NCBI GenBank assembly: GCA_023251255.1
Contig: JAHEZD010000001.1
Coordinates: 183,279-247,278, forward strand
Direction: 5' to 3'
Source of the DNA: Chitinophagaceae bacterium
Lineage (GTDB): Bacteria > Bacteroidota > Bacteroidia > Chitinophagales > Chitinophagaceae
Length of the DNA: 64,000 nt
Part shown: positions 1 to 64,000 of the stretch, piece after piece
Layout: each line of letters begins with the position of its first letter
Position numbering within the stretch: the first letter of the stretch is position 1
Notes under the pieces: model-generated
The model's database searches: none
Seen by the model: only the letters and a program-made list of their open reading frames with translations
What the model was told of the DNA's origin: nothing
Position numbers and translations under genes: made by a program

Positions 1-77
1 TGCCTGACTTGGAAAAAAGAATTGCAGAACTGGAGAAACTGGTGCAGCAATTAATGACCGAGAAGGTCAATGTTTAA
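1..77 (+). CDS. C-terminal end of a gene cut by the window edge (coiled coil)
   Basis: An open frame enters from the left edge and ends at a TAA at 75-77. The 24 visible residues run from Pro-Asp-Leu through a Leu/Ile heptad-like stretch (LEKRIAELEKLVQQL) to Asn-Val. This is a typical short C-terminal coiled coil, as seen at the end of tail-fibre or peptidase S74-like surface proteins in Bacteroidota. That family guess is only inference, because the rest of the gene is outside the window. Its stop overlaps the stop of the minus-strand gene that follows by 4 bp (convergent). Confidence 0.5.
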   Translation, partial: PDLEKRIAELEKLVQQLMTEKVNV

Positions 78-265
78 TTATTTTTTTTGGATACCTTTTC
101 AAAAGCAAACCACACTAGGGCTGCCAGACCAATTCCTTCGGTTATAAGCCCAATTTGTAATAATAAGTCTGCAGAAGGCTGATGCATGATTTTTTTCATT
201 GCCCCGAAACAGGTCAGAAAAACACCTCCCGCTGCAACTACCCCAAAAAATTTGTATTTATTCAT
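74..265 (-). CDS. Small two-helix membrane protein resembling the GldL N-terminus
   Basis: Encodes 63 residues with two hydrophobic segments (about 7-22 and 34-54) joined by a short basic loop (KKIMHQPSAD), and a lysine-rich C-terminus. The pattern helix, KIMHxP, LLxIGLxTEGxG, helix is like the membrane part of the gliding/type IX secretion motor protein GldL. The long cytoplasmic part of GldL is missing, so it is probably a small relative and not the motor subunit. It lies alone between a convergent partial gene and the divergent lpxC/fabZ. The start is an ATG at 265. The motor link is inference. Confidence 0.6.
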   Translation of the reverse strand: MNKYKFFGVVAAGGVFLTCFGAMKKIMHQPSADLLLQIGLITEGIGLAALVWFAFEKVSKKNN

Positions 266-327
266 TCATTAAAGAAACAAAAAATCTTCCTTTCAGCCCT
301 AGATAAGGTTGCTTAGCCCTGAAAGCT

Positions 328-335
328 TATTTTTG
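328..335 (+). promoter_or_regulatory. Candidate -7 promoter box for lpxC/fabZ
   Basis: TATTTTTG matches the Bacteroidota -7 consensus TAnnTTTG and lies about 105 bp before the chosen lpxC/fabZ start. No convincing -33 TTTG is seen at the usual 19-bp spacing, so this is a candidate only. Confidence 0.35.
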
Positions 336-440
336 CCGCGGTTATTTTTAAAAGTTCAATAAAGAACAACTGTACAAGTGTGCGACGCAACTGAAGCTCA
401 ATGGATATTCTGCTGCTCGTTCCCAAAAAATAAACAAAGA

Positions 441-1850
441 ATGGACATCAATTTCAATCCAGATAAACAGCATACGCTTGGAGCTGCTGTAAGTATTAGT
501 GGCACTGGTCTTCATACAGGCGTTTTGGTTGATATGACTTTGAAGCCTGCGAATGCCGGTTTTGGGATCCAGTTCCAAAGAATTGATTTGCCCAACCAGC
601 CCATTATTAAAGCTGATTGTGATTTGGTAACTGATACCAGTCGTGGCACCACTTTGCAAGTGGGTGATGCCAAAGTAAGCACCGTGGAGCATGTGCTTGC
701 TGCCTTGGTTGGCATGGGTATAGATAATGTACTGATTGAACTGAACGGACCTGAAATACCTATTATGGATGGAAGCTCTGCACCTTTTATTGAGCTGATA
801 GAGGAGGCGAAAGTGGTAGAGCAGGAAGCTGCAAAGGCTTGGTATAGTCTAGATGAAAATATTTACCTGTACGACGAAACCAAACGTGTGGAAATGGTGG
901 CCATGCCCGCTATTGATTATCAAATAACCACTTTAATAGATTTCAATAGCCCTGTACTGGGTACCCAACATGCTGGACTGAAAACCATTAAGGAGTTTAA
1001 AACTGAGATTTCTCCTTGTAGAACTTTTTGTTTCTTGCATGAACTTGAAATGCTGCTGGATAATGATCTGGTGAAAGGCGGCGATATCAACAATGCCATT
1101 GTGGTAGTTGATAAACCTGTAACCGATGAAGAAATGACAAGGTTGGCAAAAGCTTTCAAGCGCGATAAGATAGAAGTGAAAAGCGAAGGTTACCTCAATA
1201 ATTTGGAACTCCGTTTCCCCAATGAACCAGCGAGGCACAAATTATTGGATGTGGTAGGGGATTTGGCATTGATTGGTTATCCTATCAAGGCGAGGATTAT
1301 TGCCAACAGGCCTGGCCACAGTACCAATGTGGAGTTTGCCAAGAAAATAAAACAGTACATCAAGAAGAACAAAAGTGTGAAGGATGTACCTGTGTACAAC
1401 CCTGCATTACCCCCAGTTTACAACTTGCAGCAGATAGAGAAAACATTGCCTCACCGGCATCCATTTTTGTTGGTTGACAAGATTATTGAATTAACTGACA
1501 AGCATATCATTGGCGTAAAGAATGTTTCTTTCAATGAATGGTTCTTTCCCGGGCATTTCCCTGGGAATCCAATTATGCCAGGTGTGCTACAGATTGAAGC
1601 ATTGGCACAAACAGGCGGTATACTTTGTATCAATACCATGCCCGAGGGACAGTATGATACTTATTTTTTAAAGATTGACAATTGCAAATTCAAGCAAATG
1701 GTGCGTCCTGGCGATACCATGTTATTGAAGATGGAATTTGTAGGCCCGGTTCGCCGCGGTATCTGTGAAATGAGGGGAACAGTTTATGTTGGGGGCAAGG
1801 TAGCCACGGAGGCAGACCTTGTAGCACAGGTGGTAAGAAGAAGTAATTGA
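441..1850 (+). CDS. lpxC/fabZ: Bifunctional UDP-3-O-acyl-GlcNAc deacetylase / 3-hydroxyacyl-ACP dehydratase (LpxC-FabZ)
   Basis: This 469-residue fusion joins the committed lipid A step (zinc deacetylase LpxC) to the fatty-acid dehydratase FabZ, a fusion typical of Bacteroidota. LpxC covers about residues 1-300: His84 (VEHVLAAL) plus His266 and Asp270 (HKLLD) are the zinc ligands, and His293 (PGHSTN) is the catalytic base region. FabZ covers about 325-469, with LPHRHPFLLVD and the active-site GHFPGNPIMPG and E386. I chose the ATG at 441 because LpxC homology begins there; the upstream in-frame ATG at 378 adds residues unlike the family. Followed by lpxA after 137 bp, probably in the same operon. 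lpxD is not next to it, although it commonly is in relatives. Confidence 0.97.
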   Translation: MDINFNPDKQHTLGAAVSISGTGLHTGVLVDMTLKPANAGFGIQFQRIDLPNQPIIKADCDLVTDTSRGTTLQVGDAKVSTVEHVLAALVGMGIDNVLIELNGPEIPIMDGSSAPFIELIEEAKVVEQEAAKAWYSLDENIYLYDETKRVEMVAMPAIDYQITTLIDFNSPVLGTQHAGLKTIKEFKTEISPCRTFCFLHELEMLLDNDLVKGGDINNAIVVVDKPVTDEEMTRLAKAFKRDKIEVKSEGYLNNLELRFPNEPARHKLLDVVGDLALIGYPIKARIIANRPGHSTNVEFAKKIKQYIKKNKSVKDVPVYNPALPPVYNLQQIEKTLPHRHPFLLVDKIIELTDKHIIGVKNVSFNEWFFPGHFPGNPIMPGVLQIEALAQTGGILCINTMPEGQYDTYFLKIDNCKFKQMVRPGDTMLLKMEFVGPVRRGICEMRGTVYVGGKVATEADLVAQVVRRSN

Positions 1851-1987
1851 TTGTAAAAGCAGCTATTTGCAAACCAAAACTGACTTTAACTTGTTAAAAT
1901 AATATAATCATGATGCTCCGGTATCATTATTATAAGATTATCCATTCCTTTGAAAAACGGACTTAGCCAAAAAGAAAATCAAGTACA

Positions 1988-2785
1988 ATGACCCATCCTT
2001 TTACATATATAGACCCGAATGCCAAGGTTGCTTCCAATGCCAAAATTGATCCCTTTACGGTAATTCATGGGGATGTACAGATTGGCGAAGGCACTTGGAT
2101 TGGTAGCAATGTAACCATTATGGAAGGCACAAGAATTGGGAAGAACTGCCGTGTTTTTCCAGGAGCGGTATTGGGTGCCATTCCACAGGACTTAAAATTC
2201 AGTGGGGAAAAGACAACCGTTGAAATTGGTGACAATACTACTATCCGTGAATTTGTAACCATCAACCGTGGTACGGAAGACAGGGGGAAAACAAAAGTTG
2301 GCAGTAACTGTTTAATTATGGCTTATAGCCATATTGCACATGATTGTATTGTTGGCAACAACTGTATCATGAGCAATAGCGTTCAAGTTGCAGGTCATGT
2401 GGTGATTGGTGATTGGGCCATTATTGGTGGTGTAAGTGCCATTCACCAATTTGTACATGTTGGCCAGCATACTTTTATCGCAGGTGGGAGTTTGGTAAGT
2501 AAAGATGTACCTCCTTTTATTAAAGCTGTACGCAACCCACTAAGTTATGGTGGTGTAAACAGTGTTGGGCTAAAACGGAGGGGCTTTAGTTTAGACCAGA
2601 TAAACCATATACATGATATTTATCGCATCATTTATAATAAGGGGCTTAATACCACTCAAGCAATAGATTTTATTGAAGAAGAGATTACTGCGAGTGATGA
2701 ACGCGATGATATTGTGACTTTCATCCGGGAAAGTGGCCGCGGTATCATTAAACGGTTCACTAAAGGTGCCAATGATGAGGATTAG
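1988..2785 (+). CDS. lpxA: Acyl-ACP--UDP-N-acetylglucosamine O-acyltransferase (LpxA)
   Basis: Catalyses the first step of lipid A synthesis, transfer of a 3-hydroxyacyl chain from ACP to the 3-OH of UDP-GlcNAc in the cytoplasm. The 265-residue protein has a long N-terminal run of hexapeptide repeats (left-handed beta helix, about 1-185), the catalytic motif MAYSHIAHDC with His118 as the expected general base, and the family's helical C-terminal domain with NSVGLKRRGFS. Length matches the family. It sits 137 bp after lpxC/fabZ, which supplies the next enzyme in the pathway, and ends at a rho-independent terminator. Confidence 0.97.
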   Translation: MTHPFTYIDPNAKVASNAKIDPFTVIHGDVQIGEGTWIGSNVTIMEGTRIGKNCRVFPGAVLGAIPQDLKFSGEKTTVEIGDNTTIREFVTINRGTEDRGKTKVGSNCLIMAYSHIAHDCIVGNNCIMSNSVQVAGHVVIGDWAIIGGVSAIHQFVHVGQHTFIAGGSLVSKDVPPFIKAVRNPLSYGGVNSVGLKRRGFSLDQINHIHDIYRIIYNKGLNTTQAIDFIEEEITASDERDDIVTFIRESGRGIIKRFTKGANDED

Positions 2786-2793
2786 CAATGCAT

Positions 2794-2815
2794 AAAGCCC
2801 ATTAGGGCTTTTTTA
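2794..2815 (+). terminator. Rho-independent terminator after lpxA
   Basis: Seven-base-pair stem AAAGCCC/GGGCTTT (2794-2800 with 2805-2811), 4-nt loop ATTA, followed by a T-run. It begins 9 bp after the lpxA stop and ends the lpxC/fabZ-lpxA unit. Confidence 0.8.
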
Positions 2816-2894
2816 TTTGATGAGATAGGCGGGTATGTATTTCTTGATGACTTAAGTTGCGCCGCACCCTTCTACAGCATATCTTTATTCGGCA

Positions 2895-3506
2895 ATGTAC
2901 ATTTCGTTAGAACAAACAGGCAAACGCTTCAACAGGGATTGGATATTCCGCAAACTTGATTACCGGTTCCAGCTTGGAAAATCATACGCTATCACTGGAC
3001 CCAATGGAAGTGGCAAAAGCACTTTGCTGCAAGTAATTGGTGGTGCAACAAGCCAGAGTGAGGGAAATGTTCAGTATTCAATGAACAATGCTCAATGTTC
3101 AAGCGAAGACATCTACCAGTATATTTCCATTGCTGCACCTTATTTGGAACTAATTGAAGAAATGTCCGCAAAAGAATTCCTCCAGTTCCATTCTTCCTTC
3201 AAAAACCTGACACATCCTATTGAAGAAATTATCTCCATCATAGGTTTGGAGAAAGCTGCTGATAAACAGATCCGCTATTATTCATCTGGCATGAAGCAAA
3301 GGATAAAATTGGCCCAGGCCATTTTTGTTGATGTCCCTATTTTATTATTGGATGAACCATGCACGAACCTGGATAAAACTGGCTATGATCTGTATCATCA
3401 ACTCATCCAAAATTATTGCGGTAACAAACTTATCATTGTAAGTAGCAACGACGAGATGGAAATGGACTTTTGTGGGGAAAGGATAAGTATATTGGATTGG
3501 AAATGA
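2895..3506 (+). CDS. ABC transporter ATP-binding protein
   Basis: A 203-residue stand-alone ABC ATPase. It has Walker A GPNGSGKST (about 35-43), the signature-like YYSSGMKQR before helix LAQA, Walker B PILLLDEP with the following D-loop, and a terminal IVSSND in place of the usual switch histidine (His replaced by Asn or Ser). Fold and length fit an ATPase that pairs with a separate membrane subunit, but no permease is nearby. It follows the lipid A genes after a terminator, so any envelope role is inference. It converges tail to tail with the Uma2 gene with no base between the two stops. Confidence 0.85.
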   Translation: MYISLEQTGKRFNRDWIFRKLDYRFQLGKSYAITGPNGSGKSTLLQVIGGATSQSEGNVQYSMNNAQCSSEDIYQYISIAAPYLELIEEMSAKEFLQFHSSFKNLTHPIEEIISIIGLEKAADKQIRYYSSGMKQRIKLAQAIFVDVPILLLDEPCTNLDKTGYDLYHQLIQNYCGNKLIIVSSNDEMEMDFCGERISILDWK

Positions 3507-4085
3507 TTATGTTTCCTGTACAAATTCAATGTATTTGTACACGTCGCCCATGGGCAACTCAAAATCTAAAGCTGGTAATTTAATAACAGCATCCATATTT
3601 TCATAGACTTCATAAGTAAATACTGATTCCTCATTGGCCCTCCCATAAACTTCAACAACAGGGTTTGTTTGTGATACCAATAAATAATAACGAATGGATT
3701 TTATTTTTCTGTACGGTGCAAGTTTTTCAGCACGGTCATAGCCTTCTGTAGATTTTGAAAGTACTTCTACAATTAACGAAGGTCTCTTAACTAAATAAAT
3801 ATCATTGTCATCTTTATCGCAGGTTAAAATCACATCTGGGTAAACGTAATAATTTTCATGATGTAGTTCCAGCTTCACATCGTTAAAAAAGGTCTCACAT
3901 CCTTTTGGGTTAAAATGATTGCCCAAAGCATTGTTGATGTTCGAGCCTATTTTGTTATGGTTCCTTGTTCCCCCAGCCATAGCAAAAACTTCACCATTCC
4001 AAAACTCATGGCGTATATCGGTATCCTTCTCCAGTTGGAGATATTCCTGATAAGTGTATTTCTTTTTTTCTATAGCCTTGTCCAT
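3507..4085 (-). CDS. Uma2-family (DUF820) PD-(D/E)XK endonuclease-like protein
   Basis: A 192-residue protein with the Uma2/DUF820 pattern: YTYQEYLQLEKD near the start, RHEFWNGEVFAMAGG, then the nuclease core with YPDVILTCDKDD followed by PSLIVEVLSKSTEGYDRAEKL and YRKI. The PD...ExxSxSTxxxD arrangement matches the PD-(D/E)XK fold. These genes are very abundant in cyanobacteria and scattered in Bacteroidota, and their biological role is poorly known; they may be parts of mobile or selfish modules. Nothing in the neighbourhood explains its function. Start is the ATG at 4085. Confidence 0.85.
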   Translation of the reverse strand: MDKAIEKKKYTYQEYLQLEKDTDIRHEFWNGEVFAMAGGTRNHNKIGSNINNALGNHFNPKGCETFFNDVKLELHHENYYVYPDVILTCDKDDNDIYLVKRPSLIVEVLSKSTEGYDRAEKLAPYRKIKSIRYYLLVSQTNPVVEVYGRANEESVFTYEVYENMDAVIKLPALDFELPMGDVYKYIEFVQET

Positions 4086-4127
4086 AAAATAAAATTACAG
4101 CATTTCAAATCCAGGATCATAATCTCC

Positions 4128-5342
4128 CTACCTTCTGCTCGCTATCAATAAACTCAAATCGGTAAATTTCAAATCAAATTTCTGGCTGATATAGAAATCA
4201 GTCAAAGCGCCTTTGAAAATATAGATGCCTTCCCGCATATTGAAGTTGTGCCAAACAATTTCATCCATGCCACCTTCGTCGCTAATTTGCAATAATAATG
4301 GCATCAATACATTGCTGATAGCCTGACTGGCCGTTCTTGCAAAACCACTGGGAATGTTGGGCACACAATAGTGGATGACGTCATGCTTCACAAATGTTGG
4401 CTTTTCATGACTGGTCAGTTCACTAGTTTCAAAACAGCCACCACGGTCAATGGCCACATCCAGGATAATGCTGCCAGGTCGCATGGCAGCAACCATTTCT
4501 TCCGTAACAACAACGGGTGCCCTGCCAAATTCATTGCTCATGGCACCGATGGCCACTTCGCATGTTTTTAATTGCTTAGCCAAAATTTTTGGTTCCAGGA
4601 CACTGGTCCAGACCCTTTGGCCCAAATTGTTCTGCAACTGCTTCAAACGATAAACATTATTATCAAACACTTTTACACTAGCTCCTAATGCCAAGGCATT
4701 CCGTGTGGCCACTTCGCCCACGATACCTGCACCTATCACTACCACTTTTGTTGGGGGAATGCCACTGATACTGCCCAATAAAACGCCCTTGCCATTATTG
4801 AAACTGCTCAAGTACTGGCCAGCTATCAACATCAAGGCACTACCCGCAATTTCGCTCATACTGCGAACAATAGGATAGGTACCACTATCATCTTTCAGGT
4901 TTTCAAAGCTCAAAGCTGTTACCTTCCTTTCCATCATTTTCTCCACGATTTCCCTTTTCAAAGCGGAATAATGAATGGGTGAAATAATGGTCTGGTTCAT
5001 TTGCAGCAAGGTCAAATCTTCATCCACTATAGGGGCACTCTTCACCAATATGGGTGCTTTGAAAACATCTTCCCTGGAATACACAATTTGGGCACCCGCT
5101 TCACTATAGTCTTTGTCCTTGTAGTGGCTTCCTTCGCCGGCACCTTGTTCCACTGTCACTACATGGCCATTGCTTACCAGTACGCCAACAGCATCGGGAC
5201 TAAGACCTACACGGTTTTCTTGGAAAGCAATTTCTTTGGGGATACCGATATGCATCTTTGCACCTTGTGGTTTGATATCCAAGGTTTCTTCCAGTGTTTC
5301 ATAACTGAACGATGTAGAGATAACTGGTTTGCTGGTTGCCAT
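4128..5342 (-). CDS. ald: Alanine dehydrogenase
   Basis: NAD-dependent oxidative deamination of L-alanine to pyruvate and ammonia. The 404-residue protein starts its AlaDH/PNT domain at about residue 30 (MHIGIPKEIAFQENRVGLSP). It has the pyruvate-binding and catalytic region with ISPIHYSAL, the Rossmann motif VVVIGAGIVGEVA in the middle, and the C-terminal VPNIPSGFARTASQAISN typical of the family. An N-terminal extension of about 28 residues is common in Bacteroidota. A transhydrogenase alpha subunit is less likely because the transmembrane tail and beta subunit are absent. Confidence 0.93.
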   Translation of the reverse strand: MATSKPVISTSFSYETLEETLDIKPQGAKMHIGIPKEIAFQENRVGLSPDAVGVLVSNGHVVTVEQGAGEGSHYKDKDYSEAGAQIVYSREDVFKAPILVKSAPIVDEDLTLLQMNQTIISPIHYSALKREIVEKMMERKVTALSFENLKDDSGTYPIVRSMSEIAGSALMLIAGQYLSSFNNGKGVLLGSISGIPPTKVVVIGAGIVGEVATRNALALGASVKVFDNNVYRLKQLQNNLGQRVWTSVLEPKILAKQLKTCEVAIGAMSNEFGRAPVVVTEEMVAAMRPGSIILDVAIDRGGCFETSELTSHEKPTFVKHDVIHYCVPNIPSGFARTASQAISNVLMPLLLQISDEGGMDEIVWHNFNMREGIYIFKGALTDFYISQKFDLKFTDLSLLIASRR

Positions 5343-5409
5343 GTAAACAGTTTGAAATGTTTAGTTTGTAGTGTTTGGTTATATACTTAGTTGTTGAACC
5401 TTTAGTTTC

Positions 5410-5427
5410 ATCCGATAGCTATCGGAT
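5410..5427. repeat. 18-bp perfect palindrome (ATCCGATAG/CTATCGGAT)
   Basis: The sequence ATCCGATAGCTATCGGAT is its own reverse complement. It lies in the 187-bp gap upstream of the alanine dehydrogenase gene and downstream of tsaE. From memory, related CGATAGCTATCG palindromes are scattered in intergenic DNA of many Bacteroidota. It may be a dispersed repeat or a protein-binding site. I saw only this copy in the window. Confidence 0.5.
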
Positions 5428-5529
5428 TGCGTTGCACACCTGTAATTTATATCAATATTGTGCAAAGCCCTGACCGAGAGGTTTCATAAAACAATCTTGC
5501 TTTGATAAAGATACTTTATTTACCAAAGT

Positions 5530-5958
5530 TTATTCTTCCTCATCAGGTTGAGGGGTGAATATCCTCCTCGTCCTTTCATCCAGCGCTTCAATATGGATAT
5601 GAAAAGTATCATCAGGTAATAGGCCCTCGGCTTTTTCAGGCCATTCAACCAAACATAAGCTTCCGCTGGTCAAAGTATCCTCCACACCAGCATTCATGGC
5701 TTCCTCTTCATCTTTGAGCCTGTACCAGTCCATGTGGTAAACAGTTCCTGCAACGGTACTTTTATATTCATTGATGATGGCAAAGGTCGGACTGCTTACA
5801 GTGTCCTTCACTTCCAGCATTTCACACAAGGCATGGATAAAAGTGGTTTTGCCACTGCCCATGGGTGCATAAAAAGCCCAAACTTTTTTGTTCTTCCCTT
5901 CTTTCCAGGCCATTTTAGCCACCTGTGCTATGCTGTTGAGTTCAAAGATTGCATCCAT
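5530..5958 (-). CDS. tsaE: tRNA threonylcarbamoyladenosine (t6A37) biosynthesis ATPase TsaE
   Basis: P-loop ATPase partner of TsaB/TsaD in making t6A at position 37 of ANN-decoding tRNAs. The 142-residue protein has Walker A APMGSGKTT (about 31-39), the switch SSPTFAIINEY, HMDWYRL and the C-terminal LVEWPEKAEGLLP, all characteristic. I chose the ATG at 5958 because homology starts there and a perfect -7 box ends 4 nt before it. An upstream ATG at 6054 would lie above the promoter. TsaC, which makes the substrate, is encoded at 57964 in this window. Confidence 0.95.
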   Translation of the reverse strand: MDAIFELNSIAQVAKMAWKEGKNKKVWAFYAPMGSGKTTFIHALCEMLEVKDTVSSPTFAIINEYKSTVAGTVYHMDWYRLKDEEEAMNAGVEDTLTSGSLCLVEWPEKAEGLLPDDTFHIHIEALDERTRRIFTPQPDEEE

Positions 5959-5962
5959 GAGG

Positions 5963-5970
5963 CAAAGATA
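5963..5970 (-). promoter_or_regulatory. -7 promoter box of tsaE, 4 nt before the ATG
   Basis: On the minus strand TATCTTTG (perfect TAnnTTTG) is followed by CCTC and then the tsaE ATG. The expected start of transcription would be at or next to the start codon, so the mRNA may be leaderless. Confidence 0.5.
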
Positions 5971-6060
5971 AATTCCATTACCCGAAAGATGATAGGTTTT
6001 ACAATGGGGTAGTTTTGTGGGACTGGTTCCAATGTTCAAGAGTTTGATTGTCAAAAGTTG

Positions 6061-8259
6061 ATGGGCGCGAAAAACAATGAAACATTTGAACTTTCTGGAA
6101 CTTCTAAACTTGATTTAATGGAGAAAGTGAATTTAAGAGTGGAAGGAATGGATTGTGCCAACTGTGCACTTTCCATCAATAAATATTTGACCAAACAAGG
6201 CTTTCAAAATGTGAAAGTGAATTTTGTAACAGGTGATGTGAGTTTTGACAATGGAGTTTCCATGGAGAAATCCGCTATTGAAAAAGGTATAGAAGGTTTG
6301 GGCTATCAAGTGAAACACGAACACCATGAACATGGGGTACATGATTTGCATGACCATAACCTAAAAGGCAAGCTTTCTTTTAAGAACCATTTTCAACGCT
6401 TTATTTTCTGTTTGGTATTCGCCTTACCGTTGTTTGTATCCCATTTACTGCATATCCATTTTTTGATGAATCCCTATGTGCAATTGGCACTGACCATTCC
6501 AGTATTTATCGTAGGCATGGATTTTTTTGGAAGGAGTGCATGGAAAAGTTTGGTGAACGCATTTCCCAACATGAATGTACTGGTTGCCTTGGGGGCTGTG
6601 TCGGCTTTTGGCTACAGTATTTATGGAATCATTATTGGCAGGCCTCATGAGTTCATGTTTTTCGAAAGCGCAGCCACAATTATCACGCTGGTGTTCTTTG
6701 GTAATTATTTGGAAGAAAAAACAATTGCTACTACACAAGCTGCTTTGAAAGGACTGGCCACATCCCAAAAGAGCATGGCCAACATGATTGCTTTTGATGA
6801 TGAACACAAGGAAAATGTTTTTCCTGTTGAAAGCAAGGACTTACGTGTAGGGGATTTGGTGCTGATAAAAAATGGGGAGCATGTTCCAATGGACTGTAAA
6901 ATCCTTTGGGGTGAGGCCAATGTGAATGAAGCTATCATTACAGGTGAAAGTTTGCCTGTTCAGAAAGCAATGAAAGACAGCCTGATTGGCGGAAGTATCC
7001 TGGAAAGCGGAACAGTGAAAGCTCAAATAACTGCTGTTGGTGATGATACGGTGCTTGCCAGTATCCTGAAGATGATCCAGGATGCACAGACAGAAAAACC
7101 ACCTGTGCAATTGATGGCAGACAGGATCAGTGCCATTTTTGTACCTGTAGTTTTGGGCATTGCATTGATTACAGTGGTGGGGAATTACTTTATCGTCCAT
7201 GTAAGTTTCACAGAAAGCTTATTGAGGAGCATTGCTGTATTGGTGATTGCTTGCCCTTGTGCGATGGGGCTTGCCACACCTGCTGCAGTTGCTGTTGGCC
7301 TGGGCCGTGCTGCCAAGAATGGCATATTGTTCAAGAACGCCACCAGTTTGGATGTGTTCAAGAATATCAGGCAAGTGGTGTTTGACAAAACTGGAACGTT
7401 GACGACAGGCAAATTCAACATCTCGAATTTCAAATCTGAGGTTGATGAAGTAGGGTTTAAACGGATTGCCTATTCCTTGGAGAAATATTCCAATCATCCA
7501 ATCGGTAAATGCATAGCCAATGAATGGAAAATTAAAGATGATATACGTTGGGCAAAGATTGAAGAAGTAAAAGGCTTGGGTATGCAAGCTACTGATAAGG
7601 AAGGGAATTTCTTTGTAGCTGGTTCCTACAAAATTGCTACTGCACTTACTAATGATGCCAAGCATAACATTTATATCGTCAAAAACAATGAATTGATTGG
7701 TTGGATTGATGTGGCGGATGAAATAAGGCCGGAGACTGAACAGGTTATTGCCGCTTTAAAAACAAAAGGAATTAAAACCATTTTGCTAAGTGGTGATAGC
7801 AAAGAAAAATGTGGGGCAGTAGCAAAAGCGGTTGGTATTGATGAAGTAATTGCAGAACAATCGCCCGAACAGAAGCTACAGCAAATAGCAGCCTTCGATG
7901 CAAAACAGCCAACAGCCATGGTGGGTGATGGCATCAATGATGGACCTGCATTAGCGAAGGCAACTGTTGGTATTTCCTTAAGTGATGCAAGCCATATAGC
8001 AGTACAGAGTGCGCAGGTGGTTTTGATGAACCATGGATTGAGAAACCTGCCTCTATCATTGGCATTGGGCAAACATACCTATATCACTATCAAAGAAAAT
8101 TTGTTTTGGGCGTTTGCCTATAATATAGTGGCGATACCTGTTGCAGCATTTGGTTTACTGGGTACTTATGGCCCTACTTATGGTGCGCTGATTATGGGGT
8201 TGAGCGATGTTGTGCTGGCTGTGAACAGTATTAAGTTGAGATGGAAAAAAGTGGAGTGA
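6061..8259 (+). CDS. copA: Copper-translocating P1B-type ATPase
   Basis: Exports Cu(I) across the inner membrane using ATP. The protein of about 732 residues has one N-terminal heavy-metal-associated domain (GMDCANC, Cys32 and Cys35) and then a His-rich linker (HEHHEHGVHDLHDHN). It also has the actuator TGES, the transmembrane metal motif CPC (IACPCAMGLATP), the phosphorylation motif DKTGT, an HP motif (NHPIGK) and GDGINDGPALA. CPC points to copper or silver. Either the ATG at 6061 or the one at 6118 could be the start; both keep the metal domain. It diverges from tsaE and converges with the SNF2 helicase gene (7-bp gap). No CopZ or CopY-like gene is beside it. Confidence 0.93.
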   Translation: MGAKNNETFELSGTSKLDLMEKVNLRVEGMDCANCALSINKYLTKQGFQNVKVNFVTGDVSFDNGVSMEKSAIEKGIEGLGYQVKHEHHEHGVHDLHDHNLKGKLSFKNHFQRFIFCLVFALPLFVSHLLHIHFLMNPYVQLALTIPVFIVGMDFFGRSAWKSLVNAFPNMNVLVALGAVSAFGYSIYGIIIGRPHEFMFFESAATIITLVFFGNYLEEKTIATTQAALKGLATSQKSMANMIAFDDEHKENVFPVESKDLRVGDLVLIKNGEHVPMDCKILWGEANVNEAIITGESLPVQKAMKDSLIGGSILESGTVKAQITAVGDDTVLASILKMIQDAQTEKPPVQLMADRISAIFVPVVLGIALITVVGNYFIVHVSFTESLLRSIAVLVIACPCAMGLATPAAVAVGLGRAAKNGILFKNATSLDVFKNIRQVVFDKTGTLTTGKFNISNFKSEVDEVGFKRIAYSLEKYSNHPIGKCIANEWKIKDDIRWAKIEEVKGLGMQATDKEGNFFVAGSYKIATALTNDAKHNIYIVKNNELIGWIDVADEIRPETEQVIAALKTKGIKTILLSGDSKEKCGAVAKAVGIDEVIAEQSPEQKLQQIAAFDAKQPTAMVGDGINDGPALAKATVGISLSDASHIAVQSAQVVLMNHGLRNLPLSLALGKHTYITIKENLFWAFAYNIVAIPVAAFGLLGTYGPTYGALIMGLSDVVLAVNSIKLRWKKVE

Positions 8260-8266
8260 TGTTCCG

Positions 8267-11134
8267 TTATCCAAACAAATAAGCCACATCTTCCTCACTC
8301 AAACTCTTTACAAAACCATCATCTTCGGTAACCAGTTCCTCCGCCAGTTTCTGTTTGCGCTCCTGTAACTTGATGATTTTTTCTTCAATGGTATCCTTGC
8401 AGATAATCTTGTAGGCAAACACATTTTTTGTTTGCCCAATCCTATGTGTACGGTCAATGGCCTGTTGTTCAATAGCTGTGTTCCACCAAGGGTCAAAGAG
8501 AAAAACATAATCGGCAGCCGTTAATGTCAAACCTGTATTGCCAGCTTTGAGGCTGATTAAGAACAAATGGGTATCACAACCTTTTTCCTGAAATGCTGCC
8601 ACCATTTCTGCACGTTTGGCTGGTGGTGTTTGCCCATCAAAATGAAAGTATTTCATGCCCTGCTTATCACATTCAGCAGCTATCAGGTGCAGCATGGAAC
8701 TGAACTGGGAAAACACGATGGCTTTGTGATTGCCCAGAATGTTCTGTAGCTCGTTCATCAACATATCGGTTTTGATGGAGTCGGTGCTGCCTTGTTGTTC
8801 TTCCGGGGGAAGCAATAAAGGCGTATTGCAAACCTGCCTCAACTTCATGATACCTTGCAGTACAGCCAACTTGCTTTTTGCCAGCCCCTTTGCTTTGATA
8901 TCGCTGAAAATATTGCTCTTGATCTGCTCATTGATGTCATCGTATACCAATCGTTGTTTGGTGTTCATGGTACACCACAAAATACTTTCTGTTTTTTCAG
9001 GAAGGTCCTTGGCAACCTGTTCCTTTGTTCTCCGCAGAATAAAAGGGGCGGTCATCTTTTGCAATGCCGCAATCTTTTCTTCATCATGGTAACGGTCTAT
9101 GGCATCTGCATATTCACGTTTAAAGAACTCACGATTGCCAAACATGCCAGGCAAAGCAAAGTTGAGCTGGGAATACAAATCGAACGTATTGTTTACCACC
9201 GGAGTACCGCTCAGGGCAATATTGATATTGGCCTGCAATGCAGTAATGGCCTTGGTAATTTGTGCTGACGGGTTCTTGATATTATGGCTCTCATCCACAA
9301 CAGCTACGCCGTAGTTAGTGGTAAACAATTGTCCATTATCAGCCCTTACTGTTCCATAACTGGTGATGATGATTTGCAAATGCTCATTCTGCAAATCTTC
9401 TTCCTTTCTATTGGTACCATGATACACCAGTACATTGATGCTAGGTGCAAATTTCTGCAGTTCATTTTGCCAGTTGTAAATCAGGGATGAGGGGCAGATG
9501 ATGATATTTTTTGCATCTGGGTGATGGTGGATATAGTGGGCCAGGAAACAAATAGTCTGCAAGGTCTTGCCCAAGCCCATATCATCTGCCAAGCAGCCGC
9601 CGGCACCTACATCTGCCAACAATGCCAACCACTCGAAGCCTTTTTGCTGGTATGGTCTCAGTGTTGCTTGCACCATGTTGGGTACATGGTAAACAGGTTC
9701 CTCCTTTGTTTGCCAATCCAGCCATTTTTGCCACCAATCTTTTTTAATGGTTGATTGAAGGATGGGCAAGTTGTCATTGCTTCTCTCTTCTGTTATGGCC
9801 AGCCATCTGGCTACTTCAATTTCCTTTCCATCAATTTTCCCATGCTTGATGATGGCTGTGTACTGCTGCAGCCATTCATCGCCAAACACGCCTAAACTAC
9901 CATCTTTCAATAGCACAGCCTTTTGGCCAGCAAACAATATTTTCTGCAGTTCCTTCAATGGGATTTCTTCTTTGCCAAAACAGGTTTGCATGGTCAGCAA
10001 TACACGGGTCTCCGATTGCTCCTTTATAACAATGGTGGTTACTGCTTGGAAGGATGAATACTTGAAGTGCTTCAACATATCCATGCCTATGATGCCAATA
10101 TTCTCCCCCAGTAAATAATGGTATGCCTTTAAAAACCATTGCTTCTTTTGTGCATCAGCAAAGGACAAATAATAATAGCCGTTTCTTTGTTTGGGGAAAT
10201 TTGTGTGTAGTGCTTCAATCAATTTCAGGAAGCTGGATTCTGCCTCCTTATTACGTTTAATGGTATATGCAATGCCATTTTGTTTGGTTTCGAAGCTATC
10301 TGAAAACGCGCCTTCCACCAAGAAACCATCGTAATGCCATTGTGGTGTAAGCATCAAAAAGGCATTGTTCAGTTCACTTAAAAAGATACGATTGACTGGT
10401 AAGGCATCAACTTCATTTTGTGTAAAATGATTGTTCCTGTTCACGGTATAGTCAGCTTCCAACTTGGTCAGTACATATTCTGTAAAGACTTCCTCGCTGG
10501 CTTGGTATTGCTGCACATTTTTTTCCAACCATTCAATGGTCTGGAAATCCTTGAACGTTAATAGAAAGTATTCATTGCCGCTTTCCAATAAGAAATGGTA
10601 ACGCTTGAAGGAATTCAGTAAAAAAGTGGCACCATTCAATACCACACTTGTTTCAACTCCCAACAATTCGTTGTGCTTGGTGATATTAAAGAGTAAATGC
10701 GGCTTGTAAGTGCTGAAATTACAAGGTGCAGTTTTATAATTTTTCTTGTCTGGCTGCAGCAATTTATGGTACCATCTTGAAGTAACAAAAAACGGCTTCA
10801 GCATATTCATGAGCTCATGCAGGTGCCTAAGCATGGCATTCTGCAAAAAAGTATCGAAATCCACACCTGCACGTTGCTTGGCATAACGGAGTTTAATGGC
10901 AAATTTTTCATCCTCGATGCGTTCTTCAGAAAACTGCATCACAATATCGGCAGCCTGCTTGGGAAGGCTGGTATGATTGGCTTTCAGGTCCCTTGCTTCA
11001 AGGCTGTAGGTGTCGTACGAAATACCTTTACTGCTTTTATGAACGTGGAATGATGCCAGTATGTAAAATGATTCCGTTAGCTGCTGGGGCAGCAAAAGCA
11101 ATCCAACTTTTGTTTCGACTTTTTCGTTTGCCAT
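8267..11134 (-). CDS. SNF2-family DEAD/DEAH-box helicase
   Basis: A 955-residue SNF2/Rad54-type DNA translocase. The N-terminal half (about 1-450) is poorly conserved and includes bacterial SNF2-associated material. The ATPase begins near residue 480 with LRPYQQKGFEWL and Walker A DDMGLGKTLQ. It continues with DESH (motif II), SGTPVVN (III), QFSSML, and the C-terminal motif VI AIDRTHRIGQ. Such proteins usually remodel DNA-protein complexes such as stalled RNA polymerase. No methylase or nuclease is adjacent, so a restriction or defence role is not supported. I preferred the ATG at 11134 over a TTG at 11149. Confidence 0.9.
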   Translation of the reverse strand: MANEKVETKVGLLLLPQQLTESFYILASFHVHKSSKGISYDTYSLEARDLKANHTSLPKQAADIVMQFSEERIEDEKFAIKLRYAKQRAGVDFDTFLQNAMLRHLHELMNMLKPFFVTSRWYHKLLQPDKKNYKTAPCNFSTYKPHLLFNITKHNELLGVETSVVLNGATFLLNSFKRYHFLLESGNEYFLLTFKDFQTIEWLEKNVQQYQASEEVFTEYVLTKLEADYTVNRNNHFTQNEVDALPVNRIFLSELNNAFLMLTPQWHYDGFLVEGAFSDSFETKQNGIAYTIKRNKEAESSFLKLIEALHTNFPKQRNGYYYLSFADAQKKQWFLKAYHYLLGENIGIIGMDMLKHFKYSSFQAVTTIVIKEQSETRVLLTMQTCFGKEEIPLKELQKILFAGQKAVLLKDGSLGVFGDEWLQQYTAIIKHGKIDGKEIEVARWLAITEERSNDNLPILQSTIKKDWWQKWLDWQTKEEPVYHVPNMVQATLRPYQQKGFEWLALLADVGAGGCLADDMGLGKTLQTICFLAHYIHHHPDAKNIIICPSSLIYNWQNELQKFAPSINVLVYHGTNRKEEDLQNEHLQIIITSYGTVRADNGQLFTTNYGVAVVDESHNIKNPSAQITKAITALQANINIALSGTPVVNNTFDLYSQLNFALPGMFGNREFFKREYADAIDRYHDEEKIAALQKMTAPFILRRTKEQVAKDLPEKTESILWCTMNTKQRLVYDDINEQIKSNIFSDIKAKGLAKSKLAVLQGIMKLRQVCNTPLLLPPEEQQGSTDSIKTDMLMNELQNILGNHKAIVFSQFSSMLHLIAAECDKQGMKYFHFDGQTPPAKRAEMVAAFQEKGCDTHLFLISLKAGNTGLTLTAADYVFLFDPWWNTAIEQQAIDRTHRIGQTKNVFAYKIICKDTIEEKIIKLQERKQKLAEELVTEDDGFVKSLSEEDVAYLFG

Positions 11135-11262
11135 GCGCTTCAGATCCAAATTTTAAAGGGGAGCAATAGTACAACTTTAGACCTTTTAAAAAAGTAAATT
11201 TTGGCTGGGGCTTATTCTGTAAAAGGATTGATCAAAGCAGGATATATTTGAAAGGTTATCGT

Positions 11263-13176
11263 ATGGCTTCACCACAAGAAATATTGCAGCAATACTGGGG
11301 GTACACTTCTTTTAGGGGTGAGCAGGAAAATATTGTGCAGGCTGTACTGGATGGAAAAGATGTGTTGGCCCTGCTGCCTACTGGTGGTGGCAAATCCATC
11401 TGTTTTCAGGTACCTGCATTAATGAAGGAGGGTTTATGTTTGGTGATTTCCCCATTAATTGCATTGATGAAGGACCAGGTGGAAAACCTTCAAAAAAGGA
11501 ATATCCCCGCTACAGCACTGTACAGTGGCATGAGCTTTTTTGAAGTGCAGCAAACGCTTCAACAGGCGGTCCATGGGCATTATAAGTTTCTGTACCTATC
11601 ACCCGAACGTTTGGAAACAAAGTTTTTCAAGCAGTTCGTCCATGCACTCAATATTAGTTTAATTGCCGTGGACGAAGCACATTGCATCAGTCAATGGGGT
11701 TATGATTTCCGTCCGCCTTATATGCGTATTGCCAATTTGCGTGATGAATTGGGTAATGTGCCCGTGATTGCTTTAACAGCATCCGCTACTCCTTTGGTAC
11801 AGGATGATATTGTACTGAAACTGAAAATGGAAGATGCAAGCATCTTCCGCCAGTCTTTTGAGAAGCCCAATTTGTCCTATTCCGTTTTTAGGGTGGACAG
11901 TAAAATTAATAAGACGATTGATGTGCTCCATAATGTGCAGGGAAGCAGCATCGTATACTGCAGGAACAGGAAGGAAACAAAACGGATTGCCCAATTGCTG
12001 CAATTGCAGCATATCTCGGCGGACTTTTACCATGCAGGCCTCTCCCAGAACGAGCGGAGTGAAAAACAAGCAGCTTGGATCCAGAACAGGATACGCGTAA
12101 TTGTTTGCACCAATGCTTTTGGAATGGGCATAGATAAACCAGATGTGCGAACTGTTATCCATTACAATACACCGGACTGTTTGGAAAATTATTATCAGGA
12201 AGCTGGCCGTGCAGGCCGCGATGGTAAAAAGGCCTATGCCGTTTTATTGCATCAAGGAATGGATGAAAAGGAATTGGAGGGATTGCCTAATATAAAATTC
12301 CCTTCCATTTCAGACATCAAAAAAGTCTATCAAGCAGTGGCGGATTATTTGCACATTGCGATTGGTTTGGGCGAAGGCAATTATTATGACTTTGACCTAC
12401 TGCAGTTCTGCAACAATTTTAAACTTGATCTCCACTTGGTCATGAACACTTTAAAAATGCTGGAACAGGAGGGGCACCTTTCTTTTACGGAAAATATTTT
12501 CCTACCGTCCCAAGTCGTTTTCAAAGCAGATAAAGCAATGTTGAACGATGTTGAAAATATCCATCCCCAATTGGATGAAGTGATGAAGGCTTTGCTGAGG
12601 ACCTACGAGGGTATTTATGAGAACAAAGTGTCCATCAATGAAAAATTGATTGCCAAACTAAGCAGGATCCCTTATGATAAGGTGTATGCAGACCTACAAA
12701 TGTTGCACAACTATGGCATCATTGAATACACGCCCCAAAAAGAAACACCGCAGATTTATTTCCTGTTGAACAGGGCCCCGGCACAACATATTAATATTAA
12801 CCATGAGGCCTACTTTGAGCGGAAGAAACTTTATCAGGAAAGGGTAGCAACAATGCTCCAATACATGCACTTGCAACATGATTGCAGGAGCAGTTTTATC
12901 TCGGCCTATTTTGGTGATGATGCCGTAAAGCCTTGTGGTGTTTGCGATAACTGTTTGGCCCGAAAGAATCATGAATTAAGCGAAGAAGAATTCAAGAACA
13001 TTGAGCGGGCAATTAACCAATCCGTTCCGGAAAACGGTATTGCTATGAAAACCTTATTGGAACAATTAAAAGCAATCAAGAAAGAAAAATTCTGGAAAGT
13101 GCTGGAATTCTTGCAGAGTGAAAGGAAGCTCGTGGTGAATGAGTTGGGAATAATCAAAAAGGAGCGCAGGAATTGA
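11263..13176 (+). CDS. recQ: ATP-dependent DNA helicase RecQ
   Basis: A 637-residue 3'-5' helicase acting in recombination and fork repair. It has RecA-like domains with Walker A PTGGGKS (about residue 50), DEAHCISQWGYDFRPPY, the motif IV-VI set ending in QEAGRAGRDG, and the RQC zinc cysteines (Cys-Arg-Ser...CGVCDNC near residues 550-575). The C-terminus is shorter than E. coli RecQ, with no clear HRDC domain. A -7-like TATATTTG at 11243-11250 covers the alternative TTG start at 11248, which favours the ATG at 11263. It diverges from the SNF2 gene; the next gene overlaps its stop. Confidence 0.95.
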   Translation: MASPQEILQQYWGYTSFRGEQENIVQAVLDGKDVLALLPTGGGKSICFQVPALMKEGLCLVISPLIALMKDQVENLQKRNIPATALYSGMSFFEVQQTLQQAVHGHYKFLYLSPERLETKFFKQFVHALNISLIAVDEAHCISQWGYDFRPPYMRIANLRDELGNVPVIALTASATPLVQDDIVLKLKMEDASIFRQSFEKPNLSYSVFRVDSKINKTIDVLHNVQGSSIVYCRNRKETKRIAQLLQLQHISADFYHAGLSQNERSEKQAAWIQNRIRVIVCTNAFGMGIDKPDVRTVIHYNTPDCLENYYQEAGRAGRDGKKAYAVLLHQGMDEKELEGLPNIKFPSISDIKKVYQAVADYLHIAIGLGEGNYYDFDLLQFCNNFKLDLHLVMNTLKMLEQEGHLSFTENIFLPSQVVFKADKAMLNDVENIHPQLDEVMKALLRTYEGIYENKVSINEKLIAKLSRIPYDKVYADLQMLHNYGIIEYTPQKETPQIYFLLNRAPAQHININHEAYFERKKLYQERVATMLQYMHLQHDCRSSFISAYFGDDAVKPCGVCDNCLARKNHELSEEEFKNIERAINQSVPENGIAMKTLLEQLKAIKKEKFWKVLEFLQSERKLVVNELGIIKKERRN

Positions 13177-14495
13177 AAAACAAAAAATACATACAAGCCA
13201 TTCTTGCTGCAGTAGCAGGTATTTTGCTACTGCTCCCAGCAATGTTCAGGGATATAAAATTGGAATCCGCTTACCCCTCCGATTTAAGGAACCGTCAAGT
13301 TGGTTCCAGATTGATTGAAGATGGCAAGCTGCCTTATTTCTTTCATTACAAGGGCGAGCAGGACATGCGGTACCTGGACATCAAGAACTGTGGCCCTTTG
13401 AAAGTATCCAACATCACTGCCACACCCTACCTGCATGAACTGTTCATTCCAATTTGTGACTTGCCGTTCAGGACATTTTCTACGGTATGGTTTGTAACCT
13501 GTTATTTATTGTTGGTCATCATGTACCTGCTCATGCAGCGCATAAGCAATAATAATCCGGGCAAGGTAATAATATGGCTTACAATTGTTCTGTTCCCTTA
13601 TACGGAAGCATGGAAAACGCATATCTATCAGGGGCAGTATTATTTGTTGATACCTTTCTTACTGGTTGTTTTTTACTGGGCTTTTGTGAAGGATAAGCGT
13701 TGGCTATACCTTTTAGTGCTAGGAACTGCTGCAATTAGCTTGGTACTGATAAGGCCCACTGCCATTTTATTTTTACTGCCATTTGTGTTTTTAATCAAGC
13801 TGTACAAAAAGCAGTTTTTCTCAATAATTCTATTGGGTATTATTGCTATTACATGTATCATGAGCAGTTCATTTCAACGGGATTTATGGAATGAATACCG
13901 TGAAAGCGTAAAAGAGCAGGTGAAAGTGCACCAGCATGACAACCCAACATTTATCAACAATCCCCCTTGTCCCGATGTTCCAGCGGTGGAAGGTTTCAAA
14001 CTCGCAGCACAAGGACATTACAAAAAGGAGAATGTAAATGCGGAATGCGGCAATGTCCATGTTCTTTGGCAAATGGTTTTCAAGCAGAAACTGCCGTTGA
14101 ATTTCTTGTATGCTGGTGAACTATTGGCAATAATGATTCTGCTATTTTTCTTTTTTTTCATCCATAGAAAGGACTGCTCCTTTTCCTTGTTGAATGCTTG
14201 CTTTATGGGATTTGCCTTATTGATGATGGCAGATTTATGTGCCCCTATAAGCCGTACCCAATACAATACGGTGCAGTGGCTATTTCCTTTGCTATTGATT
14301 GCTCAACTGAAAATACGGGACTCTTTGCGTTGGTATGTATTGTTGTTATGGATAGGCTTGTTGCTGAATATCGTAAACCTCCATTTCATCAAAATGGAAC
14401 ATACCATCGGCGAATACTTGATGCTACTTGCTTGTATGGGGATAGGATTACAGAAGCATATCGGGCAATCCAATAGGAACAAGCGGTTTACTTAG
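13173..14495 (+). CDS. Polytopic membrane protein, probable GT-C (GT87/DUF2029-like) glycosyltransferase
   Basis: A 440-residue protein with about ten hydrophobic helices, beginning with a signal-anchor (residues 6-24). It has a periplasmic loop after helix 1 with YPSDLRNRQVGSRL and a central YQGQYYLLIPFLL, the sort of acidic-loop plus QGQ/N pattern found in GT87-type mannosyltransferases that use polyprenyl-linked sugar donors. Substrate unknown. The start is the TTG at 13173, whose bases overlap the recQ TGA (TTGA), giving translational coupling. A later ATG at 13242 would remove most of the first helix. It converges with the SUI1 gene and overlaps it by 8 bp. Confidence 0.6.
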   Translation: MKNKKYIQAILAAVAGILLLLPAMFRDIKLESAYPSDLRNRQVGSRLIEDGKLPYFFHYKGEQDMRYLDIKNCGPLKVSNITATPYLHELFIPICDLPFRTFSTVWFVTCYLLLVIMYLLMQRISNNNPGKVIIWLTIVLFPYTEAWKTHIYQGQYYLLIPFLLVVFYWAFVKDKRWLYLLVLGTAAISLVLIRPTAILFLLPFVFLIKLYKKQFFSIILLGIIAITCIMSSSFQRDLWNEYRESVKEQVKVHQHDNPTFINNPPCPDVPAVEGFKLAAQGHYKKENVNAECGNVHVLWQMVFKQKLPLNFLYAGELLAIMILLFFFFFIHRKDCSFSLLNACFMGFALLMMADLCAPISRTQYNTVQWLFPLLLIAQLKIRDSLRWYVLLLWIGLLLNIVNLHFIKMEHTIGEYLMLLACMGIGLQKHIGQSNRNKRFT

Positions 14496-14823
14496 TGCCC
14501 GTGTAACCATTTTTCAGCAGCCATTGCTTTACCTTCTCCCTTTGGTCGCCCTGGATAATGATTTCTCCATCTTTTGCACTGCCACCCGTGCCGCAGAAAT
14601 TCTTCAGCTTCTTGCCAAGGTCTTCCATATCATCATCCGTTCCAATAAAACCAGCAATAATTGTGGCGGCCTTGCCACCGCGGTGCTTGGTTTCCAATCT
14701 TATCCTCAGTTTCTGTTGATTTGCTGGTAATGTTTCCTGCACTGGTTCATCATCTTCCAGTTTGAAGTTGGGGTCTGTACTGAATACAAGGCCGTTGTTA
14801 GTTGGTTTTATTTTCTTGCTCAT
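14488..14823 (-). CDS. SUI1/eIF1-family translation initiation factor (YciH-like)
   Basis: A 111-residue protein whose C-terminal two thirds (about 38-111) is the SUI1 fold: LRIRLETKHRGGKAATIIAGF, then LGKKLKNFCGTGGSAKDGEIIIQGD and KVKQWLLKNGY. The family is homologous to eIF1 and is believed to influence start-site fidelity in bacteria (YciH), though its bacterial role is not well fixed. The N-terminal 35 residues are charged and probably disordered. Downstream of nadC on the same strand; a hairpin lies between the two genes. Confidence 0.93.
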   Translation of the reverse strand: MSKKIKPTNNGLVFSTDPNFKLEDDEPVQETLPANQQKLRIRLETKHRGGKAATIIAGFIGTDDDMEDLGKKLKNFCGTGGSAKDGEIIIQGDQREKVKQWLLKNGYTGTK

Positions 14824-14845
14824 TGTAAGAGGTTTGAGGTTTAAG

Positions 14846-14883
14846 GCAGAAGGTGTAAGGTTAAACTAAGCGAAACCTTCTGC
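14846..14883 (-). other. Long-loop inverted repeat between nadC and the SUI1 gene
   Basis: GCAGAAGGT (14846-14854) pairs with ACCTTCTGC (14875-14883) around a 20-nt loop. It lies in the 67-bp gap between the nadC stop and the SUI1 start. With no T-run it is not a clear terminator; it could be an mRNA processing or stability hairpin. Confidence 0.4.
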
Positions 14884-14890
14884 TTGCAAC

Positions 14891-15751
14891 TTATATTACT
14901 ACCGCCTTCAAACTTAAATCCAAACTTTTTGCTTGGTGGATCAATCCGCCAACGCTTACATAATCCACTCCAGTTGCTGCAAAGGATTCTATAGTGTCCA
15001 GATTGATCCCGCCACTGGCTTCGGTTTCAAAATGGCCATCAATGATTTTTAGGGCTTCCACAATTTGCTCAGGGGCGAAGTTGTCCAGCATGATCCTGAA
15101 CACTTTTGTCCTACCTATTGCACAAACTTTTCTTACATCTTCCATGCTCCTTGTTTCCACTTCTATCTTCAATGAAGGCTTGGTGCTGGTTATATAATGA
15201 TAAGCTTTATTGATGGCCTGTTCCAGCCCGCCTGCATAATCAATATGATTGTCCTTCAGCATGATCATATCGTACAGGCCAAAACGGTGATTGGTGCCAC
15301 CACCAATTTTTACGGCTTCTTTCTCCAGCAAGCGGAAGTTGGGGGTTGTTTTCCTGGTGTCCAATAATTGGGTATGGTAGCCTTTGATTTTTTCGACATA
15401 TTCATGGGTCAATGTGGCAATACCACTCATCCGCTGCATGCAGTTCAGTACCAACCTTTCACATTTCAAAATGGTATGGATGGATGCTTCCACTTCAAAA
15501 GCCTTCTCCCCCAAAACCATTGCTTCGCCATCCCTCTTATAGGTAATGAAATTGCAGGTAGGTTCAACGAGCTGGAAAATCTTTTCTGCTACCGAAACGC
15601 CGGCTAATATGCCATCCTGTTTTATTTTCAATACCGCCTTTCCATTTTTCTCTGCGGGAATGCAGCTTAGGGTAGAATGGTCGCCATCCCCAACATCTTC
15701 CATCAATGCTTCCACAACCAGATGCTGCAACTGTTCATCGAATGTTTTCAT
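14891..15751 (-). CDS. nadC: Nicotinate-nucleotide pyrophosphorylase (quinolinate phosphoribosyltransferase)
   Basis: Converts quinolinate and PRPP to nicotinate mononucleotide, CO2 and PPi in de novo NAD synthesis. The 286-residue protein shows the family order: EDVGDGDHST near residue 20, RLVLNCMQRMSGIATLT, the substrate-binding TRKTTPNFRLLEKEAVKIGGG, HRFGLYDMIMLKDNH, then a C-terminal EVETRSMEDV, IMLDN, EASGGINL and DYVSVGGLIH. Length and motifs are complete. nadA and nadB are not nearby. Start is the ATG at 15751. Confidence 0.97.
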   Translation of the reverse strand: MKTFDEQLQHLVVEALMEDVGDGDHSTLSCIPAEKNGKAVLKIKQDGILAGVSVAEKIFQLVEPTCNFITYKRDGEAMVLGEKAFEVEASIHTILKCERLVLNCMQRMSGIATLTHEYVEKIKGYHTQLLDTRKTTPNFRLLEKEAVKIGGGTNHRFGLYDMIMLKDNHIDYAGGLEQAINKAYHYITSTKPSLKIEVETRSMEDVRKVCAIGRTKVFRIMLDNFAPEQIVEALKIIDGHFETEASGGINLDTIESFAATGVDYVSVGGLIHQAKSLDLSLKAVVI

Positions 15752-15848
15752 CTATCAATTTTTATTTGGAATGGTCATTGGCAATGGAATGGGACCTCGT
15801 TTAACCGTAATTTTTTTTATGATTCTTATCATTTGCAAATTAAAAACA

Positions 15849-15877
15849 AAAAGGGCTTCCGATTTGGAAACCCTTTT
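15849..15877 (-). terminator. Rho-independent terminator after the DUF4783 gene
   Basis: Read on the minus strand, a 12-bp stem (one G-U pair) with loop AAATC is followed by TTTTTG-rich sequence, 25 bp beyond the DUF4783 stop. It separates that gene from nadC on the same strand. Confidence 0.8.
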
Positions 15878-15901
15878 GCTAAACTACTTTCATGCAGGAA
15901 A

Positions 15902-16279
15902 TTAGTTTATGCGAACATTCGTAATAATCAATTTATCCCCCTGTTTCTTCAGCCTTAGCGTAATACCATAACCCTTGCCTGCATTCTGCAGTTTTCCGGT
16001 TATCTGGACACTTTCTCCCATTTCCCTTTTTGATGTAAGCTCGAAACCTTTAACACCATTCTCCTTGAAGAAGGAGCTGAAGGCAATACCAGCTTGGTTC
16101 TTGCCCATATTCTTCACCTCGTCCTTGTCCGGTAATTTCAGTTCAATGAAACTGTCAAAGTAGCCACTAACCTGTTCAGGATTCCCCCCCTTTAGAGCGT
16201 TCACAATGGCATCGTCTGCTTGGAACTTGAATGCCATTAGCATGATAGGGGCCAGCGCCAACAATAAATACTTTTTCAT
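15902..16279 (-). CDS. DUF4783 secreted protein
   Basis: A 125-residue protein with an N-terminal signal peptide (MKKYLLLALAPIMLMAFKFQA). The mature part has DAIVNALKGGNPEQVSGYFDSFIELKLPD and ends in LIITNVRIN, the layout of DUF4783 (NTF2-like fold), a small periplasmic family found across Bacteroidota. Its function is unknown. I chose the ATG at 16279 because it starts the signal peptide; a longer frame exists to 16327 but overlaps the promoter region of gpmI. Divergent from gpmI. Confidence 0.85.
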   Translation of the reverse strand: MKKYLLLALAPIMLMAFKFQADDAIVNALKGGNPEQVSGYFDSFIELKLPDKDEVKNMGKNQAGIAFSSFFKENGVKGFELTSKREMGESVQITGKLQNAGKGYGITLRLKKQGDKLIITNVRIN

Positions 16280-16387
16280 AATTTTTTTCCTCACAGTTAG
16301 TTTGCTAAAAATGTGCCAAAGGACCAATGTAATTTTCTAAAGTTAGGACCTCTTAACCAATTGTCAAAAAACAGTAGCTTTACGGCC

Positions 16388-17911
16388 ATGAGCAAGAAAG
16401 CAATTTTAATCATTATGGACGGTTGGGGCCTGGGCAAATCCAAGACCTCCGATGCTATCCAAAACGCAAATGTTCCCTTTGTTTCGTCCTTATATAGTAA
16501 ATACCCTAACAGTACATTGGTTACCTGCGGCGAAGCGGTAGGCCTTCCGGACGGGCAAATGGGCAATAGTGAAGTAGGGCACCTGAACCTAGGTGCAGGG
16601 AGGGTGGTTTACCAGGAACTTCAACGGATCAATGTGGCCATCCGCGATGGTTCCTTCGCCAAAAATGAAGTACTGCTAACCTCCATACGTTACGCAAAGC
16701 AAAATAACAAGCCCCTGCACCTGCTTGGATTGGTGAGTGATGGAGGCGTGCATTCCCACACTTCGCACTTAAAGGCCATTTGCGATGTTTGCAAAACTGA
16801 AGGATTGACCGAAGTATATATCCATGCCTTTACCGATGGCCGTGATTGCGACCCGAAAAGTGGACTGGGCTTTTTGGAAAACCTGCAAAGCCATCTGGAT
16901 ACCAGTGTTGGGCAGATTGCCACTATTACCGGTCGTTACTATGCCATGGACAGGGACAAACGTTGGGAACGCGTGAAACTTGCTTATGACGCTATTGTTG
17001 AAGGCATGGGAGACCATACGGACGATATTTTTGAGGCGGTGCGTGCTTCCTATATTGCCAATGTAACCGATGAGTTCATTAAGCCCATTGTGAATGCTAA
17101 ATGCCCAACACCAAATGCTACCATCAAGGATGGCGATGTGGCCATTTGTTTCAACTTCAGGACAGACCGCTGCCGTGAAATAACGCATGTGCTTACCCAA
17201 GCAGATGAACATGAGTTCAATATGCACAAGCTGAACCTGCACTACACCACCATGACGGAGTATGATGCTACTTTTAACAATGTGCAGGTAATGTTTGAGA
17301 ACGACAATCTCAACAACACTTTGGGTGAAGTGCTGGCTGCGAACGGGAAAAAGCAGATCCGTATGGCGGAAACAGAAAAATACCCCCATGTTACTTTCTT
17401 TTTCAGTGGTGGGCGGGAAAAGGAATTTGAAGGGGAAACAAGAATGATTGTTCCCTCACCCAAAGTGGCCACATATGACCTGCAACCAGAAATGAGTGCA
17501 ATTGGCCTGGCGGATGCACTGGTTCCTGAAATTGAAAAGGAATCGGCAGATTTCATTTGCCTGAACTTTGCGAATGCGGACATGGTAGGCCATACAGGTG
17601 TTTTCAGTGCTGTGGTAAAAGCGGTAGAAACAGTGGATAAATGCGTGGAGCGTGTAGTAACTGCTGCATTGGAGCATGATTATACTATTTTCCTGACCGC
17701 CGATCATGGCAATGCTGATAATATGATCAATGAAGATGGCTCGCCCAATACCCAGCACTCCTTGAACCTCGTGCCTTTGTTTGTAATCGATAAGGAATGG
17801 AAAGGTGTTGTGAAACCCGGTAAACTGGGTGATATTGCACCAAGCATCTTAACAATGATGGACCTACCAATTCCCAAGGAAATGACCGGCAATGTGCTTG
17901 TTTCAAAATGA
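16388..17911 (+). CDS. gpmI: 2,3-bisphosphoglycerate-independent phosphoglycerate mutase
   Basis: Interconverts 3- and 2-phosphoglycerate in glycolysis with two Mn ions. The 507-residue protein begins MSKKAILIIMDGWG (metal ligand Asp11) and has the phosphorylated serine in MGNSEVGHLNLGAG (Ser61). It continues with VSDGGVHSH, the FTDGRDCDPKSG loop, GRYYAMDRDKRWER, NFRTDRCRE, and the C-terminal metal motifs ADMVGHTG and TADHGNADNM. All active-site elements are present. The ATG at 16388 aligns with the family start; earlier in-frame codons do not. Followed by the haem-binding protein gene after 24 bp. Confidence 0.98.
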   Translation: MSKKAILIIMDGWGLGKSKTSDAIQNANVPFVSSLYSKYPNSTLVTCGEAVGLPDGQMGNSEVGHLNLGAGRVVYQELQRINVAIRDGSFAKNEVLLTSIRYAKQNNKPLHLLGLVSDGGVHSHTSHLKAICDVCKTEGLTEVYIHAFTDGRDCDPKSGLGFLENLQSHLDTSVGQIATITGRYYAMDRDKRWERVKLAYDAIVEGMGDHTDDIFEAVRASYIANVTDEFIKPIVNAKCPTPNATIKDGDVAICFNFRTDRCREITHVLTQADEHEFNMHKLNLHYTTMTEYDATFNNVQVMFENDNLNNTLGEVLAANGKKQIRMAETEKYPHVTFFFSGGREKEFEGETRMIVPSPKVATYDLQPEMSAIGLADALVPEIEKESADFICLNFANADMVGHTGVFSAVVKAVETVDKCVERVVTAALEHDYTIFLTADHGNADNMINEDGSPNTQHSLNLVPLFVIDKEWKGVVKPGKLGDIAPSILTMMDLPIPKEMTGNVLVSK

Positions 17912-17935
17912 TTAAACAAACTCAAACCCTGCAAC

Positions 17936-18436
17936 ATGAAAATCCTTAAAAAAATATTGATAGCGCTGCTGTGCGTTTTTATTGTGATACAGTTTTTCAG
18001 GCCAAAGAAAAACAGGTCGGCAGAAATTACTGCCAACCATATCTACAGTATGTACCCTGCTTCCCCTGAAGTGAAAGCCGTATTGGACAAAGCCTGTAAC
18101 GATTGCCACAGCAACAACACCAAATACCCTTGGTATGCGCAGGTACAACCAGTGACCTGGTGGCTCAACAACCATATCAAGGATGGCAAACGCCACTTGA
18201 ACTTCAGTGAGTTCGGTGCATCAAGGATTGCACGGCAATACAAAAAGTTGGAAGAGTGCAATGAACAAGTAAAAGAAGCGGAAATGCCCTTGAATTCCTA
18301 TACTTGGATCCATAAAAATGCCATCCTTACCGATAAAGAAAAGGAAACCTTGGCTTATTGGGTGAATGCCATTAGGGATTCCATCAAGGCAAAATACCCT
18401 GCCGATAGTTTGGTGCTGCCGAAGAGGAAAGCGTAG
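17936..18436 (+). CDS. Haem-binding domain protein (cytochrome c-like CxxCH)
   Basis: A 166-residue protein with one N-terminal membrane anchor (about 5-22) and a periplasmic domain carrying a single CNDCH haem-attachment motif (about residue 57), followed by SNNTKYPWYAQVQPVTWWLNNH. This matches the haem-binding domain family (Haem_bd) common in Bacteroidota, also seen fused to cytochromes. It probably takes part in periplasmic electron transfer; partners are unknown. It directly follows gpmI and ends at a strong terminator. Confidence 0.88.
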   Translation: MKILKKILIALLCVFIVIQFFRPKKNRSAEITANHIYSMYPASPEVKAVLDKACNDCHSNNTKYPWYAQVQPVTWWLNNHIKDGKRHLNFSEFGASRIARQYKKLEECNEQVKEAEMPLNSYTWIHKNAILTDKEKETLAYWVNAIRDSIKAKYPADSLVLPKRKA

Positions 18437-18456
18437 GTTAGGACTCATAAAATTAT

Positions 18457-18488
18457 AAAAGCCCCAGATGCCAACATCTGGGGCTTTT
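18457..18488. terminator. Strong rho-independent terminator
   Basis: Perfect 14-bp stem (18457-18470 with 18475-18488), loop CCAA, A-rich before and T-rich after, 20 bp beyond the stop of the haem-binding protein gene. Confidence 0.9.
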
Positions 18489-18627
18489 TAATGGGTCATA
18501 ATTGTATGTACTCCAACATGGCAGCATCCAAACAGCTAACGCCAAATCGCAATGTAACCGGAATTGAGCTTTAAACCCTAATCTTGAAGGCAACAGTAAA
18601 GCATGATTTCCATGCTGTGAACCCAAT

Positions 18628-18635
18628 TACCTTTG
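18628..18635 (+). promoter_or_regulatory. -7 promoter box of engB, 4 nt before the ATG
   Basis: TACCTTTG (perfect TAnnTTTG) is followed by CGGG and the engB ATG at 18640, again placing the expected transcription start on the start codon. Confidence 0.5.
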
Positions 18636-18639
18636 CGGG

Positions 18640-19299
18640 ATGCAAATAAAATCTGCCAAATACATTATTTCCTCCCCGTCATTCGATATGTGCCCACCGG
18701 CTGACAAGCCTGAATATGCTTTTATTGGCAGGAGCAATGTGGGCAAATCTTCGCTGATCAATATGCTGGTAAACCAGAAGAACCTTGCAAAAACTTCCGG
18801 CACACCGGGCAAAACACAATTGCTCAACCATTTTGAAGTGGTTTCATCAACCCCTACACCCGGCATAAAGGGAGATGGGGTGCCCATGAAATGGAACTTG
18901 GTGGACCTTCCGGGTTATGGCTACGCCAAACGTAGCCAAAGTGATAGGAGGCGTTGGGAGCAGATGATTGAAAATTACCTACGTAAACGTGAGAACCTCA
19001 TCAACATTTTTGTGCTGATTGATGCAAGGCACTCCCCTCAAAAAAATGATTTGGAATTCATTAACCAACTGGATAAATGGGAAGTTCCTTTCGTGCTGGT
19101 GTTTACCAAGGCTGATAAGGAGAAGCCCGGTGCAGTGAAGCGTAACCATGATGCCTTTTTAGCTAAAATGAGGGAAACTTGGCAGTTCCTGCCACAAAGC
19201 TTCATTACCAGTGCAGAAAAGAAAATGGGCAGGGATGAACTGCTGGACTTCATCAGCCAGCGGAATACCGAAGCGGTAAGTGGAGATAAAAAAGATTAG
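18640..19299 (+). CDS. engB: Ribosome-biogenesis GTPase EngB (YihA/YsxC)
   Basis: GTPase needed for assembly of the large ribosomal subunit. The 219-residue protein has G1 GRSNVGKSS (about 30-38), G2 SGTPGKTQ, G3 DLPGYGYAK (about 89-97), G4 TKAD and G5 SAEKK. Between G2 and G3 there is an extra segment of roughly 15 residues (about 69-84, VSSTPTPGIKGDGVP) where most EngB proteins have only a few. The reading frame is intact through it. A strong terminator isolates it from upstream genes. It converges with the ALDH gene (6-bp gap). Confidence 0.96.
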   Translation: MQIKSAKYIISSPSFDMCPPADKPEYAFIGRSNVGKSSLINMLVNQKNLAKTSGTPGKTQLLNHFEVVSSTPTPGIKGDGVPMKWNLVDLPGYGYAKRSQSDRRRWEQMIENYLRKRENLINIFVLIDARHSPQKNDLEFINQLDKWEVPFVLVFTKADKEKPGAVKRNHDAFLAKMRETWQFLPQSFITSAEKKMGRDELLDFISQRNTEAVSGDKKD

Positions 19300-19305
19300 C
19301 TGAAA

Positions 19306-20676
19306 CTACTTGAACATCCATTTGAACAATTTCAACTTGCCCTTAAAGCTTGGGTATTTGATAGATGGATTGAACCAGTTGGGCGTTTTCAAAACAGCTT
19401 TTTTCCTGGTAAAAACATCAAAGCCGAACTTACCGTGATAGGCACCCATGCCACTATTGCCCACTCCACCAAAAGGCAGGTTATGGTTGGCAAACTGATA
19501 AACCGTATTGTTGATGCAGCCACCGCCAAAAGGTATATTGTTCATCCAAAACCCTTCTGAGGATTTATTGGTAGTGAAAAGGTATAAGGCCAATGGATTT
19601 TCATTTGGTTTGATGATTGCTATGGCCTCTTCCCTTGTTTTATAAGTGATAATGGGAAGCAATGGCCCAAAAATTTCTTCCTGCATGATGGATGATTGTA
19701 AGGAAACATTTTCCAATAAAGTTGGGGCTATAAACAGCGTTTCTTTGTTATACTGACCACCATAAATGACGGTTCCTTCATTTAAGTAACTGACCAATTT
19801 AGCAAACCTTTTTTCATTGATGATTTTGCCATAATCATAGCTGCTGCTTGCATCATTGGTATAGAATTTTTTGATAGAAGCTTTCATTTCTTGTATCAAT
19901 TCATCTTTCGCAGATTCATGCACTACTATATAATCAGGAGCAATGCAGGTTTGTCCCACATTAATAAACTTGCCCATTACAATTCTTTGTGCAGCCACTT
20001 TTATATTGGCGTCAGCTTCAACAATAGCAGGGCTTTTGCCACCCAGTTCCAATGTAACGGGCACTAAGTTTTCAGCAGCCATTTTATATACCATTTTGCC
20101 AACGGCAATACTGCCTGTATAAAAAACATGGTTGAAAACAAAGTTGTTCATCAAAGAAGGTACAACCGCTGCACCATCACCTTGAATCAATAAAATAAAT
20201 TCCTTGGCAAAGATTTCCGTGCAGATTTTTTCCATAATAGTGGATGTAGCAGGAGCAAATTCACTTGGTTTCAATACCACACAATTGCCTCCAGCAATGG
20301 CAGCAATCAATGGATTGAACATTAATTGGAAAGGATAGTTCCAAGGGGCAATAATCAGTACCACGCCCAATGCATCCTTATATATTTTACTGCTGGATGG
20401 AAGGTTCAGTAGATTGGTTGGAACAGTTTCTGGCCGCATCCAGTCACTTAAATTTTTAAGGTAGAGATTAATCTCGCTTAGCACCAGACCAATTTCTGAG
20501 GCATAGCTTTCTTCGGGGCTTTTTTTCAGATCCTTGTAAAGTGCATCGGTTATTTCTGACTCATATTTTTGAATAGCTTCCTTCAAAAGTTTCAACTGCT
20601 GCCTCCTGAACTCGTAGCTTTTGGTAGCCCCAGTTTCAAAGTAATTTTTCAGGTTGGCTAGCTGGCTAGTAAACAT
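19306..20676 (-). CDS. Aldehyde dehydrogenase family protein (class 3-like)
   Basis: A 456-residue NAD(P)-dependent aldehyde dehydrogenase. It has the cofactor region PWNYPFQLMFNPLIAAIAGGNCVVLKPSE, FTGS-like FYTGSIAVGK, catalytic Glu in VTLELGGKSP, nucleophile Cys in NVGQTCIAPDYI, and EEIFGPLLPI. The length and lack of an N-terminal extension, together with a hydrophobic basic C-terminus (KLKLFKWMFK), are like class 3 fatty aldehyde dehydrogenases. The substrate is not certain. The upstream region holds an unusual array of TGTTAC sites, so it may be under a dedicated repressor. Confidence 0.9.
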   Translation of the reverse strand: MFTSQLANLKNYFETGATKSYEFRRQQLKLLKEAIQKYESEITDALYKDLKKSPEESYASEIGLVLSEINLYLKNLSDWMRPETVPTNLLNLPSSSKIYKDALGVVLIIAPWNYPFQLMFNPLIAAIAGGNCVVLKPSEFAPATSTIMEKICTEIFAKEFILLIQGDGAAVVPSLMNNFVFNHVFYTGSIAVGKMVYKMAAENLVPVTLELGGKSPAIVEADANIKVAAQRIVMGKFINVGQTCIAPDYIVVHESAKDELIQEMKASIKKFYTNDASSSYDYGKIINEKRFAKLVSYLNEGTVIYGGQYNKETLFIAPTLLENVSLQSSIMQEEIFGPLLPIITYKTREEAIAIIKPNENPLALYLFTTNKSSEGFWMNNIPFGGGCINNTVYQFANHNLPFGGVGNSGMGAYHGKFGFDVFTRKKAVLKTPNWFNPSIKYPSFKGKLKLFKWMFK

Positions 20677-20760
20677 GGCAAACGTTTTTGGAATACAAGT
20701 TTACAACTAATCAAAAGCGGAATGATCAATTCTTTCCCGCTATGAAGTGATAAGAAAACT

Positions 20761-20848
20761 GTAACAAATTTTAATCTCACAATTATTTTGTTACAATTCT
20801 GTAACAAAAAACCTGTAACAATTTTATTTGTTACACAAAATTTGTTAC
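20761..20848. promoter_or_regulatory. Array of six GTAACA/TGTTAC sites forming inverted repeats
   Basis: GTAACA occurs at 20761, 20801 and 20815 and its complement TGTTAC at 20789, 20829 and 20843. The last four sites are exactly 14 bp apart; the first two are 28 bp apart. They form two clear dyads: TTTTGTTACA-ATTC-TGTAACAAAA (20786-20809) and TGTAACAA-N6-TTGTTACA (20814-20835). The array lies 85 bp upstream of the ALDH start and 45 bp upstream of tadA. This looks like a multi-site operator, though RNA hairpins are also possible. Confidence 0.5.
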
Positions 20849-20892
20849 AAACTCAAGGCTGCTAGCTTGGGCATTCCCTTTACCTTAGCCCC

Positions 20893-21363
20893 ATGCAAGC
20901 AATGCCAGACGAATATTATATGCAGCAGGCCCTGAAAGAGGCACATGAAGCGTTTGATGAAGATGAAGTGCCGGTGGGTGCCGTGGTGGTCATTAACAAC
21001 AAGATTATTGCCCGTGGCCATAACCAAGTGGAACGATTGAACGACAGTACGGCCCATGCAGAAATCATAGCACTCACTTCTGCCTACAACCATCTGGGGG
21101 CCAAGTACCTGCCCGATGCTACTTTGTTTGTAACGGTGGAGCCCTGCCTCATGTGCTGTGGTGCCATGTACTGGGGCAAGATTGGCCGGATTGTGTACGG
21201 CGCAAGCGATGAAAAAAATGGCGGCCTCCGTTTCTTTACAGATGAAGATGGATTGGTAAAACCGGAAAGCTGGCCCTTCCATCCAAAAGCCCAATTGGTG
21301 AAAGGGGTACTGGCGGAAGAATGTGGGATGTTGATGAAGACTTTTTTCAGGAGCAAACGGTAG
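20893..21363 (+). CDS. tadA: tRNA-specific adenosine deaminase-type nucleoside deaminase
   Basis: A 156-residue zinc deaminase with the catalytic HAE (His55, Glu57) and PCLMCC (Cys85, Cys88) motifs, plus VPVGAVVV and GARxxxx-like YGASDEKNGG. This is the TadA/CDD family, which makes inosine at the wobble base of tRNA-Arg(ACG). Related nucleoside deaminases such as guanine deaminase share these motifs; length and N-terminus favour TadA. A near-consensus -7 box (TACCTTAG) ends 4 nt before the ATG at 20893. Confidence 0.88.
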   Translation: MQAMPDEYYMQQALKEAHEAFDEDEVPVGAVVVINNKIIARGHNQVERLNDSTAHAEIIALTSAYNHLGAKYLPDATLFVTVEPCLMCCGAMYWGKIGRIVYGASDEKNGGLRFFTDEDGLVKPESWPFHPKAQLVKGVLAEECGMLMKTFFRSKR

Positions 21364-21446
21364 AGAGTTGACTACAGAATTATTTATCAAAATTTTTATG
21401 CAATCCGGACAGCAGTTGCATCAGCAGTTTTGTCAAACCTCATATT

Positions 21447-22430
21447 ATGCCAAACTACCTGCAGTTAAACATCCCCGAAGGATGCAGCGAAAGCTGGAAC
21501 GATATGCTTCCCAACCATCAAGGCAGACATTGCCTTAACTGCCAGAAAACGGTGGTTGATTTTACAGCAATGACAGATACGGAACTGGTCAATTTTTTCA
21601 AGAAAAATACAGGCAATACTTGTGGGCGGTTTACTGGTGACCAGTTGCAAAGGGATATATTGATTCCAAAGAAGCAGGTCAATTGGGTGAAATATCTTTT
21701 TCAGTTTGCCATCCCCGCTTTTTTATTGTCCATTAAAACATCAGCAAAAACAACATCAGGTCTTTTTGCGAACACTGAATTGTTACCATTTAGGGACACC
21801 GTACCCAAAGGCACTGTACTCGGAAAAATGGTGGCGCAGGAATTTGAAGTATCAGGAAAGATAATTGGGGAGAGGGGAGAACCTGTTTCTTTTGCTTCCG
21901 TTTTTATTAAAGGAAGTAAAAGGGGAGTTGCTGCTACGGATAGCGGAACATTCAAATTGAACCACATTAATAGTAGCTGCACTTTGGTAATAGCTGCAGT
22001 TGGATATGAAAGCAAAGAAATTGCGTATAAGGATATTAAACACGATATGCAAATCGTATTAAAGTTGTCACAGGCACCAATGGGTGAGATAGCAATAAAC
22101 GGCTTTGTAGTAACGAGCAGACGGAAAAGGAAAAAACAAGCTGTTGTGCAGGCTGATACAATAGTAAGCTGCTCGGCCAAAATCTATCCGAATCCAATTT
22201 CTTCATCAGGTATCCTAAACATTAATTGGACAAATGCAGAAGCTGGTAAGTATTCCATTCAGATAACCAATCTGCAAGGTCAGGTTGTTCAAGTTGAGAA
22301 ATTGGAAATGGGCAAGAAGCAAATAACGTCTTCTATTACTTTGAAAGATATTCTTGCTGGTAATTATGCAGTTATTATTACCAACACAAAAACTGGTAAC
22401 CATTTTTCTAATCAATTAATTGTTCAGTAA
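21447..22430 (+). CDS. Cys-rich N-terminal domain, one TM helix, carboxypeptidase-regulatory-like domain and T9SS sorting domain
   Basis: A 327-residue protein in four parts. Residues 1-65 form a cysteine-bearing domain (CSESW...GRHCLNCQKTVVDFTAMTD...CGRF) seen at the start of many Bacteroidota proteins. About 72-92 is a hydrophobic helix. About 130-205 is a CarboxypepD_reg-like beta-sandwich (GKIIGERGEPVSFASVFIKG). About 245-327 resembles a type A type IX secretion sorting domain (KIYPNPISSSGILNI...LAGNYAVII). The odd point is that there is no N-terminal signal peptide: the Cys domain precedes the helix and would be cytoplasmic, which is hard to reconcile with secretion. Function unknown. 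Confidence 0.7.
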   Translation: MPNYLQLNIPEGCSESWNDMLPNHQGRHCLNCQKTVVDFTAMTDTELVNFFKKNTGNTCGRFTGDQLQRDILIPKKQVNWVKYLFQFAIPAFLLSIKTSAKTTSGLFANTELLPFRDTVPKGTVLGKMVAQEFEVSGKIIGERGEPVSFASVFIKGSKRGVAATDSGTFKLNHINSSCTLVIAAVGYESKEIAYKDIKHDMQIVLKLSQAPMGEIAINGFVVTSRRKRKKQAVVQADTIVSCSAKIYPNPISSSGILNINWTNAEAGKYSIQITNLQGQVVQVEKLEMGKKQITSSITLKDILAGNYAVIITNTKTGNHFSNQLIVQ

Positions 22431-22470
22431 AGACCGTCCAGAAAATCATCTGGATAGCACAACCTTTCCA

Positions 22471-23532
22471 ATGCGAATCCTTCCTCCATTTAGCCTTTTT
22501 TTGCTTGTGCTGATGGTCTCCTGTTCAGCACCCAAGCAATTCTTTCAGCCCCCCTACAAGAATTGCAAGTACTTAGTTGATACTTGTTTTTCAGGAGATG
22601 AATTTCCATTGAAGGCAATGAGCCGTTCCATGTTTGGTTTGGCCATACAGGATATTTTTCAAAGGTCATTGTTCGATAAACTTCTTTTAGACTACCCTTC
22701 ATTATTAGGATTAATTACTGGAAACAATCGTATAGACATATCTATTGGGGAAATGGACAGCAGGGCATTTAGCGATGATTACCTTACTCGAATAGCGGCA
22801 GCAAGAAAGATTAACCCCGATACCTTCGGTGTTTCTTACCATACCTATTCGCCTTCGTATTTTAATCTTTATTACGTATTGCCAAAATCTGTAAACGGAA
22901 ATTTTATCACAAGAAAAATTGATTTTGACAACTATGCTGATAGTGCCAGATTAAGACGTAGCTCTAGATGGTTTCCATTCTCAACCCCATTTATTGACAG
23001 CCCACTACAAGTATTCAATTTGCCTTTACCAAACACTAAGGCTACCTACCATTTTCAGCCTGGAGGGTTTTTGATAGCAATACCTGACAGGCTTATTGTT
23101 GACCAGTCTGGAGAAACGTACCATCCAGAAAACCGCTTCATTGTTTTAAACAGCCATGTTTTTAACTATAAAAGGAATGTTCAGGTTTTCTTTTTCCACT
23201 TTTTGTATTTCAAGTCAAAGTTTAGACTAGAGAATTTTTATTTTCAAACTGGTTTTAATCAATTTATCGACTCCGTAAATCTACCTAGCTATAAGGGGAT
23301 AAATCCATACACAAGGTTTGTAACCAAAGAACAGCTCATTCCTTCGCTAGAGGAATTTATGCATCTTGTTTTGTATGCAGAATATAGCTGTAGGGAAAAA
23401 CCCGTTTTCGTAAAAATGACTGGGAAATATGTTTATACGTTTAAGTTTTACAGTGAGATAAAACGTAGCTATATGATGGTGGATTTTGATTTACGTAAGA
23501 TTAAGATATTATCGGTTAAAGAAGTAGGATAA
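22471..23532 (+). CDS. Putative lipoprotein of unknown function
   Basis: A 353-residue protein with a lipoprotein signal peptide (MRILPPFSLFLLVLMVSC, lipobox Leu-Met-Val-Ser-Cys). The mature part is rich in aromatic and polar residues (repeated Phe-Tyr pairs) with no motif I recognise. I start it at the ATG at 22471, which begins the signal peptide; the frame is open to 22420. It lies 40 bp after the T9SS-domain gene and could be co-transcribed. Envelope-anchored, function unknown. Confidence 0.65.
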   Translation: MRILPPFSLFLLVLMVSCSAPKQFFQPPYKNCKYLVDTCFSGDEFPLKAMSRSMFGLAIQDIFQRSLFDKLLLDYPSLLGLITGNNRIDISIGEMDSRAFSDDYLTRIAAARKINPDTFGVSYHTYSPSYFNLYYVLPKSVNGNFITRKIDFDNYADSARLRRSSRWFPFSTPFIDSPLQVFNLPLPNTKATYHFQPGGFLIAIPDRLIVDQSGETYHPENRFIVLNSHVFNYKRNVQVFFFHFLYFKSKFRLENFYFQTGFNQFIDSVNLPSYKGINPYTRFVTKEQLIPSLEEFMHLVLYAEYSCREKPVFVKMTGKYVYTFKFYSEIKRSYMMVDFDLRKIKILSVKEVG

Positions 23533-23630
23533 ACAAGGTTTTCAAGGGGCACTGAATTCTTAGTTAAAGTTTTCATTTCGACTTAAGAAACAAATCACAT
23601 TTCATTTCCGGCATTTCAGCCATCAATGGT

Positions 23631-23638
23631 TAAATTTG
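23631..23638 (+). promoter_or_regulatory. -7 promoter box of the superoxide dismutase gene
   Basis: TAAATTTG, a perfect TAnnTTTG, lies 42 bp before the ATG at 23681, in the 148-bp gap. No exact -33 box at 19-bp spacing. Confidence 0.45.
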
Positions 23639-23680
23639 TGTTCCATAAAAACAAATCATTCACACTTAAATTTTAATTCT

Positions 23681-24286
23681 ATGGCATTTACATTACCGGC
23701 CTTGCCTTATGCACATGAAGCATTGGAGCCACATATCGATACACTGACCATGCAGATACACCATGGCAAGCACCACCAAGCTTATGTTGACAATTTGAAC
23801 AAGGCCATTGCTGGCACTGACAATGAAAACAAGAGCCTTGAAGAACTGGTGAAACATGCAGGTACCATTTCACCTGCAGTTCGCAATAATGGTGGTGGTC
23901 ACTGGAACCACAGTTTCTTCTGGGAAAGCCTTGCCCCCAATGCTGGCGGCACACCAACAGGCGAACTGGCCGATGCTATCAATGCTGCCTTCGGCAGCTT
24001 CGATGATTTCAAAACAAAATTTGCAGCAGCGGGTACCACACGTTTTGGAAGTGGCTGGGCATGGCTGATCGTGAAGGATGGTAAGCTGGAAGTTTCTTCC
24101 ACCCCGAATCAGGATAATCCCTTAATGGATGTGGCCGAAGTAAAGGGCACGCCTATTTTAGGTGTTGACGTTTGGGAGCATGCTTATTATTTAAAGTACC
24201 AGAACAAGCGTCCAGATTACTTGACAGCTATTTGGAACCTGATCAACTGGTCAAAAGTTGCTGAACGTTTTGCAGCAGCCAAATAA
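23681..24286 (+). CDS. sodA: Superoxide dismutase (Fe/Mn family, Mn-like)
   Basis: Dismutates superoxide to hydrogen peroxide and oxygen. The 201-residue protein has all four metal ligands: His27 in [11 protein letters not shown], His in [10 protein letters not shown], and Asp and His in [18 protein letters not shown] and the Gln in TPNQDNPLM are the arrangement usual for Mn-type enzymes, though cambialistic use is possible. There is no signal peptide, so it is cytoplasmic. Start is the ATG at 23681, preceded by a promoter box; a terminator follows. Confidence 0.97.
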
Positions 24287-24311
24287 TCATTCAGTAAAAA
24301 CATTTACTTTT

Positions 24312-24344
24312 AAATCCTCATCAGTTCCTGATGGGGATTTTTTT
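24312..24344 (+). terminator. Rho-independent terminator after sodA
   Basis: Twelve-base-pair stem with one mismatch (24312-24323 with 24329-24340), loop GTTCC, then a run of T, 25 bp past the sodA stop. Confidence 0.8.
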
Positions 24345-24360
24345 ATCAATCTTACATTAT

Positions 24361-25008
24361 ATGAAACTAACAAACCTCGGATTGCTCCTGGCAATCGTAT
24401 GCTTTGCCTCATGTTCTTCAGGAAACAAAAAAGTATTGGTACTCGTTAATGGCGGCAGCACGGTTGACGAAGCCTCCAAAACTATTACCTCTGCTAACGG
24501 AAGTGGCAGTGAAACCAAGGAGCTTAAATTCACGGGTAGCGACAAGACGACCCTCCAACTAAAGGCTGATGGCAAGCAAACGGCTATTGACATACCGACG
24601 AATGGCTATTATTTTTTAAATGCCACGAATGATACGGTGGTTGGTAGCTATGTTACCTTTTCCGCTCCCAAAAGCATGAACGATACTTTCGGTGTTATCA
24701 AACAGGATGTGTACAAGAAGAGCATTGACTCTTTGACTGAATTGATTGCTGGTAAAAATATAAGTGCGGCCAACAGGAACTACTTCATTCCCCCGCATAC
24801 TGCGGTAAAGGTTACGGACAATGTCGATGCTATAATAGTGGCACCTTTCCATCAAATGACCACTGTAGAAAAAGAAGAGGGCAAGGAGCCCGAAGTATAC
24901 AGGTTCTACACTGCTGATGAGATAAGGGTCAAGATTGAAAAGCAGCGTGAATTCACCAAACCAAAACCTGCCGCTGGTGATGCAAAAGATGGCGGTAAGA
25001 AGAAGTAG
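24361..25008 (+). CDS. Putative lipoprotein of unknown function
   Basis: A 215-residue protein with a lipoprotein signal (MKLTNLGLLLAIVCFASCSS; lipobox Phe-Ala-Ser-Cys). The mature part is Thr/Ser/Lys-rich, with a predicted beta-strand region, IPPHTAVKVTDN, and a lysine-rich tail (KPAAGDAKDGGKKK). I do not recognise a family. The ATG at 24361 begins the signal peptide directly; an in-frame ATG at 24331 lies inside the sodA terminator and is rejected. It is followed by a MITE-like repeat. Confidence 0.65.
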   Translation: MKLTNLGLLLAIVCFASCSSGNKKVLVLVNGGSTVDEASKTITSANGSGSETKELKFTGSDKTTLQLKADGKQTAIDIPTNGYYFLNATNDTVVGSYVTFSAPKSMNDTFGVIKQDVYKKSIDSLTELIAGKNISAANRNYFIPPHTAVKVTDNVDAIIVAPFHQMTTVEKEEGKEPEVYRFYTADEIRVKIEKQREFTKPKPAAGDAKDGGKKK

Positions 25009-25020
25009 CTGCCTGTGCTA

Positions 25021-25140
25021 TGTCATTAAGTTAAGGTTTGTCAGCCGGAGCTGCTTGTCGAAGGCGATTTAGGAAATCACGGTTCAGTCTATCGGTTTCG
25101 ACAGGTTCAACCTGACATAGTACCTCTTAACTTAATAACA
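25021..25140. repeat. MITE-like element, copy 1 (120 bp)
   Basis: Bounded by terminal inverted repeats TGTCATTAAGTTAAGG and, at the far end, the complement of TGTTATTAAGTTAAG (one mismatch in 15). Inside, a second inverted pair (TGTCAGCC...CTTGTCGAAGG against TCGACAGG...CCTGACA) makes the whole unit foldable. A longer copy in the same orientation lies at 25822. It contains no open frame. Its ends resemble transposon termini without a transposase. Confidence 0.65.
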
Positions 25141-25144
25141 ATAA

Positions 25145-25177
25145 AAAAGAGCCGTTCAAATACTGAACGGCTCTTTT
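25145..25177. terminator. Bidirectional rho-independent terminator
   Basis: Perfect 14-bp stem (25145-25158 with 25164-25177), loop AATAC, with an A-run on one side and T-run on the other. It serves the minus-strand yidD and any plus-strand read-through from the lipoprotein gene. Confidence 0.9.
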
Positions 25178-25180
25178 ATT

Positions 25181-25411
25181 TCACGGCACAGGGTCATATC
25201 CACTGCTGCCTCCCGGATGGCATTTTGAAATTCGTTTTGCTGCCAACCAGCTTCCTTTAAAGGGCCCATGTTTCTTCAATGCTTCCACCGCATATTGCGA
25301 ACAGGTGGGTGTGAACCTGCACTTTGGTCCAATGGCTGGCGATATAACGTACTGGTAAATCCTTATCAGCAGTATAAATGGCCAGCTTAATATTTGCAGC
25401 AAGAGTTTCAT
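25181..25411 (-). CDS. yidD: Membrane protein insertion efficiency factor YidD
   Basis: A 76-residue peripheral membrane protein that assists YidC-dependent insertion. It has the N-terminal amphipathic helix [21 protein letters not shown] and then the family hallmark [19 protein letters not shown] and [13 protein letters not shown]. Its ATG overlaps the rnpA stop (ATGA, 4 bp), the classic rnpA-yidD arrangement. yidC is not adjacent in this window. Confidence 0.96.
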
Positions 25412-25794
25412 GATAATGCCTTTATCAGTTTGTCAATGGCAAGGGGCATTTTTGTTTGCAGCTCAGTTATGTTAGGCAATGTTTTTTCAATATAGAGCAT
25501 GAACACGGCCACCTGTTTTTTTTGTTCAGTTGAGCAATCGTACAATGGCTGCTTATTCAGGCGGTAAGCTTCCCTCAATAATCTTTTGATCCTGTTCCTG
25601 TCAACAGCCTTCTTGAAAACCTTACTGCTTGCACCAACCCCTACTTTCACTGGAAAATCAAGTTCCTCCTCAACGGTCATAGAGAAAACCTTGATGGGGA
25701 AAACAGAAAATGACCTGCCCTTTGCAAACAATTGCTCCATCAGTTTGCGGCTCTTTAATTTTTCTTTCTTGTTATAGGAAAATAGTTTGGGCAT
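25408..25794 (-). CDS. rnpA: Ribonuclease P protein component
   Basis: Protein subunit of RNase P, which trims the 5' ends of pre-tRNAs. The 128-residue protein has [16 protein letters not shown] near the start, [20 protein letters not shown], and the RNR motif with [12 protein letters not shown] start it at the ATG at 25794 ([17 protein letters not shown]); the frame extends to 25827, but that start would sit within the repeat element at 25822. It overlaps yidD. It is separated from rpmH by a terminator and a MITE-like element. Confidence 0.95.
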
Positions 25795-25821
25795 GTGTTG
25801 TTCTAGTGTTGCTAAGAGCAG

Positions 25822-25979
25822 TGTCATGAAGTTAAGGATTGTCAGCCTGAGCCTGCCCGTTTTCCCGTCCGTACCGGCACGGGCGGGCGTTCAGACGGGC
25901 TTGTCGAAGGCAACTTAGAGGCTGTTTGGCATATCGGTTTCGACAAACTCCTGACATTGTACTTCTTAACTTAATGACA
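25822..25979. repeat. MITE-like element, copy 2 (158 bp)
   Basis: Same ends and orientation as the copy at 25021: begins TGTCATGAAGTTAAGG and ends CTTAACTTAATGACA. The middle carries an extra GC-rich hairpin block (about 25853-25900, GCCCGT...ACGGGC), which explains the greater length. It sits between rpmH and rnpA, so that rnpA-yidD is flanked by the two copies. Confidence 0.65.
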
Positions 25980-26018
25980 TTGCGTTAAAAGAACTTTGAT
26001 TAATGTAACAAAACTAAA

Positions 26019-26044
26019 AAAGCCCCGCAAAAATGCAGGGCTTT
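26019..26044 (-). terminator. Rho-independent terminator after rpmH
   Basis: On the minus strand a 10-bp stem with one G-U pair (AAAGCCCTGC with GCGGGGCTTT), loop ATTTTT, followed by a T-run, 30 bp beyond the rpmH stop. It separates rpmH from rnpA. Confidence 0.8.
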
Positions 26045-26074
26045 GGAATATTTGTTTCCCTAAAGGTTAGGGAA

Positions 26075-26230
26075 CTATTTTAATCCTCTCTCGTCAGAAA
26101 CAGAAAGTTTCTTACGGCCTTTCGCCCTGCGGCTAGCTAACACCTTACGTCCATTAGCAGTTTCCATGCGTTTACGGAACCCGTGAACACTTTTCCTGCG
26201 GCGTGTATGTGGTTGAAAAGTTTGTTTCAT
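26075..26230 (-). CDS. rpmH: 50S ribosomal protein L34
   Basis: A 51-residue highly basic ribosomal protein. The frame begins [20 protein letters not shown] and continues with [24 protein letters not shown], the universal L34 signature. The start is the ATG at 26228-26230. It lies upstream of rnpA as in most bacteria, but here a terminator and a repeat element intervene. Confidence 0.97.
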
Positions 26231-26427
26231 TGTTGTTTAATTTTACTTGCTCTACAAATTTTGTTTCAACTACAACTGTGGTCACCATACCACTGTTTTT
26301 GTGAAAGGATGGCGAAGATAGGGGGATACAGGCAATTGGCAAAGACGGAAGCAAAGAATTTTTTGCGGAATGGGCAGTGGAACCTTTGTTGGGCTTTGGT
26401 TGTACCGCACCCTTATACTGCACTACG

Positions 26428-27261
26428 TTATTGAGCAGATAGGTCCAAATGCATCGAATTTACTTTTTTACCAAAGAAAACTCCAGCTTGGTTATCAAAA
26501 TCATCAATGGAATCAGTTGTGTAAAACGCCAGTTTTCCATTCTTAGTGCAACTTTTTTCCATTTCAGCATGACGTTGCAGGTAATCTTTCAAACTATTGG
26601 CCACTATTTCCCCCTGTGATACAACCTGTGTACTGGCAGGAACAAACTGCTTTATCTTATCAATCAGCAAGGGATAATGGGTACATGCCAACAATATGGT
26701 ATCAATCTTTGGGGATTGCTGAAGCAGGGCATCAATGTATTCCTCCACAAAAAAATCGGCCCCCTTGCTTCGATGTTCATTGTTTTCTATTAATGGCACC
26801 CACATGGGGCAAGCTTGCTGGAACACCCTTATTCCTGGATAGAATTTCTCCATTTCAATAGGGTAGGAGTTGGACAGTACCGTTCCCTTTGTACCCAGAA
26901 CGCCCACATTTTTTGTTTGGGAGTAGTTACCAATAATTTCGGTTGTTGGCCTTATAACACCCAATACCCGTCTTGAACCATTCATTTTGGGGAGGTCATT
27001 TTGCTGGATGGTCCGAAGAGCTTTTGCTGATGCTGTATTGCAAGCGAGGATAACCAAGGGGCATCCTTGTTTAAAAAACCATTGTACAGCTTCTAGGGTA
27101 TAATGATAAACTGTTTCAAAACTGCGTGTACCATAAGGTGCGCGTGCATTATCGCCCATGTACAGGTAATCATATTGCGGCAGTTTGTTGACTATTTCCT
27201 TTAAGACAGTCAGGCCACCATAACCACTGTCAAAAACACCAATTGGACCTTGTTCATGCAT
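26428..27261 (-). CDS. murI: Glutamate racemase
   Basis: Makes D-glutamate for peptidoglycan. The 277-residue protein has GVFDSGYGGLTVL (residues 8-20), the first catalytic cysteine in LACNTASA (Cys74), and the second in LLACTHYPLL (about residue 190). The ATG at 27261 fits the family start; the in-frame codon at 27282 adds unrelated residues. A terminator of the upstream skp genes and a near-consensus -7 box (TATTTTTA, ending 4 nt before the ATG) precede it, so it is probably transcribed on its own although it is last in the envelope cluster. Confidence 0.96.
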   Translation of the reverse strand: MHEQGPIGVFDSGYGGLTVLKEIVNKLPQYDYLYMGDNARAPYGTRSFETVYHYTLEAVQWFFKQGCPLVILACNTASAKALRTIQQNDLPKMNGSRRVLGVIRPTTEIIGNYSQTKNVGVLGTKGTVLSNSYPIEMEKFYPGIRVFQQACPMWVPLIENNEHRSKGADFFVEEYIDALLQQSPKIDTILLACTHYPLLIDKIKQFVPASTQVVSQGEIVANSLKDYLQRHAEMEKSCTKNGKLAFYTTDSIDDFDNQAGVFFGKKVNSMHLDLSAQ

Positions 27262-27272
27262 ACTGTAAAAAT

Positions 27273-27305
27273 AAAGAACCATCCCGATGTAGGGGATGGT
27301 TCTTT
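27273..27305 (-). terminator. Terminator after the skp genes, abutting the murI promoter
   Basis: Perfect 13-bp stem (27273-27285 with 27293-27305) and a 7-nt loop; on the minus strand it is followed by TATTTTTA. That T-rich tail is at the same time a -7-like box for murI. Confidence 0.85.
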
Positions 27306-27330
27306 AATAATTTGATCTGTCTATAGTAAA

Positions 27331-27951
27331 CTAGTTCCTTTTAGGAGCTGGTTTTGTTGCAGGCTTATTGCCACCAGCAGGTGTTCCCTTATCGCTACCA
27401 CCACCTTGGGCCTGCCTAATGGCATCTTCCACATCCTTAGGTAAAGGAAGCTTCAGTTTCTGTGCCACTTTAATGGATAGGTTATCCAATGGCGGAGCAA
27501 GTAGGAAAACATCGCTCTTCATTACGTGGGTGTATTTTTGTTCCTTGATGATTTCATCCAATGCTGCATATACCTTTTGCTTGTAAGGCAATAGAATTTC
27601 TTCTTGTTTCTGTTGCAGCCTTTGTTGCTGGTATTGGTTCCAATTCTGGATCTTGTAGAAATGTGTAGCAATCTCTTTTTTCATGATAGCTTTCACAGAT
27701 GGGTTCAGCTTTGGTGAATCAACCTTGAAAGTGCTGTCCTTTACTTGGTATTGGGACAGTTCATAATCATATTCGGGCCTCAAGGAATCGTTTACATACT
27801 GTTGCAGAACGGAGTCCGCTCTTTGTTGCAGGCCAGGGATTAAACCAAGTACGCTCTCTTCGTCAAAAGAACCTATTTTGATTTGGGCATTTGTTTTTGT
27901 TGATAGGAAGCTTAATGCTAAAGCTAAACACACGAATAAAACTTTCTTCAT
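27331..27951 (-). CDS. OmpH/Skp-family periplasmic chaperone, second copy
   Basis: A 206-residue protein with signal peptide (MKKVLFVCLALALSFLSTKTNAQ) and a long charged helical region rich in Gln and Lys (about 60-165), the tentacle-forming part of Skp/OmpH chaperones that hold unfolded outer-membrane proteins. It ends with a low-complexity Gly/Lys/Pro tail. It lies 37 bp after the first Skp-like gene and shares its transcript with bamA, matching the usual Bacteroidota order bamA-ompH-ompH-murI. Confidence 0.85.
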   Translation of the reverse strand: MKKVLFVCLALALSFLSTKTNAQIKIGSFDEESVLGLIPGLQQRADSVLQQYVNDSLRPEYDYELSQYQVKDSTFKVDSPKLNPSVKAIMKKEIATHFYKIQNWNQYQQQRLQQKQEEILLPYKQKVYAALDEIIKEQKYTHVMKSDVFLLAPPLDNLSIKVAQKLKLPLPKDVEDAIRQAQGGGSDKGTPAGGNKPATKPAPKRN

Positions 27952-27988
27952 TGTTGTGATTTTATTTAAACTGTTTAAGTGGTTTGAT

Positions 27989-28501
27989 TTATTGTTTAAT
28001 GCCTAATTCTCTAAGTATGTCTTCGCTCTTATCAATTTTAGGGTCGGCAAATATAACGGTAATTCCTTCACTTTTGTCCAGGATGAAATCGTACCCACGG
28101 CCCACTGCAATTTTCTGTACAGCCGTGTAAACTTTGTCCTGTATGGGTTTTACCAATTTCTGCCTTTCCTTGAAAAGGTCGCCTTCGTATCCAAAACGCT
28201 TTTTTTGGAGGTCACGCACTTCTTTTTCTTTATTGAACAGCTCGTCTTCCCTTTTCTTTTTCAGCTCCTCGCTCAGCATGAACTGTTCCGCTTCATAATT
28301 CTTGTACATTTTGTCCAACTGTGCCTGCTTATCGTCAATTTCCTTTTGCCATTGGTCGCTGATGACCTTCAATTTTTTATCTGCATCCTTGTATTCCGGC
28401 ATTTTGTCCAAAATATATTTGGTATCAATAATGGCGTAACGTTGGGCAAATGTCACTGTTCCAAGCATTACCAAGCTTAAAACCAAAATAATTTTTTTCA
28501 T
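27989..28501 (-). CDS. OmpH/Skp-family periplasmic chaperone, first copy
   Basis: A 170-residue protein with a signal peptide (MKKIILVLSLVMLGTVTFAQ), then RYAIIDTKYILDKMPEYKDADKKL, a long coiled coil rich in Lys/Glu/Gln (about 45-120), and a C-terminal beta segment (YDFILDKSEGITVIFA). This is the OmpH/Skp layout. Acts in the periplasm, delivering beta-barrel proteins to BamA, whose gene ends 32 bp upstream. Start is the ATG at 28501. Confidence 0.92.
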   Translation of the reverse strand: MKKIILVLSLVMLGTVTFAQRYAIIDTKYILDKMPEYKDADKKLKVISDQWQKEIDDKQAQLDKMYKNYEAEQFMLSEELKKKREDELFNKEKEVRDLQKKRFGYEGDLFKERQKLVKPIQDKVYTAVQKIAVGRGYDFILDKSEGITVIFADPKIDKSEDILRELGIKQ

Positions 28502-28533
28502 AACTGTTATGATTTGCAGGTTTACAATATAAG

Positions 28534-31269
28534 TTATTCAGGTTCAAAACCAAGCATAAAGGTGAAACGTGCTGCATCCTTTAATTTATTGGTGCCGTTC
28601 AGCCTATCCAGTCCTATGCCATAATCAAATCCTAATAGTCCAAACATTGGCAAGTAGAAACGCATACCGATACCAACAGACCTACGCAACCTGAATGGGT
28701 TGTATTCCTTTGCACTGTACCAACCATTTGCAGCTTCGTAAAAACCCAGTGCATAAATGGTGCTGCTTGGGTTCAGGCTTAATGGATACCTCAATTCCAG
28801 TACATATTTATTGAAAATGGTAAAGTATTCCGATGCGCCTTGTTGGTCAGGGTTCACTTTGGGGTCCGATGTCTGGTAAACTGGATAGCCTCTTTGTGCA
28901 ATGATGTCGTAACCCAGCAATGCATACTGGTTGCTTAAGCCCGCGTCACCTAATTGGAAACGCTCGAATGGTGAGATTTTCAAGTCGGAATTGAACCTGC
29001 CCAAATATCCAAACTTGGCAGCAGCTTTTAAGATGAACTGCTTGTTCTTTTCTGCCCCACCAGGTTTTCCAATAGGAACATACCATTCGGAGGTCATCCT
29101 CCATTTATGGTATTCAATCCATTTATATGGGTTCGCTGAATTAACGATGCTTTTATCAATCAGGGAGTAAGGCGGCGTAATCTGCAAGCTCAGCAAAAAG
29201 TTGGAGCCACTTGTAGGGAACAAGGGATTGGGGCCAACGGATGAGCGTTGCAAGGAAACCTTAAAGCTTAGATTATTGGAATAACCATTGTTGAAACCTG
29301 GGAGGTTCACTTGGTCTATATAATAATTCTTTAAGTGGTAGCGTGCATAACTCAATCCCATGCTCAGAGAGAAATAGTCATCTGGCCATTTCAATTGCTT
29401 TGCCAAACTAACAGAAACACCTGTTGTTTTGATATAGGAACTATTGGCGGCGTCACTTGTATAAGTACCTGTTACAGGGTCATAGGCATTAGCAAATTTT
29501 GTATCGAAAATGGAGAAAGTGAAGCCATTTCTTTTCTTGCCACCCAACCAAGGTTCGGTGAATGAGAAGTTATAGGAACGGAATGCACGTCCATTACTTT
29601 GTACACGTAAGCTTACTTTTTGACCATCACCCATTGGTAATGGATCCCAAGCAGACTTCTTGAAAATATTCTTTAAGGAAAAGTTGTTGAATGTGATACC
29701 AACTGTTCCTGTCAAACCAATACCACCGCCCCAGCCGGCGCTCAATTCCAATTGGTCACTTGATTTTTCTTCCAATTGCCAAGTTACGTCAACGGTTCCA
29801 TCTTCTTGATTGGGAACAATGTTGGGGTTTATTTTTTCTTGGTTGAAGTAGTTCAGTTGGCCCAATTCCCTTTGGGACCGGATTAAATCTGAACGGCTGA
29901 ATTTCTCGCCGGGCAATGTTCTCAGTTCACGCCTGATAACGTATTCCTTTGTCTTGTCGTTTCCTGTTATCTTAATGTTTTTCCAAGTTGCCTGCGGGCC
30001 TTCAACTACACGGATCTCGTAATCGATGGTGTCATTGTAAACTGCAGTTTCAATGGGCTCTGTCCTAAAGAAAAGGTAGCCGTCATCCATATAAAGGCCA
30101 CTGATGTCGCCTCCTTCTGGGGAAAGGTTCTTGCCTAGCCTCTTGTTCAAAATTTCAAGGTTGTAGTCATCGCCTTTACGGATGCCTAAAATGGTTGTTA
30201 GTGTGGAATCGGAATATTTTGTATTGCCCCTCCAACGAATGTCACCAAAGTAATACTTGTGACCTTCGTTTATCTTGATCCCAATATTTATATTGCCCTG
30301 TTTGTTGGTATCAATAGCGGATTTGCCATCAAAAACAGCATCCCTGTAGCCGAGTGCATTGTAGTATTCAAGCAATTTTTCTTTATCCTCCTCAAATTTC
30401 TTTTCATTGAATTTTGCTGAAGCAAAGAGCTTTATCCTTATATAGGGATCCAGTACCTTCTTTGTTTTGCTGAAAGTCAGGTAGCCTTTCTCCATCATGT
30501 AATCACTAAATGTATATACTTGACCCGAAGAGTATTTGCCTTTATCATCCGGTTTCCTTAAAGTAAGCCTGGACATTTCCTTCGTGTCCTTCATCTGCTT
30601 TTTCAACTTCAATGCATCAACGGTATTGCCAACAAAGGCGATATTGTTGATACGTACCTTGTTGCCTTTGTCAACATAAAACAAAAGGAGCACACTGTTG
30701 CCCAGAACAGTATCTGTCTTGGCATCTATCCTCACTTTTACATTCAGGTATGATTTTTCAGCATAGTATTTTGTGATAGCTTCAATAGCTGAACGTTTCA
30801 TGTTCTCTGTAACAATCCTGTTAACAACCAGTCCAGTTTTCCCCATTAAATCTTCTTTCTCGCCTTTCTTTACGCCTATGAACTCAAATTTGGATAAACG
30901 TGGCCTTTCAGTAACATTGATTTCAATGGTTATATTTTTTCCCTCCAGTTTGGTAATGTAGATCTGCACATCGCTGAAATAGTTTTGCCCCCACAGTTTA
31001 TTGATGGCTTTTGCAAAACCATCACCGCCGGGTATCAGCACTTCATCGCCAATGTTCAATCCGGAAATGGAAACAAGCAGGTTCTCATCGAAGAACTTAT
31101 TGCCAGTGACCTTGATGCCGGCAATCTTGTATTTCTTGGGTGTTTTTTGATTGAAGAGATTGACCAAATCAACATCAACCGAAGTAACGGTTGTATCTTG
31201 GGCAAAAGCCACAGAACTGATAAAACAAGTAATGATAGCTAATACTGAAATTTTGTACACTTTGTGCAT
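28534..31269 (-). CDS. bamA: Outer membrane protein assembly factor BamA
   Basis: Central Omp85 component of the machine that inserts beta-barrels into the outer membrane. The 911-residue protein has a signal peptide (ending VAFAQ), a periplasmic POTRA series (about 45-480; for example KIAGIKVTGNKFFDENLL) and a C-terminal 16-strand barrel with the Omp85 segments RRSVGIGMRFYLPMFGLLGFDYG and FTFMLGFEPE. It is somewhat longer than the E. coli protein, as usual in Bacteroidota. It lies between uppS and the skp genes. Confidence 0.96.
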   Translation of the reverse strand: MHKVYKISVLAIITCFISSVAFAQDTTVTSVDVDLVNLFNQKTPKKYKIAGIKVTGNKFFDENLLVSISGLNIGDEVLIPGGDGFAKAINKLWGQNYFSDVQIYITKLEGKNITIEINVTERPRLSKFEFIGVKKGEKEDLMGKTGLVVNRIVTENMKRSAIEAITKYYAEKSYLNVKVRIDAKTDTVLGNSVLLLFYVDKGNKVRINNIAFVGNTVDALKLKKQMKDTKEMSRLTLRKPDDKGKYSSGQVYTFSDYMMEKGYLTFSKTKKVLDPYIRIKLFASAKFNEKKFEEDKEKLLEYYNALGYRDAVFDGKSAIDTNKQGNINIGIKINEGHKYYFGDIRWRGNTKYSDSTLTTILGIRKGDDYNLEILNKRLGKNLSPEGGDISGLYMDDGYLFFRTEPIETAVYNDTIDYEIRVVEGPQATWKNIKITGNDKTKEYVIRRELRTLPGEKFSRSDLIRSQRELGQLNYFNQEKINPNIVPNQEDGTVDVTWQLEEKSSDQLELSAGWGGGIGLTGTVGITFNNFSLKNIFKKSAWDPLPMGDGQKVSLRVQSNGRAFRSYNFSFTEPWLGGKKRNGFTFSIFDTKFANAYDPVTGTYTSDAANSSYIKTTGVSVSLAKQLKWPDDYFSLSMGLSYARYHLKNYYIDQVNLPGFNNGYSNNLSFKVSLQRSSVGPNPLFPTSGSNFLLSLQITPPYSLIDKSIVNSANPYKWIEYHKWRMTSEWYVPIGKPGGAEKNKQFILKAAAKFGYLGRFNSDLKISPFERFQLGDAGLSNQYALLGYDIIAQRGYPVYQTSDPKVNPDQQGASEYFTIFNKYVLELRYPLSLNPSSTIYALGFYEAANGWYSAKEYNPFRLRRSVGIGMRFYLPMFGLLGFDYGIGLDRLNGTNKLKDAARFTFMLGFEPE

Positions 31270-31404
31270 CCGGCTTTTGTTTGTGTTTGGAGGCTGAAAT
31301 AGCTAAGGGAAGCGGTTTCCAGCAGTTGTTATTCGGTTTAAGTGGGGCAAATTAACGGGATTTCTGAAAAGTGTTTGTTAAATCACCATGTATAGGGGTT
31401 ATTA

Positions 31405-32169
31405 TTAGCTTAACTGTGGGGTTCCAGACTGCACTTGTTTGCCAGTTTTGCCAAATCTCCTTTCCCTGTTCTGAAAATCGAGAATGGCTTCATACAGATT
31501 TTCTTTCCTGAAATCAGGCCATCTTGTATTGGTAAAATAGAGTTCTGCATAAGCTAATTGATAAAGCAAGAAATTACTGATACGGTATTCTCCACTGGTA
31601 CGGATCATTAGTTCCGGATCAGGGAAATTGCTTGTGGTTAAGTATCGCTGAATGGTATTTTGGTCAATGGTTTCTGGATTAAGCTTGCCAGCTTGGACAT
31701 CGAAGCCAATCAATTTCACGGCATTCATCAATTCCCAACGGCTGCTATAGCTTAATGCCATAATCAAATTGAGGCCAGTGTTATGACTGGTCATTTCAAG
31801 GGCTTCCATCAACTCGTTATAGGCAAATTCAGGTAGCATCTTCATGTCGCCAATGACGTGCAATTTGATATTGTTCTTATTGAGAATTGGGACTTCTTTA
31901 CGGATTGTATCAACCAATAAAGCCATTAAGCCATCTACTTCATTCTGCGGTCTGTCCCAATTTTCTGTGCTGAAAGCATAGAGGGTAAGGTATTGAATGC
32001 CCAGTTCTGCACTGCCTTCAACAATGTTACGGACACTTTCCACCCCATGAAAATGGCCAAATAAACGGTCCTCACCTTTTTCTTCTGCCCACCTACCATT
32101 ACCATCCATAATGATGGCAATATGTTTTGGCAAGCGTTGCTTATCAATTTTGCCTAAAAGTTCGTCCAT
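31405..32169 (-). CDS. uppS: Isoprenyl transferase (undecaprenyl diphosphate synthase)
   Basis: Cis-prenyltransferase that makes the C55 lipid carrier for peptidoglycan and polysaccharide export. The 254-residue protein has HIAIIMDGNGRWA (catalytic Asp22), GHFHGVESVRNIV, LTLYAFSTENW, and the C-terminal PDPELMIRTSGEYRISNFLLYQLAYAELYFT with RRFGKTG. A -7 box TACTTTTG lies at 32192-32199 on the minus strand, so it can be transcribed from its own promoter as well as with upstream genes. Confidence 0.97.
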   Translation of the reverse strand: MDELLGKIDKQRLPKHIAIIMDGNGRWAEEKGEDRLFGHFHGVESVRNIVEGSAELGIQYLTLYAFSTENWDRPQNEVDGLMALLVDTIRKEVPILNKNNIKLHVIGDMKMLPEFAYNELMEALEMTSHNTGLNLIMALSYSSRWELMNAVKLIGFDVQAGKLNPETIDQNTIQRYLTTSNFPDPELMIRTSGEYRISNFLLYQLAYAELYFTNTRWPDFRKENLYEAILDFQNRERRFGKTGKQVQSGTPQLS

Positions 32170-32269
32170 ACCAAGTACAGTGTTTATTGGGCAAAAGTAA
32201 CAAAATGCAGGTGTAGTAAGGAGAATACCTTTTGTTTAATGAAAATGAAAAGCAATGGGGAAATTGGAA

Positions 32270-33130
32270 CTAATTTTTTGGGCAGCGATAAGAGGAGATA
32301 TTAAAAGATATACCGACCATAATAGTTGCGTAACTATCTTTTTGGGAGCTATTGCCACGTTGCCTGCCCTTAATTCCAATAGGAGTACCCCATTCATAGC
32401 TTCTATCCTGCAATAAATAGGCAGTAGAGGGATTCCCATTGGGATCCGCAGGAAATGCATCCGGAGCATAAAGCCCACTAACATCATCCAAATAATCAGT
32501 GGTTGTAAAGCGGTAACTAACTTCCCCAAAAATGTTTATTTTTTCGTTGATGCCATATTTTAGGCCTAGCCCCAACGGAAAGCAGATGGCCATGGAGCCA
32601 TAGGGTTTTCTATCAGGATAGGCCGCACTTCCCTGGCCCTCGGTTCCTATGGACCGCAAAAAATATTTTTGCCCATTAAGATATGCAAATGGGTCGAAAG
32701 TAAACGCACCTATACCTAAGGACACATAAGGAGTATACCTGTATTCTGGAAATTCTGGTTGAAAACGGAAAAAATTGAAATCTCCGCTTAAGCTTAGTTC
32801 CCAAATATTACTGTTGAAACTAAGGTTGCGTATTTTTTTTGTTCTGTTGTCATTGAAGCCTGTGTACTTATCCGCATAACCTACAAAAGCATAATTGGCA
32901 GCAACTTTAATGCCCACATAATTATTGAACTGTTTCCTGAAAAAAACGCCTGCTGCAAATTTGGGCTTGGCATTATAAAGCTTCATCCCTGCGGTTAAAT
33001 CACCCAAATAATGTGCAGCACCTACTGATACCCCAAATTCGCCTTCATGCACAAAGGCTTCCATCAATTGGGCCCTGGTAACCAAAGTGCTACTTATAAT
33101 CAATACAGTAAAGGCAATTTTTTTAAGCAT
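32270..33130 (-). CDS. porG: PorG-like (DUF6089) outer-membrane beta-barrel protein
   Basis: A 286-residue protein with a signal peptide (MLKKIAFTVLIISSTLVTRAQ) and alternating beta-strand pattern: GEFGVSVGAAHYLGDLT, GVFFRKQFNNYVGIK, ELSLSGDFNFF, YTPYVSLGIGAFTF and GLGLKYGINEKINIFGEVSYRFT. This matches the DUF6089 family, which includes PorG, an outer-membrane barrel of the type IX secretion system whose gene also lies next to uppS and bamA in Porphyromonas. The start is the ATG at 33130; an earlier in-frame codon at 33160 would precede the signal peptide. A role in T9SS is by family and synteny. Confidence 0.75.
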   Translation of the reverse strand: MLKKIAFTVLIISSTLVTRAQLMEAFVHEGEFGVSVGAAHYLGDLTAGMKLYNAKPKFAAGVFFRKQFNNYVGIKVAANYAFVGYADKYTGFNDNRTKKIRNLSFNSNIWELSLSGDFNFFRFQPEFPEYRYTPYVSLGIGAFTFDPFAYLNGQKYFLRSIGTEGQGSAAYPDRKPYGSMAICFPLGLGLKYGINEKINIFGEVSYRFTTTDYLDDVSGLYAPDAFPADPNGNPSTAYLLQDRSYEWGTPIGIKGRQRGNSSQKDSYATIMVGISFNISSYRCPKN

Positions 33131-33226
33131 TTTGTGCAAAGTATTGTTTGAATAACGCAAAGTTGTCCTTTTTCTTATTTTGGGAATGCTAAATTATGAG
33201 ATGCAATTTCTTTGCTTATTGCTGCA

Positions 33227-34105
33227 TCAGTTACGTTTATCCATTCCCCAGGTTAACTTATTCCTTAAAGTTGAAAGGAAGCTCCCCTCGTTTAAGCGTA
33301 CCAGCTTTACGGTAAACTTCTCTTTTTTAACTGCTAGTTGAATATCCTTGTCAACTATTTCCCTCCTGGCATCCATGGCACAAATAAACTGGTCTGCCCT
33401 GCCTTCAACTTCAAAGGAAATAATATTGCTATCTGGTACTACAATGGAGCGTACGTTGAGGTTATGAGGCGCTACTGGTGTGATTACAAAACTTGATGAT
33501 TCAGGAAAAACAATGGGGCCATTGCAGCTCATATTGTAACCTGTGGAACCAGTTGGCGTGGATACAATTAAACCATCTGCCCAAAATGTGTTGAGGAATT
33601 CGCCGTTTAAGTAGGTATGGATTTTTATCATGGGTGATATATCCCTTTTGTGAATGGCAAATTCATTCAATGCAAAAGGAGCATCACCGAATAAGGCAAT
33701 ATTGGCATCCAAGTGAATCAACGTTCTTTTATCTACTACAAATGTTTGATTAATAATGGCATCCACTGCACTTGTCATCTCATCCCTATTAATGTTTGCC
33801 AAAAATCCTAAACGCCCAAAGTTTATGCCAAGAAGGGGGATGCCTTTGTCCCTAACCAAGGCAATGGCATCCAGCATGGTGCCATCGCCACCAAGGCTTA
33901 TCAGACATTCGATTTCATCGCCCAAATCTTCATGACTTTGGAAGGAAACCAAGTTTGCTGTTAATGATTCGGGTAATTGGTAGAGCGCCAATAATTGGCT
34001 ATAAATAAGTATTGAAATTTTATGCTTCAATAGCTCTTCCAATAATAGCTGTAAGGGCAATTGTTGCTCAGCATCCAAGCCACGACTATAAATAGCTACT
34101 TTCAT
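33227..34105 (-). CDS. nadK: NAD kinase
   Basis: Phosphorylates NAD to NADP. The 292-residue cytoplasmic protein has the GGDGTML motif (72-78), GINFGRLGFLANI, NEFAIHKRD, the NAD-binding ADGLIVSTPTGSTGYNMSCNGPI, and VAPHNLNVRSIVVPDSN. I use the ATG at 34105, where homology begins; the frame is open much farther upstream into the Omp85-like gene but without family similarity. Lies 96 bp before the porG-like gene on the same strand. Confidence 0.96.
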   Translation of the reverse strand: MKVAIYSRGLDAEQQLPLQLLLEELLKHKISILIYSQLLALYQLPESLTANLVSFQSHEDLGDEIECLISLGGDGTMLDAIALVRDKGIPLLGINFGRLGFLANINRDEMTSAVDAIINQTFVVDKRTLIHLDANIALFGDAPFALNEFAIHKRDISPMIKIHTYLNGEFLNTFWADGLIVSTPTGSTGYNMSCNGPIVFPESSSFVITPVAPHNLNVRSIVVPDSNIISFEVEGRADQFICAMDARREIVDKDIQLAVKKEKFTVKLVRLNEGSFLSTLRNKLTWGMDKRN

Positions 34106-34193
34106 TTGTTGGTTATTGTAATTTATGCTATCAACCCATAGGATAGCAATAAAGCTGGCTAAAGATAATGAGTAATGGTTTGAAAAGTAAAGT

Positions 34194-35609
34194 CTAAAAG
34201 TCGCCCCTTGTCCTGAAAGCGAAGCCCCTGTTGCCAATTTGATTGAAACTATATTCCATTCTGAAAACAAAATCATACACAGAAACCACATCTATTCCTA
34301 TGCCCGTTGTACGGAGGAATGTATTGGAGAATGTGTTCAGGTCTTTATTCTTATTGTAAGCGTAACCCATATCGCCAAAAACTTTCAAATAGAAAGTGAA
34401 CGGTATTTTATCATGTGTTTTTGATTTTATGGGATTTTTGAAAATGTAGGTAAATAGTTTTTGGTAAATAGTTGTATTGCTTAGAAGGCCTACAGTACCA
34501 TCTACTACATAAGATTCCATTCCCCTTAAATAAACATCTCCATAACCCAATAAACCAGAATTGTAATAAGGTTGATCAAAAGGAAGCTTTACAACGGCTA
34601 GATTATGAAATTGAACAAAACTGCTTTTGGTTAAAGCAAGCGCATTTGTTGTTTCCACACTTAGCGAAAAAAGGTTCATGTTTTTAGTAAACCCTCTATT
34701 GGCTATGCCAATTTCATAAGAAAATCCTTTCTTGGGAAAAGGTATATAATCAAGTTTGAAATATTGGATACCTGCACCTACTTCAAGAAAGTTCAGATTG
34801 TTTTTTTGATTGGGAAAATAGTTGGGGTTCAATTTTATAATGGTGTCATCAACCTTGTCCCATGCATAGCCAGACCTTATATAGTACCTATATTTAGAGT
34901 CTGGCCTGAAAGTATAGCCTAAATTGACCCTTTTCACTTCCCTAACAAAATCCGGTTGCTTATAAAAAGCCTGTTTATTGTCAATGGTTTTATAGTTCAA
35001 TTCGCGTTGGCGGCTATAGTTAACATTAATGCTGAATCCTTTTGTCAATGATTTATCTGCAAATGGCTGTGAATAACCAAATGCTATCTGTTGATTGTAG
35101 CCGTTTACCAAGTCAAGACTTACTTTGTCATTTCGCCCACTAGCATTGTTATAGAAAAATTTCAACCCATAGTTCACCCTATCAAAACTTGCTTTCTGTT
35201 CCACAAACCATTGATTGAAATTCCTATCTACCAATTTAAAGTAAGGCAAGGGGAAAAGGTACCACCTCTCCTTTACGTCAATATTTACGTCTGCTATATT
35301 GTTTTTTAAGGATGATACATATACGGTTACGTCTACAAAAAGGGAAGTATTCATTAGTTGTTCCCTTGTAAGTTCCAAGGTCTTCGTAAGGTCATGGGGT
35401 GAAAAATCCTGCCCAATTTTAAATGAAACTTCCCTGAATATGATATAAGGCTTTGTCTTTTTGTTTCCGGAGAGATTGATTTTACCAATTGTATATTGTA
35501 AGGAATCTGCGATTGGGGAATTAGAGGTATCAATTATTATCTTATCCATTTGAGCACTGCAAATGCTGGCAACACATGAAAACAATAAGCAAATGCACAA
35601 ATGCTTCAT
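34194..35609 (-). CDS. BamA/TamA-family (Omp85) outer-membrane protein with a POTRA domain
   Basis: A 471-residue protein with a signal peptide (MKHLCICLLFSCVASICSAQ). One POTRA-like domain follows (about 40-115; IGKINLSGNKKTKPYIIFREVSFKIG ... FVDVTVYVSSLKNNIADVNIDVKERW), then a barrel of about 340 residues ending in a terminal Phe (RTRGDF), the beta-signal needed for insertion. It is far shorter than BamA and has a single POTRA, like minimal Omp85 proteins. Its substrate is unknown. It sits in the envelope cluster between the CBS gene and nadK. Confidence 0.8.
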   Translation of the reverse strand: MKHLCICLLFSCVASICSAQMDKIIIDTSNSPIADSLQYTIGKINLSGNKKTKPYIIFREVSFKIGQDFSPHDLTKTLELTREQLMNTSLFVDVTVYVSSLKNNIADVNIDVKERWYLFPLPYFKLVDRNFNQWFVEQKASFDRVNYGLKFFYNNASGRNDKVSLDLVNGYNQQIAFGYSQPFADKSLTKGFSINVNYSRQRELNYKTIDNKQAFYKQPDFVREVKRVNLGYTFRPDSKYRYYIRSGYAWDKVDDTIIKLNPNYFPNQKNNLNFLEVGAGIQYFKLDYIPFPKKGFSYEIGIANRGFTKNMNLFSLSVETTNALALTKSSFVQFHNLAVVKLPFDQPYYNSGLLGYGDVYLRGMESYVVDGTVGLLSNTTIYQKLFTYIFKNPIKSKTHDKIPFTFYLKVFGDMGYAYNKNKDLNTFSNTFLRTTGIGIDVVSVYDFVFRMEYSFNQIGNRGFAFRTRGDF

Positions 35610-35741
35610 CAGCAGATAAAATTGATTAGTGATTAGTAAATGTAGGGGTTTGGGTTGTACGAAAAGGTGTAGTGCTCAAAAAATTAACAGGTATTCAAAC
35701 TGTTATGAGTTGCTTACTATTGCTCCGCGGTTCCAAGGCTT

Positions 35742-36401
35742 TTACATATTCAGGTAAGACATTAGGTGATTATAGTTCTCCTTCAATTCATTGGTGAATT
35801 GCTCTTCACCAAAATAATACCTAATCTGGTAATCGTACCGTTGAAAAGTAGCTACAATGTCACTTACTTCCACTTTATTGATTTTGATTGAGACAATTAC
35901 CAAGCCAGTTTCAGTTTCTGTGTAAGTATTCAATTGGGTTATATATGCATCATTGGTTTCTATCAAGCGGCTTATTTCACCAAAAGAAAAATTCCTTTTG
36001 TCAATTTCAAGTATTATCAGCCCCCCGGGCTCTTCAATTCCCAGAAAAGTTGAAACGTTCTGTAATAGTGAAACTAATGTTATTGCCCCTAACAGCTCTT
36101 GGTTTTCATTCACAACTGCTACTAATGAAAGCTGGTCCTGAGAAGCAATTTTTACAGCCGACAAAAAATATTCCTTGCCTTTTACGGAAGTCTTTATCAA
36201 CTGATTTTCCAAAGAAGAAAGAAATGCGTTTTCATCGGCATCAAGAAGGTCATCCTTGCTCACAAGACCCGCAAATTTTTCTTCGCCTAAAACTGGCAAG
36301 TGCTGTACATCGTAATCTTCCATTAACTGCAAAGCAAATGAGACCCTATCAAAAAGGTTGATTGCAGGATAATGGGTATTGATTAATTGAGATGCTAACA
36401 T
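35742..36401 (-). CDS. CBS-domain protein
   Basis: A 219-residue cytoplasmic protein with a CBS pair at residues 1-125 (MLASQLINTHYPAINLFDRVSFALQLMED... HLPVLGEEKFAGLVSKDDLLD... LGAITLVSLLQ) and a C-terminal ACT-like region (about 130-200). CBS pairs bind adenine nucleotides and usually sense energy or NAD(P) state; its partner is unknown. It begins the cluster that contains nadK. I prefer the ATG at 36401, where relatives begin (MLAS), over a TTG at 36431. Confidence 0.88.
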   Translation of the reverse strand: MLASQLINTHYPAINLFDRVSFALQLMEDYDVQHLPVLGEEKFAGLVSKDDLLDADENAFLSSLENQLIKTSVKGKEYFLSAVKIASQDQLSLVAVVNENQELLGAITLVSLLQNVSTFLGIEEPGGLIILEIDKRNFSFGEISRLIETNDAYITQLNTYTETETGLVIVSIKINKVEVSDIVATFQRYDYQIRYYFGEEQFTNELKENYNHLMSYLNM

Positions 36402-36467
36402 TATTCGTTTGCTGATTTCAATATCAGACAATCAAAGCTACGCAAGTGTTGCAGTAGTGGATTGCTT

Positions 36468-37220
36468 TTATTTGGTTAAAAAAGTACCAAGGATTTTATT
36501 GAATTCTACTGGCTGTTCCATCATTGGGGCATGGCCGCACTGGTCTATAAAATGGAGTTCGCTATTGGGTATAAGTTTGTTGAATTCCTTTGCTACAAAA
36601 GGTGGCGTAATTGTGTCGTTATTTCCCCAAATCAAACAAGTTGGCTGCTTTATGCCATTCAATTCTTCGCCAAGATTGTTACGAATGGCACTTTTGGCCA
36701 AGGCAATAATCTTGATGACCTTTATTCTGTTATTGGTTATTTCGAAAACTTCGTCCACTAGTTCTTTAGTCGCCATTTCTGGGTTATGAAAAGTAAGTTC
36801 TGTTTTCTTGCGAATATATTCCCTATCACCACGCTTTGGATAACTGTCTCCCATACCATTTTCGAAAAGGCCGCTGCTGCCAGTTAGGGTCAGTGATTTT
36901 ATTCTTTCTGGTTGTTTCAGCACATGTACCAAGGCCACATGGCCACCCAAAGAATTTCCGAGTAGATGTATGTTATTATATCCCCTCAGTTCAATAAATT
37001 TTTGAACATGCTTTTGAAGCCCACCCACCGATGTGTGAAATATATCAAGGTCAAATAATGGGAGCATGGGTACAATAACCTTGTGTGTTTTCCTGAAATG
37101 CTCAATCAAATCTGCAAAGTTGCTCAATGCGCCAAACAATCCATGAAGTAACATTAACGGTTCCCCTTCCCCTTCTTCGAGATACTTGAATTTATCCTGT
37201 TGTTTTATTTCGTAGTTCAT
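36468..37220 (-). CDS. Alpha/beta hydrolase
   Basis: A 250-residue hydrolase with the oxyanion region LLHGLFGALSNF, the nucleophile elbow LLGNSLGGHVAL (Ser at about 102), a catalytic Asp near WGNNDTITP, and the catalytic His in IDQCGHAPMMEQP. Substrate unknown; in Bacteroidota a hydrolase like this commonly lies beside the CBS/nadK genes. The ATG at 37220 is used because residues before it are not family-like. Same strand as the CBS gene, 66 bp before it. Confidence 0.9.
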   Translation of the reverse strand: MNYEIKQQDKFKYLEEGEGEPLMLLHGLFGALSNFADLIEHFRKTHKVIVPMLPLFDLDIFHTSVGGLQKHVQKFIELRGYNNIHLLGNSLGGHVALVHVLKQPERIKSLTLTGSSGLFENGMGDSYPKRGDREYIRKKTELTFHNPEMATKELVDEVFEITNNRIKVIKIIALAKSAIRNNLGEELNGIKQPTCLIWGNNDTITPPFVAKEFNKLIPNSELHFIDQCGHAPMMEQPVEFNKILGTFLTK

Positions 37221-37380
37221 TCGTTGTTTTCTTATGCAAACAGTAATCGATTGGAGCAAATAAAGGGAAAATCAATTAATAATTACATGATTCAAATACA
37301 TCTTTACTTAAAAATATTGCTACCATCCGCAAGTTATTGTTTTTAAAGATAAAAAACTTCCGGTTTGGGCAATTGGCAAA

Positions 37381-37917
37381 TTACTTGGCCTGTATGTTTA
37401 CTGCAGTAAAAAAACTATCCAACTGAGCAAACATATTTTTGAACAGAGGAATGATCATTCCAAAACCATTAATGGCTTTTGGCCCCCAAGGCTTGATAAA
37501 AGGATAGAACCGGGATTCGCTAACCGTCGATGGTTTGATCAAATTTATTTTCTCAGTAAAAAAAAGCAGTATGCTCAAAACAGTAATGTAAAGTGCTGCA
37601 TAAAGGAGGATACCCCCTATTTTATTGATCCATCCGATCATTGCAAATTCAACGGAACGCTGTACCATATTGGCTCCTAGCCTTACCAATACTATTACAC
37701 CCAGCATTACCAAAGCAAAAGAAAGAATAGGCAGCCATGCCATACTAATGTTTGTGCTATCATGTAACCAATTTGCCACAATGGTACTTAGTTTCATAGC
37801 TGCTGCAAGACCAATGATGATGGCTACAAAAGAAAAAACAGCTACTATTAGGCCCCTGCTATAACCTTTGATAGCAGCCATTATTAACAAAATGACAAAA
37901 ATGGAATCAATTACCAT
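37381..37917 (-). CDS. CvpA-family membrane protein
   Basis: A 178-residue protein with four hydrophobic helices (about 5-25, 28-50, 63-85, 104-125) and the N-terminal MVIDSIFVILLIMAAIKGYSRGL pattern of the CvpA family (colicin V production protein-like). It probably affects envelope integrity or secretion, but the molecular function is not established. Start is the ATG at 37917; a longer frame adds non-hydrophobic residues that do not fit. Confidence 0.85.
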   Translation of the reverse strand: MVIDSIFVILLIMAAIKGYSRGLIVAVFSFVAIIIGLAAAMKLSTIVANWLHDSTNISMAWLPILSFALVMLGVIVLVRLGANMVQRSVEFAMIGWINKIGGILLYAALYITVLSILLFFTEKINLIKPSTVSESRFYPFIKPWGPKAINGFGMIIPLFKNMFAQLDSFFTAVNIQAK

Positions 37918-37997
37918 AAACGAAGTTTCAAAAAGACAAATTCCAAATCCCAACGAAGACTTATTGGAATTTGGAATATTATATAGGAACTTATAAA

Positions 37998-38450
37998 CTA
38001 TTTGCTCAATAACTCCTTTACGGCAGCGCTGATTGCTTTACCATCTGTTTTTCCAGCCAATTGCTTGGTGGCTACACCCATTACCTTGCCCATATCGGCA
38101 GGGGAAGTGGCTCCAACTTCTGCAATGATTGCAGCCACAGCTTCCTTCAGTTCAACCTCACTGAATTGTTTTGGAAGGAATTTTTCTATTACGGCAATTT
38201 CTTCTGCTTCTGTTTTGGCCAGATCGGGGCGGTTTTGTTGGGTATAAATTTCGAGACTATCCTTACGTTGCTTGACTAAACGCTGCAGCAGTTTCAGTTC
38301 GCCATCTTCAGAAATTACACCACCGGCCCCTGGCTCTGTCTTGGCTTTGATGATTTCAGCTTTAATGGCACGCAAGCCACGCACTCCAGCTTCATCTTTG
38401 GCTTTCATGGCTTCTTTCATTTCGTTCATTACTTGTGTTTCTAAACTCAT
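37998..38450 (-). CDS. GatB/YqeY-domain protein
   Basis: A 150-residue protein with the YqeY signature: MSLETQVMNEMKEAMKAKDEAGVRGLRAIKAEI, LQRLVKQRKDSLEIYTQQNRPDLA, EEIAVIEKFLPKQ and a C-terminal DMGKVMGVATKQLAGKTDGKAIS resembling the tRNA-binding tail of GatB. The role of the stand-alone family is not known; relatives of the tail bind tRNA in amidotransferases. It lies between the GldC and CvpA genes on the same strand. Confidence 0.92.
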   Translation of the reverse strand: MSLETQVMNEMKEAMKAKDEAGVRGLRAIKAEIIKAKTEPGAGGVISEDGELKLLQRLVKQRKDSLEIYTQQNRPDLAKTEAEEIAVIEKFLPKQFSEVELKEAVAAIIAEVGATSPADMGKVMGVATKQLAGKTDGKAISAAVKELLSK

Positions 38451-38504
38451 TGCAAAAGATTTATTGGTTTATTAGTTATTGGCCCTCTATTCATATTTCA
38501 GCAA

Positions 38505-38852
38505 CTATACTTTATTTTCCTTCATTTGTTCGTCCCTGAATTTCTGGTAAAAATCCTTGGCAAATTTTTTCATGTCTTTTACCAATTCATGGTGGTGTGT
38601 GGCCCTATCATAAGTGTCCGCCATCCCCATAAAAGTTTGGTAGAAAAAATCGGCCATTTCATCAACCATCATGTCTTTTGTCCAAAGATCTATACGTAAG
38701 GCACTTTTATCGGCACCGTCCCAAAAAGAAAGCATCATGGCTTTTGCCTGCTGCGTATTATCGGCGGTACTGTTATCTGCTGTCCAAGTAAGTTGTTGTG
38801 GTATTTTGTCATTGTCCAAATGAACGTCAATCGCAATAGTTGATGTATGCAT
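38505..38852 (-). CDS. gldC: Gliding motility protein GldC
   Basis: A 115-residue cytoplasmic protein matching GldC: IAIDVHLDNDKIPQQLTW, KAMMLSFWDGADKSALRIDLWTKDMMVDEM, FFYQTFMGMADTYDRATH and MKKFAKDFYQKFRDEQMKE. GldC is needed for normal gliding in Flavobacterium but has no known enzymatic role; many non-gliding Bacteroidota keep it. A -7 box TACATTTG lies at 38876-38883 on the minus strand, about 24 nt upstream. gldB is not adjacent. Confidence 0.9.
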   Translation of the reverse strand: MHTSTIAIDVHLDNDKIPQQLTWTADNSTADNTQQAKAMMLSFWDGADKSALRIDLWTKDMMVDEMADFFYQTFMGMADTYDRATHHHELVKDMKKFAKDFYQKFRDEQMKENKV

Positions 38853-38889
38853 AAATTAGTTGTGAAAATGAGCAACAAATGTAAGAGAG

Positions 38890-39999
38890 TTATTTTGATG
38901 CTGTTGCTTCAATGATTTCCATGAGTTTTTCACTAGATTGTTCCCATGAAAATTTCTTAGCTTGAACCTGTCCTTTTTGAATAAGTTGGCCCCGTAAAGT
39001 TTCATCCCTATAAAGGGTTTTCAGTTGGTCGGCTATCTCGTCCACTTCATTGGGGTCAGTATACAATACAGCACCGCCAACAATTTCGGAAAACGCAGAT
39101 TTGTTGCTTGTAATAATAGGAACAGCCAATTGCATTGCTTCTACGAGAGGTAAGCCAATGCCTTTATAAATAGATGTATAGACCAAAGCGTACGCAGCAG
39201 CCATGAGTCTTGCATATTGGTCATCTGGTAAATAGCCAAGCATTGCCACATCATCCCGGTATTTGTAGGTGTTCAATTTTATCATAAATCCAGGATCAAT
39301 TTCCCCGGTGACCAATAGCTTCATGCTACTTTGCTGCCATTTTTTTAAGATGGAGAATGCTTTCAAGACATTCATCAGGTTATTTTGTGGCTGGGTTCCC
39401 CCTATAAACAAAAAATATTCCCTGCCTTCTGCATATCCATCTTTTATAGTCTGCCTTTGTTCAAATTGGATTCGACTGGAATTTTTATGGGCCGCAGGAA
39501 GAATAGCTGTAATTTTTTCTGCTGAAATTTTATATTGGTCAACAATTTCCTGTTTAACAGATGCGCTTGGTGTAACAATATGTTTTGCTTTGACCATGAA
39601 CCTTTTCTGAAAAATCCTATGAAATAACAATCCGGATTTTGAAAACGATGCTGGCTGATGGACAAATGCCAAATCCTTTACAACCAATACTTGGGGGATT
39701 TTAGAGGTAAGGCTGCAAATATTGCCAAAATTGATTATGATAGCTGCATTGAGTTTTTTGGTTGCTCTTGAAAGTTTTATATCATACCAATATTTAAGGC
39801 TGGTATTGCCTTTAATAAGGGGAGGCAGCACTATTGTTTTTGCATCAATATGAAAATGGGTGAGTGACTTGTCTGAAAAGAACAAAAACTCATGTTGGGG
39901 ATTCATTTGAACAAGCCCTTGTACTAATGCATTGGTATAATATTCGAAACTACCCCATTCATCTTTTGCTAAACACCCTATGTTTATTACTATACGCAT
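38890..39999 (-). CDS. Glycosyltransferase family 4 (GT1-type domain)
   Basis: A 369-residue GT-B fold enzyme. It has an N-terminal acceptor domain (INIGCLAKDEWGSFEYYTNALVQGL) and a C-terminal GT1 domain with FLFIGGTQPQNNLMNVLKAF, LLVTGEIDPG, VAMLGYLPDDQYARLMAAA, and the donor-binding SIYKGIGLPLVEAMQLAVPIITS. The EX7E-like SIYKGIGLPLVE retains the second Glu. The sugar and acceptor are unknown; envelope polysaccharide is likely. A -7 box TACTTTTG at 40007-40014 ends 7 nt before the ATG. Confidence 0.88.
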   Translation of the reverse strand: MRIVINIGCLAKDEWGSFEYYTNALVQGLVQMNPQHEFLFFSDKSLTHFHIDAKTIVLPPLIKGNTSLKYWYDIKLSRATKKLNAAIIINFGNICSLTSKIPQVLVVKDLAFVHQPASFSKSGLLFHRIFQKRFMVKAKHIVTPSASVKQEIVDQYKISAEKITAILPAAHKNSSRIQFEQRQTIKDGYAEGREYFLFIGGTQPQNNLMNVLKAFSILKKWQQSSMKLLVTGEIDPGFMIKLNTYKYRDDVAMLGYLPDDQYARLMAAAYALVYTSIYKGIGLPLVEAMQLAVPIITSNKSAFSEIVGGAVLYTDPNEVDEIADQLKTLYRDETLRGQLIQKGQVQAKKFSWEQSSEKLMEIIEATASK

Positions 40000-40096
40000 A
40001 AGTATGCAAAAGTAATAGCAGCTATTTAACCGATTTTAAAAACAATTTAAGTAGGCGCTTAAAATTTGAAGGAATAAAGCGTATTAATTTCACGCC

Positions 40097-41221
40097 ATGA
40101 TCAAGCAACTAATTCTTACTACTTGCCTATTGGCAGGTTTGACCACTATTTATGCATCCGATTCGCTGTCGGTAGTAATGAACAGTACCCGTTTTCAAAA
40201 AGGAGATACCATTAGTTTCGACTGCATTTACCGGTACACCGAAAAAAAGAATGCAGCTTCTACATTGAATGTTTGGATTGAAGACATCCAAAAAAACAAG
40301 AAATGGCAATATCGGTATCCATTGGTTAATGGAACCATTTCTGCCAATCTAATTATTAGTAATGACTTGCCAGATGGGAAGTATGCCATGAATTTTGTGG
40401 TGCAGAACCAGTTTTTTGGCATCACTGGAAAGATAAGGGACTATAATCCCAAAACAAAAGGGTTGATTTATTTGATGCTTACTAAAGACAAGTCAAGTTA
40501 TTTGGACAACTTGGTGCCTAACGATAATGGTAGTTTCCGCTTGCCAAGGTTGCAGTTTGCAGATTCTGCCAGGTTTGTTTTTTCACAGGTTGGCAAGAAA
40601 AGAGGTGACTTGTTCATTGATATCGTAACTCCGTTGGATTCAACCTTCACACCTGCAATCATCAATACCCAGGTAATCACAGTAGGTAACCCGACTTTTT
40701 TAACTGCAGCAGATACAACAAGGCCATACCATTTCAATGAAGACATTTTCAAGAAACCATTTACATTAACTGGAGTTACAGTTAAAGCGATTAAGAAGAA
40801 AAAGGTTCAACAGTTTGATGAGGAATACAGTACTGGACTTTTTAGTGGTGGGGATGCAAGGATTTTTGATGGGATTGATGGAAATGAAATAGCCAGTGCT
40901 ACAGATATCTTTAATTTTTTGCAGGGGCGCGTTGCTGGCTTAACAATTGGTCATAATGAAGAAGGTGGCCTTAACATAACCTGGAGAGGAAACCATGTAG
41001 CGGTTTACTTGGATGAATTTAAATTGGATGCGGATGACCCATCTTATATTAACCCAGCAGATGTGGCCATGATAAAAATTTTTCCACCCAATGGTGGCGG
41101 ACCAACCAATGGTGGTGCTATAGCCATTTATACAAAAAGAGGGGTTTATGCTGATACAGGTTCAAGGCGGTATTTTTTTATAGTGAAAGGATTTACTCCT
41201 GCTGAAAGTATTTGGAAGTAA
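40097..41221 (+). CDS. Secreted protein with a TonB-receptor plug-like domain but no barrel
   Basis: A 374-residue protein with a signal peptide (MIKQLILTTCLLAGLTTIYA). Its first domain is all-beta and resembles macroglobulin MG2-type domains (about 20-130, DSLSVVMNSTRFQKGDTISFDC...). The last 120 residues resemble the plug domain of TonB-dependent receptors (IASATDIFNFLQGRVAGLTI ... VAVYLDEFKLDADDPSYINPADVAMIKIFPPNGGGPTNGGAIAIYTKRG). The plug signature is clear, but the protein ends 20 residues later, with no 22-strand barrel. The stop is followed directly by a perfect terminator, so this is not a truncation within the window. Function unknown. Confidence 0.7.
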   Translation: MIKQLILTTCLLAGLTTIYASDSLSVVMNSTRFQKGDTISFDCIYRYTEKKNAASTLNVWIEDIQKNKKWQYRYPLVNGTISANLIISNDLPDGKYAMNFVVQNQFFGITGKIRDYNPKTKGLIYLMLTKDKSSYLDNLVPNDNGSFRLPRLQFADSARFVFSQVGKKRGDLFIDIVTPLDSTFTPAIINTQVITVGNPTFLTAADTTRPYHFNEDIFKKPFTLTGVTVKAIKKKKVQQFDEEYSTGLFSGGDARIFDGIDGNEIASATDIFNFLQGRVAGLTIGHNEEGGLNITWRGNHVAVYLDEFKLDADDPSYINPADVAMIKIFPPNGGGPTNGGAIAIYTKRGVYADTGSRRYFFIVKGFTPAESIWK

Positions 41222-41267
41222 GCTAAAAGGGAGGGCCGAAACCACAGTTTCGGCCCTCCCTTTTAGC
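41222..41267. terminator. Very stable terminator hairpin
   Basis: Perfect 21-bp stem (41222-41242 with 41247-41267), loop CACA. It starts on the base after the stop codon of the plug-like gene. The arm ends carry A-runs and T-runs in both directions. Confidence 0.9.
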
Positions 41268-41358
41268 TCGATTTTATGGCAATCGTATAAATTGCGTGGC
41301 AATTCGATAGACTACACCATGAAGCTTATATTTATTCATTAAGAAACACTGAATTCTC

Positions 41359-42432
41359 TTACAACTTCTCATATAAAGTTCTCAACTTCTCCCTTGTCAT
41401 AATGTTTTCCCAGTTTTTCCCCAAAGCATTTTCCCACAGTGGTTTCATGCCGAGGCTCACATTTATCATGGCATCAAATTGTTCATCGGTTAGGTTGGAA
41501 CAAATACCTTGGGGAATATCAATATTGTTTTCCTTTACCATTTGCTTGAACTCTTTCACACCTTCTGGATAATATTCTTCAATATGGTTCATTACTATGC
41601 AATTGCCAACACCGTGCTTTGTTCCCAATAAGAAACTTAGACCATAGCTAACAGCATGGGCCACACCTACCTGGCTGTAAGCAATACTCATTCCTCCAGC
41701 ATATGAAGCCATCATGAGTTTATCATCCTTATCATCTGTCCAAGGGGTATTGCCGAGAAAAACTTTACGACAAAGTTCCAATGCTTTCTCTCCATAACTT
41801 TTGCTGAACTCATTCAAGAAAGTGCCTTCCAAACTTTCTATACAGTGGATGTAGCAATCCATTCCAGTATAGAAACGCTGGTTGACTGGGGCATCTTTGC
41901 ATAACTCGGGATCCAATACAATTTGATTGAATGGAGTGAAGTCGGAATTCATTCCTAGTTTTCTTGTTGGGCCTGTAAGTACTGTGGTCCTTGAAACCTC
42001 TGCACCGGTGCCACTCAACGTTGGTATGCCCACTTTATAAACGCCCGCTTGTTTTACCAAGTCCCAACCTTGATAATCTGCACTACTACCTGGATTGTTC
42101 ATCATTAGGGCAACAGCTTTTGCAAGGTCCATCGCACTGCCTCCACCAATACCAATAATGCCACTGACTTTTCCAAACTCATCTTTCAATTGCTGTGCAA
42201 GTGCATCTACCTGTTTGGTTTTTGGCTCATGGGTAACATCTACAAAAATGATTTTATCAATTCCACGAAGAGGAATGCGGTTGGCCAGTTCCTTGCCTTC
42301 AAAAAAATGGTCCAACAAAAATATCATGGGCAATTGACCTTTGCGTTGAGGGGCCAATATTTCATCTAACTGGTTGAAGCTTCCCCTGCCATAAACTACA
42401 TAATCCACCATCTTAAAATTCCTGAACTGCAT
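41359..42432 (-). CDS. kdnB: Iron-containing alcohol dehydrogenase similar to KdnB (Kdo 8-oxidase)
   Basis: A 357-residue group III metal alcohol dehydrogenase: GIGGGSAMDLAKAVALM, GTGAEVSRT, and metal ligands in TGMDCYIHCIES, GVAHAVSYGLSF and TKHGVGNCIV. From memory the whole chain resembles KdnB of Shewanella, which oxidises C8 of 3-deoxy-D-manno-octulosonate on the way to 8-amino-Kdo (QGWDLVKQ, GMDCYIHCIESLEGTFLNEFSKSY, MMASYAGGMSIAYSQVG). The partner aminotransferase KdnA is not in the window. The ATG at 42432 aligns with KdnB; a GTG lies at 42450. The symbol is tentative. Confidence 0.75.
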   Translation of the reverse strand: MQFRNFKMVDYVVYGRGSFNQLDEILAPQRKGQLPMIFLLDHFFEGKELANRIPLRGIDKIIFVDVTHEPKTKQVDALAQQLKDEFGKVSGIIGIGGGSAMDLAKAVALMMNNPGSSADYQGWDLVKQAGVYKVGIPTLSGTGAEVSRTTVLTGPTRKLGMNSDFTPFNQIVLDPELCKDAPVNQRFYTGMDCYIHCIESLEGTFLNEFSKSYGEKALELCRKVFLGNTPWTDDKDDKLMMASYAGGMSIAYSQVGVAHAVSYGLSFLLGTKHGVGNCIVMNHIEEYYPEGVKEFKQMVKENNIDIPQGICSNLTDEQFDAMINVSLGMKPLWENALGKNWENIMTREKLRTLYEKL

Positions 42433-42557
42433 AGTAAAAAATTGAGCCACGAATTTCAGGCAATTGCTTGAATTAGAATAATTGTTTTTGGGTTGTCAAC
42501 AAGGATGTAAATCGACCTTCATCTGTGTTTTACATACTTGCATCCCATGGTGTTGTT

Positions 42558-43025
42558 CTATTTTGTACTATCTGCTTTATAAACATCTGGATTGTGGTAC
42601 TGCATGAAACGTTCTTTTTGTTCATCACCAAATCTTGTCCAGCCAAACTGTTCATATAAAGTATGTGCATCCTTTGTGCCCAAAAGCCACCTTCTCAATC
42701 CTTGAAGATGCCGATGTGCATGAATTGTTTGCATCAACCATTTTGATAAGCCCTTGCCGCGATGTTCTGGGAGTATAAAAACATCGGCTAGATACGCAAA
42801 CGTTGCTTTATCTGTAACCAGCCTTGCAAAACCAACTTGCTTATTAGCAGTATACAATCCAAAACACAAAGAATTGTTTATTGATTTCCTTACTACTTCC
42901 AGTGGAATGTCTTTTGCCCAATAAGATTCCTTTGAAAGGTATTGATGTACCACAAGAATATCAATTTTTGAGGGGTCATCACTTATTAGGTAGCTATCTT
43001 TTACTACTTCGGAATTATTGTTCAT
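42558..43025 (-). CDS. GNAT-family N-acetyltransferase
   Basis: A 155-residue acetyltransferase with the acetyl-CoA pyrophosphate loop in FILPEHRGKGLSKWLMQTI (R/QxxGxG/A) and a C-terminal LGTKDAHTLYEQFGWTRF typical of GNAT proteins. The N-terminus contains SYWAKDIPLEVVRKSINNS. The substrate cannot be told from sequence. It overlaps the end of the upstream pseudouridine synthase gene by 11 bp and is likely cotranscribed. Confidence 0.88.
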   Translation of the reverse strand: MNNNSEVVKDSYLISDDPSKIDILVVHQYLSKESYWAKDIPLEVVRKSINNSLCFGLYTANKQVGFARLVTDKATFAYLADVFILPEHRGKGLSKWLMQTIHAHRHLQGLRRWLLGTKDAHTLYEQFGWTRFGDEQKERFMQYHNPDVYKADSTK

Positions 43026-43605
43026 TAAACAGCATTTTATAAATGTCTTTCTTGGAAAGTTCTTTTATTTCACCGGGCTGCATGGGGCCAATTACGATGG
43101 ATTCAATCCTGTAACGGATCAATCGCAACGTTGCAAAGCCAACTTTGGCCGTCATCTTCCTTACTTGCCTGTTTTTCCCCTCAGTTAAAATGAGGCTTAT
43201 CCATGGTGCGGGTATTTCTTTCCTGAACCTTATTGGAGGGTTTCTTATCGGAACAGTAGGTTCTTTATCAAACAGCTTTGCCATGATTTTTTTTGTTCGA
43301 TAATTTTTTCCGTCCACGTTTATCACTACACCATTTGATAATTCATCTATGGCTTCTTTTGTGATGTTGCCATCAACCTGCACATAGTATTCCCTCTCAT
43401 GAGCAAACATGGGATTCAGCAAACGATGATTGAGTTGCTTGTCATTGGTTAGTATCAATAAACCTTCACTATCATAATCCAGTCTTCCTACAGGATAAAC
43501 ATCTTTAGGCACATCAAAAAAATCAGCAAGCGTTTGCTTGCTCCCTTCTTTGGAGAATTGGGAGAGCGTTAAGTATGGTTTATAAATGATGAAGTATCGA
43601 TGCAT
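43015..43605 (-). CDS. RsuA/RluE-type pseudouridine synthase
   Basis: A 196-residue rRNA pseudouridine synthase without the S4 domain. It has YPVGRLDYDSEGLLILTND (catalytic Asp in GRLDYDSEGL), LLNPMFAHEREYYVQV, and the C-terminal LILTEGKNRQVRKMTAKVGF and LRLIRYRIESI. Absence of an S4 domain and length resemble RluE, which modifies 23S rRNA; the target is inferred. The ATG at 43605 is chosen because family similarity starts with MHRYFIIYKPY. A terminator-like hairpin with a T-run lies about 20 bp upstream. Confidence 0.9.
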   Translation of the reverse strand: MHRYFIIYKPYLTLSQFSKEGSKQTLADFFDVPKDVYPVGRLDYDSEGLLILTNDKQLNHRLLNPMFAHEREYYVQVDGNITKEAIDELSNGVVINVDGKNYRTKKIMAKLFDKEPTVPIRNPPIRFRKEIPAPWISLILTEGKNRQVRKMTAKVGFATLRLIRYRIESIVIGPMQPGEIKELSKKDIYKMLFNEQ

Positions 43606-43623
43606 AATAACAACATAAAACAA

Positions 43624-43690
43624 AAAGCCCCACCGAGGTGGGACTTTGTATATGGATGGGTTAGTAAGTACTGGGAACCAAATTCCCATC
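43624..43690 (-). promoter_or_regulatory. Terminator-like hairpin with two competing upstream helices before the RsuA-type gene
   Basis: On the minus strand, AAAGTCCCACC pairs with GGTGGGGCTTT (43624-43647), followed by TTTTTG, a rho-independent terminator shape ending about 18 nt before the RsuA-type ATG. Just upstream, GATGGG can pair with CCCATC (43685-43690 with 43655-43660), while GGGAA can pair with TTCCC (43683-43687 with 43673-43677). The two helices share bases and exclude each other. It could end an upstream small RNA or act as an attenuator. No known riboswitch class is recognised. Confidence 0.45.
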
Positions 43691-44195
43691 ACAATATTAA
43701 AAAGAGTTTCTGCTGCAACAAAAAAAAGTTGCGGTTATTTTATTCACATTTTTTTGCGGAGTGTGGATTTAGCTATAAGCACTTGGCTGCTGTATGTACA
43801 TCGTCTTCATGATTGTATATACTACTGATCAGTGTATTGATAAATCAAATCCTTTTGAAACATTGATGAATAAAGAGCTTCAAGGATTGTGGTTTATAAT
43901 GACTGTTGCGCAAGATGATGTTTGTTGCTCATGAGCATTGCTCTTAAGTTGATTAATACGAAGTTTGAACAGCCGAAACTACATTCGAAAAAAAAGTTCG
44001 GATAATGCTAAATAAAAGAAGAAATAGCAACTCAATAGCAGCATTAATGATGATGTGGATTATTGTGCGCTACAGTTTTTTCCAACAGTTCATCAGCATG
44101 AAATAAAACATGATTAATGTTTTAGGCAAAGGCAAAGCATATAAGTTGTGTTCATCCTTATGTGTGTATGGTTAACTTCGTTTAAAATTATTGCC
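43691..44195. other. Gene-free stretch between the RsuA-type gene and the LpxD-like gene
   Basis: About 505 bp, A/T-rich, without a convincing coding frame on either strand (only short frames with unusual composition). It contains a 12-bp palindrome TGCTCATGAGCA (43926-43937). I saw no tRNA. It would be the leader or source of any RNA ending at the hairpin at 43624, and the promoter region of the LpxD-like gene on the plus strand. Confidence 0.5.
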
Positions 44196-45140
44196 ATGCG
44201 ATTTCCTTCTCCTGTTGCTGCTACATGGTTAGCTGATTTATTAGGTGCAGAATTATTGGGTAACACAGATGCCTTTGCAAATGGCATTAATGAAATACAT
44301 AAAGTTGAAGAAGGCGATGTTTGTTTTGTGGACCATCCAAAATATTATAGTAGGTGTTTAAATAGTGCAGCCACTTTTATCATTATCAATAATAAGGACG
44401 TTGAGATACCAAATGGCAAAACGCTGTTGGTTGCTGATGAACCCTTTGAATGCTACCTGAAAATTGTAAAGCATTTCCAACCCTTTGAGAAACAGGTTGA
44501 ACCAATCCATCCTTCTGCAAAAATTGGAGAAGGTTCTTATATTATGCCCAATGTATTTATTGGTAACCATGTAACAATTGGAAAGAACTGTACCATACAT
44601 CCCCATGTTTCCTTATTGGATTACACAGAAATTGGTGATAATGTAATCATCCAATCCAATACTGTTATCGGCAGTCATGCATTCTATTACAATACCAAGA
44701 AAAACAGGGAAATTTGGTACAAAAGGATGGAGAGTTGCGGCAAAGTGGTGATTGAAAATGATGTGGAAATTGGGGCAGGGTGCACTATTGATAAAGGAGT
44801 TACTGCTGCTACGGTTCTGGGACAAGGAACCAAGCTTGATAACGGCATACATATAGGACACGATACTGTGGTTGGCAAGAATTGTTTGTTTGCCGCGCAC
44901 GTGGTAATAGCTGGTGGGGTTATTATTGAGGATGGAGTCACACTTTGGGGCCAAGTGGTGGTAAATAAAACATTAACCATTGGAAAGAATGCGGTGGTTT
45001 TAGGTATGGCTGGCGTGGCAAATAATATCGAAGGCAATAAGACCTACTGGGGCGTTCCTGCACAGGATGCATCTGTAGAAAGACGCGAACTGGTTTGGAT
45101 AAAACGTATCCCTGAACTGTGGAAAAAAGTAATGGGGTAA
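44196..45140 (+). CDS. LpxD-like UDP-3-O-acyl-glucosamine N-acyltransferase
   Basis: A 314-residue left-handed beta-helix acyltransferase. It has an N-terminal uridine-binding-type domain (about 1-100; NGINEIHKVEEGDVCFVDHPKYY), many hexapeptide repeats (about 105-290) and the catalytic-type motif GIHIGHDTVVGKNC, with a C-terminal helix. LpxD adds the amide-linked 3-hydroxyacyl chain in lipid A synthesis. Standard Bacteroidota LpxD is usually beside lpxC/fabZ; this one stands alone, so it may be a paralogue with another acyl or sugar preference. The ATG at 44196 fits better than one at 44148. A strong terminator follows. Confidence 0.85.
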   Translation: MRFPSPVAATWLADLLGAELLGNTDAFANGINEIHKVEEGDVCFVDHPKYYSRCLNSAATFIIINNKDVEIPNGKTLLVADEPFECYLKIVKHFQPFEKQVEPIHPSAKIGEGSYIMPNVFIGNHVTIGKNCTIHPHVSLLDYTEIGDNVIIQSNTVIGSHAFYYNTKKNREIWYKRMESCGKVVIENDVEIGAGCTIDKGVTAATVLGQGTKLDNGIHIGHDTVVGKNCLFAAHVVIAGGVIIEDGVTLWGQVVVNKTLTIGKNAVVLGMAGVANNIEGNKTYWGVPAQDASVERRELVWIKRIPELWKKVMG

Positions 45141-45144
45141 TTCA

Positions 45145-45183
45145 AAACAAGAACCCGCAATTATTTATTGCGGGTTCTTGTTT
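45145..45183. terminator. Bidirectional rho-independent terminator
   Basis: Perfect 17-bp stem (45145-45161 with 45167-45183), 5-nt loop TATTT, A-run on the left and T-run on the right, between the convergent LpxD-like and thioredoxin-like genes. Confidence 0.9.
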
Positions 45184-45201
45184 GAAGGAATACGCATATA
45201 T

Positions 45202-46098
45202 CTACAATTTTTCCAGCATTTTTTTTGCATTCTCGTTTTTGGGATCCATTGACAGGACTTTCTCATAGTTTTTCTTTGCTTGCTCTTTATTACCCATTGT
45301 ACAATAGCCTTCGCCCAAGCTGTCATACACACCAGATTTATCTGGATAGATAAATGTATTGAGCTTGAAGATATTAATGGCCTGTTTGTATTTCTTTTGG
45401 GCAAGTAGTACATAACCAAACGCATTGAGTTCACCTTGATGCTTGCATAATGGTTTTAAAATTCCTACCAGTTCCTTCAGTTCTTCGTCGTCTTTGGTTT
45501 TATTTTTCCTGTTTACATGCTGGGTCCAATAGAGAATAGCTTTGTAATTAGGTTGATAAGGTTCATGGTTAAGAATGGTCAATAAATCTTTTTCCAGTGA
45601 AATAATCGGTGTTTCCACAATCCTGTTCAATTCTTTGTTGTTTTCATAAACAATAAAGGTGGGTACGTGATGAATGCACTTCCCTTCCTCTTCATGTTGT
45701 GGGCTTTGCTTATAGGTTGCTGTGGAATTATCTACAAAGATGATTTTGATATTGCTTGTATCAATGGAAGCGGCTTGCAGTATTTTCAACATCCTTGGAA
45801 CTTCTCTTTTGCTATCACCGCACCAACTGCCTAAAAATATTTCAACGGTTTTGTTTTGAAGCAACGGTTGCAATTGCGGAATAATGGATGAGTCAATGTT
45901 GTAGCTACTGTAAGATTTATCATACCACTCTTTATAGCTGCCCATTTGCATGGAGGATATGGAACAATGCCCAGCGAGTATGGTTTGTCTCTTCTCGTTG
46001 AGGATTTCTGTATTAATAATAGGCGTAGATGACGATATAATATGTTGGTTGCATGCAGTAAAAATTACTGCAATGGCAACAATGAATATTTTTTTCAT
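45202..46098 (-). CDS. Lipoprotein with thioredoxin-like and TPR domains
   Basis: A 298-residue protein. The signal peptide ends in a lipobox (VIFTACNQ, Cys16). A thioredoxin-like domain follows (about 65-175), with the active-site-position sequence SWCGDSKREVPR, in which only one cysteine of the CxxC pair is present, and a cis-Pro in HHVPTFIVYEN. The C-terminal third holds TPR repeats (AFGYVLLAQKKYKQAINIFKLN, YDSLGEGYCTMGNKEQAKKNYEKVL). A single-Cys active site points to a binding, isomerase-like or reductant-dependent role rather than a classical disulfide reductase. Confidence 0.8.
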   Translation of the reverse strand: MKKIFIVAIAVIFTACNQHIISSSTPIINTEILNEKRQTILAGHCSISSMQMGSYKEWYDKSYSSYNIDSSIIPQLQPLLQNKTVEIFLGSWCGDSKREVPRMLKILQAASIDTSNIKIIFVDNSTATYKQSPQHEEEGKCIHHVPTFIVYENNKELNRIVETPIISLEKDLLTILNHEPYQPNYKAILYWTQHVNRKNKTKDDEELKELVGILKPLCKHQGELNAFGYVLLAQKKYKQAINIFKLNTFIYPDKSGVYDSLGEGYCTMGNKEQAKKNYEKVLSMDPKNENAKKMLEKL

Positions 46099-46235
46099 GT
46101 TGTTATTGTTTATTAGTAAATAATAGATAGCACAAACCGCTCAATAGCGAGTTGAATGCACGAGGGAGCGACACAATCGTAGGCTTATGGATGTCCTACT
46201 ATTGATCCCACAAAAAATTAAGCAGAAATAATTAA

Positions 46236-46574
46236 CTAATAACAGGGAGGGTGGAAAATATCAGTGCCATTCAATAATGGGTGATAAGGAGATTGATATC
46301 GTTGAAATGCTTTTGCAGCAGTGATTTCATTAGCTATTGCATTTTGGAAACTATTTTTGATAATGTATTTCCAATCTGCTTGCTGAACAATTTCCTTGTG
46401 CTTGTCTGGAAGATTGGAAGGATTGTTCTGTTGCGGGGTGGTGGCCAATTTACAATCGCAATCTGGCTTATTGTTCAGTATGGCAGCCATTTCACACTCG
46501 CTATATGCAAGCAACCCTGCAATGTTGGGCGCATACAATGCAAGGGCCAATATGAATGTTAGGATTTTCAGCAA
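46236..46574 (-). CDS. Small secreted protein of unknown function
   Basis: A 112-residue protein. Its first 20 or so residues are hydrophobic (LKILTFILALALYAPNIAG), probably a signal peptide. The mature part has four cysteines (CEM, CDC, and a final Cys in FHPPCY). The only available start is a TTG at 46574, because a stop lies five codons upstream. No family is recognised. It lies between the thioredoxin-TPR lipoprotein and the epimerase gene, near metal-handling genes; a link is only suggested by position. Confidence 0.45.
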   Translation of the reverse strand: MLKILTFILALALYAPNIAGLLAYSECEMAAILNNKPDCDCKLATTPQQNNPSNLPDKHKEIVQQADWKYIIKNSFQNAIANEITAAKAFQRYQSPYHPLLNGTDIFHPPCY

Positions 46575-46633
46575 AACAGTTTGTTGTTATAATGAGCAAC
46601 ACTTCGATAAACACAGCATAGTTACTTGTTTGG

Positions 46634-47608
46634 CTACAAGTTATGTTTTTGTTTCAATTCCTGACAGATTCTTTTGATGGAATCCTCTAAGGGGGTGTAA
46701 ATGAAATCAGGAATGTATTGTTTCAATTTGCTGTTATCAAAGCTAACTTTCGCCTGCGCTGTCTTGGCTGTTTCTTCTGTAAGCAGGGGAGATCTACCAG
46801 TAATTTTTCCTTTGATAGCTTCCATGCGCCACACCATAGCAGCAATAAAAGGGGTTACTTTCTTGTGGGGAGGTTTTCTGTCGAATGTTTTTGCAATGGA
46901 AGTGAAAAGCCTTTGGTAAGTAGTTGTTTCTGCGCTGAGTATAAAACGTTGGGCAGTAATATCGCTTTCCATTAATAGCATCATGGCTTTTACCACATCT
47001 GCTACATCTACAAAGCCTGTTGTGCCCTCGGTATACCAGGGGAATTCGTTATATGCACTTTTGAAGATCTCTGAAGAGCCCTTGTTCCAGTCACCAGCAC
47101 CAAGAATGATGGTTGGATTTACCATTACTGCATTCAGGCCTTCTCCAATGCCGCGCCATACTTCCATTTCCGCTAGGTACTTGCTCTTGCCATATTCGCT
47201 ATTACTGGTTTCTTCTGTCCAGTTCATGGTTTCGTCAATTGACCTGTCTTCCCTTATCCTGCCAAGTGCGGCAACTGAACTTACAAATACCAGCTTTTGG
47301 ATATTGGCGTTCAGGCAGGCGTTGACAATATTTGCTGTGCCTTCAATGTTTATTTTGAGGAGTTCCCTTTTCCTTTTGGGATTGAATGAAACGATAGCTG
47401 CACAGTGATATACTTGTATGATGCCTTCCATGGCATCTTCCAATGCCATTACATCCAGAATATCCGCTTGGACCCATTCAATGCTTTCACTGTGGGGAAT
47501 AGATGGTATTTGTGAACGGTACAATGCCCTCACTTTTTTATGCTGTGCAGTTAATTGTTGTATTAGGTGGGAGCCAACTAGACCAGTGGCTCCTGTTACT
47601 AAAATCAT
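46634..47608 (-). CDS. NAD-dependent epimerase/dehydratase (extended SDR)
   Basis: A 324-residue extended short-chain dehydrogenase. It begins with the Rossmann motif MILVTGATGLVGSHL (GxxGxxG) and has VYHCAAIVSF, the VSSVAALG strand, the active-site Tyr and Lys in SEYGKSKYLAE, and VMVNPTIILGAGDW. The overall pattern is like dihydroflavonol-4-reductase-type epimerases common in Bacteroidota. Substrate unknown. It lies 32 bp downstream of the Fur-family gene on the same strand. Confidence 0.9.
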   Translation of the reverse strand: MILVTGATGLVGSHLIQQLTAQHKKVRALYRSQIPSIPHSESIEWVQADILDVMALEDAMEGIIQVYHCAAIVSFNPKRKRELLKINIEGTANIVNACLNANIQKLVFVSSVAALGRIREDRSIDETMNWTEETSNSEYGKSKYLAEMEVWRGIGEGLNAVMVNPTIILGAGDWNKGSSEIFKSAYNEFPWYTEGTTGFVDVADVVKAMMLLMESDITAQRFILSAETTTYQRLFTSIAKTFDRKPPHKKVTPFIAAMVWRMEAIKGKITGRSPLLTEETAKTAQAKVSFDNSKLKQYIPDFIYTPLEDSIKRICQELKQKHNL

Positions 47609-47640
47609 TCAGGTTTTTTTGAAATCGGAAAGTAAGGAAA

Positions 47641-48063
47641 CTAATTGCAATTGTTGCAGATACCGCTAACCACCACATCGGTTCTTTTTTGATTGAAGCC
47701 CTTTGGCAAACTTACTTCTGGTACAGTTACATGATCCAAGCAATAAGTTGTGTTGCAGTCATCACAAATAAAATGCACATGGTTGTCGTGGTGATGGCCT
47801 TGTGTACATTCATCCTTGCACAGGGCATATAAAACAGAATTGTCTGCTGTTGGTATGGTATGAATGATGCCCTTATCCACAAAGGTTTGCAACGTCCTGT
47901 AAATAGTTACGCGGTCAAATTGTTCATCCGTCTTTTTCTCAATGTCTGCATGTGCAAGTGCCCCGTTTGTCTGTTGAAAAAGTTCAAGGATATTTTTCCT
48001 GCTATCGGTAACGCTGAGCTGGTTCCGTTTGAGGATATCAAAGATTGTGTTTGCCATAACCAT
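47641..48063 (-). CDS. Fur-family metal-dependent transcriptional regulator
   Basis: A 140-residue repressor. It has a winged-helix N-terminus (RNQLSVTDSRKNILELFQQTNGALAHADIEKK ... DRVTIYRTLQTFVDKGIIH) and a metal/dimer domain with HHHDNHVHFICDDCNTTYCL and a C-terminal CNNC. CxxC pairs and a His-rich HHxDNHxHF are usual for Fur, Zur and PerR; the metal cannot be fixed here. The ATG at 48063 overlaps the SCO stop by one base (TAATG), so the two are coupled. The adjacent MerC gene is a likely target. Confidence 0.92.
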   Translation of the reverse strand: MVMANTIFDILKRNQLSVTDSRKNILELFQQTNGALAHADIEKKTDEQFDRVTIYRTLQTFVDKGIIHTIPTADNSVLYALCKDECTQGHHHDNHVHFICDDCNTTYCLDHVTVPEVSLPKGFNQKRTDVVVSGICNNCN

Positions 48064-48713
48064 TAATTAAACATGCTGTTTGAAAAATTTTTGCCAACTG
48101 TTTTTTCCTTCAATAATGTTTTGATGTCCTTTTTCAGTTTTGCGAGTTCATCTTCCTTGAGGCCATCATAAACCTGTCCCCGAACAATTCCATTTTTGTC
48201 AACCAATGCAAAGAACTGTGAGTGCATGAAATCATCATCGATATTGTTAACAACATTCTTTGGGTCGTCGATTCCATAACTGCGGCGTGCCATATTGTAC
48301 AAACTGTCCTTGCGGCCAGTAAGGAAAACCCATTTCTTTGTATCCACCTTTAAGGAGTCTGCATAACGTTTCATTTTGCCAACTGAATCATGCTTAGGGT
48401 CGCAGGTATGTGACATGATCATGAAATTAGGTTCATCTTTAAAGTCCTCATACACTTTTCTCATATTATTGTTCATCTTGGGACAGATACTGGTACATGT
48501 AGTAAAGAAATACTCAACCACACAAACCTTTCCTTTCATATCCGCATTGGTGAAAACGGTCCCGTCTTCCTTGTCAAAAGCAAATGCTTGCACTTGTCCA
48601 CGCCTCAATAAACTACTTTGGTTAAAGGTATCCGTGTATTTATACAGCATTGCCCAGAAAACGAGTACCAACACCACAAAAAATCCACTATAAAACAGGA
48701 GTTTCTTATTCAT
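48063..48713 (-). CDS. SCO1/SenC-family copper chaperone
   Basis: A 216-residue membrane-anchored thioredoxin-fold protein: N-terminal helix (about 5-24), then GKVCVVEYFFTTCTSICPKM with the Cu-binding CTSIC (CxxxC), and a downstream conserved His in DDFMHSQFFALVDKNGIV. SCO proteins deliver copper to the CuA site of cytochrome c oxidase. ctaA (haem A synthesis) is elsewhere in the window at 59468. Start is the ATG at 48713. A -7 box (TACTTTTG, plus positions 48730-48737) lies upstream. It is coupled to the Fur-family gene. Confidence 0.92.
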   Translation of the reverse strand: MNKKLLFYSGFFVVLVLVFWAMLYKYTDTFNQSSLLRRGQVQAFAFDKEDGTVFTNADMKGKVCVVEYFFTTCTSICPKMNNNMRKVYEDFKDEPNFMIMSHTCDPKHDSVGKMKRYADSLKVDTKKWVFLTGRKDSLYNMARRSYGIDDPKNVVNNIDDDFMHSQFFALVDKNGIVRGQVYDGLKEDELAKLKKDIKTLLKEKTVGKNFSNSMFN

Positions 48714-48729
48714 AACCCTAATTAGGCGA

Positions 48730-48806
48730 CAAAAGTAAGCAAGCAAAATTTGATGTGGTTACGAGAAGAATAATTTTTGCAACATAATTGCATTTGTTTA
48801 TTTTTG
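48730..48806. promoter_or_regulatory. Divergent promoter region of SCO-Fur and merC, with an inverted repeat
   Basis: The merC side has a canonical Bacteroidota promoter: TTTG (48776-48779), 19 bp, then TATTTTTG (48799-48806), ending 6 nt before the merC ATG. The other side has TACTTTTG on the minus strand (48730-48737). An inverted repeat TGCAA-N5-TTGCA (48778-48792) overlaps the -33 box and lies inside the promoter, a suitable place for a repressor, possibly the adjacent Fur-family protein. Confidence 0.5.
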
Positions 48807-48812
48807 CCCCTT

Positions 48813-49205
48813 ATGAATTTTAAGATCAATTGGGATGCGTTGGGTATTGCTGCTTCTGTGGCGTGTGCCATACATTGTGCAGTGCTTCCATTACTTCTTA
48901 GCAGTTTGCCCCTGCTTGGAGTGGAAATTATAGACAATGTGGGATTTGAATATTTCATGATTGGTGTGGCTTTTTTAATTGGCGCCTATTCACTGTACCA
49001 TGGCTGGAGGAAGCATCATCATAGTTTTACACCTATCCTTGTTTTTAGTGCAGGCTTTGCATTGTTATTTGCAAAACAGGTTTGGCATGAATGGCAACTT
49101 TGGTTTTTGATACCTGCTGTTTTGCTAATCGTTACAGCCCACTTTATTAATTACCGTTCTTGTAGGGTACACAACCATGCACACAAAGAAGATTGTAAAC
49201 ACTAA
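48813..49205 (+). CDS. MerC-domain membrane protein
   Basis: A 130-residue inner-membrane protein with four helices. It has the metal-binding CAIHC motif in the first helix (ASVACAIHCAVLPLL) and a His/Cys tail (SCRVHNHAHKEDCKH). MerC was found as a mercury importer, but the Bacteroidota proteins are not in mer operons and may move another metal. The ATG at 48813 is chosen; the earlier ATG lies upstream of the promoter. It diverges from SCO-Fur, and its end overlaps the LRR-kinase gene by 4 bp. Confidence 0.88.
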   Translation: MNFKINWDALGIAASVACAIHCAVLPLLLSSLPLLGVEIIDNVGFEYFMIGVAFLIGAYSLYHGWRKHHHSFTPILVFSAGFALLFAKQVWHEWQLWFLIPAVLLIVTAHFINYRSCRVHNHAHKEDCKH

Positions 49206-50551
49206 TTGTTTAGTGGTGCAATCCGTTCCATTTCTTCAACGATAGCTGAAAAAGTTGGCCTGTTAGCAACGGTAGGTTGCATGGTAATTTCTTTGAGTTC
49301 CGTTAATGCTTCTAAAGCCTCAATACCTGTTTCTTCCTGATTAATATGGTTCAGCAGGTCTTCCAGTAAACAACCAAAAGCAAGCACTTCCATTTTTTCC
49401 AAGCCCTTTGCAACTTCTGTATCAGCCATATTGTACATCGTTGCTGCACCAAAATCACCCAATAGGCATTCCGATTTGTTATTGACTAGAATATTGTGGG
49501 CATATAAATCCCCATGCAGAATCCCTTTGCCGTGTAAATGGGCTGTTGCTCCTGCAATCGTGGAGACGATTTTGATGATTTGTTCCCCAGTTAGACTGGT
49601 TGAATGTTTAAACACATCCCTGGTACATGTTGCAAAACTAGGAGGCATTCCCAGGTTATGGAAAGTATCAGGAATCAATCCTAAAACCAAACCCTCCTTT
49701 TGCAAAGGATGGTTCTTTATTTTACCGATAACCTGAACAAGTCCATCGTGTTCACCAGCTAAGATGCAGGCATTCATCTCATCTTCTGGAAGTCCATCAC
49801 TGGTTACTGCCCCTTTAAAAACCTTTACCGCTACTTCTTGTACTTGATGATTGTGTTGCTGCCAGGTAGCTTTACTGATAATGCCCGAAGCACCTTCGCC
49901 CAATTGGTGGGAGAGGGTCAATTTGTTCCAGTCTATCTCCTTCAGGTTTGTGTGAATACTTGGTTTATGGCAAAATGGGTTCCCTGCGAAAGCCAACCAG
50001 GATAGTTTGGGCATGGTCAATAACCATTCAGGGAAGGATGGTAATTGATTGGCTGAGATACGAAGCAGGCCAAGATTTTTACAATTGGCTAATTGTTCTG
50101 GCAACGATGTTAATCTATTACCGGCCAGTGCCAGTTTCTGCATATTCCAACAGTTGCCAATGGATGTTGGCAATGAAACAAGTTGGTTATTGGTCAGTAT
50201 CAGCCAGCGGGTCTGTATAGGTAAGGCTGTTTCGGAAATGGTATGGATTTGATTGGCCTTGAAGCCAATCATCGTGAGGTTTTCGCATTGGCCCAGTACT
50301 TCCGGGAAAACAGTAAACTTATTATCTGACAGGAAAAGAATTTTCAATTGCTTCAACCTTGAAAAGCTGTCTGGTAACGTTGACAAATGATTGCCTGACA
50401 GGTCCAGTATTTCCAATGTGTCGGCGAGTGTGAAAATTTCATCAGGGAAATATAGTAGGCTGCAACTCATTTTTAAATGTTTGCTGCCCAATAGTTTGCC
50501 AGATTGCAGTTCTTCCAGTGTATGTAGTGTCAACTTTAAATTTTGCTGCAA
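49202..50551 (-). CDS. Leucine-rich-repeat protein with C-terminal protein kinase domain
   Basis: A 449-residue protein. Residues about 25-205 hold roughly seven leucine-rich repeats (LEILDLSGNHLSTLPDSF, LKILFLSDNKFTVFPEVL and so on). From about 213 there is a eukaryotic-type kinase: glycine loop GEGASG (218-223), AVKVF with Lys243, Glu258, catalytic loop HGDLYAHN (346-353, HGD instead of HRD) and DFG (366-368). The catalytic residues are present, so it is probably active. No transmembrane segment, so cytoplasmic. Only a TTG at 50551 gives the full LRR start; the first ATG is at 50470. Substrate unknown. The same architecture, as I recall it, is most often found in Proteobacteria. Confidence 0.85.
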   Translation of the reverse strand: MQQNLKLTLHTLEELQSGKLLGSKHLKMSCSLLYFPDEIFTLADTLEILDLSGNHLSTLPDSFSRLKQLKILFLSDNKFTVFPEVLGQCENLTMIGFKANQIHTISETALPIQTRWLILTNNQLVSLPTSIGNCWNMQKLALAGNRLTSLPEQLANCKNLGLLRISANQLPSFPEWLLTMPKLSWLAFAGNPFCHKPSIHTNLKEIDWNKLTLSHQLGEGASGIISKATWQQHNHQVQEVAVKVFKGAVTSDGLPEDEMNACILAGEHDGLVQVIGKIKNHPLQKEGLVLGLIPDTFHNLGMPPSFATCTRDVFKHSTSLTGEQIIKIVSTIAGATAHLHGKGILHGDLYAHNILVNNKSECLLGDFGAATMYNMADTEVAKGLEKMEVLAFGCLLEDLLNHINQEETGIEALEALTELKEITMQPTVANRPTFSAIVEEMERIAPLNN

Positions 50552-50817
50552 AGAAATAGGTTCAGGCTTATTTCTGCTAACTGATTATTGGCATTAAAGA
50601 AAGTATCTCTGGTTATCGGCTTGCGGAACCTCTTCCAAGCAAGATTCCGTTCATCTGTCAATGGCAGTACCATTCGTAGTGAAAATTATTTCTAAAACGG
50701 TTCACTTTAGTCCAATGATGAGAATTTTTGCCACAAAAGAGTTATTCCTTCCAGCGCTATCCGATTCCTACTATTATCTGCAACTTTATTAAATCCTATC
50801 ATCCCCTGCTATTCATT

Positions 50818-50825
50818 TATTTTTG
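50818..50825 (+). promoter_or_regulatory. -7 promoter box of obg
   Basis: TATTTTTG, a perfect TAnnTTTG. It covers the TTG at 50823 that could otherwise be taken as the obg start, supporting the GTG at 50847. Confidence 0.45.
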
Positions 50826-50846
50826 TCACTTAACAAATCAAGCATA

Positions 50847-51851
50847 GTGTCAGAAAGAAACAATTTCATTGATTATATAAGAATTTTTTGCAAAAGCGGG
50901 CATGGTGGAGCAGGTGCCAGGCATTTTATGCGTAACAAGCTTACTGCTATGGGCGGGCCGGATGGAGGTGATGGTGGACGCGGTGGCCATATTATCCTCA
51001 AAGGCAATACGCAGCTTTGGACATTATTGCATTTGCGCTATTTCAAGAACGTACTTGCGGAAAATGGGGAAGGGGGCAGTAAGAGCAACTGTACGGGCAA
51101 GGATGGAGAAGATATTATTATAGAAGTGCCCTTGGGCACGGTGGCCCGCAATGAAGAAACCGGGGAAGTGGAAGCGGAGATACTGGAAGACGGACAGGAA
51201 ATCATTATCATGAAAGGTGGCCGTGGGGGCTGGGGCAACCAGCATTTTGCTACTGCTACTAATCAAGTACCCGAACATGCACAACCCGGAGAGCCGGGTA
51301 GCGAGGGCTGGAAGCAATTGGAACTGAAAGTATTGGCCGACGTGGGCTTGGTGGGTTTTCCCAATGCAGGGAAATCTACTCTGCTGAGTGTAATTACTGC
51401 TGCCAAACCAAAGATTGCCAATTATGCGTTTACTACCTTGACACCACAATTGGGCATGGTAGAATATAGGGACGGAAAAAGTTTCTGTATTGCAGACCTG
51501 CCGGGCATCATTGAAGGTGCAGCAGAAGGAAAAGGTCTGGGACATCGTTTCCTGCGCCATATAGAACGCAATAGCTGCCTGCTTTTTGTGATTCCTGCCG
51601 ATAGTGATGGGCATGGGAAGGAGTTCGATATCCTAGTGAATGAATTGAAGGAGTACAACCCAGAAATGCTGCAGAAGGATTTTATCATAGCCATCAGTAA
51701 GAGTGATATGCTGGACGATGAATTGAAGAAGGAAATCAGTAAGGAACTCCCCAAAGATGTTCCGCACCTGTTCATTTCATCCGTGGCACAAAAAGGTTTG
51801 CTGGAACTGAAGGACCTGCTATGGCAAACCTTGAACAAACCAGTCAATTAA
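50847..51851 (+). CDS. obg: GTPase Obg/CgtA
   Basis: Essential GTPase linked to 50S ribosome assembly and growth control. The 334-residue protein has the glycine-rich Obg domain (about 1-155; [40 protein letters not shown]). It then has G1 [10 protein letters not shown]2/G3 [11 protein letters not shown] and [25 protein letters not shown], and G4 SKSD. The start is the GTG at 50847: [10 protein letters not shown] matches the family, and a -7 box overlies the earlier TTG. No C-terminal OCT extension. Confidence 0.96.
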
Positions 51852-51909
51852 GTGGAACTGTCTGCAATGGTCCTGTAAAAACCGCTGTCAAGTTGGGAAA
51901 CCACTTTGT

Positions 51910-52434
51910 ATGAAAAAGCTTCTTTCCTTCCTATTTCTTGCTGTTATATGCTTGTCCTGCAAAAAGAATGAAAAACAGGAAACCCTTCAGCCAGTAGTGA
52001 CCTGCAATATTCAGCAGATCCTTGCTGCCAACGCATTGAAGGTTACTATAATCAATGGCATTTGGGGCACAGTTTCGTCTTATGAAGGCAATTGCATGCC
52101 TGTGATTGGTCCTAACTCTACCTGCAAGCATTGCCCTGCGCAACGGACAGTAAAAATTTATGCCTATACCACGGCAGCTAATGCAGTTGCCAGCAGTGGT
52201 TTAAATGGTTTTTATGATAGTTTCAACACTACATTGATAAAACAGACGGATACAGATAGCGATGGTTTTTTTCAAATGGACCTGCCAACGGGCAACTATA
52301 CAATGGTAATCGTGGAGAATGGGAAACTTTTTGGTAACAGGTCAACAGATGGTCAAGGGGGCATTAATCCCTTTACCTACACAAATGGACAACAAAAGGT
52401 TGATTTCAGTATGACTTATAAGGCGGTTTTCTAG
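51910..52434 (+). CDS. Putative lipoprotein with a Cna-B/carboxypeptidase-regulatory-like fold
   Basis: A 174-residue protein with lipobox signal MKKLLSFLFLAVICLSCKK (Cys18). The mature part has VKIYAYTTAANAV and DTDSDGFFQMDLPTGNYTMVIVENGKLFG, the beta-sandwich pattern of carboxypeptidase-regulatory or Cna-B-like domains, plus a CKHC pair. Function unknown. It follows obg after 58 bp. Confidence 0.65.
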   Translation: MKKLLSFLFLAVICLSCKKNEKQETLQPVVTCNIQQILAANALKVTIINGIWGTVSSYEGNCMPVIGPNSTCKHCPAQRTVKIYAYTTAANAVASSGLNGFYDSFNTTLIKQTDTDSDGFFQMDLPTGNYTMVIVENGKLFGNRSTDGQGGINPFTYTNGQQKVDFSMTYKAVF

Positions 52435-53079
52435 AAAAATTAAAGGCAATTGCTGCCTTCACTGGACCTTATATACTTAACTAGTTATAAAACGAGTGGG
52501 TATAAAAAAGGGGTTGAGCAAGTTGCCTTACAGTTCAAAAGATTCATGTTGTGCACCCACTTATCAGGGATAAATGAACAATTCAAAAATATGGACGCCC
52601 GCGGTCCCTTGCATTTTTTGGAACGAATTGTCCCCCCCAAAAAATAGGAATATGATTGAGACAGGCAAGGCCCTGCACCACCTTGCTGTATTGGATTTTC
52701 TGCCTAGTGCAGGTGTTTATCTTGCCTTGCTAGGGTATACTTCTGGAGATGTCCAGGAAAACAGCAGCAGAATTGACCAAATGCAAAAGCTGTAAACTGG
52801 TTCCCTCGATGGACTATTGCTTGTAACCAGTTAATTATCAATTAACATTGAAACCTTTTTACCTTGGGTTACCTTTTTTTACTTTGCGGTATAAAGAGGT
52901 ACAGGGCAATTTTTCAGGTGAATATCTTTTACCTCCTTGCTCTCCCATGATTTTACAGTCTTCCACTTTTGTTCAGCCATATACACAACGTTGTTTGCCA
53001 GTCAACCTTATTATCCAGTAACATAGCGGTTGTTTATGCCAATGAATAAAATCATTGTTAACGCATAAAACAACATCAA
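52435..53079. other. 645-bp stretch without a clear gene
   Basis: Contains only short frames. One of about 47 codons (ATG at 52652 to a stop near 52795) looks like the tail of a decayed gene (LALLGYTSGD) but has no recognisable family. It may hold a pseudogene remnant and the promoter of the secreted-protein gene at 53080. I see no repeat, tRNA or terminator in it. Confidence 0.4.
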
Positions 53080-53520
53080 ATGAAAAAGCAAAACATCAAC
53101 AGCATTGCAAGACATTTTTTTGCAGGTAGTATTTTGGCGGCACTAGCATTTATGGGCTTTTCAAATAAAGCAACTGCCCAGAACCAGCTCAGGCCAACCA
53201 TTATTAGTACAGATACCGCCTCTTCAGGTGAGAAAGTACAGATAAAATATTTGGGCAGTACGGAAGATGGTGTATTCTTTTCTGTAAAATATGCCAATAC
53301 CAACGGCACTGGCTTCACTTTGTTTATCACAGACGATGATGGCGAGCTGCTGTACCAAAGCAGCTATAGCGATAGGGCCTTCAACAAGAAATTCAATATT
53401 TCAAGAAGCCTCGATAAAATAAAGGTGGTCATTAAAAATGATAAGGAAAAATTGGAGCAAAGTTTCGCTATCAATATCAATACGCGCTTGGTTGAGGACT
53501 ATGTAGTTAGGAGGGATTAG
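53080..53520 (+). CDS. Small secreted protein of unknown function
   Basis: A 146-residue protein with a signal peptide (about 1-34, ending KATAQ). The mature part is a predicted beta-sandwich (EKVQIKYLGSTEDGVFFSVKYANTNGTGFTLFITDDDGELLY) with a basic tail. Such small exported proteins are common in Chitinophagaceae; no function is known to me. Followed by a hairpin terminator. Confidence 0.65.
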   Translation: MKKQNINSIARHFFAGSILAALAFMGFSNKATAQNQLRPTIISTDTASSGEKVQIKYLGSTEDGVFFSVKYANTNGTGFTLFITDDDGELLYQSSYSDRAFNKKFNISRSLDKIKVVIKNDKEKLEQSFAININTRLVEDYVVRRD

Positions 53521-53574
53521 TGTTGAAGTTTGTCAGCGCTTTGCACATAAGGCACGGATTTAGCAAAGAATAAA

Positions 53575-53596
53575 GCCACCCACATTGGTGGGTGGC
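53575..53596. terminator. Hairpin terminator between convergent genes
   Basis: Nine-base-pair perfect stem GCCACCCAC/GTGGGTGGC, loop ATTG, 54 bp after the secreted-protein stop and 34 bp before the end of the PfkB gene. The T-run is weak. Confidence 0.6.
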
Positions 53597-53630
53597 CTTA
53601 TAAATATGTCAAAGCTGAAATTGCTTGAAG

Positions 53631-54551
53631 TTATACCAATGCAATGTCAAAACTGGACAGTTGCACAAACTCGTTGAGCCTTGTGGTGATTTCTTCTTTG
53701 CCTATTTCCCTGAGCCTTTCTGTGCCAAATTTTTCCACACAATAAGATGCCAAAGCGCTGCCAACAATGATGGCTGTTTTCATATTGTCGAAACTGATGT
53801 CCTTGGTCTTTGCAATATGCCCAATGAAACCACCTGCAAAAGTATCGCCGGCACCTGTTGGATCAAACACATCTTCCAAAGGTAATGCAGGAGCATAGAA
53901 CACACTATTTTCATGGAAAAGCAAGGCACCATGTTCACCCTTCTTGATAATTAAATATTTTGGCCCCATAGCCATAATTTTCTTGGCAGCACGTACCAAG
54001 GAATAATCTCCGCTCAATTGCCTGGCTTCACTATCATTTACCATCAGCACATCTGTTTTGGCCAGTACTTTTTTCAAATCTTCCAAAGCAATGTCCATCC
54101 AGAAATTCATGGTATCCAACACTACCAACTTTGGCTTTGTTTTCAATTGTTCAATCACGCTCAACTGAACTGATGGTGCCAAATTGCCCAACATCAAAAA
54201 CTCACAATCCTGGTAGCTTTCAGGAACCACAGGCTGGAAATCGCCCAATACATTCAGTTCTGTTACCAATGTGTCCCTTGTGTTCATGTCCAAATGGTAC
54301 TTGCCACTCCAGAAAAAAGTTTTCTCGTCTTTTTTAATCTGCACACCTTCCAACGTTACTTGCCTATTGGTCAAAGCATCCAGTTCCGCTTGGGGGAAAT
54401 CGCCACCTACCACACTGATCTGTTTCACAGGAGTAAAATTACTGGCACACCAAGCAATATAGGTGCCTGCACCACCAATGATTTTATCGCTTTTGCCAAA
54501 AGGCGTTTCAATTGCATCAAAAGCCATAGAACCCACAACTACTAAAGACAT
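53631..54551 (-). CDS. PfkB-family carbohydrate kinase
   Basis: A 306-residue ribokinase-fold enzyme with MSLVVVGSMAFDAIETPFG, GGAGTYIAWCAS, VMVNDSEAR, KKGEHGALLF and the anion-hole/catalytic motif DPTGAGDTFAGGFIGHIA (catalytic Asp in GAGD). Substrate not determined; sugar or nucleoside. The ATG at 54551 matches the family start. It lies alone on the minus strand between a terminator and the promoter region of the AhpD-like gene. Confidence 0.9.
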   Translation of the reverse strand: MSLVVVGSMAFDAIETPFGKSDKIIGGAGTYIAWCASNFTPVKQISVVGGDFPQAELDALTNRQVTLEGVQIKKDEKTFFWSGKYHLDMNTRDTLVTELNVLGDFQPVVPESYQDCEFLMLGNLAPSVQLSVIEQLKTKPKLVVLDTMNFWMDIALEDLKKVLAKTDVLMVNDSEARQLSGDYSLVRAAKKIMAMGPKYLIIKKGEHGALLFHENSVFYAPALPLEDVFDPTGAGDTFAGGFIGHIAKTKDISFDNMKTAIIVGSALASYCVEKFGTERLREIGKEEITTRLNEFVQLSSFDIALV

Positions 54552-54843
54552 AAGAAGTTTGTTTTGATTTACGGCGGCGAAACTAAAACATTGCCGCCAC
54601 AAGAGAGAAATTCTTTTAAAGCCTTAATTGAGGTATTCCATCAAGTAGGTTTATGGATATTTTGACTTGAAAATGCAGTAACTGCATCTGAAACTCCAAT
54701 TTCAAAGTTGTCATAATTCTCCTTATCATAATTCTTTTTTATGACAAGGAGAATTATGACAAGCATTGATACTTGGGACCGTTTCAAGAGTATCCAGACT
54801 TAACGATTCCATCATTCATAAATCAATCATTGATTGCAAACTT

Positions 54844-54851
54844 TACCTTTG
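54844..54851 (+). promoter_or_regulatory. -7 promoter box of the AhpD-like gene
   Basis: TACCTTTG (perfect TAnnTTTG), 15 nt before the ATG at 54867; it covers an alternative upstream start region at 54834. Confidence 0.45.
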
Positions 54852-54866
54852 CCCGAAACAACCAGT

Positions 54867-55220
54867 ATGAGCGAACTAGTCAAAGAATTCAACGATTACA
54901 GGGAAAAAATGAACGAAGTCATCCTCAGTAAGAACAATTTGGTGATGAAGCGTTTATGGAACCTGGATACGAATACTTATGAAGCAGGGGCCATTGATGC
55001 AAAAACGAAGGAAATGTTGGGGCTTGTGGCCAGTATGGTACTGCGTTGCGATGACTGTATCAAGTACCACTTGGGAAAGAGCTTTGAACAGGGTATAACC
55101 ACGGAACAGATGTACGAAATTTTTGCAGTGGCCAATATTGTTGGTGGCACCATTGTCATACCTCATACGAGAAGGGCGGCAGAGTACTGGGAGGAACTAC
55201 AGATGAATATTGAACATTGA
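54867..55220 (+). CDS. Carboxymuconolactone decarboxylase/AhpD-family protein
   Basis: A 117-residue helical protein with the AhpD-type redox motif CDDCIKYHLGKSFEQG (CxxC plus His) after a helix ending LVASMVLR, then IFAVANIVGGTIVIPH. These proteins take part in peroxide defence or thiol redox; the substrate is unknown. The last five codons and the stop (ATGAATATTGAACATTGA) are part of a 16-bp repeat that recurs after the next gene, so the natural C-terminus may have been altered by an insertion. Confidence 0.88.
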   Translation: MSELVKEFNDYREKMNEVILSKNNLVMKRLWNLDTNTYEAGAIDAKTKEMLGLVASMVLRCDDCIKYHLGKSFEQGITTEQMYEIFAVANIVGGTIVIPHTRRAAEYWEELQMNIEH

Positions 55221-55758
55221 TAATTGAGTATTGAACATTTGCTTCTCCCTTGTACTTTAATAATGCTCAATAGTCAATGTTCAATTATCAATACTCAATG
55301 GGAAATCGTTGTTTTTTCAAAAAAGACCGTTTTTTGTATTTTCATAGTAGCTAAAAATGGCCTTTATGGAAAGAAAAAAATTTGATCTTGAAGATAGATT
55401 GGTTGAATATACTTGCAGAATGATTGACGTGGTGGAAACTTTGCCTACAACCAAGTCTGGTAACTACATTGCAGGGCAGCTAATCAGGTCTTGCCATTCT
55501 CCAACTTTTAATTATGGAGAGGTTCAAGGGGCAGAAAGCAGAAATGATTTTATCCACAAAATGGGTGTTGTTTTAAAGGAGTTGAAGGAGTGTCGCGTAG
55601 CTCTAAAAATTATTGTCAAAAAAGAAATGATTAAACCAATTCAAAAATTGGATGGTATTTTCAAAGAAACGGAAGAACTGATTGCTATTATTGCCAAAAG
55701 CATAGAAACCGCTCAAAAGAATAAACCAGCTAATACACTTAAATGAATATTGAACATT
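55203..55758. mobile_element. Four-helix-bundle gene cassette flanked by 16-bp direct repeats
   Basis: ATGAATATTGAACATT occurs at 55203-55218 and again at 55743-55758, exactly flanking 524 bp that contain only the four-helix-bundle gene. The left copy forms the end of the AhpD-like gene; the right copy begins in the cassette gene's stop region. Inside the left end, 55207-55238 and 55265-55300 form a long imperfect inverted repeat of ATTGA-type units (ATTGATAATTGA). A reverse copy of GAATATTGAACATTCTT lies at 61373-61389. Direct repeats look like a target duplication; no transposase is present. Confidence 0.5.
55357..55746 (+). CDS. Four-helix bundle protein (S23/bAvd-like)
   Basis: A 129-residue all-helical protein of the four-helix bundle family (TIGR02436): FDLEDRLVEYTCRMIDVVETLP, GNYIAGQLIRSCHSPTFNYGEVQGAES, FIHKMGVVLKELKECRVALKII. 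Relatives are encoded in intervening sequences of 23S rRNA genes and, as Avd, in diversity-generating retroelements. Here there is neither rRNA nor reverse transcriptase. It is enclosed by short direct repeats. Function unknown, possibly nucleic-acid binding (basic surface). Either ATG (55357 or 55366) could be the start. Confidence 0.88.
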   Translation: MAFMERKKFDLEDRLVEYTCRMIDVVETLPTTKSGNYIAGQLIRSCHSPTFNYGEVQGAESRNDFIHKMGVVLKELKECRVALKIIVKKEMIKPIQKLDGIFKETEELIAIIAKSIETAQKNKPANTLK

Positions 55759-55851
55759 CTTTCTAATAATTGGCAACGTTACCATTGAAAATTGCCCCAA
55801 TCATCAAATCCTATTATTTACCTTGTTACATTTACAAATAAATTGTTTGTC

Positions 55852-56889
55852 ATGAGTACAGTTGCAACGGCAGCCCCAGCATTAACAGCTAAGGATTTTG
55901 CCACCGATCAGGAAGTGCGTTGGTGCCCCGGTTGTGGGGATTATTCCATATTGGCGCAGGTGCAGAAAGTAATGCCAACATTGGGCATTCCGAGGGAGAA
56001 TGTGGCCATCATCAGTGGCATCGGCTGCTCATCCCGTTTCCCCTATTACATGAACACATTTGGTATGCACTCCATCCACGGACGTGCTACGGCTGTGGCC
56101 AGTGGATTGAAAGCTAGCCGCCCGGACCTGAGTGTTTGGATCGTAAGCGGTGATGGTGACAGTATGAGCATTGGTGGCAATCATACCATCCACATGTTGC
56201 GTAGGAATTTCGATGTGAACTTCTTGGTGTTCAACAACCAGATTTATGGGTTGACCAAGGGGCAATATTCACCAACATCAGAGGAAAAGAAGGTTACCAA
56301 GTCAACCCCCTTTGGGAGCATAGACCATCCATTCAATCCATTGGCCCTGGCCATGGGTGCAGATGGCACTTTTATTGGCAGGAGCATGGACAGGGACCCC
56401 AAGCATTTGCAATATATGCTCACCAGAAGCTACCAGCATAGGGGAACATCGTTCCTTGAAATCTACCAAAACTGCAACATTTTCAATGATGGGGCTTTTG
56501 AAACATTCACGGAAAAATCAACCAAAGCAGACAATGTTCTGTTCCTTGAACAAGGCAAACCATTGATTTTTGGCGCTACTCAAAATAAGGGTATCAAATT
56601 GGATGGTTTGAAACCTGTAATTGTGGATTTAGCGGAAGGAGCAAGTGCAGATGATTTATGGATCCACGATGAAGCAGATTTTTATAAGGCCCAGATCCTG
56701 ATCCGCATGTTTGATGACCCAAGGATTGAAGGCCATTTTCCAAGACCATTTGGGGTATTCTACCAAACAGAAAGACCTTGCTATGAAGATGGCATGAAAA
56801 TGCAGATAGATGAAATCATTGCTACTAAAGGCAAAGGGGACTTAGATAAACTGTTGAAGGGAAGGGAAGTTTGGGAGATTGTGGCATAA
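55852..56889 (+). CDS. korB: 2-oxoacid:ferredoxin oxidoreductase, beta subunit (KorB-like)
   Basis: A 345-residue thiamine-diphosphate subunit: RWCPGCGDYSILAQVQ, SGIGCSSRFPYYMNTFGMHSIHGRATAVASG, WIVSGDGDSMSIGGNHTIHMLRRN with NNQIYGLTKGQYSPTS (ThDP/Mg site). It decarboxylates 2-oxoglutarate or pyruvate with reduction of ferredoxin. The alpha subunit normally lies immediately upstream; here the upstream genes are the four-helix-bundle cassette and the AhpD-like gene, and no alpha subunit is in the window. The ATG at 55852 is the family start. Ends at a strong terminator. Confidence 0.93.
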   Translation: MSTVATAAPALTAKDFATDQEVRWCPGCGDYSILAQVQKVMPTLGIPRENVAIISGIGCSSRFPYYMNTFGMHSIHGRATAVASGLKASRPDLSVWIVSGDGDSMSIGGNHTIHMLRRNFDVNFLVFNNQIYGLTKGQYSPTSEEKKVTKSTPFGSIDHPFNPLALAMGADGTFIGRSMDRDPKHLQYMLTRSYQHRGTSFLEIYQNCNIFNDGAFETFTEKSTKADNVLFLEQGKPLIFGATQNKGIKLDGLKPVIVDLAEGASADDLWIHDEADFYKAQILIRMFDDPRIEGHFPRPFGVFYQTERPCYEDGMKMQIDEIIATKGKGDLDKLLKGREVWEIVA

Positions 56890-56918
56890 GAAGGAAAGTA
56901 AATAAAGTATATAAGTTG

Positions 56919-56957
56919 AAAACGGGGCCATTCATAATGAATGGCCCCGTTTTTTTA
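56919..56957. terminator. Strong rho-independent terminator
   Basis: Perfect 16-bp stem (56919-56934 with 56938-56953), 3-nt loop TAA, T-run after it; between korB and the convergent JmjC-like gene. Confidence 0.9.
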
Positions 56958-56984
56958 CTTCGTAATACTCTATATTCTTTACGC

Positions 56985-57866
56985 CTATCTGCTCAACACT
57001 TCTTCCGCTTTCTTCGCAATCTTCCGCTGCTTCCAATTGTACCAAGGGTGCGGCAGTGTTTTTTTCATCACAGTATCAATGCTGCGCATGCCAAATAGGT
57101 TCCAAACACCATTCAATTTACCCCCAATAGTTGGTTGCATGGCACGTAGGCTCATGGCAAATCCACTATCTAGGTATTCCATGTGGTGCCAGTAGCCAGC
57201 AGGCATGAACAGGGTATCGCCATGCTCCAGAATGACTTCATAGCCCTTTGCTTTTTTGAGGGCAGGGAACTTTTCATAATCCACCTTGCTCTTTTCCGCG
57301 TCGTAATAATTGCTGAAATCTACCATGCTCAGCACCTCAAAAGGCTTGCGGTAAAGTTTGTGCTGTTCCTCATTGGGGAACAATAGCACCCTTTTCCTAC
57401 CTGCAAATTGGGTGTGGAGAATATGGCTAACATCAATATCAAAGTGCATGTGCGTAATGGATGTTTGCCCACCAGTAAACAGCATGGGATATTTTTTTAC
57501 ATAGCCTTTCATCAGGTCTTCCGGCCAGGTAAAGTCCTGGATCAATTGAGGTGCGTGGTCAAAAATATTGAAGAGGAAAATACGCCAACCTGCGGGCCCG
57601 GCCTTGATCATATCAATGTATTCACCAAAGGTCTTATAGTCATCAGCCGTATTGATAGGGGTATAGGCATCGCTTTTTATATTGTTGTACAGGGCCACTT
57701 TTTGGTTGCCTACCAGTTCCTTGAAATAATCCCAGTTCCATTTACCGTATGCAGGCCATTTTTTGGCAAGGTCCTTTATGATCAATGGTTTCATGGTATC
57801 GTAATATTTCTTCTTGAAATCCTCAGGAGAAATACTGCTTACCACGTCAACGGCTTGTAATTGCAT
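56985..57866 (-). CDS. Cupin-like (JmjC) Fe(II)/2-oxoglutarate oxygenase-type protein
   Basis: A 293-residue protein of the cupin-8/JmjC type: PLIIKDLAKKWPAYGKWNWDYF, then the iron facial triad HMHFDID (HxD), and the third ligand His in MPAGYWHHMEYLDSG, preceded by the KRVLLFPNEEQHKLY strand. Such enzymes hydroxylate proteins or small molecules; the target is unknown. The ATG at 57866 fits; a -7 box TACATTTG lies at 57885-57892 on the minus strand. Divergent from tsaC. Confidence 0.88.
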   Translation of the reverse strand: MQLQAVDVVSSISPEDFKKKYYDTMKPLIIKDLAKKWPAYGKWNWDYFKELVGNQKVALYNNIKSDAYTPINTADDYKTFGEYIDMIKAGPAGWRIFLFNIFDHAPQLIQDFTWPEDLMKGYVKKYPMLFTGGQTSITHMHFDIDVSHILHTQFAGRKRVLLFPNEEQHKLYRKPFEVLSMVDFSNYYDAEKSKVDYEKFPALKKAKGYEVILEHGDTLFMPAGYWHHMEYLDSGFAMSLRAMQPTIGGKLNGVWNLFGMRSIDTVMKKTLPHPWYNWKQRKIAKKAEEVLSR

Positions 57867-57951
57867 ATCAAAAAAGTTTGAGGGCAAATGTAAGTTACAT
57901 GGCTTAATAGTTGATTGATGAAACATAGCCTTTAACATCTTGCTTAATGTC

Positions 57952-57959
57952 TAAATTTG
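57952..57959 (+). promoter_or_regulatory. -7 promoter box of tsaC, 4 nt before the ATG
   Basis: TAAATTTG followed by TGCT and the ATG at 57964. Together with tsaE and engB this is the third perfect box at exactly this spacing. Confidence 0.5.
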
Positions 57960-57963
57960 TGCT

Positions 57964-58572
57964 ATGCTTTTACATATTCATCCAGATAACCCCAATGCGC
58001 GCCACATTAAAACGGTGGTGGAATGTTTATTGGATGGTGGGCTGATCATATATCCCACCGATACCATTTATGGTTTGGGCTGCGATATTTTCCAGCACAA
58101 GGCCATTGAAAGGGTGGCGAGAATAAAGAATGTTGACCCTGCAAAGGCCCAGCTTAGTTTCATCTGCAACGATTTGAGTGATATGAGCAAGTACACAAAG
58201 AGTATCGGTACTCCATTGTACAGGCTGCTCAAAAATTACCTGCCCGGGCCATATACATTTATCCTCCCTGCAAGTAAGGAAGTTCCTAAAATCCTGCACA
58301 GCAAGAAGAATACGATTGGTTTGCGTGTGCCTGACAACAATATTGCGAGGACCATTGTTCAGGAACTGGCACATCCCATCCTATCTGCTTCCCTGCCCGG
58401 TGAAATGGTAGAAGAATATACCGACCCTGAACTTATGTACGAGAACTTCAGGAACCTAGTGGATATTGTAGTTGACGGTGGTGTTGGCGGTATGGTCCCT
58501 TCTACAGTGGTCGATTGTACCAAAGAGCCGTATGAAGTGATCAGGGAAGGGGCTGGTGAATGGAATGAGTAG
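57964..58572 (+). CDS. tsaC: L-threonylcarbamoyladenylate synthase (TsaC/Sua5-YrdC)
   Basis: Makes threonylcarbamoyl-AMP for t6A37 of tRNA. The 202-residue YrdC-type protein has GGLIIYPTDTIYGLGCDIF (residues 25-43), KAIERVARIKNVDPAKAQLSFIC, LPGPYTFILPAS, IGLRVPDN and the STVVDCT motif near the C-terminus. There is no Sua5 extension domain. It complements tsaE at the other end of the window. Divergent from the JmjC-like gene and convergent with rnhB. Confidence 0.96.
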   Translation: MLLHIHPDNPNARHIKTVVECLLDGGLIIYPTDTIYGLGCDIFQHKAIERVARIKNVDPAKAQLSFICNDLSDMSKYTKSIGTPLYRLLKNYLPGPYTFILPASKEVPKILHSKKNTIGLRVPDNNIARTIVQELAHPILSASLPGEMVEEYTDPELMYENFRNLVDIVVDGGVGGMVPSTVVDCTKEPYEVIREGAGEWNE

Positions 58573-58611
58573 TGGATTGTAAAGAGTAGTGAAGAAAAAA
58601 GGGTTTGATTA

Positions 58612-59283
58612 TTATAAAACAGAAGGTAAACTTGAAGGGGGAGCATAATTCTCATCCTCAATGTTCACAATACCTTCCTCTTCAAATTCAATTTCCAATT
58701 GGGAAGGCAATATATTGAAGGTCCTCCTATGGTATTTGCACAGCCCATGAACCTGGATGGCATTGCGATGTTCCAGCGTGCCATACCCTTTGTTCCTTTC
58801 CCAGTTGTAATGGGGGAATTCCTTGTGTACATTCTTCATGTATTCATCACGGTAAGTTTTGGCCAATATACTGGCTGCAGCAATGCTTGCAAATTTCCCA
58901 TCCCCCTCCACAATACAATGATGCGGCGTTTGATGGTAAGGGGTGAACCTGTTACCATCTATCAATAAAAGCTTAGGTTTCTTTTTCAGTTTGTCAATGG
59001 CCAAATGCATGGCCTTGAACGAGGCCCTCAAGATATTGATGGCGTCTATTTCGTCATTGTCCACCATGGCCACCGCATAATGCAGGGCGTTTTTTTCAAT
59101 AAAGACCCGTAGTTCGTTCCTGTCGTTTTCCTTTACTTGCTTGCTGTCATTTAGCAGGGGATGATGAAACTCTTTTGGCAAAATAACAGCAGCGGCGAAT
59201 ACTGGTCCGGCATAGCAGCCACGACCAGCTTCATCGCAGCCAGCTTCCAAGTATTTTGTTTGATAAAAGAGTTCCAGTGCCAT
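58612..59283 (-). CDS. rnhB: Ribonuclease HII
   Basis: Removes ribonucleotides and RNA primers from RNA-DNA hybrids. The 223-residue protein has GCDEAGRGCYAGPVFAAAV (catalytic Asp17 and Glu18), DSKQVKENDR, LLIDGNRF (third acidic residue), GDGKFASIAAASILAKTYRDEYM and the GYGTLEHR motif. A short acidic C-terminal extension (EFEEEGIVNIEDENYAPP) follows the usual end. Start is the ATG at 59283. Confidence 0.96.
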   Translation of the reverse strand: MALELFYQTKYLEAGCDEAGRGCYAGPVFAAAVILPKEFHHPLLNDSKQVKENDRNELRVFIEKNALHYAVAMVDNDEIDAINILRASFKAMHLAIDKLKKKPKLLLIDGNRFTPYHQTPHHCIVEGDGKFASIAAASILAKTYRDEYMKNVHKEFPHYNWERNKGYGTLEHRNAIQVHGLCKYHRRTFNILPSQLEIEFEEEGIVNIEDENYAPPSSLPSVL

Positions 59284-59428
59284 GGTTAAGTGTTCTTAAC
59301 AATATTCATTTTGTGGATGGAGAGCCAAACTTTTAAGGACAATCCTGCCCCGATGGGCAGTCTCCATAATACAGTTGCAATTTGCAATATTAATGTCAAA
59401 TCAAAGCATTCTGCAAGGCTGCTTGCTC

Positions 59429-59436
59429 TACATTTG
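59429..59436 (+). promoter_or_regulatory. -7 promoter box of ctaA
   Basis: TACATTTG (perfect TAnnTTTG), 31 nt before the ATG at 59468. Confidence 0.45.
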
Positions 59437-59467
59437 CACATCTTTTACTTTTTTGAATTGAAGTGCT

Positions 59468-60508
59468 ATGTTGAATGAAGAACGCTCCACCAAAATAGTG
59501 GCCAACTGGGTTTTCTTAGGTGTTGGCATGTTGATTATACAGGTTCTATTGGGAGGTATTACAAGATTAACAGGCTCCGGACTTTCCATAACGGAATGGA
59601 AACCTATCATGGGCGCATTGCCACCAATGACAGAAGCTGAATGGCAGCAAACTTTTACGAAATACCAGCAAATAGCCCAGTACAAATACCTGAACACGCA
59701 TTTTACGCTCAGCAACTTCAAGTTCATCTTTTTTTGGGAGTGGTTCCACCGTTTATGGGCAAGGTTCATTGGCGTGGTGTTCGTCATTCCTTTTGTTTTT
59801 TTCTTGGTGAAAGGCTATTTCAAAAAATGGATGGTGAATCCGTTGGTTATCCTGTTTTTGTTGGGGGCTTTGCAAGGTGCCATTGGTTGGATAATGGTCA
59901 AAAGTGGCCTCAATGACAATGATCTTTATGTAAGCCATATACGTTTGGCCGTGCATTTTGTTAGTGCCATGGTATTGATTTGCTACGCACTTGTATTTGG
60001 TTTGATGTTGGTAGTAAGGCCTGAACAGCGGATAAAGAATTCTAGACTTAAAAAAGCAATCATCTGGATAATTGGCCTACTGACCATTCAATTGTTTTAC
60101 GGTGCTTTTATGGCTGGCCTAAAAAGTGCCAATGCTGCAGCTACATGGCCAACCATCAACGGCAGGTGGATACCCGAGGTATTGGGCAATATTTTCCATG
60201 ATAGGATTACCATACATTTTATCCATCGGAACCTTGCCTATATTTTGGCAGTGCTCATTATCTGGTGGTGGTCCAAAGCAAGGACCATACGAATATCTGC
60301 TGCGTTCAACAACGCAAAACATTGGCCGTTTGTTCTGGTGATTGTCCAAATAAGCTTGGGTGTTTTTACAGTGTTATCCAGTCTTTCCATTAAGCCCGGA
60401 ACCTTTGCCACTTTTGAATGGATGGCATTGCTGCACCAATTGGTGGGCATGTTGCTCCTTTTATCATTGATGGCCTTAACCTATATCCTTAGCTTTAAGA
60501 AAATTTGA
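59468..60508 (+). CDS. ctaA: Haem A synthase (COX15/CtaA)
   Basis: Oxidises haem O to haem A for cytochrome aa3-type oxidases. The 346-residue membrane protein has eight hydrophobic helices. The N-terminal half starts GGITRLTGSGLSITEWKPIMGALPP and includes FWEWFHRLWARFIG; the second half has HFVSAMV, GLKSANAAATWPTINGRWIPE and HRNLAYILA, giving the conserved haem-ligand histidines. This is the COX15 (type 2) form without the N-terminal cysteine pair of Bacillus CtaA. ctaB is not adjacent. Confidence 0.94.
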   Translation: MLNEERSTKIVANWVFLGVGMLIIQVLLGGITRLTGSGLSITEWKPIMGALPPMTEAEWQQTFTKYQQIAQYKYLNTHFTLSNFKFIFFWEWFHRLWARFIGVVFVIPFVFFLVKGYFKKWMVNPLVILFLLGALQGAIGWIMVKSGLNDNDLYVSHIRLAVHFVSAMVLICYALVFGLMLVVRPEQRIKNSRLKKAIIWIIGLLTIQLFYGAFMAGLKSANAAATWPTINGRWIPEVLGNIFHDRITIHFIHRNLAYILAVLIIWWWSKARTIRISAAFNNAKHWPFVLVIVQISLGVFTVLSSLSIKPGTFATFEWMALLHQLVGMLLLLSLMALTYILSFKKI

Positions 60509-60556
60509 GCATAAATAATAAAGCCTTTAGCCCACCTTTGTTTGTAATAACACGAT

Positions 60557-61255
60557 ATGCAAACATTTGTAAGCGACATCAGCAAGGAAACCTTCCCCTT
60601 GGCCGAAAAAGTAAATGGCAAATCCATCCGGCAATGCGTGCTGGATGAAATTAAAAAAACACACCCTGATTTTTCTGAGGGCAACGCCATTTCCATCAGT
60701 GAGCTGAATGATTTCAGGCACCAGTACATACAGAATTCCCTGTCATCCGAAATGGGTTCATTGACCGATATGGAAAATAAGGTGCTGGATGCGTTGAAAA
60801 AAAACGAGACCATTTCGGAGAACCTCGATAATGACAGACCTGAAACATTTACCTATGGCCAACGGTTGGCAGATAGGGTGGCCAGTTTTGGAGGAAGCTG
60901 GAGGTTCATTATCATCTTTGGAACCTTCTTGGTAATCTGGATGATTATAAATGTGGTATTCCTTGCTTCTAAAGCATTTGACCCATATCCATTTATCCTG
61001 TTGAACTTGATACTTTCCTGCATTGCAGCTTTGCAGGCACCTGTTATTATGATGAGCCAGAACAGGCAGGAAGAAAAGGACCGTGAACGTGCCAAGAATG
61101 ATTACATGATCAACCTCAAAAGTGAACTGGAAATTAGGATGCTGCATGAAAAAGTGGACTACATGCTCATTAACCAGCAGGAACATCTAATGCAGATACA
61201 GCAGATCCAAATTGACATGATGAACGACATCATGCAGCGATTGGAGAAGAAATAA
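60557..61255 (+). CDS. DUF1003 membrane protein
   Basis: A 232-residue protein. The N-terminal 110 residues are soluble and charged. Two transmembrane helices (about 117-138 and 144-166; FIIIFGTFLVIWMIINVVFL and PFILLNLILSCIAALQAPVIMM) have the DUF1003 signature RLADRVASFGGSW and NRQEEKDRERAKNDYMINLKSE. The last 50 residues are a coiled coil (QQEHLMQIQQIQIDMMNDIM). The family is sometimes called cyclic-nucleotide-like, but no function is established. 49 bp after ctaA. Confidence 0.88.
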   Translation: MQTFVSDISKETFPLAEKVNGKSIRQCVLDEIKKTHPDFSEGNAISISELNDFRHQYIQNSLSSEMGSLTDMENKVLDALKKNETISENLDNDRPETFTYGQRLADRVASFGGSWRFIIIFGTFLVIWMIINVVFLASKAFDPYPFILLNLILSCIAALQAPVIMMSQNRQEEKDRERAKNDYMINLKSELEIRMLHEKVDYMLINQQEHLMQIQQIQIDMMNDIMQRLEKK

Positions 61256-61345
61256 TGAAGGTTGATTGGTCAAACGGCTAATTGGTTTATTGATGGGGAT
61301 TGTAAGCAACGATTAGTTCATTTAGGTGTCTATAAGATAGCCATC

Positions 61346-61389
61346 ATTGAACATTTAACCTTCATTCACACCAAGAATGTTCAATATTC
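61346..61389. repeat. Inverted ATTGAACATT repeat, related to the cassette ends
   Basis: ATTGAACATT (61346-61355) and AATGTTCAAT (61376-61385) are perfect complements around a 20-nt loop. The right arm extends to 61389 as the reverse complement of GAATATTGAACATTCTT, the sequence found at the right end of the four-helix-bundle cassette (from 55746). It lies in the 179-bp gap before the patatin gene. Confidence 0.6.
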
Positions 61390-61434
61390 AACAAAGAACA
61401 TTTAGCTTGTAGGTCAAAACTCATTCTTTTAACG

Positions 61435-63657
61435 ATGAAGAAATACCTTGTAGGTTTCTGGTACAGCTTGCCCATACAACTTTTCATGTTGCATTTCCGG
61501 AGGTACCAAGTATTCCTTGTTTTCTGGTATATACTGTTTGCTACAGTTGGTGGAAGTTTCATGCAGCATTTCGGGGCCGATTCATTGTTCCTTGCACCGG
61601 AGTACTTCAATCAGGTAAATGCTTTGAGCACTGCTTTTGTTGGTGTGGCAGTTGGTGTGTTCATCATGAGCTGGAACATTACCACATTCATCCTTCACAA
61701 TAAGAACATCCGCTTCCTGGCCACAACGGCACAGCCATTTTTGAAGTACTGCATCAACAATAGCCTGCTTCCACTGCTTTTTTTAATTTTCTATTTCTTT
61801 GAGGCAGTTTCTTATGGCAGGCATAAGGAACTGCAAACGGTAACGGAGATACTTTTTGCGGTGGGTGGCTTTCTGGGTGGTTTCATTGTTGCGGTTTTTA
61901 TTGCCTTCATGTACTTCTTTGGAGCTGATAAGGGTATTTTCTACACTATTGGGGCCACCATAAAAACTGCCAATAGTGAGTATGAAACAGCTTTCCAGAA
62001 AAATCCGTTGCCCAAAGAAAAGAAAGAGATCAGGGTGGACTGGTTCTTCAGTGCAAGGTTCCATTTGCGCAAACCGAGGGATATAAGGCACTACAGTGCA
62101 GATTTCCTGGACCGGATTTTCAGGCACCATCATATTGCTGCCATCATTGCATTAATGCTTGCCTTCCTGGTGCTCATAGGCATTGGCTATTCATCGGATG
62201 CAAGGTTGGCACAGGTACCAGCAGCAGCAAGCATCACCGTTTTTTTTGCACTGATTATCGCAGTTGTAGGGGCATTTTCCATTTTCCTCAGAAACTGGAG
62301 CATACCTGTTCTGGTGCTTGTTTACTTGGGACTGAACTACCTCTACCAGCAGAATATCATTGACCCGAGGAACAAAGCGTATGGTTTGAACTACTTGAAC
62401 AAAGATGAACGGCCTGCTTATGACAAGGCAACCATTCTTGCTTTGGCCAGTGATGCCAATATTGAAGCCGATAAGAAACTGTTCATTCAGCGATTGAATA
62501 ATTGGAAAGCTTGGCAGAAGGATGATAAGCCTGTTATGTATATTATCAATACAAGTGGGGGCGGCACAAGAAGTGCAACTTTTACCTTCAATGCCCTGCA
62601 GAAACTGGACACATTGATGCATGGTGAACTGATGAAGAGAACCTTTTTCATCAATGGGGCTTCTGGCGGGCTTCTGGGGGCAGCTTATTTCAGGGAACTG
62701 TACAACCAGAAATTGCAAGGTCAGCATATTAACCTTCAGGACAGGGCATACACAGAGGATGTGGCCAAGGATTTGTTGAACCCATTGTTTTCCTCTTTTG
62801 TGTCGCGGGACATTATTGGCCCGGTACAGAAATTCAATGAAGCTGGTTTCCAATATGTGAAGGATAGGGGGTATGCATTTGAACAGAAACTCAATGACAA
62901 TACCCATGGCTTTTTGGGAAAAAGCCTGAAGGAGTACAAAGCCGCAGAGGATAGTGCCATCATTCCAACCATGTTTTTCAATTCAGTTGTTTCAAGGGAT
63001 GGAAGGAAAATGATTATGTGTACACAACCCGTTCGTTTTTTGATGAGGCAAATGGAGGACAGTAACAGGATAAGCATTACAGATCCTGATGCCATAGACT
63101 TCAATTCATTTTTTGCCAAGCAGCATTCCACCAGCATTGGCGTTTTGACTGCTCTTCGCATGAATGCTACCTTTCCTTATGTGCTGCCCAATGTGTGGCT
63201 GCCCACCAATCCAATTATCGATGTAATGGATGCTGGCCTGCGTGATAATTTCGGTCAGGAAAACACGCTCCGTTTCATTGATGTGTTCAGGGATTGGTTG
63301 AAAGCAAATACCAGTAGAGTGGTAATCATTCAACTACGGGACAGGAGCATCAGCGATTGGGACAAACCCTACGAAGACAAAACTTTAATGAGCATATACA
63401 CCAATCCTGCCTTTCTCCTGCAGAACAATTGGTACAAACTACAGGACTATGCACAGCATGATGCCTTGCAGTTTTTATCGGCCAGTTATGGGCCACAGTT
63501 CCAAAGGGTCTGCTTGCAGTACATGGCCACCAATAAGGATGCGGCAGCCAGTTTGAGCTTTCATTTGACCACTAGGGAAAAGGTAGAGATAGCAAACTCC
63601 TTGGATAATGAAGTGAACAGGAATGAGATGAAAAAGTTGAAGGGGTTGATGAAATAG
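61435..63657 (+). CDS. Polytopic membrane protein with a patatin-like phospholipase domain
   Basis: A 740-residue protein. The first 310 residues contain about seven transmembrane helices. From about 365 a patatin-like domain follows: oxyanion loop NTSGGGTRSATFTFNAL, nucleophile Ser in the GASGG motif (NGASGGLLGA), and the catalytic Asp in DVMDAGLRDNFG. Together these are a Ser-Asp dyad, so it probably hydrolyses acyl esters of lipids at the inner-membrane cytoplasmic side. The substrate is unknown. The large membrane domain is not typical of soluble bacterial patatins. Start is the ATG at 61435. Confidence 0.85.
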   Translation: MKKYLVGFWYSLPIQLFMLHFRRYQVFLVFWYILFATVGGSFMQHFGADSLFLAPEYFNQVNALSTAFVGVAVGVFIMSWNITTFILHNKNIRFLATTAQPFLKYCINNSLLPLLFLIFYFFEAVSYGRHKELQTVTEILFAVGGFLGGFIVAVFIAFMYFFGADKGIFYTIGATIKTANSEYETAFQKNPLPKEKKEIRVDWFFSARFHLRKPRDIRHYSADFLDRIFRHHHIAAIIALMLAFLVLIGIGYSSDARLAQVPAAASITVFFALIIAVVGAFSIFLRNWSIPVLVLVYLGLNYLYQQNIIDPRNKAYGLNYLNKDERPAYDKATILALASDANIEADKKLFIQRLNNWKAWQKDDKPVMYIINTSGGGTRSATFTFNALQKLDTLMHGELMKRTFFINGASGGLLGAAYFRELYNQKLQGQHINLQDRAYTEDVAKDLLNPLFSSFVSRDIIGPVQKFNEAGFQYVKDRGYAFEQKLNDNTHGFLGKSLKEYKAAEDSAIIPTMFFNSVVSRDGRKMIMCTQPVRFLMRQMEDSNRISITDPDAIDFNSFFAKQHSTSIGVLTALRMNATFPYVLPNVWLPTNPIIDVMDAGLRDNFGQENTLRFIDVFRDWLKANTSRVVIIQLRDRSISDWDKPYEDKTLMSIYTNPAFLLQNNWYKLQDYAQHDALQFLSASYGPQFQRVCLQYMATNKDAAASLSFHLTTREKVEIANSLDNEVNRNEMKKLKGLMK

Positions 63658-63722
63658 TATAGGTGTATTCCGGTCGCGGCATATATTCGGCTCGGTAGTA
63701 TTGTAATTCTTATCTGTCGCTA

Positions 63723-64000
63723 CTAACCCTGCACCAATTCAAAACAGTCCTTCAAAATCTCGATCTTGAATTCCGCAAATGTTTCTTTTGGCTCGCCATC
63801 AATATGGAAGGGCGCATGTTTCAAATTCTTGATGGTCAATGAGGGTACCTGAAAATACAGCACATTTTTATTGGTAATATTGTCCACTAGGTCCTGCAAT
63901 TTATTGTTGCCACGGATTTGTTTCAGCACGGCAAAGGGCAGTTTGGCCTTGTTCATTTTCTGGACAATGACTATGTCCAATAAGCCATCATTTAGGCTTG
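63723..64000 (-). CDS. Diacylglycerol kinase-like lipid kinase, C-terminal part (cut by window edge)
   Basis: The visible frame, read toward its stop at 63723, begins upstream of the edge with SLNDGLLDIVIVQKMNKAKL and continues with HAPFHIDGEP, the C-terminal beta domain of the DAGK/YegS/sphingosine kinase family (DGxLDxV and HxDGE). Only about 92 residues are visible; the catalytic GGDGT part and the true start lie beyond 64000. An in-frame ATG at 63980 falls inside the conserved domain and is not the start. Confidence 0.75.
   Translation of the reverse strand, partial: SLNDGLLDIVIVQKMNKAKLPFAVLKQIRGNNKLQDLVDNITNKNVLYFQVPSLTIKNLKHAPFHIDGEPKETFAEFKIEILKDCFELVQG

Follow-up and report, generated by a model that had tools for sequence, protein, structure and literature searches.

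Inverted heptad arrays around S23 four-helix-bundle genes, seen from an insertion beside korB in a Chitinophagaceae genome

We wondered how a small gene came to lie on its own between an AhpD-like and a korB-like gene, with the same 16 bp on either side, in the 64,000-nt stretch of DNA analysed here (the window). The original prediction took the locus for a self-contained insertion, and both copies of the direct repeat ATGAATATTGAACATT indeed proved exact (16/16), with 524 bp between them (Table 1). The exact 16-mer has no further copy in the 6.1-Mb draft genome. When up to three mismatches were allowed, the window held nine matches against 2.43 expected, a number reached in 0 of 100 shuffles. 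The proposal that the left copy supplies the last codons and the stop of the AhpD-like gene was confirmed from the ORF, whose end (MNIEH and a TGA stop) is encoded by this copy. The predicted left-end hairpin of ATTGA-type units is real as well: its 31-nt arms are 81% complementary, with 29 nt between them, and when folded as single-stranded DNA it reaches -15.4 kcal/mol (z = -4.06), with 0 of 200 shuffles as good. A reverse copy of the repeat exists with one mismatch, at 61376-61391 and not at 61373 as first given. The insert codes for the S23 protein described below and for nothing else; it carries no transposase.

Table 1. Coordinates of the insert, its parts and neighbours, and related repeats in the window
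Feature	Position	Strand	Remarks
Whole insert, 556 bp	55203..55758		missing at the AhpD-korB junction of seven relatives
Outer-left ATTGANN array	55203..55239	+	first 16 bp (55203-55218) are the left direct repeat
Inner-left ATTGANN array	55262..55300	-	forms hairpin with outer-left array; partly pairs with right repeat
S23/four-helix-bundle gene, 129 aa	55357..55746	+	TIGR02436, PF05635, structure model, fold match
Right 16-bp repeat copy	55743..55758	+	overlaps S23 stop codon
AhpD-like gene (PF02627)	54867..55220	+	insert runs into its 3' end
korB-like gene (PF02775)	55852..56889	+	right neighbour of insert
Dispersed repeat copy, one mismatch	61376..61391	-	no S23 gene there
Dispersed heptad-like array	3066..3102	-	inside open frame of ABC-transporter gene (2856-3503, +)

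The array inside the ABC-transporter frame belongs to the ATTGANN family and is read as NVQYSMNNAQCSS. A strong palindrome lies at 54693-54778, between a PfkB gene and the AhpD-like gene. An Rfam search returned 14 matches up to E 1, none of them at gathering score; those at 54690-54781, to several miRNA models, stay below the gathering scores and reflect hairpin shape only.

The gene product belongs to the S23 four-helix-bundle family, with 66.5 bits to TIGR02436 (cut-off 24) and 34.6 bits to PF05635 (cut-off 33.8). A structure model of the monomer has four helices (pLDDT 90.5), and its best match among solved structures is 2rld (E 1.3e-5). Family models, structure model and fold match thus bear out the description of the gene product as a four-helix bundle of the S23 family. 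S23 proteins are mostly basic (median pI 8.7 over 221), and the window protein has a pI of 9.0.

Is the gene absent from the same place in related genomes? We found korB in 35 of 39 relatives. In seven of them (G002, G004, G005, G006, G015, G020 and G022) AhpD adjoins korB without an S23 gene; in G021 the spacer measures 612 bp and holds no S23 match either; the remaining 21 of the 29 relatives' loci fetched gave no AhpD match within the stretch examined. Eight AhpD orthologues align only to residues 1-111 or 1-112 of 117, and all eight lack MNIEH. Because of the seven empty sites and the orthologues without this C-terminus, the segment has been inserted, as judged by sequence comparison, into the 3' end of the AhpD-like gene, in agreement with the original prediction, and it may be mobile.

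The repeat itself fared less well. An empty site with a single repeat copy had been expected; empty sites were found, but the repeat is absent from them, the best match to ATGAATATTGAACATT there having 4-7 mismatches. A target-site duplication was therefore rejected as the origin of the 16-bp repeat, which with at least four mismatches at the empty sites, and as a member of a dispersed ATTGANN family, finds no support as a mark of the target. At the empty site of G002, whose korB is 93% identical, lies a short palindromic array of a different unit. Dispersal of the repeats without the gene had been named beforehand as a point against the insertion; this point holds by half, the ATTGANN family being dispersed in the window's genome. 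Other four-helix-bundle genes flanked by the same repeat had also been anticipated; there are none among the 18 other TIGR02436 loci of the genome, where two exact ATTGANN units in succession occur just once, in L047, some 1.4 kb away from the gene. These other S23 genes have other units, so that one repeat family for all S23 genes of the genome was likewise rejected.

In other genomes, genes for relatives of the window protein are bracketed by short repeat units in inverted arrays, and the unit varies from genome to genome. This arrangement was scored by local alignment of the 200 nt upstream of a gene with the reverse complement of the 200 nt downstream. A threshold of 14, the lowest without any control, was set on a first set of loci and then applied to a second. 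The first set comprised 156 loci, of which eight had no ORF (L128, L140, L148, L052, L053, L054, L169, L216) and two more were dropped for short flanks. Among the 146 left, 83 S23 loci scored at least 14, compared with 0 of 131 other genes taken from the window and the korB loci and with 1.3% of 1743 swapped pairs. The second set, from named genomes, held 80 loci, reduced to 75 by two without ORF (L237, L286) and three with short flanks; 45 of these passed, and so did 35 of 1475 swapped pairs. Among the 74 in-locus controls seven passed, all of them TIGR02436 members, therefore 0 of 67 non-S23 genes reached the threshold; lowering it to 12 lets through one true control of this set, an aspartate carbamoyltransferase gene. 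About four in ten S23 loci per set (63/146 and 30/75) stay below 14, in a sample that leans toward high-scoring members. Since L231 duplicates L181, both scoring below 14, 220 of the 221 loci are distinct. Five of eight scored loci from MAGs labelled as other phyla pass the threshold, with contamination possible. Near seven loci (L240, L244, L255, L272, L273, L275 and L308) there is a second S23 gene whose own inverted arms score at least 18.

The arrays are periodic. Over the 221 loci the lag was 7 in 101, 14 in 50 and 8 in 26, with only 0-4 loci at each of the lags 4-6 and 9-13. Lag-7 arrays were found in the flanks of 8/131 controls of the first set and 16/74 of the second, the latter including S23 neighbours. 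Inverted periodic arrays thus surround S23 genes in general, in two separate locus sets, and the class has a common anatomy: a single S23 gene is enclosed by inverted arrays that repeat every 7 bp or, in fewer cases, every 8 bp, the whole mostly measures some 430-600 bp, and it usually stands in sense direction between operon genes. The window insert would be an atypical member, as it has a complete hairpin at its left end and a single unit at its right. Its sole gene-spanning inverted pair is 15 bp long, its upstream and downstream flanks score 10.0 against the threshold of 14, and a lag-7 array at 22 of 28 occurs nowhere in the 64-kb window, whose own ATTGANN array is shorter and looser.

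In the 128 loci above threshold the arms have a median length of 28.5 nt, most often about four units (46/128); about 31 nt separate the left arm from the ORF, and about 12 nt the ORF from the right arm. The arms have a polarity. Read along the gene, left arms contain 2056 G versus 683 C, and G exceeds C in 116 loci, with the reverse in seven and a tie in five, in a collection that includes orthologues and is therefore not made of independent loci throughout. Alignment of the 105 heptad loci placed about one G in each unit, usually after an A, with a signal of 2.13 bits, compared with at most 1.91 bits in 20 permuted sets. A test of unit order for copying between arms gave 6 of 104 loci below 0.05.

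We asked to what extent the unit goes with the gene. Common arms were found in 0 of 39 pairs of S23 loci from the same genome. Between genomes, arms were common to 65 of 197 pairs with proteins more than 55% identical, to 3% of 1617 pairs at 45-55% identity and to at most 0.4% below; they mostly kept the same orientation (140 forward, 13 reverse). The unit thus belongs to a particular S23 gene and is often kept by close homologues, and part of this sharing may reflect common descent of one locus. As only ten same-genome pairs exceed 45% identity, we claim no avoidance of common units between paralogues.

The units are also present without the gene. In the genome of the window, TTGAATATTGAACATT with up to two mismatches gave 53 matches at 34 places, and the reversed pattern three. 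Four units of resident S23 genes gave 53, 60, 73 and 49 matches at 34, 28, 42 and 25 places, and their reversed patterns 3, 2, 7 and 1; two foreign units, typical of S23 arms elsewhere, gave 0 and 5 single matches versus 26 and 22 for the reversed patterns. All patterns were 16-mers with up to two mismatches, except for one degenerate pattern with at most one; the counts include the S23 genes' own arms, matches overlap within arrays and were therefore also counted as separate places, and the reversed controls span 1 to 26 matches and form no flat baseline. The four units of the genome's S23 genes are dispersed without the gene and the two foreign units are not, a possibly REP/RAYT-like trait of inverted repeats tied to a protein gene, as far as a comparison within one genome and with two foreign units goes.

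At least three of the dispersed places (contigs C128, C119 and C102) are, judged by eye, compact hairpins like that of the window, and none of the TIGR02436 matches listed for the genome lies within 4 kb of them. We read 18 dispersed places for hairpins, with scores that have no null. An inverted pair scoring at least 14 occurs at 8 of 9 AATGTGCT places, in seven cases as a compact hairpin too tight to hold a gene, and at 1 of 4 GCTGAAA places; an inverted pair in the expected unit is present at 0 of 5 GATKTAD places. These counts indicate that not every unit family has a hairpin form. Near position 2336 of L089 (G000:C44) an ATTGANN run, read as EMLNAQCSMLNNQL, lies in frame inside a UbiD-family gene, so arrays enter coding sequence too.

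A place where cassettes can be followed between species was found in G138, which has a 521-bp S23 cassette between groES and groEL, both recognised by sequence. A joined groES-groEL probe matched 118 of 121 genomes of its genus, and 20 spacers were read, picked for large, middle and small gaps, for which reason no frequency is claimed. Six of the 20 (L341 and L343-L347, from six species of this genus) contain an S23 gene that shares 75-100% identity with that of G138, with arms all of the GCTTTAA type. Two are bare, at 34 and 41 bp, and the bare sites of G194 and G276 have no array. A right-arm remnant is kept with the gene gone in two more, one (G231) has an inverted array of another unit and no S23 gene, and the remaining nine are short (82-120 bp), some of them with further kinds of repeat. 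Cassettes are gained or lost at this one site, be it through a single old insertion followed by losses or through several arrivals. Among the five intact S23 genes, six of ten pairs gave dN/dS of 0.03-0.10 at high dS (0.8-2.0); the other four gave no dS because of saturation. The S23 protein of this lineage is therefore under purifying selection. The gene of G198 (L347) was excluded from this range, as it is out of frame near its start and so may be decaying. The spacers L351, L353 and L356 contain a different inverted repeat with CTCCCC/GGGGAG cores.

S23 genes are widespread: of 149 genomes sampled from the class, 121 have a match, with up to 23 genes per genome. There was no match among 50,697 phage records. 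On plasmids, 27 records have an S23 match, 21 of them cyanobacterial, and the records name the genes only four helix bundle protein or S23 ribosomal protein. Ten of the 13 plasmid loci read (12 cyanobacterial, one Riemerella) reach the threshold of 14, with units that include AGGGAGT, GGGAACA, GCTAAAA and GGTGACA. Of the controls, 12 of the 156 swapped pairs pass as well, and so does one of 19 neighbouring genes; this gene is cas4 in L381, which adjoins the S23 array. On the cyanobacterial plasmids L381, L387 and L389 the S23 gene lies in cas operons, twice flanked by cas6 and cas4 and once by cas10/cmr2 and cmr3. Where loci have neighbours on both sides, the S23 gene and its two flanking ORFs share one direction in 61 of 68 and in 106 of 131 cases.

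How can these observations be brought together? We consider it rather probable that the insert is a member of a widespread class of S23-heptad cassettes, which resembles both the intervening sequences (IVS) of 23S rRNA and REP/RAYT systems and in which S23 recognises its own array; within this explanation, binding and movement are what we infer. The S23 proteins, probably assembled into five-membered rings, would each bind their own array with one subunit per 7-nt step. Such a ring would account for a constant period, for the small number of units in an arm and for a word that changes with the protein. Recognition by S23 would maintain the array and occasionally spread it, with or without the gene, as a RAYT does with its REP family. 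The strand-transfer enzyme, which would lie outside the cassette, would be supplied by the host, and gene-less dispersed copies would be non-autonomous offspring.

Could heptad hairpins, produced by slippage or another agent, have been present beforehand and served as landing pads, with S23 genes arriving in or beside them? Many hairpins and arrays of the window's genome have no S23 gene, the window gene sits beside a complete hairpin, the empty site of G002 has a small array of another unit and the G231 spacer an inverted array without S23. Yet pads of this kind fit poorly with a unit that differs among the S23 loci of one genome (0/39) and is often kept by close homologues elsewhere, with the foreign units that are not dispersed in the window's genome, and with the bare groES-groEL sites of G194 and G276, which have no array; we regard them as unlikely. 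An explanation at the RNA level, in which the arms would pair in the transcript and RNase III would excise the cassette from the operon mRNA with little harm, appears clearly less probable to us. It would agree with the anatomy of the IVS, an S23 ORF between complementary ends in the excerpt available of PMC4990558, and with the co-directional neighbours on both sides (61/68 and 106/131). However, the IVS as described is in 23S rRNA and not in mRNA, and arm mismatches on the sense strand comprise 117 G-U versus 133 A-C; this lack of a G-U excess speaks against selection for an RNA stem, which we rejected.

The original prediction implied an ordinary insertion sequence or MITE with a 16-bp target duplication. 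Restriction of the exact 16-mer to the two ends speaks in its favour, so the two copies are probably related by duplication. Because the 16-mer is found at no empty site (at least four mismatches), the segment codes only for S23 and for no transposase, and the repeat stems from a dispersed family while other S23 loci have inverted ends, we think this reading very improbable. Ordinary slippage repeats or terminators beside an old, vertically inherited gene would make the association incidental. Heptad repeats are known in several phyla and ascribed to slippage in the part of PMC4679880 available, but in both of the separate locus sets the inverted pair goes specifically with S23 genes and the window gene is missing at its site in relatives, which makes mere coincidence exceedingly improbable.

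The favoured reading of S23 cassettes that recognise their own arrays has a bolder version, which we put forward tentatively and hold to be somewhat doubtful: S23 proteins may be sequence-specific keepers of heptad arrays in Bacteroidota and cyanobacteria, with an own word per lineage and with rings in which every subunit would read one 7-nt unit; together with a host enzyme they may copy their arrays into intergenic DNA as inverted pairs, accompanied by the gene or not. If so, they would form a REPIN-like selfish system built on a non-catalytic protein, with the 23S rRNA IVS as a specialised offshoot, and would account for some of the heptanucleotide repeats that lack an explanation in these groups. 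The recurrence of one layout in distant bacteria, with an own repeat word per gene, suggests overlooked tiny genetic parasites or repeat-keepers. Joining S23 genes and heptad repeats leads to one testable question, whether each S23 protein binds its own repeat, and places the 23S rRNA IVS in a larger cassette class, members of which occur even in cas operons or in the groES-groEL spacer. We found no literature tying S23 or four-helix-bundle genes to heptad arrays among open-licence papers, which by itself does not prove novelty.

In REP/RAYT and REPIN systems, short inverted repeats are dispersed in a genome and tied to one protein gene, and several families exist side by side. The cassettes would share with them the dispersed short inverted repeats that go with one protein gene of the genome, as the one genome examined suggests. 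In contrast to RAYTs, which are Y1-type transposases, the linked protein is here an S23 four-helix bundle, a small protein for which we know of no catalytic activity. Related heptanucleotide repeats are treated in the cyanobacterial STRR literature, and to our knowledge the heptanucleotide repeats of these groups have no accepted origin. Those of cyanobacteria, Beggiatoaceae and Bacteroidetes are described in the excerpt available of PMC4679880 as 7-bp, intergenic, of many units and patchy across phyla, and in period, intergenic position and number of units the S23 arms resemble them. The repeats treated in that paper, in which neither S23 nor a helix bundle occurs, are mainly direct repeats of one unit, TAACTGA, whereas S23 arms are inverted and have an own unit per gene.

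PF05635 is said to resemble Avd of diversity-generating retroelements (cf. PMC10053308, as far as available). The model of the window S23 protein shares its fold class with Avd (4dwl; TM-score 0.62-0.65 by query length, E 0.12-0.21). Unlike such retroelements, the window gene has no reverse transcriptase among the eight neighbouring proteins scanned (53.6-63.7 kb), all of which have other Pfam matches. For the 23S rRNA IVS, the available part of PMC4990558 describes an S23-family ORF between complementary ends, about 430 bp in Coxiella and of an origin called unclear, and a Xanthomonas S23 protein that forms a ring of five four-helix bundles. These cassettes differ from it in lying between protein genes, the window copy between AhpD-like and korB-like genes and not in 23S rRNA, and in arms with a 7-bp period and an own unit per gene, units that are dispersed without the gene as well. 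What they have in common with the IVS, as a class (83/146 and 45/75 loci), is the S23-family ORF between complementary terminal sequences; for the window copy, with its 15-bp inverted pair, this likeness is less certain.
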